NCBI GenBank assembly: GCA_017302045.1 | Contig: JAFLED010000007.1 | Span: 1-36,324, forward strand | Source of the DNA: Spirochaetota bacterium | Lineage (GTDB): Bacteria; Spirochaetota; Leptospiria; Turneriellales; Turneriellaceae | Direction of reading: 5' to 3' | Length of the DNA: 36,324 bases | Part shown: piece after piece, positions 1-36,324 of the stretch | How the letters are laid out: each line of letters opens with the position of its first letter | How positions within the stretch are numbered: the first letter of the stretch is position 1 | The notes under the pieces: model-generated | The model's input: only the letters and a program-made list of their open reading frames with translations | What the model was told of the DNA's origin: nothing | Database searches by the model: none | Program-made: the position numbers and the translations under genes

Positions 1-393
1 GAATCGTATCTCGGCATGAGCGTACATGGTTTTCCGAATCTGTTTTTTTGTATGGGACCCAATACAGGCCCGGGACACACCTCGGTGCTCGTCTACACTG
101 AACCGCAATACCGGTATATCGCCGCGGCAGTTTCGCGCATGCTGACTGAGGGCATCCAGAGTATCGAAGTGAAAGCCGAGAAGCAGGCGGAGTTCACACA
201 CTTCATCGACGAACGCATGAAGATTACCAACTGGACTTCGGGTTGCAAGAGCTGGTATCTCACCGATTCGGGGCGCAACACGACACTCTACCCCGGTTTT
301 GCGGGCGAGTATGTATTGAAAGCCAGCGTCTTTCACCTCGATGATTTTAATATTGTGCGCAAAACAGCGGCGCGCGAAAAAAGGGTAGCTTAA
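1..393 (+). CDS. Flavin-containing monooxygenase, C-terminal fragment
   Basis: This is the 3' end of a gene that starts before the window; the frame is open from base 1 to the TAA at 391-393. The residues resemble the C-terminus of FAD/NADPH Baeyer-Villiger-type monooxygenases (EthA/CzcO-like): GFPNLFFCMGPNTGPGH, then a tyrosine-rich helix (EPQYRYIAAAV), then GCKSWY and a YPGFAGEYV-like end. In this family the segment packs beside the FAD and NADPH domains, whose Rossmann motifs must lie upstream. Family members insert oxygen into ketones or oxidise S or N atoms. The substrate cannot be read from this fragment. An internal ATG at 16 is not a credible start because the homologous sequence runs through it. 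Confidence 0.85.
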   Translation, partial: ESYLGMSVHGFPNLFFCMGPNTGPGHTSVLVYTEPQYRYIAAAVSRMLTEGIQSIEVKAEKQAEFTHFIDERMKITNWTSGCKSWYLTDSGRNTTLYPGFAGEYVLKASVFHLDDFNIVRKTAAREKRVA

Positions 394-401
394 CCACCCG
401 G

Positions 402-448
402 TAGGCTTGACGGCGCCGGTTGCGTCGCAGAATTTAATCCTGCGATGC
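402..448 (+). promoter_or_regulatory. Possible promoter word and start-codon hairpin before the propeller lipoprotein gene
   Basis: A TTGACG hexamer at 407-412 could be a -35 box. TTTAAT at 433-438 resembles a -10 box, but the 20-nt spacer is too long for a standard sigma-70 promoter. Bases 422-430 pair with 440-448 (9 bp with one G-U, 9-nt AT-rich loop), and the ATG at 445-447 lies inside the right arm. The hairpin could hide the start codon or end transcription from the upstream gene. The 14-nt word TAGGCTTGACGGCG at 402-415 recurs at 25532-25545, also before a lipoprotein gene. Confidence 0.3.
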
Positions 449-1508
449 GAAGAATCGCATTTTTTAGCTCTATCTTCCTGCTCGGTTTTACGCTTTGCAG
501 CTGCAAGTCGTGGGGAAAGTTCTGGGAAGTCACTCTCTGCGACGAAGGCATCGGTTATGCGGCGATGGTTACGGCGTCGTACGCAAACCGTTTCGTCGAC
601 CTGCTCGCGATTGAGCGCGACAAAGGTTCTTATGGCTCACTGAGCGTCGATCTGACCCAGATGCCTGTCGGGGGTACGGCCGATAAATGGCTCGCGGGGG
701 TTCTGGCCGGTAATGGCAAAATCTATGCGATCCCCTATTCGGCAACGACCGTTCTGACCATCGACCCCGCTACCAATACCGCAAACACAGCGGGAATCAG
801 CGGTATCTCCAGCAACCTCGCAAAATGGAAAGGGGGAGTGCTGGCTCCCAACGGAAAAATTTATGCCGTTCCCAAGGGTGAATCCACCGTGCTGATTATT
901 GACCCGGATACGAACACGGTGAACAAGACAACGATCACGGGCATCGGCTCTTCTTATAATGGAGTCGTGCTGGGCCCGAATGGTAAGGCCTACGCGATTC
1001 CGAATCTAAACACCAATATTCTGGTGATTAATACGAACAACAATACGACGAGCACGATTGCGACCGGCAGTGCAAGCTCGAAATAGTCTTCGGGTGTTCT
1101 GGCGCCGAACGGAAAAATCTATTTCACGCCCGTCAGCTCTACCTATGTACTCATCATCGACCCCGCGACAAATACGTATAACGCAACCGCGATCACCTCG
1201 GCCAACACGCCAGGCCCTATGATGGTACGAACAAATGGGCGGGCGCTGTGCTGGCGCCCAACGGAAAAATTTACGGAATTCCATTGTCGTCGACTTCGGG
1301 CATACTGATTATCGACCCGCAGACCAATACCGCGAGCGTCACAGCCGCGACGGGTGTTTCTGGAGACTACACCAGCGGCATTGCGGCGCCGAATGGTAAA
1401 ATCTATGCGATACCACGCGGAGCCCCCAATGTCGCGGTTCTCGACCCAAAAGCCAATGGTGCGTTCTGTAGTGTAGCCGCCCAATCGGCCTTTCTGAATA
1501 AGATGTAA
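445..1508 (+). pseudogene. Beta-propeller repeat lipoprotein gene, interrupted by an amber codon and a frameshift
   Basis: Starts at ATG 445 with a lipoprotein signal peptide (hydrophobic stretch, then LCSC with lipidation expected at Cys20). At least six repeats of about 42-50 residues follow, each with a core like KWxGGVLAPNGKIYAIP and then VLIIDPxTNT, a pattern expected of a YVTN/NHL-like beta-propeller at the cell surface or in the periplasm. The frame stops at TAG 1084-1086 after 213 residues, but the repeat resumes directly after it. In other repeats this slot holds Trp after Lys (DKW, AKW, NKW), so one TGG to TAG change explains the stop. Near 1213-1218 the reading frame then shifts (one base missing, or two extra) and continues to TAA 1506-1508. 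The truncated 213-residue product may still be made. Sequencing error, readthrough and real decay cannot be separated here. Confidence 0.75.
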
Positions 1509-1524
1509 TTTCACCCCGGCCTAA

Positions 1525-1546
1525 CGCGTCGAAAATTGTCGACGCG
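1525..1546. terminator. Perfect 8-bp GC-rich hairpin after the propeller gene
   Basis: CGCGTCGA at 1525-1532 pairs perfectly with TCGACGCG at 1539-1546 around a 6-nt loop, 17 nt after the last stop of the propeller gene. A short T run (1556-1559) lies downstream. This is a plausible but not classical intrinsic terminator, because the T tract is short and displaced. Confidence 0.45.
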
Positions 1547-1568
1547 ATGTTCGACTTTTGCCAAGCGG

Positions 1569-1584
1569 TGTAGCAAACGCTACA
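1569..1584. promoter_or_regulatory. Perfect inverted repeat upstream of the thiolase gene, possible operator
   Basis: TGTAGCAAACGCTACA is two perfect 6-nt arms around AAAC, ending 56 bp before the thiolase ATG. Size and symmetry suit a dimeric repressor such as a TetR-type regulator of acyl-CoA genes, but no regulator gene is adjacent and no clear -35/-10 pair is visible. A second terminator stem is the alternative. Confidence 0.35.
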
Positions 1585-1640
1585 ATAACTTAAAGGGCGG
1601 ATTATCTGGCATATCCTGATAATTTTCCTGAGGAGAATCA

Positions 1641-2822
1641 ATGCGCGAAGTTTACATCGTCGGCGCTCACGAAACCGAGCACGGCAGTTTTAAAGATAAA
1701 AGTTTCAGGCACCTGATCGCCGAAGCGGGCAACAAGGCGCTCGAAGACGCGGGAGTCGACCGCAAAGAGATCCAGGCGCTCTATTTGGGCAATTACAACG
1801 GCAACGGACTCAATGCACAGAATACAATGGCCGCGCTTGCCGCGACCTCGCTCGCCATGCCCCACACGGCGACGCTGCGCTTCGAAGCGGCCTGCGCCTC
1901 GGGCGGAGTCGCTTTCCGCAATGCGATGATCGCCGTCGGTGCGGGTGTCTATGACACCGTTATGGTGATGGGCGTAGAAAAGATGAACATCCCCCCCGAA
2001 GAGCTGCCGTACGAAGACCAGATGAAGGCTGCGCTTTCAGGCGTGGATTACCTTTATGAAGCGGGCCCCGGCATGAACGGCTCGACCATGTTTGCGATGT
2101 TCGCGCACCGCCATATGCACGAGTTCGGCACGACGCGCAAACAGCTCGCCGAAGTCGCGACGAAGAATAAATACCATGGCAGCTTAAACCCGTATGCGTA
2201 TAAACAGCGCGAGGTGCCGCTCGAAAAAATTCTGAAGTCACCGATGATCGCCTCGCCTTTCAGCGCGCAGGAAGTTTCCTTAATCACCGACGGCGCTGCG
2301 GCCGTGATCATCACGACCAAAGACCGCGCCAAGGCCCTTGGCAAAAAGAACGCCGTCAAGGTGATGGGTTCGGGCCACGGCGGGGCATCGTTCTCTGTCG
2401 CGTTTCGCGCGAAACACACCGAATCAGAAGCAACAAAAAATGCGGCTGCCGAAGCTTACAAGATGGCGAACCTCAAACCTTCAGACATCTCGGTCGCCGA
2501 GTGCCATGACTGCTTCAGCTTCACGGAAATCATGAATGTCGAAGATCTCGGCTTCACCGAAAAAGGCAAAGGCGGATTCTTCGCAGAAGAAGGCCATTCG
2601 CGCCTCGGCGGCAAATTGCCGATCAACACGTCGGGAGGCCTCACCGCGAAGGGACATCCCATTGGTGCTACCGGCGTCGGTCAGATCGTTGAGATGACCT
2701 GGCAACTGCAAGACAAGGCAGATAAGCGCCAGGTGAAAGATGCGAAGTTCGCGCTGACGCATGTCTTGGGCGGCCCGGCATCGGTTTCAACGGTACATAT
2801 TTTGGGAAGGAGTGATATATGA
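1641..2822 (+). CDS. Thiolase-family protein (SCP2/acetyl-CoA acetyltransferase type)
   Basis: A 393-residue thiolase-fold enzyme; family members exchange or condense acyl groups on CoA. The nucleophilic cysteine is Cys85 in EAACASGG. The C-terminal half has HDCFSF and the catalytic histidine His339 in TAKGHPIGATG. The usual CxGGG motif near the end is replaced by GGPASVSTVHI, a change typical of the SCP2-type/archaeal thiolases that work with a DUF35 protein rather than of classical FadA or AtoB. ATG 1641 has a strong GAGGAGA ribosome site at 1630-1636. The DUF35 gene follows 28 nt after the stop. By analogy with archaeal thiolase/DUF35 complexes the two probably form one complex. Substrate and direction (degradation or synthesis) are unknown. 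Confidence 0.88.
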   Translation: MREVYIVGAHETEHGSFKDKSFRHLIAEAGNKALEDAGVDRKEIQALYLGNYNGNGLNAQNTMAALAATSLAMPHTATLRFEAACASGGVAFRNAMIAVGAGVYDTVMVMGVEKMNIPPEELPYEDQMKAALSGVDYLYEAGPGMNGSTMFAMFAHRHMHEFGTTRKQLAEVATKNKYHGSLNPYAYKQREVPLEKILKSPMIASPFSAQEVSLITDGAAAVIITTKDRAKALGKKNAVKVMGSGHGGASFSVAFRAKHTESEATKNAAAEAYKMANLKPSDISVAECHDCFSFTEIMNVEDLGFTEKGKGGFFAEEGHSRLGGKLPINTSGGLTAKGHPIGATGVGQIVEMTWQLQDKADKRQVKDAKFALTHVLGGPASVSTVHILGRSDI

Positions 2823-2832
2823 CGCAAGGAAT

Positions 2833-2850
2833 ACTGAGCGGAGTCGAAGT
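2833..2850. repeat. Repeat-like word in the thiolase/DUF35 junction
   Basis: ACTGAGCGGAGTCGAAGT fills most of the 28-nt gap. From memory this word and its complement recur as interspersed intergenic repeats in many bacterial genomes, so it may be a mobile palindrome fragment inserted between the genes. An 11-codon ORF (2819-2854) runs across it, overlapping the thiolase stop and the DUF35 start, and may link their translation. Confidence 0.35.
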
Positions 2851-3177
2851 ATGAGTATACCAGCGGTAAAATGTAACGACTGCGGCACGCCGCACCCCAA
2901 GGGCATCGCGGCCTGCCCAGCCTGCGGTTCGATGAATCTCGCCGACTACGAAGCGAAGGACACGGGCTCGATCTATACCTACACGGTGAACACATTCGTG
3001 CCGATGGGCAAACACAAGGCGCGCGCACCGTACTGCATGGCAGTCGTAGAGACCGACGACAAAATGCGCATCACTGCGATTGTCGAAATGGCCGATGCCA
3101 ACACGGCGAAGATCGGCGATAAAGTGAAGTTCAAGCTTTACGAAGATAAGCTGACGCCGATTTTTGAGAGGGTGTGA
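2851..3177 (+). CDS. DUF35 zinc-ribbon/OB-fold acyl-CoA-associated protein
   Basis: A 108-residue protein with an N-terminal rubredoxin-like zinc ribbon (Cys8-x2-Cys11 and Cys22-x2-Cys25) followed by an OB fold, the architecture of DUF35/ChsH2-type partners of SCP2-type thiolases. Known relatives bridge thiolase to HMG-CoA synthase in archaea or support acyl-CoA hydration in steroid degradation; they are structural or acyl-CoA-binding subunits. The start is set at ATG 2851, since an upstream in-frame ATG at 2761 would overlap the thiolase by 62 nt and add residues unlike the family. A GGAG sequence (2839-2842) lies about 8 nt upstream. Probably co-transcribed with the thiolase. Confidence 0.85.
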   Translation: MSIPAVKCNDCGTPHPKGIAACPACGSMNLADYEAKDTGSIYTYTVNTFVPMGKHKARAPYCMAVVETDDKMRITAIVEMADANTAKIGDKVKFKLYEDKLTPIFERV

Positions 3178-3183
3178 TTCGAC

Positions 3184-3209
3184 TAGCCACGGGCTATAGC
3201 CCGTGGCTA
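3184..3209. terminator. Perfect 26-nt palindrome between convergent genes (terminator or REP-like)
   Basis: Bases 3184-3209 are fully self-complementary: 11 bp (TAGCCACGGGC on the left) around a TATA loop. It begins 7 nt after the DUF35 stop and contains the TAG stop of the convergent acyltransferase gene (3207-3209). Position and symmetry suit a bidirectional terminator, though no T tract follows. The core GCCACGGGC/GCCCGTGGC resembles interspersed REP-like palindromes, so it may be both. Confidence 0.6.
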
Positions 3210-4241
3210 TCTGAGCCCCAAAGCCCGCTGGATGAAGTGCACCGGCGGGCTTTCTATTTTCTCCAGACTCTTCTTTACCACATAGACCAGGCCGAAGCTC
3301 ACGACGACCGTCGCGGCCCACACCGCGAGCGAAGGCCACGACGCCAGATAGGCATTGAATACGCGCAGAATTTGCGGGTGGATCAAATAGACGGCAAAGG
3401 TGAGAGGAGCCAACCCCACGCCTAACCCCCTCTCCACGTCAGTGGGGAGGCGTATCGCCCACAGCGAATAAACCACTGCCAACGCATACAGCGCCACCGC
3501 CGGCCTCGAAAAATGGTTATAATAATCCACGGGAATCCCCTGCCGCGACGCTAAAATGTAATCTGCCAGCACCATGCCCAGAGCCAAAACCACGGCCACA
3601 AAAGCCGTAAAGCGCCCCCAAGCCGCCGGCGATGCCTTACCGTGCATAATTCCGAGCATAAAATAAGGCAGCCAATAAATACAGAAGGATGCATGCCAGC
3701 CGGGATGGCTGAGGCCGAAATAACCCAGGATACGCTCTGAGCTGGTGCGGTATAAAAGCAGTACAACCAGCAGAAAAACAACCAGTGTGACAGCACGATA
3801 AACCTTGCCCGAAGCCTGATGTAAGCGCAAGAGCAGCGGAAAGAGCAAATAGCACTGCGCCAGAATAACTAAAAAGTAAAGATGGTAATCCGCGCCGCCT
3901 TTTAGCAGGCGTTCAATAATATTTTCAGTAGTGCAATTTTTGAAATCGAGCGCAAACGCGAGCGCAGAAAAGAAAAAATAGGGGATCAATATCGTCGGTA
4001 AGCGCTTGCGCATGAAAGAAAAAAAATTTAGCTCTTTACTTTGAGCAAGGCCGTATGCCGAGAGATACAAAAACAGCGGCACACTGAAGCGCGCCCACTG
4101 ATTTAACAGCACGCCACCGAAATCGAGCGAAAAAAAATTATGGTGAACGGCGAAATTGTTCTCTGCCGTACTCGTCGCATGAATGCCGACAACCGCGATG
4201 GCTGCAATCACCTTCGCAAAATCGGTCAGCGCACGCGTCAT
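3207..4241 (-). CDS. Acyltransferase 3 family integral membrane protein
   Basis: A 344-residue polytopic protein with about ten hydrophobic segments. It has the family hallmarks: an N-terminal helix ending in the catalytic-type histidine (VVGIHA, His21), SVPLFLYLSAYGL in the next helices, and TFAVYLIHP near the end. OafA/YrhL-type members acetylate or acylate polysaccharides, lipid A or peptidoglycan; the acceptor is unknown here. The frame opens at 4322, but residues added by that start come from poly-A/T tracts and lack a ribosome site, so ATG 4241 is preferred. The stop is TAG inside the 3184-3209 palindrome. Bases 3429-3450, encoding a loop, form a GC-rich stem-loop. Confidence 0.82.
   Translation of the reverse strand: MTRALTDFAKVIAAIAVVGIHATSTAENNFAVHHNFFSLDFGGVLLNQWARFSVPLFLYLSAYGLAQSKELNFFSFMRKRLPTILIPYFFFSALAFALDFKNCTTENIIERLLKGGADYHLYFLVILAQCYLLFPLLLRLHQASGKVYRAVTLVVFLLVVLLLYRTSSERILGYFGLSHPGWHASFCIYWLPYFMLGIMHGKASPAAWGRFTAFVAVVLALGMVLADYILASRQGIPVDYYNHFSRPAVALYALAVVYSLWAIRLPTDVERGLGVGLAPLTFAVYLIHPQILRVFNAYLASWPSLAVWAATVVVSFGLVYVVKKSLEKIESPPVHFIQRALGLR
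3429..3450. repeat. GC-rich stem-loop inside the acyltransferase coding region
   Basis: CCTCTCCAC (3429-3437) and GTGGGGAGG (3442-3450) form a 9-bp stem with one wobble or mismatch and a GTCA loop. It encodes a hydrophilic loop just before the last conserved helices. The flanking CTAACCCCCTCTCC text resembles the C-rich arms of the element at 15419-15517, so a coding-embedded palindrome is possible. Chance is not excluded. Confidence 0.25.
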
Positions 4242-4393
4242 GCTGTCATCTTTGGAAAAAAAAATCGGCTCACAAGAAAAAAAGTAAACGTGCGTTCCGA
4301 ATTTTTTTTGATTATGTCGCATGCCGTCGGATTTTTTTTTGACTTTTTTTCACGAAACATTTGACAACAGAGCTAGATGATTAGTATGCTCAC
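4242..4393. promoter_or_regulatory. A/T-tract intergenic region with a TTGACA box, promoter of the receptor operon
   Basis: The 152-bp region between divergent genes contains A9 (4256-4264), A7 (4277-4283), T8 (4302-4309), T9 (4332-4340) and T7 (4344-4350). These tracts can bend DNA and act as UP elements. A consensus TTGACA follows at 4361-4366. Candidate -10 boxes are TAGTAT at 4382-4387 (15-nt spacer) or TATGCT at 4385-4390 (18-nt spacer). Either would start RNA within a few bases of the GTG at 4394, so the transcript could be leaderless. Confidence 0.45.
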
Positions 4394-7012
4394 GTGCAGT
4401 ACCGAACGCTCATACGCTTACTTTTCTTTTTCGCCACTTCATTCTCGATTTTCTCCGCCGACTACGATTTCAACATTGATGAAACCACGGCGCCGGCAAA
4501 AACCGAGAAGAAAAAAAATCGAAAAAACAAAATCGAAAAAATTCGCGAAGAGCCCGAAGCAGAATCACCAAAAACTCCGCTAACAAAACCAACAAAGAAA
4601 GATTCGGTCTCGAGCGCAGACGTCTTTGAGCTCTTCAAGGGTGAGCAGAAAGTTGCCATCGTGTCCAAAAAAGAAGAGCGTATTCAAGATGCGCCCGCGA
4701 CGATCTATGTCGTTGGCGAAAAAGAAATTAAAGAGCGCGGGTACATGTTTCTGCACGACCTGCTGCGCGACGTACCGGGTTTCGATTTTATCAACGACCT
4801 GGGTACCTACGGTATGATGGCGATTCAGCGGGGTGTCGATACCCCCGAAAATAACAAGACTCTGATTTTTATCGACGGTATTTCGACGAACAACCCATCA
4901 CAGGGTGTGAGTTATATGTCGTACCAATTCGCACTCCATAATGTCAAGCGGGTAGAGATTCTGTGGGGGCCGGCTTCTGCCCTCTATGGAGCCAATGCCT
5001 TTTCGGGGATTATCAACATTGTAACGAAAACGGCCGACGACCTCGAGGCTGATGGCAAACTCGGCCATGTCAGCGCGGGCACGATTATTCCCAAGGTGGC
5101 GTCTTCACCCGTGCCGGCGGGTATGTATTTTGATTTTCTTGCCGGTGGAAAAATGTGGGAAGAAGAAGGCGCCGGAAAAATTACGGTGTCAGGGCATTAT
5201 ATCCGGTCAGATTATGGGCCCGACTATGGACGACATTATGATCCTGCCAAAGGTGCAAAAACCAATGCAGAATATTACGTTCCTTCCAATACAGGAACAA
5301 TGCCGATTCTCGGGGACTATAGTGCCCAGATTCGGTTCGATTACAAAGGTTTAACCGTCGGCGCGAGGGCCTGGTACATCATGTCAAAACAAGGGGGGTT
5401 TGCAAACTATAACGCAAGCGCCGTCGAGCTGGCGTACTGGGGATTTCAGGGTCAAGACGTTTACGCGAAATACAATCATAAGTTTAATCAAACACTGTCG
5501 ACCTTCACGCAGGTCAGCTTTCGCGCGAGCCAGTTACCCGAGGGCGAATACGGCAAGCGCGTCATCGATGCCGACAGGGATTGTACTTTGGCAGCCGCCG
5601 CGGGTACTTGTACTGGTGGTAATCCGGGCAGTTCGACTCCCGGCCGCCTGCTCTGGTATAAGCGCAATGATTTCGCCCTGTCTGCCGACCAGCAAGCGAC
5701 CTTCGACTGGAATGTGCATTCGACGACAAACCTCGGGATATTCGGCGAATACGCCCGCGTTTCTAACTGGAACACAAACGACACGTCGTTAACCAAATGG
5801 AACGGAACCGATTTTAGCACGCCGCGTTATCCAGACGAACGCAAAGGCAGCTTTGACGGCAGCGGCCGAATTACCGACGAAGGTGTCGGGCCTGCCGACA
5901 AAGACGAGGTGTATTATAAACAATACAACGCAGCTCTCTATGCTCAGCATAGCGAAACTTTCTTTCAGCAACTGAAATTTACCGTGGGTGGCCGGGGCGA
6001 CCTCTTCGTACTCAAAGGACAAGAGGGGCCACAACCGATCGGCGTTGCTACAAACTCGACATGCGCGAGTTGCGACGCCAGCACCGTCTACAGCGATGCG
6101 CAAGCGGGCGCAGCAGGTGCCCAGTTGAAGCGCAGCGGCATTTATTACAACATCAACGATGTAAATGTCAGCGTTTTTTCGCTGAATCCCCGCATCGGCG
6201 TCGTGTGGAACCCGAACCAAACCCACTCCGTGAAACTACTGCATGGCTGGGCATTCCGCAACCCTACAGTGCGCGAGCGTTTCTCGCTGTCGAGCAGCCG
6301 GATTCCCATCGGCGCCGACCTGAAACCCGAGCAGATTAAGACTACCGAACTTGGCTATGCGGTAAAACCATTGAAATTTCTGCGTGCAGAAATCGACGGC
6401 TTCTGGTCTGAAGTGCAGGATTTAATTCAGCTCTCGGACTCCAAGTTTGGCAAATCGGGATCCAGCTCGGCCATGACGCAGTTTCAGAACATCGGCTCGG
6501 CAAGACTTTTAGGATTCGAGGTCAAGACCGATATCGCCCTCGTACAAACTGCCCCGCTCAGTATTCTTTTATTCCTCAATTATTCGTTCCAAAACAATCG
6601 GTACCTCGAAATCAGCGCGGCGGGCGCAACTTCACTTAGCCACGAAAACGATCGTCCCGGAGACACTCAGAATTCATACCAAATGCCGCGGGTGTCGCAG
6701 CATAAAGCGAATGTCGGTATCACGATGTATCTCCACCGCCATTTTTCGATCTCGCCGATTCTGCATTATGTTGGCGCGCGACCTAACGTGATTACGAGTC
6801 CGGTGAACTATATTCCGGCTTACACGATGGTGAACCTGAGCCTGGGATACCATAATCCGCAAAAAGACTGGGATGCTTCGCTTTATATCTTCAACCTTTT
6901 AGATCAGGATATTAACGACCCCGGAACGCGCGACGCGAGCGGCGTCTATTATTCGTCGATGCGCCCCGAAGCCCGACTCACCATCTGGGCAAAACTAACC
7001 TACAAAATATGA
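4394..7012 (+). CDS. TonB-dependent outer-membrane receptor
   Basis: An 872-residue outer-membrane receptor of the ferrienterochelin/colicin class. A signal peptide ends near Ala22 (FSA, then DYDF), followed by a Lys/Glu/Pro-rich linker (about 35-72) that could span the periplasm or contact TonB. The plug domain spans about 97-215, with DAPATIYVV, LHDLLRDVPGF and VEILWGPASALYGANAFSG. The rest is a barrel ending in IWAKLTYKI, a typical aromatic/hydrophobic C-terminus. The substrate could be a siderophore, cobalamin or another ligand; nothing visible decides. The start is GTG 4394, the only in-frame start before the signal peptide because TAG lies at 4382. The stop overlaps the next gene by 4 nt (ATGA), so translation is coupled. 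Confidence 0.93.
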   Translation: MQYRTLIRLLFFFATSFSIFSADYDFNIDETTAPAKTEKKKNRKNKIEKIREEPEAESPKTPLTKPTKKDSVSSADVFELFKGEQKVAIVSKKEERIQDAPATIYVVGEKEIKERGYMFLHDLLRDVPGFDFINDLGTYGMMAIQRGVDTPENNKTLIFIDGISTNNPSQGVSYMSYQFALHNVKRVEILWGPASALYGANAFSGIINIVTKTADDLEADGKLGHVSAGTIIPKVASSPVPAGMYFDFLAGGKMWEEEGAGKITVSGHYIRSDYGPDYGRHYDPAKGAKTNAEYYVPSNTGTMPILGDYSAQIRFDYKGLTVGARAWYIMSKQGGFANYNASAVELAYWGFQGQDVYAKYNHKFNQTLSTFTQVSFRASQLPEGEYGKRVIDADRDCTLAAAAGTCTGGNPGSSTPGRLLWYKRNDFALSADQQATFDWNVHSTTNLGIFGEYARVSNWNTNDTSLTKWNGTDFSTPRYPDERKGSFDGSGRITDEGVGPADKDEVYYKQYNAALYAQHSETFFQQLKFTVGGRGDLFVLKGQEGPQPIGVATNSTCASCDASTVYSDAQAGAAGAQLKRSGIYYNINDVNVSVFSLNPRIGVVWNPNQTHSVKLLHGWAFRNPTVRERFSLSSSRIPIGADLKPEQIKTTELGYAVKPLKFLRAEIDGFWSEVQDLIQLSDSKFGKSGSSSAMTQFQNIGSARLLGFEVKTDIALVQTAPLSILLFLNYSFQNNRYLEISAAGATSLSHENDRPGDTQNSYQMPRVSQHKANVGITMYLHRHFSISPILHYVGARPNVITSPVNYIPAYTMVNLSLGYHNPQKDWDASLYIFNLLDQDINDPGTRDASGVYYSSMRPEARLTIWAKLTYKI

Positions 7013-8343
7013 AACCGACTCTCGCGCCGATCGTCGCCATCGCGCTTTCTCTGCCGTTATTCGGCGGTGAAAAAGGAAAACACACATACATTCTTTATGA
7101 AAAAGGTTCGCGCTTTCAGGAAATCACGCTCGACGGTATTCTTAGCCGCTTACCCACTGCCAAGCCGCTGGTGCTGGGCGATGAATCCGCGTTAAAAAAC
7201 TGCGACGACGGCGGCACAGCGGCCGTAATAACAATCGGAAAGCCTTCGCTCGATAAAGCCCTCGAGACCTGTAAAACAACGCCCGTTGTGTTTTCGCTGG
7301 TTTCTGCACCACGCTTCGGCGACTACAAGTCGCACCGTAATGTTACCGGCGTAAGCTTCGACCTGTCATTCCGTTTATTTCTGACCGAGTTTCAAAAAGT
7401 CATGAAGCCGGGCTCGCGTATCGGTTTCATCTACAGCTCTGCGCAAAACGAGTTTCTGACGACTGAGATCGATTATGTCGAAAGCGAATTTAACTTCACC
7501 GGCGTGCGGGTGAAAATCGAAAACCGCGAACAGATCGGGGCAAAGGTTAAACAGCTCATCGAAGAAGAAAAAGTCAAAGCGATCTGGGTTCTGCCTGACC
7601 CGCTCTATAACCAGGCGATTTTTCGCAAACTCGCAGATCTCTGCGCCGAAAAGGGCATTTTACTCGTGACCAATTTTGAGGTGCTGGTCACCGAAGCGGG
7701 TGCCGCTATCGCACTGGCTCCCAGTTATTTTGATACGGGCGTGCAAACCGGCGAGATGGCACAAAAGATCATCGCGGGTATAAATCCGTACGATGTCTCT
7801 TACCAACGCCCGCGCCAATCGGGTGTTTATCTCAACCTGAAGCTGTTTCAGGAGCTCAGAATCGATCTGCCAGACGACCTGCGCTTCAAAGAAAAAGTGA
7901 CGACGCTGCTCAACGACGCGCAAGAATTGCAGAAAGACGGCAATACGGGTAGTGCGCTCGTGAAGTTTCGCGAGGTTCTCAAATACGATAAAAAAAATGC
8001 GACCGCCACCTACTTCGTCAATTCGATACAGGCGCGCGCAAACCTCAACGGCGCTTATGCCCGAATTCAAAGCGGCAACCGGCGCGGAGCGATACCGCTC
8101 TTAATCGCGGCCAGCCCCTTTTTGCCCGAAGCGCGTGCGCGGCTGGCGTCGCTTCGCGCCGAAATGCGCGGCGAGGTCGGCGGCATTTTTGCGCAGGGTG
8201 TCGCGCAATTTAAAAACAAAAAATACCAGGAATGTATCAATACCATGAACCTGGTGCTGATGATCGATCCGGGTAACCGTGAAGCTGAAATCTACAAGGA
8301 GAAATCGGGAAAACGCGCGAAGGCCGTTTCTGCGATACGCTGA
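7009..8343 (+). CDS. ABC-type periplasmic substrate-binding protein (COG2984-like) with helical repeat tail
   Basis: A 444-residue exported protein with a signal peptide at about 1-20 (hydrophobic stretch ending LFGG). Residues 25-290 match the ABC_sub_bind fold (type I periplasmic binding protein): SRIGFIYSS at the second lobe, AIWVLPDPLYNQ, then a GAAIALAPSYFDTG/QTGEMAQKI segment. Residues 300-444 are Ala/Leu-rich helical repeats similar to TPRs, unusual for a binding protein. Family members usually sit beside a two-subunit permease/ATPase, but none is present. Instead the gene is locked between a receptor (4-nt overlap) and a sensor phosphatase (1-nt gap). A sensing or adaptor role is inferred. 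Confidence 0.8.
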   Translation: MKPTLAPIVAIALSLPLFGGEKGKHTYILYEKGSRFQEITLDGILSRLPTAKPLVLGDESALKNCDDGGTAAVITIGKPSLDKALETCKTTPVVFSLVSAPRFGDYKSHRNVTGVSFDLSFRLFLTEFQKVMKPGSRIGFIYSSAQNEFLTTEIDYVESEFNFTGVRVKIENREQIGAKVKQLIEEEKVKAIWVLPDPLYNQAIFRKLADLCAEKGILLVTNFEVLVTEAGAAIALAPSYFDTGVQTGEMAQKIIAGINPYDVSYQRPRQSGVYLNLKLFQELRIDLPDDLRFKEKVTTLLNDAQELQKDGNTGSALVKFREVLKYDKKNATATYFVNSIQARANLNGAYARIQSGNRRGAIPLLIAASPFLPEARARLASLRAEMRGEVGGIFAQGVAQFKNKKYQECINTMNLVLMIDPGNREAEIYKEKSGKRAKAVSAIR

Positions 8344-8344
8344 T

Positions 8345-10462
8345 ATGAACAGAATATCTATCAAACTGGCACTGACCGTGCTTGTCGTTGCGGTGGTCGC
8401 GGCGATTCCACTGTCGATGTACATCTTGCTGAAACAAGAAAAAGAGAAAATCGAATCGACCGTCGCCATCGGCCGCGGCAATACCAAACTTTTGGGCAAA
8501 ACCATGCTCGACGTGTTTCTCAAATCGGGCGGAGAGCCCAACTCGATGCGTATCGACGCCGAAGAGGCGATGAATACCTACAAAGACCAGTTCGATCTCG
8601 GACTCGTCTTTGGTCAAACGCTGATGCTCAGCAAAAAACACCGCGGCCTCATTATGGCGACCATCGACAAGAATGGCCTGGAAAAACCAAAAAAGCCGGA
8701 TGCGAATAAAGACAAGCAGGCCGAAATCACTCGTAAAGAAGACGAGATAAATAATTTTCTTAAGTACGAAGAAAGCCATTCGGGCCCCTGCTTTAACAAT
8801 CCAGCCGAAAAATGTTACAACTTCTCTTTCGTGGCGAAATATGAAAAGACTCCGGTGATTCTCTCGGTCATGTCGATCTCTGAAAAACATGTACTCGACC
8901 CCATCAAACGCCTGCGCTTTCTGATCTACATCAGCGCCGGGGTCGCCGTCGTGCTGGCACTGATGCTCGGCGTCGGTGTGTCGCGTTTCATTACGGGCCC
9001 GATTACGGCGCTGGTCGAGGGCGTGCACCGTTATACGAAAGGCGATCTCGACTATAAGGTTGATATCCGCGTTAAAGACGAACTCAAAACACTCGGTACG
9101 GCCTTCAATGACATGGCCGACCAGATCGCGACGAAGATCAGGGAAATCGAAGACCACCGCGACAATCTCGAAGTTAAAGTACAAGAGCGCACCTCTGAGC
9201 TGCGTACCGCGCTGACCGAAGTTTCAAAACTCAAAGAACAGCAGGATGCGGATTATTATCTGACGACATTTCTCTTCAAGCCGCTCTGCATCAACCGTAA
9301 CTCGTCGGAGTATATCTCAACCGAATTCTTTTTGAAACAGAAAAAAGAATTTTCATTCCGGGATAAAAAAGGCGAGATCGGCGGCGATATCTGCATAACC
9401 GCGAACCTGCTCTTCCGCGAGAGCGACGGCACGGTGAACCGGTATCTCTTCGCGACCAACGCCGACGCAATGGGTAAATCGATACAGGGTGCAGGCGGCG
9501 CCATTGTGTATGGCACCGCGATCAACACGATCATCGCTTCGTCGACGGCGAATAACCGCGTGCTCGAAACCTCGCCGCGCGAATGGCTAATGCGCATGTA
9601 CCGCGAACTGCACAATATCTTTCTCTCGTTCGACGGCTCGATGCTGGTATCGGGCGTCTTTATGCTGCTGAACGAACATAACGGCAACGCGTATTACATC
9701 AATGCCGAGCACCCGTGGACGATTCTCTTCCGCGATAATAAATCCGAGTTTATCGAGCAAGATCTCATGCTGCGCAAATTAGGCGCCGACATTCCGGGGC
9801 ATACACTGACCGTGAAAGAATTCTCGTTCAAAGTCGGCGACGTACTTTTTCTCGCATCGGACGGTCGCGACGATATCGTGCTCAAAGAAGCTGAAAACGG
9901 CCAGAACCGCGTCATCAATGAAGACGAGAAGGCGATTCTCGACATCATTTTACAGGGAAGCGGCAGCCTGCAAAAGACCGTCGAAACCCTGCAAAATACC
10001 GGCGGCTTTTCCGACGACCTTTCCATCATTCGTATCGAGGTGCTTGGCTTTAACCCACAGCCGATCGAACGGCAGCGCATCGCCGAAAATGCGCGCGCCT
10101 CGGTGAAAGAGCGGCTTTCGCATATCAAACTGCTCATTCAGAAAAAGGATTTTGCCGGTGCCGCAACCGCACTGCAAGAGACTTCTTCAGAACTGAATAT
10201 CGAAAATGTGCCGCAGTATTATATTCTACTGAGCCGCATTCAGCTGAACGACGGGCAATTACAGCTCGCGCGCGAAAGCCTCGAAAAAGCCCTGCGCCTG
10301 GGGCACGAAGCGGCGCCGACGTATAAATCCCTCGGTAACATCTTCTACAAACTCAAGATGAAGAAAGAGGCCGTCGAAGCGTGGGAGAAGGCAATGCTTC
10401 TGAACCCCGAAGATAAGTCGCTGCGCAACCTGCTCGACGAATTGCAGGCGCAGGCGGTCTAA
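8345..10462 (+). CDS. Membrane sensor with HAMP, SpoIIE/PP2C phosphatase and TPR domains
   Basis: A 705-residue inner-membrane signalling protein. TM1 is at about 7-29. A periplasmic region (30-190) carries two cysteines (PCFNNPAEKC) that might form a disulfide. TM2 is at about 193-215, then HAMP (to about 270) and a coiled coil. The SpoIIE-type PP2C domain (about 335-570) has metal-binding aspartates in EIGGD (Asp348), ASDGRDD (Asp506) and FSDD (Asp557/558). Helical TPR-like repeats cover about 590-705. SpoIIE/RsbU phosphatases dephosphorylate anti-anti-sigma (STAS) proteins; no STAS gene is adjacent. ATG 8345 is one base after the previous stop and begins just before TM1; an upstream frame opening at 8279 overlaps that gene. 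Third gene of the receptor operon. Confidence 0.9.
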   Translation: MNRISIKLALTVLVVAVVAAIPLSMYILLKQEKEKIESTVAIGRGNTKLLGKTMLDVFLKSGGEPNSMRIDAEEAMNTYKDQFDLGLVFGQTLMLSKKHRGLIMATIDKNGLEKPKKPDANKDKQAEITRKEDEINNFLKYEESHSGPCFNNPAEKCYNFSFVAKYEKTPVILSVMSISEKHVLDPIKRLRFLIYISAGVAVVLALMLGVGVSRFITGPITALVEGVHRYTKGDLDYKVDIRVKDELKTLGTAFNDMADQIATKIREIEDHRDNLEVKVQERTSELRTALTEVSKLKEQQDADYYLTTFLFKPLCINRNSSEYISTEFFLKQKKEFSFRDKKGEIGGDICITANLLFRESDGTVNRYLFATNADAMGKSIQGAGGAIVYGTAINTIIASSTANNRVLETSPREWLMRMYRELHNIFLSFDGSMLVSGVFMLLNEHNGNAYYINAEHPWTILFRDNKSEFIEQDLMLRKLGADIPGHTLTVKEFSFKVGDVLFLASDGRDDIVLKEAENGQNRVINEDEKAILDIILQGSGSLQKTVETLQNTGGFSDDLSIIRIEVLGFNPQPIERQRIAENARASVKERLSHIKLLIQKKDFAGAATALQETSSELNIENVPQYYILLSRIQLNDGQLQLARESLEKALRLGHEAAPTYKSLGNIFYKLKMKKEAVEAWEKAMLLNPEDKSLRNLLDELQAQAV

Positions 10463-10508
10463 GCCGATTTCGCTTGCCCGCGCCGCCGAAGTTGGATATC
10501 CGCATTTT

Positions 10509-11285
10509 ATGCATGTATTCATCACAGGTGCCGCCACAGGCATCGGCGAAGCGACGATCGACCGCTGGCTTGAAAAAGACCCTGCAGCGTCATTCACGAT
10601 CGCCGATAAAAACGAGACAGCTCTTGCCGCAGTGTGCAAGAAGCTGGCCGCGCGCGGCGTAAAGGCGCATGGTATTGCGGCAGATATCACGCAGCTCGAT
10701 AAAATACCCGTTATAATAAAAGAAGCACGCGAGAAGCTCGGCCCCATCGACATTCTGATCAACAACGCGGGTATCATGATCGTCGAAGATTTTTCGCAGA
10801 TGAGCTGGGAGACAGGTAAGCGCATGCTTGACATCAACTTAACCGCCCCGTTGCGGCTGATCTATGAAGTTCTGCCCGAAATGATCGCGCGCAAAAGCGG
10901 CGGCATCATCAACATCGCAAGCATGGCCGGTAAGGCACTCCTGCCTGGTTGCACGTGGTATGGCGCCTCGAAGGCGGGCATCGGCCATGCGTCCGAGATA
11001 CTGTATGGCGAGGTGAAAGACCACGGCATTCACGTTTTGACGGTCTACCCCGGACCGATCGCAACCGATCTCGAGAAAGGCGCCCGCCAGGGTTACGAAG
11101 AAAACTGGGTTACACAGATGATGCCCGTGGGCGATCGCTATAAACTCGCCGAGAAGATCGTTGCTGCGTATTTCAAGCAAGAAACCGTGCTGGCTTACCC
11201 CGAAATCTATGATACCGCGCGGCACTTCCATTCATTGGCGGGCTGGTTTGTGCGCATTTTTGCGCCGAAGACGCGTGCAGCATAG
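10509..11285 (+). CDS. Short-chain dehydrogenase/reductase (SDR)
   Basis: A 258-residue classical SDR with an NAD(P)-binding Rossmann fold. It shows TGAATGIG (6-13), NNAG (85-88) and catalytic Ser138, Tyr151 and Lys155 in the YGASK motif; PGPIATDL follows in the usual position. After the first strand it has ADKNE, and the acidic Asp33 hints at NAD rather than NADP preference (inference). The hydrophobic C-terminal end with aromatic residues suggests a lipid or large hydrophobic substrate, which is not provable here. It lies 46 nt after the phosphatase gene and could be a distal operon member or have its own promoter. The stop is TAG. Confidence 0.9.
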   Translation: MHVFITGAATGIGEATIDRWLEKDPAASFTIADKNETALAAVCKKLAARGVKAHGIAADITQLDKIPVIIKEAREKLGPIDILINNAGIMIVEDFSQMSWETGKRMLDINLTAPLRLIYEVLPEMIARKSGGIINIASMAGKALLPGCTWYGASKAGIGHASEILYGEVKDHGIHVLTVYPGPIATDLEKGARQGYEENWVTQMMPVGDRYKLAEKIVAAYFKQETVLAYPEIYDTARHFHSLAGWFVRIFAPKTRAA

Positions 11286-11348
11286 TTATGTCTCTTCTCA
11301 CACCGCTTTTTTCTCATGTAATCCCTACGGGGCCGTCGAAAATAGAGA

Positions 11349-11582
11349 GTGGATCTAAGTATACGCGTCTATGAGAAAGAAGGGGAATTTGTCGCCTCAT
11401 GCCCCGAGCTCGACGTGTATACCTATGGCCAGGACGCCGAAGAGGCGCGCCGTCGCCTGCGCCATGTCATCGCGTTCTACGCGTCTACCGCGCAAGACCT
11501 CGGTTATAAAATCGATGCCTCTGAATTACTTTCCAATCTGCAAAAGCCGGCATTGCCGCGCGGTGAATCTTTCTTAAACTGA
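11349..11582 (+). CDS. Orphan HicB-like (UPF0150) small protein
   Basis: A 77-residue protein resembling the HicB antitoxin/UPF0150 fold: two strands (SIRVYEKEGEFVASCPELDVYT, shown in part by EFVASCPELDV), a GQDAEEARRRL turn-helix, then a longer helix. HicB proteins normally neutralise a HicA mRNA-cleaving toxin encoded next to them. No HicA-like ORF lies in the 63 nt before or the 44 nt after it, and there is no C-terminal DNA-binding domain. It is therefore an orphan antitoxin-like fold or a domesticated regulator. The start is GTG 11349; no nearby ATG fits the conserved N-terminus. Confidence 0.65.
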   Translation: MDLSIRVYEKEGEFVASCPELDVYTYGQDAEEARRRLRHVIAFYASTAQDLGYKIDASELLSNLQKPALPRGESFLN

Positions 11583-11586
11583 AATA

Positions 11587-11603
11587 CCCGCCTGCACAGC
11601 GGG
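11587..11603. terminator. Small hairpin between convergent hicB-like and ftsW genes
   Basis: CCCGC (11587-11591) pairs with GCGGG (11599-11603) around a 7-nt loop in the 44-bp convergent gap. The stem is only 5 bp with no T run, so it is a weak terminator candidate. Confidence 0.25.
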
Positions 11604-11626
11604 CTATCCGCCTGGCAATGCAGCCC

Positions 11627-12745
11627 TTAATTCTGCTCGCGCCGCAGGGCGCTCAACAACATACCGCACATGATCAGGTAAACCAAGAGGGATGTACCCC
11701 CGTTGGACACCAGCGGCAGGTTAATACCTTTCGTGGGCAAAAGACCCATCGTGACGCCGCTGTTGATGACGACCTGAATAATCAGACAGAGCAAAAAGCC
11801 CGTCGCCATGAGACGCATAAAGTCGTCCTTGAGGCGCGAGGCGACGATGATGCCATAGGCCGCGATGACAAAGTAGGTACCGATGAGCGCGACGACACCC
11901 AGCGCCCCCAAATCTTCGGCGACGATCGCAAGAATGAAGTCGGTATGGCGCTCTTGCAGGTGATGGCGTACAAGCTCTTCGCCAAGCCCCTTGCCTGTGA
12001 GCCCACCCGCTAAAAACGCCTTCATCGAAGCGACAAGCTGAAAACCGGCGTCATAGCGCGCCTCCCACGGGTCGAGAAATGCTTTGATACGCGTCAGCCG
12101 AAAAGGTGTCTTAATGATGATGTACGAAACCGCGGCGACGACTGCAACCAGCGCCATGAGCTGCATTGTCAGCGGATACCGCGTGAAAAACAGCAGCGCG
12201 CTGCCGACAAGCACGAGGTGAATCGCGGTACCCAGATCTTGTTCGATCGCGATCAGAAATGCCGGCACCGCGATGATGAAGAGGGTCATGAGGCTGAGCT
12301 TTAGATCGACCTCTTTCGCCTGCGAATAGATGCGCGCCAGTACCAGCACCAGCGCGACCTTGGCAAAATCAGAAGGCTGAATCGAAAGGCCTGCAACGAC
12401 GATCCAGCGGTTAGCGCCACCGGCGCGCTTGCCGATGCCCGGCACAAACACCATGACCAGCAGCACAACCGAGATGGCATAGATGGGCCAGACGAGATGC
12501 CGGTAGCGGTCGGGGTCGATCTGCGTCATTGCGAGCATGCCGAGAAAGCCGAGAAACGCCGCAAAGGCCTGCTTCTTTAAAAAGAAATACGGATCGCTGA
12601 ACTGTTCGCGCGCCATAAAAGACGAAGAGGCAAGCAGAATGTTGAGTCCGAAAGCGACGAGCGCGATAATTAATCCGAACAAAAAAAGATCGGTCGGGTT
12701 AACATGCCCGGGAGAACGAACCGAGGTAGAAAGTTTCGGCGGCAT
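11627..12745 (-). CDS. ftsW: SEDS-family peptidoglycan glycosyltransferase (FtsW/RodA/SpoVE)
   Basis: A 372-residue polytopic protein (about ten membrane helices) of the SEDS family, which polymerises lipid II into glycan strands with a class B PBP. Signatures are GGANRWIVVAGLSIQPSDFAK in pieces (GANRW, QPSDFAK), AIEQDLGTA, the extracellular-loop motif ERHTDFILAIVAEDLG with the essential-type Asp, and NLPLVSNGGTSLL near the end. NGG replaces the more common YGG. FtsW (division) and RodA (elongation) cannot be firmly told apart. ATG 12745 is one base after the prfA stop, so the two are likely co-transcribed; a longer frame to 12820 overlaps prfA. Confidence 0.85.
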   Translation of the reverse strand: MPPKLSTSVRSPGHVNPTDLFLFGLIIALVAFGLNILLASSSFMAREQFSDPYFFLKKQAFAAFLGFLGMLAMTQIDPDRYRHLVWPIYAISVVLLVMVFVPGIGKRAGGANRWIVVAGLSIQPSDFAKVALVLVLARIYSQAKEVDLKLSLMTLFIIAVPAFLIAIEQDLGTAIHLVLVGSALLFFTRYPLTMQLMALVAVVAAVSYIIIKTPFRLTRIKAFLDPWEARYDAGFQLVASMKAFLAGGLTGKGLGEELVRHHLQERHTDFILAIVAEDLGALGVVALIGTYFVIAAYGIIVASRLKDDFMRLMATGFLLCLIIQVVINSGVTMGLLPTKGINLPLVSNGGTSLLVYLIMCGMLLSALRREQN

Positions 12746-12746
12746 G

Positions 12747-13841
12747 TCAGTTAACCGCGGCGCCCTCGCCTGCACGCATTTTCGCTTCGCGCTCGGCGAG
12801 CAACACGGCGCCGATGACACCTTCGAGCTTACCTTCCATCACCTGATCGAGGTTATGCGCCGTGAAGTTGATACGGTGATCGGTCACACGGTTCTGCGGA
12901 TAATTGTAGGTGCGTATTTTTTCGCTGCGGTCGCCCGAACCCACCTGCGCTTTTTTTTCTGTCGCGTATTTTTCGGCGGCTTCGGAGCGCTGTTTTTCTA
13001 CGAGTTTCGACATCAGCGCTTTCATCGCCTTGGCGCGGTTCTTAATCTGCGATTTTTCTTCCTGGCAGCCGACGACGATACCGGTCGGTATGTGGGTAAT
13101 CCGCACCGCCGATTCGGTCTTATTGACGTGCTGACCACCCGCACCCGACGAACGAAATACGTCGATTCTGAGGTCATTCGGGTTAATTGAAATTTCGTCT
13201 TCGTCGGCCTCGGGTATTACCGAAACGGTCACTGCCGAAGTATGAATCCGCCCATTGGCTTCGGTCGCGGGTATCCGCTGCACACGGTGCGTGCCCGCCT
13301 CGAGGTGTAAAAGATCGTAGGCGCGCTCGCCCGTCACCAGCACAACGGCTTCTTTGAGACCGCCGACACCGGTTTCATTGAGATCCTGGATTTCATAGGG
13401 AATTCCCTCGGCGTCGAGGTAACGGGTATACATACGAAACAGGTCGCGCACAAAAAGCCCCGCCTCGTCGCCGCCGGTGCCGGCGCGTATCTCGAGGTAG
13501 ACGTTCTTACCCGAATCGGCGTCTTTGGGTATGAGTTCGAGCTGTAGCTCGTCAGAAAGTTTTGCGAAACGCTCTCTGAGTTCGGCGAGCTCGGCCGCGA
13601 GCGCGGCTTTCATCTCAGCGTCTTTTTCTGCCAGCCAGCCGGTCTCGCACTCGGCGATCTGGTCTTTCAGCGAGAGCCAGGTTTCGGCGAGCTCGGCGGT
13701 TTTGAGTAGGCGTGCGCGTTCGCGCGAGAGTTCTGTCAGGCGTTTGTTATCCTGCGTGACCTGCGGATCGGCCATACGCTCTTCGATCGCACGAAAGCTC
13801 TGTACGATCGCGCGCAGGTTATTTTCGTTCAGTTCTGCCAT
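12747..13841 (-). CDS. prfA: Peptide chain release factor 1
   Basis: A 364-residue class I release factor that ends translation at UAA and UAG. Codon recognition is by the PxT-type tripeptide Pro-Ala-Thr (191-193, in RIPATEANGR), which marks RF1 and not RF2 (SPF). The GGQ catalytic motif is at 235-237 in GAGGQHVNKTES. N-terminal helical domain, domain 2/4 core and domain 3 are all present with normal length, so the factor looks intact. This matters because two genes in the window carry in-frame UAG. The start is ATG 13841 (MAELNENN), with GGA about 10 nt upstream; an upstream frame to 13886 adds residues atypical of RF1. prmC is not adjacent. Confidence 0.97.
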   Translation of the reverse strand: MAELNENNLRAIVQSFRAIEERMADPQVTQDNKRLTELSRERARLLKTAELAETWLSLKDQIAECETGWLAEKDAEMKAALAAELAELRERFAKLSDELQLELIPKDADSGKNVYLEIRAGTGGDEAGLFVRDLFRMYTRYLDAEGIPYEIQDLNETGVGGLKEAVVLVTGERAYDLLHLEAGTHRVQRIPATEANGRIHTSAVTVSVIPEADEDEISINPNDLRIDVFRSSGAGGQHVNKTESAVRITHIPTGIVVGCQEEKSQIKNRAKAMKALMSKLVEKQRSEAAEKYATEKKAQVGSGDRSEKIRTYNYPQNRVTDHRINFTAHNLDQVMEGKLEGVIGAVLLAEREAKMRAGEGAAVN

Positions 13842-13896
13842 GTTTACTATTCCGCTCGCCACGGCCTCTCGCCCGTGACCAGACACTATTTGCCTG

Positions 13897-13969
13897 TGCT
13901 CCCACCCGGAGTCGAACTGGGGTCTTCGCCTTAGGAGGGCGCTGCTCTATCCATCTGAGCTATAGGAGC
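13897..13969 (-). tRNA. tRNA-Arg (anticodon CCU, reads AGG)
   Basis: A 73-nt cloverleaf on the minus strand: acceptor GCTCCTA/TGGGAGC with one G-U, D arm GCTC/GAGC, anticodon loop CTCCTAA (CCT at 34-36), 4-nt variable loop, T loop TTCGACT and discriminator A. CCA is not encoded. Two stem positions look mismatched: G-A at 27-43 and A-C at 52-62. It is 55 nt upstream of prfA on the same strand and may share its transcript. Confidence 0.93.
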
Positions 13970-13976
13970 GTTAGCT

Positions 13977-14055
13977 TCTGTAGCTCTCCTCGGAGCGCTA
14001 TAGCAGCCGTCAGACTCCTACGGCTCTCCCCGAGCGCTGTAAGAGCGGTCGGCAC
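13977..14055. repeat. Imperfect tandem repeat (2 x about 39 bp) upstream of tRNA-Arg
   Basis: Units 13977-14015 and 14016-14055 align along their length, sharing a CTCTCCxCGxGCGCT core followed by AGxGxxGTC-like text. Each contains a small GCTC/GAGC hairpin. The repeat fills most of the 127-bp gap between the interrupted membrane-protein gene and tRNA-Arg. Role unknown: possible terminators for the upstream operon or an inert duplication. Confidence 0.5.
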
Positions 14056-14096
14056 TGAAACAGATAAAAGAGAGACGCGGACAATCACATATTGCC

Positions 14097-14810
14097 TTAG
14101 AAATATACCCCCGCCTTGAAGCCCGTGAGGCCCACCTGCAAATACCAGTCGGATTGCCGGCGCAGCGAGGTCACGGCCCCCTCGCCATACCGGCGCCGGT
14201 ATTCGGCAAGATCATGCACGGCGCGCATCGGCTGTGTAAAAATCTGAATCTCTGAAATGAGCATGCCGGCGCCGAAATTCACGAGGCCGTCCGTAAAAGA
14301 GTGGTGCATGCCCTACCAGATAATCAAACCCGCCCCAAGGTTGACGACAACGCAGGCGCCGTGCGCAATCCACGAACGCCCAAACTCTTCGCGCTCGGCG
14401 CTCTCTTTCAGCAGCGCCTCGCCGCGGCGTAATTTTTCTGCCCGTTGCTGCGCAGTGCCTTCGGGTAAAGCACGCAACTCGTCACCCGCATAAGCGGGCG
14501 TCATCGGCGTGATAATCTGGCCGATTACACCAAGAAACGAAGACGCGGCACCCACGAGCAGAATATCGCGCGTTGTCTTATTTTCTTCACTATCGGCAGG
14601 CACCGCGAAATAGATACCCATCTGAGCGGCTGTCATACCGGCGTATCCCCATAGCCAACCCCACCACCAGATTTTGGCAGACCCTTGACCTTCGTCAAAG
14701 CGCTTCTGCAAATAGTCGATGCGTTCGCGCACCTGGGCATCGGTGCTCTGTGCCCCCAGAGGCATCGCCCGCAGGCATAAGAATAGCAGAACAAACAAGC
14801 GAGGTTTCAT
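14097..14810 (-). pseudogene. Exported/membrane protein gene of unknown function with an in-frame amber codon
   Basis: The first part (14810 to 14316) encodes 165 residues: a signal peptide ending near PLGAQ, a Trp-rich segment (KIWWWGWLWGYAG), a hydrophobic stretch (LLVGAASSFLGVIGQII) and a hydrophobic end (NLGAGLIIW). TAG 14313-14315 interrupts, and the same frame continues through GMHHSFTDGLVNFGAG and SEIQIFTQP to a TAA-type end at 14097 (70 residues from the ATG at 14309). The second part continues the small-residue-rich membrane pattern without break, so I read it as one gene of about 237 residues with a nonsense codon. Alternatives are a genuine short protein plus a downstream mini-gene, or readthrough. 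ATG 14810 overlaps the rdgB stop by 4 nt. No family recognised. Confidence 0.6.
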
Positions 14811-15421
14811 CCCGGCACCTCCATACTTTTAAGATAAGTCATCACAGATTGCAAAGCGCGGCTGCGGTGGCTGTCGTTATTTTTCTCTGCGCCAGTGAGC
14901 TCACCCCATGTCGGCCCCCCCAGCTCGGGGCAGAAGATCGAGTCATAACCGAAACCGTTACCCCCCTTTGCCGCCGGGGCGACGAACCCGGTTTTGCGCC
15001 CAAAAAACAAAGTAGGATTTCCCCCCGGGTCGAGCAATGCCACGCAGGCAACGAACTGCGCCCGACGCTCTTTACCCGGCATACCCTCAAGCGCGCGAAG
15101 AATCTTTGCACAACGCGCGGCGTCGTTTTCGGCATAACGCGCCGAATACACTCCCGGCGCCCCTCGCAGCGCCTCGACCTCAAACCCGGAATCTTCGCCC
15201 AAAACCCAGGCATCGGCGCCGACGAGCGGCCCCAGCGCTTTCACTTTAATCAGCGCATTACCGGCGTAGGTGGTGGCAGTTTCTTCAGCTTTGTACGCGG
15301 TGCGTTTGACTTCGGGCAAATCGGCAATGCAAAAAAGCTGCACCGCTGGCAAGGCCGCGCCGAAGATCGCACGCATCTCGCGCAGCTTTCCCGCATTTTC
15401 GGTGGCGATATAGAGTCTCAC
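14807..15421 (-). CDS. rdgB: XTP/dITP diphosphatase (HAM1/RdgB family)
   Basis: A 204-residue house-cleaning nucleotide pyrophosphatase that hydrolyses dITP, XTP and ITP to monophosphates so that deaminated purines stay out of DNA and RNA. Motifs in order: IATENAGKLREM (substrate loop), GEDSGFEVEALRGAPGVYSA (metal-binding Asp, nucleotide pocket), GGNGFGYDSIF and the C-terminal SHRSRAL. Length and motifs are normal. The start is GTG 15421, placed exactly before the conserved first strand. It overlaps the upstream peptidase stop by 4 nt (GTGA) and lies at the edge of a palindromic repeat, so its upstream ribosome-binding region was contributed by that repeat. Confidence 0.95.
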   Translation of the reverse strand: MRLYIATENAGKLREMRAIFGAALPAVQLFCIADLPEVKRTAYKAEETATTYAGNALIKVKALGPLVGADAWVLGEDSGFEVEALRGAPGVYSARYAENDAARCAKILRALEGMPGKERRAQFVACVALLDPGGNPTLFFGRKTGFVAPAAKGGNGFGYDSIFCPELGGPTWGELTGAEKNNDSHRSRALQSVMTYLKSMEVPG

Positions 15422-16251
15422 CCCCCGGCCCCTTCTCCTGAAGAAGGGCGGGAGACAGAGTTTCTCCGCCTCGAACCCCTCTCCTTTAAGAGAGGGGTAG
15501 CCGCAGGTCGGGGTGAGGTCCGCATGCTGTAAGCCGCACTGTCGCGCAGAAGTTTATCCGCCGCCTTCGCGCCGGGAAAAAGTTTTTCGAGGTAGGCCCA
15601 GAACCGCTTCGAATGATTCTTGTGTTTGGTATGCGCGAGTTCGTGGCAAATCACGTAGTCTTGCAGCCGCTGTGACGCAAACAGAAGCCGCCCATTCAGC
15701 ATGATGCGGTCGTCAAAGGTGCAGTACCCCAACCGCGACTTTTGTACGCGAACGAAAAAATCTTTCACCTCAATTTTATGTAAATCGGCCCAGTAGCGCG
15801 CGCGTTCGAGCAAAGCGGCCGAACCGAATTTCACGAGCTGCGACAGCAGATATTTCTCGAGGTGCAAATAAAGCTTCTCTGCATTTTCCGCTAAAAAAAA
15901 TTCCGGAGCAAGGTGAAATATAGAATTTCTCTCTTTATTATCGCGCACGACGCGGTACTGCGGGTATCTGAGGTTCGCGTCGGCGAACACCTGTAACGAA
16001 TAATACCCGGTTTCGATGACGGCGCCCTCGGTGATACGGCGCAAACCGGCGAGGCGTTCGGCTTTTTGCAGCGTCTTCTCCATCCAGCCGCGGCGCGCCA
16101 AAAGAAACTCCTGCACCCATTTTTCGGGAGTACCTGCCGGCACCGAAAGCACAAATTTGCCCCCAGGCGTGTAACGCAGCGACGCCGAACGTGCTCGTGC
16201 GCGCGAGGCTACAATCTCAACGTCGAAGCTGCGTTTGAGGTCAGTCGTCAT
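15418..16251 (-). CDS. YgjP-type (DUF45/WLM-like) zinc metallopeptidase with repeat-derived tail
   Basis: A 277-residue member of the DUF45/YgjP family. The zinc site is ICHELAHTKHKNHSKRFW (shown to 18 residues): His203, Glu204, His207 and a later His, with the family's NHS-x-x-FW pattern. The upstream KSRLGYCT segment and RLQDYV before the helix are also typical. Cellular role is poorly known; relatives are cytoplasmic and some act in DNA or protein repair. The fold should end near residue 242. The remaining 35 residues (from MRTSPRPAATP) are Arg/Pro/Ser/Gly-rich and translated from the palindromic element at 15419-15517. ATG 16251 overlaps the end of the RNase Z-like gene by 11 nt. Confidence 0.85.
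   Translation of the reverse strand: MTTDLKRSFDVEIVASRARARSASLRYTPGGKFVLSVPAGTPEKWVQEFLLARRGWMEKTLQKAERLAGLRRITEGAVIETGYYSLQVFADANLRYPQYRVVRDNKERNSIFHLAPEFFLAENAEKLYLHLEKYLLSQLVKFGSAALLERARYWADLHKIEVKDFFVRVQKSRLGYCTFDDRIMLNGRLLFASQRLQDYVICHELAHTKHKNHSKRFWAYLEKLFPGAKAADKLLRDSAAYSMRTSPRPAATPLLKERGSRRRNSVSRPSSGEGAGG
15419..15517. repeat. About 100-bp palindromic element at the peptidase/rdgB junction
   Basis: The segment begins TCACCCCCCGGCC and ends AGGTCGGGGTGA, so its termini are imperfect inverted repeats. Inside are two hairpins: CCCTTCT/AGAAGGG with a CCTGA loop (about 15431-15449) and CCCCTCTC/GAGAGGGG with a CTTTAA loop (about 15476-15497). The organisation resembles a REP doublet or small MITE. 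I recall similar C-rich palindromes as interspersed repeats in other genomes. It encodes the last 33 or so residues of the YgjP-type protein and touches the rdgB start codon. Confidence 0.6.
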
Positions 16252-17074
16252 GCGCTAAGATAAAAATGCGGTCGAGAAATTCCTTGTCCTGAATCTTTTT
16301 TGCAAGTATGTGATGAATATAGCGGCGCGTATAACGCTTCGAAAAATGTGTGAGTACGATCTTTTCGTTCCGGAAAAGATCTTTGTGCGCAATGATCTCG
16401 TCGAGGTGGGTATGCCCCCACTCGCGCGCACGTGCCACTGGCCGCTTATCGTCGATGTAGGTACATTCGATGAAGAGCACCGTCGCCTGCTGCGCCGCCT
16501 GGTTATCGGCAAGAAACTCGATCGTGGTATCGCCCGAGAAAGCAAAGACGGGAATATCGCGGTCTTCGAAAATATCGTCGCCGCGGTCTTTCATCCGCTT
16601 GATTTCGCGACCGTCGACTTTGAGAAACTCTTCTTTCAGCTTGCGGCTTTTGCGCAGTACGGCATAACCGCGGCAGGGCACGCGGTGATGGCTTGCGAGC
16701 GCCCGCACACGCAGGTCTTTGCGCAGCTGTATTTCGTCGCCGGGATTCATACCGTGCAGACGAATCTCGTATTCGAAGCCCTCGATCTTCTGCCAGAGCT
16801 TCAGAATCTGCGTCATCGGTTCGACGATTTCGATCGGGCAATGGATATCGGGTGGCGGTAAATGTTTGAGGCTGCGCTGGCTGATGTAATAGGGCAAGCC
16901 TGCCGCATGGTCGAGATGCCCGTGCGTGAGAAAGATGCGCGGAATATCGATCAGCATATCGGGCGACCGGCCGGTATCAAAGGCGATCTGAAAATTCGGC
17001 AGAATGTAGCAGGTTTCGATGCCGCCACGGCCCGTCGCAGCAACCTGGATATCTTTATGGTGAAATTCGATCAT
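16241..17074 (-). CDS. RNase Z-like metallo-beta-lactamase-fold hydrolase
   Basis: A 277-residue MBL-fold protein. The zinc motif THGHLDHAAG (His51, His53, Asp55, His56) is followed by LPYYISQRSL, ASHHRVPCRGYAV, a SGDTTIEF motif and a late GHTHLDE plus LTHFSKRY, the order seen in tRNase Z and close relatives. tRNase Z trims tRNA 3' ends. That would fit here, since the tRNA in this window lacks encoded CCA, but other relatives have different substrates and the exosite arm of classical RNase Z is not obvious. It sits 34 nt after an upstream lipoprotein gene and overlaps the peptidase gene, so it is likely part of the 17885-to-11627 minus-strand cluster. Confidence 0.78.
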   Translation of the reverse strand: MIEFHHKDIQVAATGRGGIETCYILPNFQIAFDTGRSPDMLIDIPRIFLTHGHLDHAAGLPYYISQRSLKHLPPPDIHCPIEIVEPMTQILKLWQKIEGFEYEIRLHGMNPGDEIQLRKDLRVRALASHHRVPCRGYAVLRKSRKLKEEFLKVDGREIKRMKDRGDDIFEDRDIPVFAFSGDTTIEFLADNQAAQQATVLFIECTYIDDKRPVARAREWGHTHLDEIIAHKDLFRNEKIVLTHFSKRYTRRYIHHILAKKIQDKEFLDRIFILAHDD

Positions 17075-17108
17075 GCGTGTTTAGCTCAGCACGGCGCCGG
17101 ACTCGCTG

Positions 17109-17885
17109 TCATAGCGGCGCCAGAAACGGCATATTCAGCTGCAGGTTACGCTTATGCACCTGAATGACGATTTTACATTCGAACACCTCGGGACGCGAGA
17201 AGACTTCTTGCACGATCTCGTAGCGGAACTTCTTCTTTTCCATCGCGGCATCGAGATTTTTGGCAATGTCGGCAGATTCGGCGACGTAATGGGCCCGGGG
17301 TGGAAAATACCGCGCGTCGAGCGTCGTGAGTTGTAAGCCCTCGCGCGGCAGCGTGGCGCCGTGTAAGAGTTTCATCTGCATCGCGTCTGAAATCAGCCAG
17401 CGGTAGAGGCCGAGAATGCGCGCGTTCATGCAGGCGTTATCGAATAGAACTTTTTTGATCTCCATCGGCGCGCGTATCTTTTCGTCGATGAGAGCCAGGT
17501 TGATTTCTTGCGGGTTTAACTGGTTCGCCTCGGCCGCAAGAATTTCACCGAGCGGAAATCCGCTGACCGGTTTACGCTGCTGCAACAACAACTCGCGCTG
17601 CTTGTTGAAATCGGCAAATGCCTCGTGGTCGAAAAGCTCGCTGATGCTATTGGGCAGAAACGTCGTCTTGGGGTCGAGCGGCTTCGAGAAATCGAGCGCG
17701 CGGCCATAACTCACGATCTGGTAGGTAACGGGATCGAGAAAACCCTCTTGAATGCGGTCGACGGGCGACAGGTAGGTAATTTGCGGCGGCTTCTGAAAAC
17801 AATTCACCCCGAGAGATGAAAATGAGATTAAAATCGCTCCATGCAGAAAACTTAAACAACGGCACCAAGGTTGCGCAAAACGCAT
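17109..17885 (-). CDS. Predicted lipoprotein of unknown function
   Basis: A 258-residue exported protein. The N-terminus (MRFAQPWCRC then a hydrophobic stretch) leads to LGVNC, a relaxed spirochaete-like lipobox with Asn at -1 and lipidation at Cys29. The mature part has Pro-rich ITYLSPVDRIQEGFLDP, a mixed helical middle (LLLQQRKPVSGFPLGEILAAEANQ in part) and strand-like KFRYEIVQEVFSRP and ECKIVIQVHKRN near the end. No known family recognised. ATG 17885 is chosen over GTG 17900 because GGAG lies 9 nt before the ATG. It is the first gene of the minus-strand cluster and is divergent from the acyl-CoA synthetase gene across 134 bp. Confidence 0.65.
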   Translation of the reverse strand: MRFAQPWCRCLSFLHGAILISFSSLGVNCFQKPPQITYLSPVDRIQEGFLDPVTYQIVSYGRALDFSKPLDPKTTFLPNSISELFDHEAFADFNKQRELLLQQRKPVSGFPLGEILAAEANQLNPQEINLALIDEKIRAPMEIKKVLFDNACMNARILGLYRWLISDAMQMKLLHGATLPREGLQLTTLDARYFPPRAHYVAESADIAKNLDAAMEKKKFRYEIVQEVFSRPEVFECKIVIQVHKRNLQLNMPFLAPL

Positions 17886-18019
17886 GCGACATAACTCCAC
17901 AAGCGCCGATTACAGGGTGACAAGCCGAAAATTTTATACGATCTTATCCGGCTTTTTGCTTGACCCAAAAAGTTTTGTGTCGATTGTGCACTCTCTAAAT
18001 TTATTGTGAAGGGGATCTT

Positions 18020-19957
18020 ATGGAATACGTGAAGCTCAATGTGAAGACTTTTGTCGATGCGATAGAACAGTCTTTCAAAAAAAACGGCAGCCGCCTCGCG
18101 CTGCGCTATCGTCAGGGGGGTGAAGAATTCAAAACACTGACTTATGCAGAGCTTGAGAAGAGCGTACGCCTTGTTGCGGCGGGTCTCGCAGCGATCGGCC
18201 TGAAACCCAAAGACCATGTCGGCCTCATCGCCGATGTCAGCCACTACTGGCTCACCGCGAATCTCGCGATTCAACTCAATGGCGCGGCGGATGTTCCGCG
18301 TGGCACCGACTCTACCGGCCCCGAAATCGCATACATTCTCGACCACTCTGGTTCGAGCATCGTTTTCGTACACAATGCCGAACAGGTGAAGAAGATCGAC
18401 GCGGGCCTCAAGAAATTCAAACACAAAGTAAAAAAATATATCGTCCTAAACGACGACAAGTCGGCCAAAGGTTCGAATGTCATGACGCTGTCTGAGCTCA
18501 AAGAAGAAGGCGAAAACCTCTTTAAGAAAGGTGGTAAAGCCCTCGCCGATTTCGAGTCGCGCGCCGGCAAGGTTACACCCACAGATCTTTCGGGTATTAT
18601 TTATACTTCGGGAACAACCGGCGAACCCAAAGGTGTGATGCTGAGCCACGGGAATTTTGCGTCGCAAATGCGGATAATCCCTGAGATTCTGCAAATCGGC
18701 CCGAATGACAGCGGTCTGACACTGCTGCCACCGTGGCACGTTTTCGGCCGCATCACCGAAGTGATGTTCTTCGCCATCGGTGCGTCGATCACATACACCG
18801 ACATTAAACACATCGGTGAAGACATGCGCTCCGTTAAGCCCACGTATGTGCCCGCCGTACCGCGCATCTGGGAAGGCGTTTATAACAAAATCATCGGTAA
18901 CGTAAAAAAGCAAGGCAAAGAGCCGATCTTTAATAAGTTCAAAGCCGCCGCCCTGAAATACAATCACTTCACGTCGATGCTGACAGGTAAAGAGAAGCGC
19001 CCGCTGAAACGCTCTCTGCTCTCTTCGCTCGTCGCACGCATTGTGGGCCTGCTCGGCGCTTTACTGTGGCTGATCCCCAAGAAACTGGGAGACATTCTCG
19101 TCTTCAAGAAAGTGCTCGCGGCGACTGGTGGTCGTCTCAAAGCTTCTCTTTCAGGCGGCGGAGCTCTGCCGTCGTATATCGACGATTTCTTTCGCGCGAT
19201 CGGCGTTCGTATTCTCGAAGGTTATGGCCTCACCGAAACCTCCCCGGTGCTTTCTGTGCGCCTTCCCAATCGCGTGATTCCCGGCACGGTCGGGCCACTC
19301 ATCGCCGGCACCGAATATAAACTCATCGACCTCGAAGGCCGCGATGTGACGAAGATTCCCGGTGCAAAGGGCACCATCCACGTGCGCGGGCCACAGGTCA
19401 TGCAGGGCTATTACAAGAACCCGAAAAAAACGGCGGATGTACTTACTCCGGACGGTTGGTTTAATACCGGTGACCTGGTGGTTATGAACCATTCTGGCGA
19501 GGTATCTATCGTCGGTCGCAGTAAAGACACTCTGGTACTCGTTGGCGGCGAAAACGTCGAACCGACCCCGATTGAAGAGAAACTGAAAGAAAGTAATTAT
19601 GTCGACCACGTTATGCTGGTATCGCGCGCCTTCGGTGAAGATCAGAAGGTACTCGGGGCTCTCATCGTACCGAATGCCGAAAACCTCGGCGAGTGGTGCA
19701 AGAAAAATGGTGTGGGCGGCGACCTGACCGCGTGGGTCAAAGACCCCAAGGTTAACGCAATGTACCGCGCTGAAATCAACAAATTCATTAACGCAGAGAA
19801 TGGTTTCAAGAACTTCGAAAAAATCGGAGCTTTCGCGCTGCTGAAAAAACCCTTCGAGCAGGGCGACGAGTTGAACAACACGCTCAAGGTACGCCGCCAC
19901 ATCGTTTCTGAGAAATACGAAAAACTCATTAACGATATGTACGCAGACGCGAAGTGA
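18020..19957 (+). CDS. Long-chain fatty acid-CoA ligase (AMP-binding)
   Basis: A 645-residue adenylate-forming enzyme of the FAA1/COG1022 class. It activates fatty acids with ATP and CoA for degradation, phospholipid synthesis or uptake by trapping. The ATP-binding motif YTSGTTGEPKGVMLSH starts near residue 195. Later come LPPWHVFGR, SLSGGGALP, LEGYGLTETSP, GWFNTGDLV and GRSKDTLVLVGGENVEP; Lys-rich C-terminal residues include the LKVRR region. A positively charged segment after the substrate tunnel (KEKRPLKRS, then hydrophobic LLGALLWLIP) may touch the membrane. The ribosome site AAGGGG (18009-18014) lies about 6 nt before ATG 18020. A TTGACC box at 17960-17965 lacks a convincing -10. The CHAT gene follows 34 nt later. 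Confidence 0.93.
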   Translation: MEYVKLNVKTFVDAIEQSFKKNGSRLALRYRQGGEEFKTLTYAELEKSVRLVAAGLAAIGLKPKDHVGLIADVSHYWLTANLAIQLNGAADVPRGTDSTGPEIAYILDHSGSSIVFVHNAEQVKKIDAGLKKFKHKVKKYIVLNDDKSAKGSNVMTLSELKEEGENLFKKGGKALADFESRAGKVTPTDLSGIIYTSGTTGEPKGVMLSHGNFASQMRIIPEILQIGPNDSGLTLLPPWHVFGRITEVMFFAIGASITYTDIKHIGEDMRSVKPTYVPAVPRIWEGVYNKIIGNVKKQGKEPIFNKFKAAALKYNHFTSMLTGKEKRPLKRSLLSSLVARIVGLLGALLWLIPKKLGDILVFKKVLAATGGRLKASLSGGGALPSYIDDFFRAIGVRILEGYGLTETSPVLSVRLPNRVIPGTVGPLIAGTEYKLIDLEGRDVTKIPGAKGTIHVRGPQVMQGYYKNPKKTADVLTPDGWFNTGDLVVMNHSGEVSIVGRSKDTLVLVGGENVEPTPIEEKLKESNYVDHVMLVSRAFGEDQKVLGALIVPNAENLGEWCKKNGVGGDLTAWVKDPKVNAMYRAEINKFINAENGFKNFEKIGAFALLKKPFEQGDELNNTLKVRRHIVSEKYEKLINDMYADAK

Positions 19958-19991
19958 CGCAACCCCTTTGCCAGAGGGCTTAGGTGGTTAA

Positions 19992-21866
19992 ATGCTAACC
20001 TCGATCATCATTGACCGGGTCGGCAGCACCAACGTCTTTAATATTGTCCAGGAAAGCGGGGTGTCGAATCCCGCTCTCAAGGCCAACGAGCGCCTGCAGT
20101 CGATCATCGACGACGATCTCATCGCCGAATATCTCGAAGAACTGGGGCGAATCGCCAATATTTCCCGGTCTCTTTCTTCGTTGCCGCGCGGCAGCGAAGA
20201 AAGCCAGGCGCTGATTTTTCAGCACCTGAACCTCAGCCACAAACTGCGCGAAATCGGCGAAGCGCTGTTCAAACAATTTTTCCCCGCCCCGCTGCAGGAA
20301 TTCATCCGCGATTCGCAGCAAAGTTACCTTTATTTTCACGTCGACGCGGCGCTTGCCTCTCTGCCGCTCGAAATTCTGCACGACGGTACCGCCTTCTTAT
20401 GGGAAAAATTCTATGTCGGTAAAGCGATCAAAGGCCAGGATATCTCACTCAGCGATTTTCACCCCCGCGAGATTATCAACATGCTCATCATCGCCGACCC
20501 ACGCGAAGACCTCGATTGGGCGCGCCGCGAAGGCGAGCTGTTGTTCGAACATTTAGGCGCGTTCGTCAGCCCTAAAAAAATTAACCTGACGCTGATCGGC
20601 GGAAAAACCGTTACCAAACTCAATATCCTCAACTCGATTCTCGACAAAGACATCATCCATTACGCGGGGCACCTGCACCACAGCGGAAATCCCGATGAGA
20701 ACGGCTGGCTTTTAGCCGATGGCAAGATACTCTACGCGCGCGAATTTAAAATGAGCGGCGCGCAGCCTAAACTGATTTTTTGCAATTCATGCCTGAGCGC
20801 GCGCTCAGATGAACACGCGGGTGACGCCTCGTGGTATGCACAATTCGCCGCGGCGTTTATCCGCGCGGGCCGCACCAGCTATGTCGGCACCAACTGGGAG
20901 CTACCCGACCGGCAACCGACACTCGAGTTCACGACGCAGTTTTACGATCATATCTTTCAGGGCAAATCGCTCGGCGAATCTTTGCAGCAAAGCCGCTCGC
21001 ATGCGCGCGAACATTTCTCCCTGAATGACCTGACTTGGGCTTCGTACCTGCTGATGGGTAACCCGATGCAAACGGTCTTTAGAGCCGATTCGCTGCTGCC
21101 CGACGTGACGCGCAACATGCTCGAACCCGAAGACGTTACGGGCCACTACCCGTACCCAATCGCCGAGGCTTTCGAGAAATTTCACCGTATCTTCGCCGAC
21201 AAGAGCGAACGCGGCGAAAACGGTGGCGAAGAGAGTCTCAAGGCATTATTCTATCTTTTTTCGCAGGTACTGTTTTTTCTTACCGGACTCGTGCTCGCTA
21301 ACTACAGGATTTTTAATTTCCCCAAACCCATCGCCTTTCCTTTTCCCCATGTCGAAAAATCGCTCGCAGCTCTGTTCTCGGCATTAGGGGCGATTCGGGC
21401 CATCAAGGCGCATCCGCTGGCGGTAAACCTGCTTGAGACGCTCTATGTGCATAAAGAGAACCTCGAGAAAATCGCCAACCTGAGAAAAAAATACCGCGCT
21501 GGCGGTGTCAAAGAATCTGATTTTGAAACCTACACGATCACGGTGCAATACCTGATGGAGGCGCTGCTCATCGATCTCGATTTTTTACGACACTACGGTT
21601 TTTATCTGATCGTTGAACCGGGGCATCGCCAGCTCAGCTTTCACGGTGTCGAACGCCACCATACGCACCGCGATATTATTCTGCCGACGCAGGCGAATGC
21701 GATGACGTATACCGAACTGCTCGAAAAGACCTCGTATCTTGTCGGCCGCTGCGTATTTTATTCGCCTGTGAAAAAAACCTTTCTGGATCTTTCGCCCTTC
21801 ATGCGTATCAGTGCCGAAGCCGACGGCACCTACAACTTCGCTTTTACGAAGACGAAAGCGGGTTAA
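19992..21866 (+). CDS. CHAT-domain caspase-like protein with unassigned C-terminal half
   Basis: A 624-residue protein. Residues 1-110 are mostly helical. The CHAT (caspase-HetF-associated) peptidase domain covers about 110-370. The catalytic dyad is visible: His227 in HYAGHLH and Cys267 in LIFCNSCLSA, followed by AFIRAGRTSYVGTNW and the family-typical late LTWASYLLMGNPM. Residues about 380-624 match nothing I know; they include a hydrophobic stretch (FYLFSQVLFFLTGLVLANY) and a helical core ending in mixed strands. CHAT proteases are used in several bacterial immune and cell-death systems and in signalling, usually with an upstream sensor. No such sensor gene is adjacent. AGGTGG lies 7-12 nt before ATG 19992. 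Probably co-transcribed with the acyl-CoA ligase. Confidence 0.85.
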   Translation: MLTSIIIDRVGSTNVFNIVQESGVSNPALKANERLQSIIDDDLIAEYLEELGRIANISRSLSSLPRGSEESQALIFQHLNLSHKLREIGEALFKQFFPAPLQEFIRDSQQSYLYFHVDAALASLPLEILHDGTAFLWEKFYVGKAIKGQDISLSDFHPREIINMLIIADPREDLDWARREGELLFEHLGAFVSPKKINLTLIGGKTVTKLNILNSILDKDIIHYAGHLHHSGNPDENGWLLADGKILYAREFKMSGAQPKLIFCNSCLSARSDEHAGDASWYAQFAAAFIRAGRTSYVGTNWELPDRQPTLEFTTQFYDHIFQGKSLGESLQQSRSHAREHFSLNDLTWASYLLMGNPMQTVFRADSLLPDVTRNMLEPEDVTGHYPYPIAEAFEKFHRIFADKSERGENGGEESLKALFYLFSQVLFFLTGLVLANYRIFNFPKPIAFPFPHVEKSLAALFSALGAIRAIKAHPLAVNLLETLYVHKENLEKIANLRKKYRAGGVKESDFETYTITVQYLMEALLIDLDFLRHYGFYLIVEPGHRQLSFHGVERHHTHRDIILPTQANAMTYTELLEKTSYLVGRCVFYSPVKKTFLDLSPFMRISAEADGTYNFAFTKTKAG

Positions 21867-21874
21867 CCACACCG

Positions 21875-22450
21875 TTAGAAAAAAATTTTCTGCGCCAGTA
21901 TTTCTCCGGCGCGCTTAAAATTCTCTTTCCATTCGGCGCGGCCACCGGAACCGATCTGGTTTGTCACGCATAACACCGCGGTGAATGGAACACCCTTTTC
22001 ATGGCAATACAGCGCGAGCGACGCGGCCTCCATATTCTCGAGAACCGGGCGCGGGTAGTCGGGGGGGATATACCCCTGATTGCGCGAAAACTTCGCGGCT
22101 TCGATGCTGATGCCGTGATTTTGCAGTACGGTCGCACCAGGCAAACCGGCAAATTCGGCCGCAGCTTCGGTTCGTGCGGCGCGCGGCAAAAACTCCGGCA
22201 GTTCTTCGTGCTCTACGAAGGGCAGAACAAAATGCTGGCACTGGAAAAGTTTGAAGACATCTTCTTTATGCGGAGAACCGCAGGTACCAGCCAGTAAAAC
22301 GCCGGCCGGTTTTTCAGAAGCCATGAGTCGCGCCAGTTCGGCGAGAGCGGCGAACTGGCCGATACCCAATGCATGAGCGGTAAATCCGGCTTTTACCCTT
22401 TCGCGAAAGCCGGGAATTTCTTTTTCATGGGCGACGACGAGCCAGCGCAT
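21875..22450 (-). CDS. Nucleosidase/phosphorylase-superfamily protein (MTAN/futalosine hydrolase-like)
   Basis: A 191-residue PNP_UDP_1-type protein. It starts with a compact first strand (WLVVAHEKEIPGF), shows LGIGQ, GVLLAGTCGS at the phosphate/ribose site, and ENMEAASLALYC, where the Glu-Met-Glu element binds the ribose in nucleosidases; TNQIGS follows. The ENMEAA form is closer to MTA/SAH nucleosidase and futalosine hydrolase than to trimeric PNP, so it probably cleaves an N-glycosidic bond, releasing a base. It is shorter than most members (about 220-250). It lies 10 nt downstream of a VUT/YhhQ transporter gene on the same strand, which suggests salvage of the transported compound. Confidence 0.75.
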   Translation of the reverse strand: MRWLVVAHEKEIPGFRERVKAGFTAHALGIGQFAALAELARLMASEKPAGVLLAGTCGSPHKEDVFKLFQCQHFVLPFVEHEELPEFLPRAARTEAAAEFAGLPGATVLQNHGISIEAAKFSRNQGYIPPDYPRPVLENMEAASLALYCHEKGVPFTAVLCVTNQIGSGGRAEWKENFKRAGEILAQKIFF

Positions 22451-22460
22451 CGTCTTTGCG

Positions 22461-23132
22461 TCAGGCCGGCTTTTCGTTTTTCAGGTATCTTTCGATGATC
22501 ACATGCACCAGGTAGATGACCGGAGTGACCGCGACGGCGATGACGAGCTTATAAAGATAGTTATTCGTCGCGACCTTGAAAAATTCGGCATGCGACCACT
22601 TGCCCGGTATGACAAAAGCGATATAGAGCACGACAAATGTGTCGATCAATTGGCTGATGACGGTGCTGCCGGTCGCGCGCAGCCACAGGTGCGAACCACC
22701 CGTACGCATTTTGAGCTGATGAAAAATAAAAAAATCCAGAAATTGGCCAATGCCGAAGGCAATGAGAGAACCGATAATGATGCTTTGCGAAGTACCGAAC
22801 ACCGTGTTAAAATTGTCGTCGCTGATCGCAGAGAATGAAGCGGCGCGGGTCATACCCATAAAATACAGCGCAACAAAAACATACGAAATGAGCACCATCG
22901 TTAGTAGCGTCAGGCGACGCACACCTGCCATGCCATAATATTCGTTGATGAGATCGGTCATGACAAAGACCACAGGCCAGACCAGCACCCCCACCGAGAG
23001 GTTTGCCGTCGTCAGGCCAAAAACGCTGAAGGTGAAGATTTTACCGCCGACCATCTCGGCCAGAATCGCATTCGTCACGAAGAAACCCGCGAGCACGATA
23101 TAAAGCCGCTCTTTTTTCTGTGTATGTTCCAT
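22461..23132 (-). CDS. yhhQ: VUT/YhhQ-family transporter, probable queuosine-precursor uptake
   Basis: A 223-residue protein with six hydrophobic segments and the family signature FVMTDLINEYYG near the third helix, plus a GQFLDFFIFHQLK stretch and DTFVVLYIAFV. YhhQ-type proteins import 7-deazaguanine precursors of queuosine (preQ0, preQ1 or queuine); other VUT members may carry other substrates. ATG 23132 follows a divergent promoter region of about 60 bp with the minus-strand hexamer TTGACG. No preQ1 riboswitch-like structure is evident upstream. It is the first gene of a two-gene unit with the nucleosidase. Confidence 0.82.
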   Translation of the reverse strand: MEHTQKKERLYIVLAGFFVTNAILAEMVGGKIFTFSVFGLTTANLSVGVLVWPVVFVMTDLINEYYGMAGVRRLTLLTMVLISYVFVALYFMGMTRAASFSAISDDNFNTVFGTSQSIIIGSLIAFGIGQFLDFFIFHQLKMRTGGSHLWLRATGSTVISQLIDTFVVLYIAFVIPGKWSHAEFFKVATNNYLYKLVIAVAVTPVIYLVHVIIERYLKNEKPA

Positions 23133-23161
23133 GGTGGGCCTGTTCGCACGCTGTTATGAAA

Positions 23162-23177
23162 TTGACACACCCGTCAA
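23162..23177. promoter_or_regulatory. TTGAC/GTCAA inverted repeat in the divergent promoter region
   Basis: TTGAC (23162-23166) and GTCAA (23173-23177) are perfect inverted arms with a 6-nt spacer, giving a -35-like box on each strand between the divergent yhhQ and envelope-protein genes. It could be a dimer operator or overlapping -35 elements. No clear -10 is visible on either strand. Confidence 0.3.
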
Positions 23178-23195
23178 AGAAAAAAACCCTGCGTG

Positions 23196-24272
23196 ATGGA
23201 CACATCGACCGCGCCCGGCATGGATAAAAAAGAACGCCGCAAACTGCTGATCAGCAAATTGATACACCTCAGCATTGTCATGGCTGTGGCGACCGTTTTG
23301 GGCGTTTTCGCGATCAAAATTATTCTTTCGCATTATAAACTCGAGCACAAACCGATGGAACTCGGTGGCGAAGCAAAAGGCATCCAGACGCGTTCGCGCC
23401 AGGGTACTTATATGAAGCTGTCGAACCTGCACTTTCGCCTGACCGACGAAATCAACATGCAGGTTAAAGAGCTGGTGGGCGAAGCGATTCCCAAAGGCAA
23501 GGTGCCGATCGTCAACTTCGACGACGTGAACTCTTTTCGCATCGAATTGCTCTCGGGCGAAGCCTTCGTGCGCACCGAGGTGATGGAACACATCTTTAAT
23601 AACTATGTATTCAACTACGACGGCTCGCCGCTCAAAAACCAGAAAATGGAATTCTTCGACGACGATGAAAACGGCAAAAAGGTTAAAAAGCTGCGCCTCT
23701 CGGGCGATATGAAACTCGTAATCTGGGTGGGCTTTGAGATGGTCGGCAGAATGTATCTCGACCGCGAAAAAACCCTGATGGTTATCGAAGCAGAACGCGT
23801 CAAATCGCTGGGCAATCCTTACACAAAAACCCTGCTCGACGCCGTCGGCCTCGACATGGAAAAACTGCTACCGGTGCCGAGCGGCCGTGGCCTCAAAATG
23901 GTCGGCAACAAGATTCTCGTCGAACCGTTTAAAATATTCCCGCCGCCGCAAATCAGCGGATTTATCAGCGATATGCGCGTGCAGAACGACGGCCTGCAGC
24001 TGTTCTTCTCGAGCAATACCAAGGTGAATTTTCCCCCGCTGCCCGTGCGTAACGTGAAAAACTATCTCTATCTTTATCAGGGCGACGTGAAATTCGGTAA
24101 ACTGATGATGGTCGATGCGCGCCTGCAGATGGTCGACATGTCGCAACAGAACGATTTCGACTTCTATCTGAAAAAATACCAACTGCCACTGGCTGTGGGG
24201 TACTCGAAGATCATGGCTGACGGCTCGGTAGTGGCTAACATTCCCGACTACCGCGACGTACTGCGCAAATAA
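23196..24272 (+). CDS. Membrane-anchored periplasmic protein of unknown function
   Basis: A 358-residue protein: short Lys/Arg-rich cytoplasmic N-terminus (DKKERRKLL), one membrane helix at about 27-45 and a large extracytoplasmic domain. That domain contains LSNLHFRLTDEINMQVKEL, an acidic turn (EFFDDDENGKK), LRLSGDMKL, then GNKILVEPFKIFPPPQISG and SDMRVQNDGLQLFF. The NKILVEPFKIFPPP segment and alternating amphipathic strands recall LmeA/DUF2993-type or other lipid-binding sheet proteins; this similarity is weak. Start is ATG 23196 or the adjacent GTG 23193. A Met at 23220 is possible; no ribosome site decides. The next lipoprotein gene begins within 3 nt of the stop, so the genes are coupled. 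Confidence 0.7.
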   Translation: MDTSTAPGMDKKERRKLLISKLIHLSIVMAVATVLGVFAIKIILSHYKLEHKPMELGGEAKGIQTRSRQGTYMKLSNLHFRLTDEINMQVKELVGEAIPKGKVPIVNFDDVNSFRIELLSGEAFVRTEVMEHIFNNYVFNYDGSPLKNQKMEFFDDDENGKKVKKLRLSGDMKLVIWVGFEMVGRMYLDREKTLMVIEAERVKSLGNPYTKTLLDAVGLDMEKLLPVPSGRGLKMVGNKILVEPFKIFPPPQISGFISDMRVQNDGLQLFFSSNTKVNFPPLPVRNVKNYLYLYQGDVKFGKLMMVDARLQMVDMSQQNDFDFYLKKYQLPLAVGYSKIMADGSVVANIPDYRDVLRK

Positions 24273-24274
24273 GA

Positions 24275-24688
24275 TTGCGGTTCGCGTTTACGGTCTGGGC
24301 GGCGGTTTTTCTTGCCGTCGCCTGCAAGAAAAAGTTTGAAATTATACCCGACGGCGCGAAACAGGTTTCACGCGAAGATAAAACAGAGGCGGATGCCTCG
24401 CTGCGGGAATACAAATTTACCCTGAACAACGAGGTTTTTCTCTGCGAATCGCGCGATTTTCCAGATAGTTTGCGGGCAACCGAAGCAGCGCGCAAAGCGA
24501 TTCCCGAACGACCGCAAGAAGAACAGAAGAACGAAAAAGCACACTTCGCTCTCAGCGGCCGTTCTCTGTGGCTGAGAACGGATAAACAGTTAGTTTGGTG
24601 CATGCTGACAACTTCGGGCGGCGACCGCGTTGCTGCGGCGATCGCACCCGTACGCGAACTTTTCCTGAAAAAATTTAAAGAGGTTTAA
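24275..24688 (+). CDS. Small lipoprotein, TTG start
   Basis: A 137-residue predicted lipoprotein: N-terminal RFAFTVWAAVFLAVAC gives a good lipobox (LAVAC, lipid on Cys17) followed by KKK. The mature part is a small mixed alpha/beta domain with two more cysteines (FLCESRDF and VWCMLTT) that could form a disulfide. No family recognised. The start is TTG at 24275, two nucleotides after the preceding TAA; no ATG or GTG precedes the signal peptide in this frame, so initiation probably relies on coupling. The following gene starts 3 nt after its stop. Confidence 0.7.
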   Translation: MRFAFTVWAAVFLAVACKKKFEIIPDGAKQVSREDKTEADASLREYKFTLNNEVFLCESRDFPDSLRATEAARKAIPERPQEEQKNEKAHFALSGRSLWLRTDKQLVWCMLTTSGGDRVAAAIAPVRELFLKKFKEV

Positions 24689-24691
24689 GCG

Positions 24692-25534
24692 ATGAAAGTA
24701 TTTATCGTAGGGGCAGCGGCCGTCTCAGGCGGGGCCGCCATTAAGGCGGCGAAAGAACTCGGCGCCGAAGTTATCACCACGACCAGCAGAAGCGAGAACG
24801 TACCCGGGGCAGATGAAACGATCTACGGTATCGACCTTGAAAGCCCCGGCGCCGTCGAAAAGATGCTCGCCGATAAACGCCTCGCAGGTATCGATTATCT
24901 GATCTACATACCCGCACGCGGGTCGGTCGGCATGGATGTCAGCGAATCGAAACCCGAGATGGTGCCGCCGAGCCTCGAATATTCGGTCATACCTTATCTG
25001 AAACTTGCCAAAGCACTCCAGCCGAAGCGAACTATCGCGCTCTCGGGTTTTATGGCATTGCCCGCGCTCATGAAAATCTATGGCGCGATGACCTTTACAA
25101 AAATTGCGATGGAAGAGCTCGCGATACGAAATCCCGATAAACTACAGATCATACGCATCGGCATGTTTTTTTCGAATTCGGTCAGGGGGATTGCCCTTTT
25201 GGCGCAACGCCGCTTCACACGCGAGAAAGATTTTCAACCCGAGTGGCGCGCCGAATGGAAGGCATCGGGCATGAAATTCAGCGATTTCTTTTACGATAAA
25301 AATTACCGTTCCGAAAAAGAGACATACAAACAGCATTCGAATGGTATTCCATTTCGTCCAACCGTGCCCGAAGACATCACCGCCGGTTTTCGTATGGCGC
25401 TGCGGGGCGAAAAAGCCCCGATCATCAACGTACTCGGGCCCTGGTTGTGGACTGAAGATAAAATGCCAGAGCTCCCCGCAGCGGTAACGTCGCGGCTGGA
25501 TTTGATTCCGCCGTCGATCTATTCGCTTATATAG
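24692..25534 (+). CDS. NAD(P)-binding Rossmann protein (atypical SDR/NmrA-like)
   Basis: A 280-residue protein with an N-terminal dinucleotide fold: MKVFIVGAAAVSGGAAIKAA has the glycine-rich turn in a non-standard form (GAAAVSGG), and VITTTSRS follows at the second strand. ALSGFMALPALMKIYGAMTFTKIA (in pieces) aligns with the catalytic Ser/Tyr/Lys region of extended SDRs: Ser in ALSG, Tyr in KIYG and Lys in FTKIA. The Tyr-to-Lys spacing is longer than the classical YxxxK, so activity is uncertain. It may bind NADP and act as an epimerase, reductase or redox-sensing regulator. TAG stop at 25532-25534, 35 nt before the FecR lipoprotein gene. Confidence 0.75.
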   Translation: MKVFIVGAAAVSGGAAIKAAKELGAEVITTTSRSENVPGADETIYGIDLESPGAVEKMLADKRLAGIDYLIYIPARGSVGMDVSESKPEMVPPSLEYSVIPYLKLAKALQPKRTIALSGFMALPALMKIYGAMTFTKIAMEELAIRNPDKLQIIRIGMFFSNSVRGIALLAQRRFTREKDFQPEWRAEWKASGMKFSDFFYDKNYRSEKETYKQHSNGIPFRPTVPEDITAGFRMALRGEKAPIINVLGPWLWTEDKMPELPAAVTSRLDLIPPSIYSLI

Positions 25535-25559
25535 GCTTGACGGCGGTGTGTAGGCCGCC
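25532..25559 (+). promoter_or_regulatory. Shared TTGACG word and hairpin before the FecR lipoprotein gene
   Basis: TAGGCTTGACGGCG (25532-25545) is identical to bases 402-415, also upstream of a lipoprotein gene. TTGACG (25537-25542) could be a -35 box, but no -10 lies at proper spacing before ATG 25570. GGCGG (25542-25546) pairs with CCGCC (25555-25559), a possible terminator or attenuator stem. Confidence 0.28.
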
Positions 25560-25569
25560 ATCTCAGATT

Positions 25570-26265
25570 ATGAAGACAGCAACGCTTTTAATCCCCCTGC
25601 TGATCGCCGCCTGTGAAAAAGCCCCGCCGGTCACCGACGGCGTCGTGACCTTTGTCAAAGGTTCGGCGAACATCGAACACATCGAAAGCGACGGGTCCAA
25701 AAAGACCAAAGCCGCGCGCCAAGGCGATAAAGTGTTCGCAGGCGACACCATCGTCACCGGTGAAGCGACGAACGTGATCTTTCAGGTTTCGGGTGCGCAA
25801 ATGGAAATTCAGCCGAATACGCGTTTTGTCTACGAACGCGCGGGCGAAGATAAGCAGGTCTACCTGCAATCCGGCAACGCATGGACATCGGTTTCGAAAC
25901 TCGGCGAAAAAGCAAAATTCACCCTGCGCACGCCGACGACCGTTGCGGGTGTGCGCGGTACAAAGTTTTTCACGACAATTTTACCGGGCGGTCTAACCGG
26001 AACCTGCCATTGCGAGGGTAAGATCTCTTACAAAAACACCGTCAGCGGCAAAGAAGAAGTCAATGACGGCGATTACCTGATGTTCTACCGTGATAAGAAG
26101 GCCGTGAAAGTGACGCTCGAAGATATCAAGAAGCTGGGCCTGCCGGCCAACCACAACCATTCAGAACTCGATAACGGAACGATGGGAAAAAAGAATAACA
26201 TGACCCCCGCCCAGGCCGCGAAGATGATGGCGCTGGTCGAACAGCGCTTCGCCGCGCAAAAGTAA
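25570..26265 (+). CDS. FecR-domain lipoprotein
   Basis: A 231-residue predicted lipoprotein: MKTATLLIPLLIAAC gives a strong lipobox (lipid on Cys15). Residues about 25-160 form a FecR domain: VTFVKGSANIEH, GDKVFAGDTIVTGEATNVIF (in pieces), MEIQPNTRFVYE, then LRTPTTVAGVRGTKFFT. The last motif, TPTxVAGVRGTxF, is the clearest FecR mark. Classical FecR is an inner-membrane anti-sigma regulator, whereas lipoproteins with only this domain are common in spirochaetes and appear structural or ligand-binding. Two Cys in CHCEG sit after the domain. The Lys/Asn-rich tail (MGKKNNMTPAQAAKMM) may be helical. ATG 25570 gives a complete signal; an upstream ATG at 25537 does not. Confidence 0.85.
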   Translation: MKTATLLIPLLIAACEKAPPVTDGVVTFVKGSANIEHIESDGSKKTKAARQGDKVFAGDTIVTGEATNVIFQVSGAQMEIQPNTRFVYERAGEDKQVYLQSGNAWTSVSKLGEKAKFTLRTPTTVAGVRGTKFFTTILPGGLTGTCHCEGKISYKNTVSGKEEVNDGDYLMFYRDKKAVKVTLEDIKKLGLPANHNHSELDNGTMGKKNNMTPAQAAKMMALVEQRFAAQK

Positions 26266-26271
26266 TTCCGC

Positions 26272-27654
26272 ATGCGGCGCGAAATCACTCTCGAAACACT
26301 GAATTCGCTCATCAAGCCGCTCAGCGAGCGTTACGAATTTGCGCGCGCATTGTTCGTCGAAACATCTGGTCTCACAGTCTCAAGCAATCTCAATCAGACT
26401 TTTGTTGAACCCCTCTCGGCGCAGCGGGGGGTCGTTGTCAGCGTTCTGCACAACGGTCTTCTGTATGAGGGTTCTTCTGTTGTGCACAGTGTTGCGGATA
26501 TCAACAAGACAATCAAGGGGCTCGAAAAGACTGTCGCTGTGAGCCGTCAATCGGGCACGCTGCGCCTGATTCCCGAAGAACCGTTACGGTTGCAGGCCGG
26601 TGCCCCCATCGCCGACAATCTCTCCGAAAACGACAAGGCCGCATTCGCCGCGAAAATGGCGCGCGAAATCAAGGCAAAGAAAAGCATGGTGGCGATGGCC
26701 TCGGCCCGTTATAAACAGACCAACACGCGCGAACTCTATGTCAGCTCGCAGAAGGCGCTCGAACAATACCTCCCGCGCTTCGAGGCAATCTATTCGGCCG
26801 TACTCAAAGACGATGCCACCAATTCTACCGCGCAGATCTACGACGGTTTCAGCCAAAAAGGCTCATGGCATCTGATGGGCGAGAACCTCACGCTCATCGA
26901 CCGTATGCTGGTCGACGGCGAGAAAATTCTCGGTGCGCCGCGCTTAAAACCCGGCCACTACGATTGTATCTTCTCGCCGTCGCTTTCGGGCATGCTTGCG
27001 CACGAGGCTTTCGGGCATGGCACAGAAGCAGACACGATGCAAAAAGGCCGTGCGCGCGGCACCGAATATCTGGGCAAATACGTGGCTTCAGATAAGGTGC
27101 GACTCTACGATTCGCCGTTGCTGGCGAATGCGGCTGCTAGTTATCATTTCGACCACGAAGGATTTCCCGCCGCAGAGACACGGATTGTCGAAAACGGCAT
27201 TCTCACCCAACCGATGACCGACCATGCGAGCGCGTCGCGCATGAACTACCGCCGCTCACCCAATGGCCGGCGCGAGAGCTTCGACCACAAGATCTATTCA
27301 CGCATGACGAACACTTACTTTATGCCGGGAGACGACAATCTCGATACGATGATTGCCTCGATCGAAGACGGTTATTTCGTCGACCGTGCCACGAATGGTA
27401 TGGAAGATCCCAAAAGCTGGGGCATTCAGCTTGAGGCGCTGGTCGCCCGGCGTATACGTAAAGGCAAGCTGACCGATGAATACTTTTCTCCCGTCATTGT
27501 CACGGGTTATGTTCCCGAAATTCTGCAGTCGATAGCGATGGTCTCACCGCATCTGAACATCAACGGGCTGGGCATGTGCGGTAAGGGTTACAAAGAGTGG
27601 GTGAAGGTGACCGACGGCGGGCCTTATTTGAAGCTCAAGGCGCGTCTCGCCTAG
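26272..27654 (+). CDS. tldD: TldD-family metalloprotease subunit
   Basis: A 460-residue TldD/PmbA-family protein. The active-site helix HEAFGHGTEAD (His244, Glu245, His249) is the HExxxH zinc motif of TldD, which distinguishes it from the inactive partner TldE/PmbA. A GYKEWVKVTDGGPYL C-terminus and the FDHKIYSRMTNTYF region also match. TldD-TldE degrades unfolded peptides and matures some peptide antibiotics and CcdA-type substrates. No pmbA/tldE is adjacent: the upstream gene is a lipoprotein and the downstream gene is convergent, so a partner must lie elsewhere or the enzyme acts alone. ATG 26272 is 6 nt after the FecR gene stop. The stop is TAG. Confidence 0.9.
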   Translation: MRREITLETLNSLIKPLSERYEFARALFVETSGLTVSSNLNQTFVEPLSAQRGVVVSVLHNGLLYEGSSVVHSVADINKTIKGLEKTVAVSRQSGTLRLIPEEPLRLQAGAPIADNLSENDKAAFAAKMAREIKAKKSMVAMASARYKQTNTRELYVSSQKALEQYLPRFEAIYSAVLKDDATNSTAQIYDGFSQKGSWHLMGENLTLIDRMLVDGEKILGAPRLKPGHYDCIFSPSLSGMLAHEAFGHGTEADTMQKGRARGTEYLGKYVASDKVRLYDSPLLANAAASYHFDHEGFPAAETRIVENGILTQPMTDHASASRMNYRRSPNGRRESFDHKIYSRMTNTYFMPGDDNLDTMIASIEDGYFVDRATNGMEDPKSWGIQLEALVARRIRKGKLTDEYFSPVIVTGYVPEILQSIAMVSPHLNINGLGMCGKGYKEWVKVTDGGPYLKLKARLA

Positions 27655-27660
27655 GCGGAT

Positions 27661-28977
27661 CTACTTCTTCGGCGTCTCTTTGCGTCCGCCTTTTTCCATC
27701 CAGTCGAGCGCGCCTTTTTTCATATCTTCTTCTCTAGGTAAGAACTGCGCCAACTTGCATTTCCCGTATTTACCGGGATTAATTATAATCCCCGGGCGGC
27801 CGGGAAAACGCGTCGCATTTAGAATTTCCAGCGCAAACTGATCGTCGTAATGCTCGCATTGCCGCACGCGCTGGTGGCACATAATCTGCGTACAACGCGG
27901 GGTCGGATACGCCACCGCCGATGGCTTAAAGGGACAGCGATTTTCCACCAGGCCGATCTCATAACCATAGTGCAATGTGGTATAAAGGTTTTCCCATAAA
28001 TTGGAGGCGATGCTGCGAAAGCGGGGGTGAAACCGCCCCTGCCCAAACGCACGCCCGAGCCCGTAAAACAACATCTCAGGAACCGTCATGCCCTCTTCTT
28101 TCTTATACTGCGAACGCAACTGTATCAGAATAAACTCGGCGAGCGCAAGGGCTTCTTCTGAAACCTGCTCGCCCTTGATCTGCGTATCGACATCGGGATC
28201 GTATCGGTTACTATCACGGTGATGGTGCTCGATTAATTGCGCAATCACCGGGTTAAGTTCGGGCAGGTTTTCGCGGACGAACCGGGCGCTCTGCTCGATA
28301 TGACCACTTTGCGCCGCCTGCTCGATATCTTTCAGTAAAAAATCGGCGTCGTCGGCGAGCGCGATATCGTGAAAGAGACCCGCGAAAACCGCGTGGCGAA
28401 TCGACTCGCGCGCGCTCGCGCCGATCTGCGACGATTTCACATACTGCTCGGCAAGCCCGCCCGCCGTAATCGCGACCTCGCCGAGATGCGGCAAAATCGG
28501 ATCTTCCATCTGGTCGAGCTTCAGGAAAAGCGGCAGCGCATCTTTACGCTCGACAATGCCCGCCACCATCGCGCGCAGATTCACCTGCGAAGCGTCGACG
28601 AGCGCCTGTGCGACATGGAAACGCCCGGGCTCGAGGCATTTGAAAAGCGAATGGCAGATCTTATCGCGCAGTGCCGTGCGTAACGCCTTTGTACCCGCAA
28701 CGGAAATATTTTCGTTCAGATTGCCGGCATTGAAAAACTTCCAGAGGTTTTTGATGAGACTCTCGCGCACATGGTTTGCTTTCTGCACGAGCATCGCGCC
28801 CGCGGTGTCTTGTATCGGTTCGGCCAGCTCAACGGGTGCCGCTTCGCCGACGTATTCGACGAATTTCAGGAACTCGCGGAACGCCGTGAATTTGAATGCC
28901 GCAGAGCCGGCGCCTTCGGCATCGGTGCCCTCTTCTGCCGCAGGCTTGCCGATCTCTTCGTTGTCGCTTTCAACCAC
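27661..28977 (-). CDS. HD-domain protein with cysteine-rich C-terminus
   Basis: About 438 residues from GTG 28977 (452 if GTG 29019, which would overlap rlmN by 41 nt). A helical N-terminal region leads to an HD domain: GLFHDIALADD carries the His-Asp pair, GHIEQSARFV and IEHHHRDS supply further His ligands, as in HD-GYP-type phosphohydrolases but without GYP. It may hydrolyse a cyclic nucleotide or other phosphoester. Near the end is CPFK...PRCTQIMC...RQC and a later GKYGKC, five cysteines that could bind a metal; this is unusual in HD proteins. GTG 28977 directly follows the rlmN stop. Function of the combination is unknown. The stop is TAG. Confidence 0.75.
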   Translation of the reverse strand: MVESDNEEIGKPAAEEGTDAEGAGSAAFKFTAFREFLKFVEYVGEAAPVELAEPIQDTAGAMLVQKANHVRESLIKNLWKFFNAGNLNENISVAGTKALRTALRDKICHSLFKCLEPGRFHVAQALVDASQVNLRAMVAGIVERKDALPLFLKLDQMEDPILPHLGEVAITAGGLAEQYVKSSQIGASARESIRHAVFAGLFHDIALADDADFLLKDIEQAAQSGHIEQSARFVRENLPELNPVIAQLIEHHHRDSNRYDPDVDTQIKGEQVSEEALALAEFILIQLRSQYKKEEGMTVPEMLFYGLGRAFGQGRFHPRFRSIASNLWENLYTTLHYGYEIGLVENRCPFKPSAVAYPTPRCTQIMCHQRVRQCEHYDDQFALEILNATRFPGRPGIIINPGKYGKCKLAQFLPREEDMKKGALDWMEKGGRKETPKK

Positions 28978-28978
28978 T

Positions 28979-30019
28979 TCAGGAGGCAAGTTTTTGTCCC
29001 GCCAGCATACCGCAGGCACCGTCGATATCTTTCGCGGGCGACTTGCGATTTACCGCAACTACCCCGCGTTCGACCAGCGCGCGCCAGAATTCGTAGATCT
29101 TTTCTTCGCTCGGACGGTGCATGCCGTTAAATTCGGTATTCATCGGAATCAGGTTCACTTTCGCATTCAAAAGCTTAGCCCAGCGCGCGAGCTCTTTCGC
29201 GTCGTCGGGAAATATATTTATGCCGTCGATCATGATGTATTCGAACATGAGCTGTCCCTGCTGCATTTCACCGCGTTTTTCGCGCAGGTAACCCAGCACG
29301 TCTTCGAAGGGGTATTTCTCTTCGATATCCATGATTCTCTTTCTTTTATCGGCGAAAACAGAGTGCAGAGATAAGGCCAAACGGTAAGGTTGTTTTTCTT
29401 CGATAAAACGTTGTATGCCCGGCAAAACCCCCGAGGTACTGAGGGTAATCCGCCGGCGCGAAATATTCATACCATGCTGGTGTGCAATGAGCGACGCGGC
29501 GCGAATCGCATTATCGTAGTTATAAAAAGGTTCGCCCATGCCCATGAATACGATATTCGTGATGCGGCGGTCATAGAGCTGCTGCATGCCATAGACCTGC
29601 GTGAGGATCTCGCCCGCGGTGAGATTGCCCTTGAACGCAATTTTTCCCGTCGCGCAGAAACTGCAATCGAGCGAGCAGCCCGACTGCACCGAGATGCAGA
29701 TCGACTGCCGGTTTTCGTAGGGCAGCCAGACGCTCTCGACCTGTTTTTTCCCGAATGCGAACAGGTATTTTGCCGTCTGGTCAGAGGGGGATTTACTCTC
29801 GTTCAGAATCTTAAAATCAGGGAAGGAAAATTTTTCCGTGAGATAGTCCTGGAAGTCGGCCTTGAGATTCGTCATCTGCCGCACGTCGAAGACCTGCTTC
29901 AGGTGCAGCCACTGGAAAACCTGCTGTGCGCGAAACTTCTTGTGCCCGTCGGCGACCAGAAGATGCGCAAGCTCGTCTTCGGTGAGAGAAAGTATTTCCG
30001 GCTTCTTTTCGATACTCAA
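28979..30019 (-). CDS. rlmN: RlmN, 23S rRNA (A2503-C2) and tRNA (A37-C2) methyltransferase
   Basis: A 346-residue radical-SAM enzyme that methylates C2 of A2503 in 23S rRNA and A37 in some tRNAs. The iron-sulfur motif Cys115-x3-Cys119-x2-Cys122 is in SGCSLDCSFCATG. GMGEPFYNYDNAI is the SAM/glycine segment, and the methyl-carrying Cys336 is in DIDGACGMLAG near the C-terminus, as in RlmN. The N-terminal helical domain (FRAQQVFQWLH) contacts RNA. The start is TTG 30019, which fits the family N-terminus; there is no ATG in range. The stop overlaps the start region of the HD gene, and leuB lies upstream in the same direction. Confidence 0.96.
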   Translation of the reverse strand: MSIEKKPEILSLTEDELAHLLVADGHKKFRAQQVFQWLHLKQVFDVRQMTNLKADFQDYLTEKFSFPDFKILNESKSPSDQTAKYLFAFGKKQVESVWLPYENRQSICISVQSGCSLDCSFCATGKIAFKGNLTAGEILTQVYGMQQLYDRRITNIVFMGMGEPFYNYDNAIRAASLIAHQHGMNISRRRITLSTSGVLPGIQRFIEEKQPYRLALSLHSVFADKRKRIMDIEEKYPFEDVLGYLREKRGEMQQGQLMFEYIMIDGINIFPDDAKELARWAKLLNAKVNLIPMNTEFNGMHRPSEEKIYEFWRALVERGVVAVNRKSPAKDIDGACGMLAGQKLAS

Positions 30020-30072
30020 AGTTAGCGAAGCCGGTATACGGCGTCCAGTTTTACAGACGTTCTCTGCGCACC

Positions 30073-31212
<1,140 letters not shown>

Positions 31213-32223
31213 TTATTTCGCGATCTCTTTCCGCTTGCCGTAATCCAGAATCTTCTGAATCAGCTGATCGTAGGGAATGCCCAGCTTCTGCGCGGCGTAG
31301 GCGATCTCGTCGTCATTCGAGATGTTGGGGTTAGGATTCACCTCGATGACATAGACTTCATTCTTATCGGTGAGCCTCAGATCGAGCCTTGCAAAGCCCG
31401 AAAGGCCGAGCGCGCGGAACGCGGTTTTTGAAATCTCTTCGATTTCGGCCTCGACCTTTTCATCGATGTTCTTGGCGAAGGTATTCTTGATACCCCATTT
31501 CTTGCGGAATTCTGTATTCCATTTGGCGTGAAAGGTCGCGAATTTCGGCTTATCTTCAGGAAAATTAGTGAAAAGCATTTCGCGCAGAGGCAGCGCCGTG
31601 AGTTTCTCGAGTCCCAACACGCCCGCATAGATCTCACGGCCCTCGATATACTCTTCGGCGAGGGCATCGACCTCATAGGTATCGTGTAAGAGCTTCACGC
31701 GTTCGATACAGGCCTTCTCATCTTCGACAAACGACGCCTGCGAAATGCCATCCGACCCCTCGAGCCCCAGCGGCTTCACAATCACGGGAAACTTCAGATC
31801 TTTGATACTGCGGTTGGTCTTGCCGCGGCGAAAGACAACAGACTCCGGAATCTTGATATCAAATTCGCGCAAAAGTTGTTTCGTATACGATTTGTTACGA
31901 CAGATCGTGAGCGCGGTGGCAGAACACCCCGTGTAGGGAATCCCCATCAGGTCAAAAAGCCCCGCCAGCGCGCCTTCATATTGCCTTTCCTGTTTGAAGG
32001 TTTCAAGCAGGTTAAAAACAATATCGGGTTTTTTGCGGCGAATCGTGAAAATCAGCGGCATGATATCGTCGAAGACGCCCTGCAAAATAGCCTCGTGTCC
32101 CAATCTTTGAATCGCCTCAACGACATTGCGAATCGGGCGCCAGTCTTCTGCGTGCAGCGCAGATTTATAATCGCCGTCTTTGGGTAATGCCAGCGGATAA
32201 TCGAATGCGACAAGAACTCTCAT
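31213..32223 (-). CDS. D-Ala-D-Ala ligase-like ATP-grasp enzyme
   Basis: A 336-residue ATP-grasp protein related to D-alanine-D-alanine ligase (COG1181). FPVIVKPLGLEGSDGIS is the glycine-rich lid and Lys site, LAEEYIEGREIYAGVLG and the GFARLDLRL...YVIEVNPNPNIS segment hold the metal-binding Asp, Glu and Asn. Such enzymes join an acyl-phosphate to an amine or thiol, often forming short peptides. The N-terminal substrate domain (DYPLALPKDGDYKSALHAEDW) is not that of housekeeping Ddl, so the substrate probably differs. ATG 32223 overlaps the stop of the zinc-metallopeptidase gene by 4 nt (ATGA), indicating linked function. Confidence 0.85.
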   Translation of the reverse strand: MRVLVAFDYPLALPKDGDYKSALHAEDWRPIRNVVEAIQRLGHEAILQGVFDDIMPLIFTIRRKKPDIVFNLLETFKQERQYEGALAGLFDLMGIPYTGCSATALTICRNKSYTKQLLREFDIKIPESVVFRRGKTNRSIKDLKFPVIVKPLGLEGSDGISQASFVEDEKACIERVKLLHDTYEVDALAEEYIEGREIYAGVLGLEKLTALPLREMLFTNFPEDKPKFATFHAKWNTEFRKKWGIKNTFAKNIDEKVEAEIEEISKTAFRALGLSGFARLDLRLTDKNEVYVIEVNPNPNISNDDEIAYAAQKLGIPYDQLIQKILDYGKRKEIAK

Positions 32224-33239
32224 TTTTCGGGTTTATAGCGACTCGTGTAGTGGAAGTTACTGACGAGCGAGGTCAGGTAGGCGGTGAATTGAATCAGCGT
32301 TTCATCGGCAATCGCAGCATCGGTTTCGAGTTTTAAGGCCTCGCATCGCTTCTTCAGCCGCTGAATCAGGTTCTTAACCATGACTTTTTTCTCTCCGGTG
32401 CTGCGCGCCACATAATTTTCCAGGCGCTGCTGGTGACTCGCGAGAAAACGCGCGGCCGAACTCTTCTTTTTAAACTCCCGGATCGGGAATATGAGTTTAA
32501 GATCGGCGTCGAAGAATTCGGTTTCATACTCGATATAGAGCTTTTTTTTCTGGCGGTAATGATTATCCAGACGCTTTTTTTGTGAGTCCAGGCGAAAATA
32601 AAACTGAGCCTTTTTGACGCGAACGGTCTTTTTACCCAATGACGGTACCAGACTCTCGATATATTCGAGCTTGTGCAACGCAGGCCATCCTGCATAGAGC
32701 GTACGCCAGTCTTCGTCGGGGTTAAGCCACACCGCAAAACTTTCGGCGAAATCTTCTTCGGGATGGCTTTGCGCATAAAAATTCTTCAGATTGCGCACAT
32801 ACGATTTGCTGTACGGGCGGTACTTGTAATAGTCGCTGAATGCCTTGCGCGGATGCCCAAAGACTTCGCGCCAACTCTTCCGCTTCGTGAGCTGAAGGGC
32901 ATGCACGAACGCATGCCCGCACTCATGGCGCAACAGCCGCATCGCCTCACCGGGATCTTCACCCTCGGCTTCGCCGATCATTTTTTTTTCGAGCTGAATG
33001 AGGCGCGGGTGGGTCAGGTAAAAGGGCAGCGCAATCGCCGCAACACCGTCGGGTGAAAACCACTCGTCGCCGAGGTAGCAGGGTGGCCTGAACGCCAGCC
33101 CGCGCGCGGCAAGTTCAGAATAGAGTTTTTCGATGATTTGCTGCAGCCAGGTATTTTCGATGCGAATCGGCAGATGCGAAAGTTTCAGCTGTAAAAGCTG
33201 TTTTTCGTCGATGCTGTCGAGATCGATGGCATTCGGCAC
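32220..33239 (-). CDS. Putative zinc metallopeptidase (gluzincin-like, Peptidase_Mx type)
   Basis: A 339-residue protein. RLLRHECGHAFVHA is an HExxH helix (His105, Glu106, His109), and HPEEDFAESFAVWL supplies the downstream Glu ligand (Glu166) about 57 residues later. This pattern matches the putative zinc-binding metallopeptidase family (PF15887/COG4307) rather than thermolysin or M48. A second, Lys-rich helical half (about 200-339, with KKLYIEYETEFF and RLKKRCEALKL) follows. No signal peptide, so cytoplasmic. It overlaps the ATP-grasp ligase gene by 4 nt. A peptide-joining/peptide-cleaving pair is plausible, but substrate and order are unknown. ATG 33239 is divergent from the aldo/keto reductase gene; nothing promoter-like stands out in the 104-bp gap. 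Confidence 0.8.
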   Translation of the reverse strand: MPNAIDLDSIDEKQLLQLKLSHLPIRIENTWLQQIIEKLYSELAARGLAFRPPCYLGDEWFSPDGVAAIALPFYLTHPRLIQLEKKMIGEAEGEDPGEAMRLLRHECGHAFVHALQLTKRKSWREVFGHPRKAFSDYYKYRPYSKSYVRNLKNFYAQSHPEEDFAESFAVWLNPDEDWRTLYAGWPALHKLEYIESLVPSLGKKTVRVKKAQFYFRLDSQKKRLDNHYRQKKKLYIEYETEFFDADLKLIFPIREFKKKSSAARFLASHQQRLENYVARSTGEKKVMVKNLIQRLKKRCEALKLETDAAIADETLIQFTAYLTSLVSNFHYTSRYKPEK

Positions 33240-33343
33240 GGCAGTGTCTCATCCCTGTCACGCAGCCGTTTGCCAACCATTTTACGTCCCGCATCACGAT
33301 TCAAATCGGTCGACACCTGGCTTCTGCACGCAAAAACAGACCC

Positions 33344-34150
33344 ATGATCCCGGCACTCAAGCTCCACGACGGCCATACTGTACCCTGCCTCGGCTTCGGC
33401 GTCTGGAAGGCGTCTTCGGGCGATTGTTACAATGCTGTGCGCACGGCACTCGACACGGGTTACCGGCATATCGACACCGCGCGCATCTACGGCAACGAAG
33501 AAGATGTCGGACGCGCGATCAGGGACAGTGGTATACCGCGCAATGATATCTTTGTAACGACAAAACTCTGGAACTCCGATCAGGCGAAGGCACAAAAAGC
33601 CTTCGACGACAGCCTCGCGCGCCTGGGTCTCGATTACATCGATCTTTACCTGGTGCATTTTCCCGTCACGAAGACGCGCGTGGCCGCGTTTGCCGAACTC
33701 GAAAAAATTCATGCAACGGGCAAGACGCGCTCGATCGGCGTCAGCAACTACATGCCTGCGCATCTCGACGAACTGCTGAAGGTCTGCCAGGTGAAACCAG
33801 TCGTGAACCAAATCGAACTGCATCCCTGGCTTGCGCAAAAAGAACTCAAAGCGTACTGCGAATCGCGCGACATCAGAATTCAGGCGTATAGCCCTTTAGC
33901 GCATGGCCAAAAAACGGGGGATGCCTCACTCAAACCCGTTGCCGACAAGCACGGCAAAAGTATTGCGCAGGTACTTTTACGCTGGTCGATTCAGAAAGGT
34001 AATATCGTCCTTGTGAAGTCGGTCTCGCCGCAGCGCATTCAGGAAAACTTTGCGATCTTCGATTTTGAACTCGACGCGGGGGATATCCAAACTCTCGACG
34101 CGCTTGATTCGAACCTGAGAACCTGCTGGGACCCGTCGGCGACGCCTTAG
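33344..34150 (+). CDS. Aldo/keto reductase
   Basis: A 268-residue NADPH-dependent aldo/keto reductase (TIM barrel). The catalytic tetrad is complete: Asp44 and Tyr49 in HIDTARIYGNE, Lys74 in TTKLW, His105 in LVHFP. GVSNYMPAHLDELL, NQIELHPWL and YSPLAHG follow in order, as in the 2,5-diketo-gluconate reductase/YvgN group. These reduce aldehydes and small ketones, often as detoxification. The C-terminal KSVSPQRIQEN-like stretch binds the coenzyme's 2'-phosphate. ATG 33344 gives full family length. TAG stop; a hairpin follows directly. Confidence 0.93.
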   Translation: MIPALKLHDGHTVPCLGFGVWKASSGDCYNAVRTALDTGYRHIDTARIYGNEEDVGRAIRDSGIPRNDIFVTTKLWNSDQAKAQKAFDDSLARLGLDYIDLYLVHFPVTKTRVAAFAELEKIHATGKTRSIGVSNYMPAHLDELLKVCQVKPVVNQIELHPWLAQKELKAYCESRDIRIQAYSPLAHGQKTGDASLKPVADKHGKSIAQVLLRWSIQKGNIVLVKSVSPQRIQENFAIFDFELDAGDIQTLDALDSNLRTCWDPSATP

Positions 34151-34167
34151 GGCTTGGGTTACAAGCC
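34151..34167. terminator. Hairpin between convergent aldo/keto reductase and permease genes
   Basis: GGCTTG (34151-34156) pairs with CAAGCC (34162-34167) around a 5-nt loop, directly after the reductase TAG stop and 14 nt before the permease stop. No strong T run follows, but place and symmetry suit a shared terminator. Confidence 0.45.
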
Positions 34168-34181
34168 AATAGCAGACGCTC

Positions 34182-35525
34182 TTAGACCCGTTTCACTTTC
34201 TGCCAGACGAAGAAGCTCACCGCACCAACGGCGGTTACTCCAATCGCCCACAGCGATTGTTCGGTGCTGTAGATCAGCGACGAAATCATCATGAAGCCTG
34301 AAGCCAAAAGGTAAAGTAACGGAAACAGCGGAAACAACGGCGAACGGTAGGGCCTGTTCGCGATGATGCCGATATGCTTCATGTAGTGCGCATAGAGTAG
34401 GCCAAAAACAGTAAGCCATGGAAAAAAGCTCAGGGCGAATCCCATGAAGATCAGGAGTTTTAAGGTGCCGCCAAAACCGAAAGAGATGATATATACCACG
34501 CTGATCGCCGTTTGCAAGAGAATGGCAAACGCCGGTGTCCCCAACTTTGGCTGCACCTGGGCGAGCTTTTTAAAAAGCAAGCCCTGCTCGGCCATCGCAT
34601 AATAGACGCGCGGCCCGATCATCACCTCGGCAGAGACAGATGAAACCAAAAAGAAAGCGATTAAGAAAGAAAGCGCAGCGCCGCCGACTTTGCCGAGTAG
34701 CGCTGTAAAGGCATTCAGCGCCAGGTCGGTCGCTTCTTTGTTGAGCCCCGCAAACTTGAGAAAATTGAAGTTTAATACAACGTAAATCGCACAGGTAAGA
34801 ATCGTGCCGATGACCATCGCACGCGGCAGGTTTTTGATCGGGTCTTTGACTTCGGCACCCAGATAAGACGCCGCGTTCCAACCGCTGTAGGCAAACATCA
34901 CAGTGAGTACGAGGCTCCCCCACTTCCAGAACTCCGGCTGCGCAGCAGTCGGGGCAATAGAAACCGCGCTGCCAGGGCTTGCGACAAAGAACAGGGCGAT
35001 CGCAACGGCAAAAATCAGCAGTGTCTTAACGGCGGTCAGAATATTCTGAAAACCTTCGCCGACCTTCACGCGTGCGATATGAAAACCCGCGAGAATTACG
35101 GGAATGAACGCTGCGACGAGACGCAGCTTGAAATCTGACATCTGAATTTGCGTATCCTGCATCTGCGTCAAACCACGCACGACGAGGTCAACGATCACGA
35201 GCGAGGTAAACGCGATGGGTGCGGAAAATCCGACAGTCAGCGAAATGAACCCCGTAAGAAATGCCGGCAGTTTACCAAAGATACGGTTGAGATACGCAAA
35301 TTCGCCGCCCGCTTCAGGGTATGCTGCCGCAAGCTCGGCATAACTCAGGGCACCCGAAAGTGCGACAAAGCCGCCCACGGCCCAGAGCAGCACGATCGTC
35401 GCCGCGCTTAAGTGAACATCGAAATAAAGTTCGTTACTCGTGCGAAAAACCCCCGACCCGATCATCGAACCGATAACCGTAAATGCCGCGGTGAGAAAGC
35501 CAAGTTGTCGTGTGAGTCCTGCCAT
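34182..35525 (-). CDS. APC-superfamily amino-acid permease
   Basis: A 447-residue membrane transporter with twelve predicted helices. The start of TM1 has IGSMIGSGVF, the substrate-binding unwound motif of the APC fold; YAELAAAYPEAGGEFAYL in TM3 and FAYSGWNAASYLGAEVKDP in TM6 match the LAT/SteT-like amino-acid exchanger or permease class. The cytoplasmic loop RVYYAMAEQGLLFKKLAQV is also characteristic. Substrate not predictable. ATG 35525 follows directly on the TAA stop (35526-35528) of the upstream gene, so translation is coupled and the two belong to one operon. Confidence 0.9.
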   Translation of the reverse strand: MAGLTRQLGFLTAAFTVIGSMIGSGVFRTSNELYFDVHLSAATIVLLWAVGGFVALSGALSYAELAAAYPEAGGEFAYLNRIFGKLPAFLTGFISLTVGFSAPIAFTSLVIVDLVVRGLTQMQDTQIQMSDFKLRLVAAFIPVILAGFHIARVKVGEGFQNILTAVKTLLIFAVAIALFFVASPGSAVSIAPTAAQPEFWKWGSLVLTVMFAYSGWNAASYLGAEVKDPIKNLPRAMVIGTILTCAIYVVLNFNFLKFAGLNKEATDLALNAFTALLGKVGGAALSFLIAFFLVSSVSAEVMIGPRVYYAMAEQGLLFKKLAQVQPKLGTPAFAILLQTAISVVYIISFGFGGTLKLLIFMGFALSFFPWLTVFGLLYAHYMKHIGIIANRPYRSPLFPLFPLLYLLASGFMMISSLIYSTEQSLWAIGVTAVGAVSFFVWQKVKRV

Positions 35526-36324
35526 TTATACCTGCTTGCGGTGTGCTACCATCAAATTCGAACGCGGGGGTCGCCGCAATGAACCGTAACCAAAATGAAA
35601 CGGAAGATCGGGCGGATTGCGTTCTTTATAAAGACTCGTAAGATCGGGTTGAACCGGGTTCGCAGGTCTGATGCCGCGCAAAGGCAAGGGCCCCGTAAAA
35701 TGACCGTAGATCGAGATGTCCCAGTTTTCCCTGAGATCGACATAACGAAAACCAGAATCATCTTGCACAATCACGTCGGGTATCGACATAAAAAAATCAC
35801 GCACAGACAGATAATAAGGATTATGCAGCAGGTAGATCGCCGCTTTGAACATCATGAAACCGCCGCGTTTCTGTAACAAAAATTTCGCCAGCGGGTAGTC
35901 CGATGCCACGCTTTGCCGGTCGAGGTATTGTTCCACATATGTGAGCGAACGCAACCGCTTATCACCCTCGACGCGAAACCAGATACGCACACCGCGCGGC
36001 TTAAAGTCGAGTGTCGGATCATCCAGCGCCACGGGAAAGCCATCGCCTGTCAGGTAAATCTTCTCCATGTCGACGATGCGCCAGCCAATGCCCGACGCAA
36101 AGGTCAGCAATACGGGCGCGATACCGGGAATCTCTTCATTGTGAATGATATTCGTGCGCATATGCGCGGATTTAAAATAATTTTTTTCGGCGATGTTGCC
36201 GATCACCGAACGTGTCGCGGCTAATCCGCGAAAATAGCGCGCCGTCTGTTTTTCGGGATGCGGAATGTCGCCGGCCTTTTCGAGTGCGATCATGATATAT
36301 TCGCTCGCCTGCGGGCAGAGCGTG
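35526..36324 (-). CDS. Unknown protein, C-terminal part (gene continues past the window)
   Basis: The frame is open from the right edge to TAA 35526-35528, giving at least 265 residues. An ATG at 36293 gives 255 residues, but the open frame continues upstream (CPQASEYI precedes it), so the gene probably begins outside. Visible segments are YFRGLAATRSVIGNIAEKN, a strand-rich centre (VRIWFRVEGDKRLRSLTYVE, shown in part), two Tyr-rich helices (YLLHNPYYLSVRDFFM) and an Arg/Pro-rich tail. No signal peptide or known motif is visible and no family recognised. It abuts the amino-acid permease gene with no gap, so a link to amino-acid or peptide metabolism is possible (weak inference). Confidence 0.6.
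   Translation of the reverse strand, partial: TLCPQASEYIMIALEKAGDIPHPEKQTARYFRGLAATRSVIGNIAEKNYFKSAHMRTNIIHNEEIPGIAPVLLTFASGIGWRIVDMEKIYLTGDGFPVALDDPTLDFKPRGVRIWFRVEGDKRLRSLTYVEQYLDRQSVASDYPLAKFLLQKRGGFMMFKAAIYLLHNPYYLSVRDFFMSIPDVIVQDDSGFRYVDLRENWDISIYGHFTGPLPLRGIRPANPVQPDLTSLYKERNPPDLPFHFGYGSLRRPPRSNLMVAHRKQV

Follow-up and report, generated by a model that had tools for sequence, protein, structure and literature searches.

A conserved operon of a TonB-dependent receptor, a TPR-tailed binding protein and a SpoIIE-type phosphatase, a candidate trans-envelope signalling module in relatives of Leptospira

Gene content and organization of the operon

The window, a 36,324-nucleotide stretch of a 3.78-Mb draft genome that is 84% complete, carries three closely packed genes that encode a TonB-dependent outer-membrane receptor (TBDR), a secreted periplasmic binding protein (SBP) of family PF04392, and a membrane phosphatase with HAMP, SpoIIE and TPR domains (Table 1). 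An earlier note on this DNA had described the genes as joined by a 4-nt ATGA overlap and then a 1-nt gap, and both junctions are present, the overlap at 7009-7012 and the gap between the TGA of gene 2 (8341-8343) and the ATG of gene 3 at 8345. The mechanical ORF caller pushed the start of gene 3 upstream to a GTG at 8279, which would create a 65-nt overlap with gene 2; the ATG at 8345 is the sensible start. No promoter-like site was found between the three genes in a consensus scan of the + strand. Pfam searches bore out the domain assignments of the note, which had named a TonB-dependent receptor (Plug, E 2e-18; barrel, E 1e-33), a COG2984-like binding protein with a helical tail (PF04392, E 2e-19; tail predicted to be all-helical, aa 289-443) and a HAMP-SpoIIE-TPR membrane phosphatase (E 1e-11, 4e-21 and 1e-9, respectively). 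An SDR gene lies 46 nt downstream of the operon, an adjacency that is not kept in relatives, and elsewhere in the window a gene for a 624-aa CHAT-domain protein (19992-21866) adjoins one for an AMP-binding enzyme.

Table 1. Features of the three-gene operon, in window coordinates.
Feature	Position	Strand	Evidence
Promoter-like match TTGACA-18-TATGCT	4361..4390	+	upstream of gene 1; sole + strand match; consensus match only
Gene 1, TonB-dependent outer-membrane receptor, 872 aa, GTG start	4394..7012	+	Pfam Plug PF07715 and TonB_dep_Rec_b-barrel PF00593
Receptor N-terminal extension: DYDFNID start, Lys/Glu/Pro-rich linker, then SADVFELF before plug	4460..4663	+	N-terminus comparison of SBP-linked TBDRs
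Plug domain, PF07715, aa 97-206	4682..5011	+	Pfam
Gene 2, secreted periplasmic binding protein, 444 aa	7009..8343	+	PF04392
Type I periplasmic-binding-protein domain	7222..7881	+	Pfam PF04392, aa 72-291
Helical TPR-like tail of binding protein	7873..8337	+	all-helical in model, pLDDT 89-97
Gene 3, membrane HAMP-SpoIIE-TPR phosphatase, 705 aa	8345..10462	+	Pfam HAMP, SpoIIE, TPR
Presumed periplasmic sensor region between two transmembrane helices	8435..8914	+	hydrophobic stretches; placed before HAMP
HAMP domain, PF00672, aa 212-261	8978..9127	+	Pfam
SpoIIE/PP2C-type phosphatase domain, PF07228, aa 367-566	9443..10042	+	Pfam; acidic motifs
Cytoplasmic TPR tail	10094..10444	+	TPR_2 and TPR_1, aa 657-690; weaker matches from ~584

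The binding protein, which begins with a signal-peptide-like stretch, is encoded by the sole PF04392 gene found in the window genome. An AlphaFold2 model built with 12 relatives (mean pLDDT 86) shows the type I binding-protein fold and, after it, helices that make up residues 289-443. The PDB folds that fit it best are CD0873, TrpX (3lft), 3lkv and then LuxP-LuxQ (1zhh), and TorT-TorS (3o1i) was also matched. Pfam matches to TPR in the C-terminal 150 aa of the window protein are weak, but TPR repeats are clear in relatives and in a profile search. The combination of PF04392 and TPRs in one chain is specific to the class to which the window belongs; matches outside the class cover the binding domain (frames of ~320-400 aa) or the TPRs only. 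A PDPLY-like motif was considered as a signature of these SBPs and dropped, a loose pattern search having found it in part of the family only.

The phosphatase contains the acidic motifs GGD346, D374AMGK, S505DGRDD and S556DDLS, which fall where we take the metal ligands of SpoIIE/PP2C enzymes to be expected. Its presumed sensor region matched no Pfam family. The window genome has ~27 STAS matches and several HATPase_c_2 proteins, potential partners of such an enzyme, but none of these genes is linked to the operon, there is no STAS match on the window contig, and the operon itself has no SiaB, SiaC or SiaD gene.

Linkage of the three genes in Leptospira relatives

In 48 draft genomes from the window's class (Leptospira relatives), with genes called mechanically, we located every PF04392 gene and searched its surroundings using profiles derived from the window proteins. 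Twenty-nine of these genomes encode a total of 46 PF04392 genes; a TBDR gene directly adjoins 26 of them, and 32 directly adjoin a gene for a signalling protein, namely a SpoIIE protein, a class III cyclase or a histidine kinase. A TBDR or signalling gene lies within two genes in 42 of the 46 cases, and several loci are cut by contig ends. The adjacency on which the earlier note had staked its reading is thus conserved rather than rare in relatives.

SpoIIE-type proteins are very numerous in these genomes, with up to 136 loose first-look candidates in a single one, and it might be supposed that phosphatase genes come to lie beside PF04392 genes by chance. The counts refute this explanation, which we regard as having a negligible probability: 26 TBDR neighbours were observed against ~0.25 expected, and ~30 SpoIIE neighbours against ~1.5, giving P below 1e-30, a value that is indicative only, as the expectations come from loose per-genome candidate counts and the loci, treated as independent, share descent. 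The same set of genes recurs in varying orders and strand arrangements, which is a stronger argument than the P values. The order TBDR-SBP-SpoIIE was found in the window and two relatives (L080, L090), SpoIIE-SBP-TBDR in seven (L072, L075, L076, L079, L084, L092, L116) and SBP-SpoIIE-TBDR in one (L091), and divergent or convergent forms in another seven (L082, L083, L088, L089, L107, L108, L112).

Not every locus has the full triad. An SBP and a SpoIIE gene occur with no adjacent TBDR at four loci (L103, L109, L110, L120), and in three of those genomes the same contig carries a TBDR-SpoIIE cluster at a distance of ~10-15 kb (L133-L135); TBDR and SpoIIE genes occur together without an SBP at five loci (L133-L137). 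The operon is patchy even within the window's own genus, where G002, G004 and G005 lack this form. Short SBPs of ~313-318 aa that have no TPR tail are encoded beside or near HAMP-SpoIIE genes at L073, L077, L081, L085 and L086, and at L073 and L086 a TBDR gene is nearby as well. In one genus, a conserved run of proteins of ~125, 330 and 400 aa that have no clear Pfam family is encoded beside SBP-SpoIIE pairs (L109 8544-12474, L110, L087, L103, L120).

Interchangeable signalling outputs

The signalling output is swappable across relatives. Pfam identified the SBP-linked gene as HAMP-SpoIIE-TPR in the window, L075 and L105, as HAMP-SpoIIE followed by a HAMP-class III cyclase in L088, and as a HAMP-class III cyclase (Guanylate_cyc) in L074; in L083 and L119 it encodes HAMP-HisKA/HATPase, or HAMP-HisKA where a contig end truncates it. 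L093 has a 7TMR-DISM-SpoIIE gene on one side of the SBP and a histidine kinase gene on the other. In L117, PF04392 and a class III cyclase (Guanylate_cyc) are fused in a single chain of 668 aa. PF04392 is thus joined, as a neighbour or in a fusion, to whichever cytoplasmic output the locus has. Tandem PF04392 pairs were observed twice, at L117 7028-9031(-), where one member is the cyclase fusion, and at L114 7960-10954(+), where a short cyclase gene follows.

Four relative clusters (L106 9702-13297(-), L107, L108 and L089) include a SiaA/SiaB/SiaC-like set and a second SpoIIE gene beside the SBP and receptor, with SiaB (DUF6272) and SiaC assignments that are slightly below the Pfam cut-off. 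These sets are candidates for a complete phosphoswitch circuit, and a SiaA-SiaB-SiaC phosphoswitch is the likely output in these four relatives. Given the SiaC-like and SiaB-like genes inside these clusters, a partner-switch output seems likely, though not certain, for the window operon.

Absence of a cognate permease

PF02653 (BPD_transp_2) is the permease family that serves PF04392 binding proteins. It had no match in the 84%-complete window genome or in 44 of the 48 class genomes, and the same search was positive in 12 of 14 control genomes. In the three class genomes with clear matches, the sites are away from the SBP-TBDR-SpoIIE loci. The absence that the earlier note had described for the operon therefore extends to the window genome and nearly the whole class, and no permease neighbour of the SBP emerged that would contradict it. 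A Pfam census of 125 other neighbour genes, which lists families with one or two members only partly, turned up no transporter family that recurs at least three times, apart from a weak phosphonate-type binding protein in four. One weak Phosphonate-bd periplasmic protein is encoded at L081 7464-8330(+), beside the genes of a HAMP-SpoIIE protein and a short PF04392 protein that resembles a lipoprotein.

These data bear on the possibility that the operon serves nutrient uptake, with the receptor importing a solute, the SBP passing it to a transporter of the inner membrane whose genes are elsewhere, and the phosphatase, although co-transcribed, regulating something unrelated. In its favour, most TBDRs act as importers, some of the TBDRs with an N-terminal domain (described below) have neither an SBP nor an output neighbour, and the PF04392 proteins whose structures are known (3lft, 6hnj) capture Trp or Tyr for ABC importers. 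The binding-protein fold is common to the window protein and those PF04392 (COG2984) importer components, TrpX and CD0873, but the window protein differs from them in its TPR tail, its receptor and signalling neighbours and the lack of a detectable permease in its genome. We reject the importer reading because the PF02653 permease is missing, and consider it very improbable; in addition, no transporter family recurs among the neighbours, SBP types track the signalling enzyme and not the receptor, and TPR tails and a cyclase fusion are ill-suited to a transport role.

Co-inheritance of the partners

Distance matrices for 19 triads were correlated most strongly between SBP and SpoIIE (Mantel r 0.65), followed by SBP and TBDR (0.52) and TBDR and SpoIIE (0.36), with only 0-4 of 9999 permutations reaching these values, although genome relatedness contributes to this mirror-tree signal, part of which is common ancestry. 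In genomes with two systems (G006, G011, G035, G044, G047), the SBP and SpoIIE types are mostly matched and the TBDR has been exchanged. L075 is an example: its SBP and SpoIIE proteins group with those of G035, G047 and G019, while its receptor groups with those of SiaABC-type loci. We read these patterns as a stable SBP-enzyme core with an exchangeable receptor.

Such a core might be sufficient by itself: the SBP-phosphatase pair could sense a periplasmic ligand in the manner of LuxPQ, with the receptor gene being no more than a target that the pair co-regulates. The tightness of the SBP-SpoIIE association, the exchange of TBDRs between systems, and the occurrence of at least four SBP-SpoIIE loci with no adjacent TBDR all point in this direction. 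Against it, the TBDR is joined to its neighbours by overlaps or short gaps in several lineages and gene orders, and TBDRs with the N-terminal domain occur almost only in genomes that encode the SBP-TPR protein. We judge this explanation unlikely, and prefer one in which the receptor is part of the system.

N-terminal region of the receptors

Close homologues of the window receptor are encoded in G003 (75%) and G006 (61%), and a fragment in G001 (77%). Many SBP-linked TBDRs outside the window's genus have a periplasmic region of ~160 aa before the plug, which the window receptor lacks; in its place is a short, charged, low-complexity linker, and the only feature that the window extension shares with the other linked receptors is an S.ADVF.L-like motif near the plug. 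Pfam returned nothing for the ~160-aa region, even with the E threshold relaxed to 1. A profile of the region matched at 60 sites, distributed over 23 of the 48 genomes of the class (examples are L076, L075, L084 and L106); outside the class, among 393 sampled genomes of the phylum, it gave one marginal match. The PF04392-TPR protein is present in 22 of those 23 genomes. Twenty-seven of the 60 sites are within three genes of an SBP and another 14 adjoin a signalling gene but no SBP; the remaining 19 lack both.

An AlphaFold2 model of this domain, made from only 8 sequences (mean pLDDT 76), has a b-a-b-a-b-b-b-long-a fold. The PDB folds most similar to it were HpaA, PelC, the N-terminal domain of TolB, LpoB and CsgG, with E values of 1e-6 to 1e-3 and modest TM-scores; a PDB sequence search returned nothing significant, and the matches come from fold comparison alone. 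The domain is accordingly described here as a predicted TolB-N/PelC/HpaA-like domain that is almost confined to the class.

An N-terminal domain before the plug is also what would be expected if these receptors signalled in the manner of FecA, their N-terminal region contacting the inner-membrane protein and the SBP being an accessory. Five loci (L133-L137) pair such TBDRs with SpoIIE in the absence of an SBP, which fits that scheme. Like systems of the FecA-FecR-FecI type, for example the Fox system (PMC11637429), the window operon links a membrane signalling protein to a TonB-dependent receptor that presumably senses at the cell surface. The operon differs in having a plug and barrel without STN, FecR anti-sigma or ECF sigma factor, and in having a separate SBP and an enzyme as output. 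No STN domain was found by Pfam in the window receptor, or in the receptors of seven relatives at E up to 1. FecR and ECF sigma genes were not among the recurrent neighbours, and the sole FecR-domain protein found in the window is encoded 15 kb away (25537-26265). FecR domains are abundant in class genomes, with up to 24 per genome, and probably not all belong to anti-sigma factors. We reject classical cell-surface signalling because STN, FecR and sigma factor are missing, in agreement with the proposal of the earlier note that the route is different from FecA-FecR-FecI. The short, low-complexity extension of the window receptor and the better co-variation of SBP with SpoIIE than of TBDR with SpoIIE also argue against a FecA-type mechanism, which we consider improbable.

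Discussion

Beside the observed domain content, operon structure, linkage across relatives, co-inheritance of partners, missing permease and interchangeable outputs, we place the conclusion that the three genes are most likely one functional signalling unit. With somewhat less confidence, we favour the full relay, a trans-envelope signalling module that has the receptor as its input. The receptor would take in or sense a ligand at the cell surface, and the periplasmic SBP-TPR protein would detect either the ligand or the state of the receptor. The SBP might then act on the HAMP sensor as LuxP does on LuxQ, or TorT on TorS, and the HAMP protein would convey the change to the cytoplasmic SpoIIE phosphatase, which could dephosphorylate a switch protein of the STAS or SiaC type whose gene lies elsewhere. 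Ligand, contacts between the proteins, TonB dependence, signal direction and phosphatase substrate are the parts of this model that we infer.

For the window we favour an "import and sense" arrangement, in which the receptor delivers the ligand and the SBP reports it, because this receptor has no folded N-terminal domain. Direct contact between receptor and SBP is plausible in the relatives that have the extra domain. A more specific version, which we put forward tentatively and rate as somewhat less than probable, is that these are class-specific transducers in which the N-terminal region of the TBDR (TolB-N/PelC-like in most) physically hands its state to the TPR-tailed SBP, which would plug into interchangeable inner-membrane enzymes (phosphatase, kinase or cyclase), forming a bridge from the outer membrane to the cytoplasm that uses no sigma/anti-sigma pair.

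Several known systems resemble parts of this module. Binding proteins activate sensor proteins in LuxP-LuxQ, TorT-TorS and NspS-MbaA (PMC11113362). The likeness is in an SBP that has no cognate permease and is encoded beside a HAMP sensor, and in the model matches to 1zhh and 3o1i; what differs here is a PF04392 protein with a TPR tail, a mostly SpoIIE output, and a TonB-dependent receptor in the cluster. As with LuxP-LuxQ, a type I SBP gene was found beside that of a membrane sensor, and its non-transport use is suggested by the missing permease family. In SiaABCD/RsbU-type partner switches (PMC7647112) the phosphatase is likewise of the HAMP-SpoIIE/PP2C kind, and SiaA/SiaB/SiaC-like genes are found in the four relative clusters described above, but the window operon lacks SiaB, SiaC and SiaD, and its input comes with a TBDR and an SBP.

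In its logic the module also resembles YfiBNR, which consists of the outer-membrane lipoprotein YfiB, the periplasmic YfiR and the inner-membrane YfiN, and has relatives in which the output is swapped for a histidine kinase, GGDEF/EAL or MCP (PMC3375315). Both systems have an outer-membrane part, a soluble periplasmic relay, and a membrane protein with periplasmic sensor, HAMP and output, and in both the outputs are swapped. No part is homologous, however: a TBDR takes the place of YfiB, PF04392-TPR that of YfiR, and a SpoIIE phosphatase that of the diguanylate cyclase, and the YfiR (DUF4154), YfiB and GGDEF families had no Pfam match in the three window proteins. Neither TonB nor SpoIIE is mentioned in the text of the YfiBNR paper (PMC3375315), and narrow keyword searches of the literature found no published description of this gene set, which probably represents a previously undescribed route for signals through all layers of the envelope.

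The known routes from TonB-dependent receptors to the cytoplasm go, to our knowledge, via FecR-like anti-sigma factors. If the reading favoured here is true, a receptor coupled via an SBP to phosphatases, kinases or cyclases would add a second route, and a modular one. It would give a testable input to some of the unusually many input-orphan SpoIIE phosphatases in Leptospira relatives, and would assign a likely function to the TPR-tailed PF04392 family and the ~160-aa receptor domain, both of which are essentially confined to this class.
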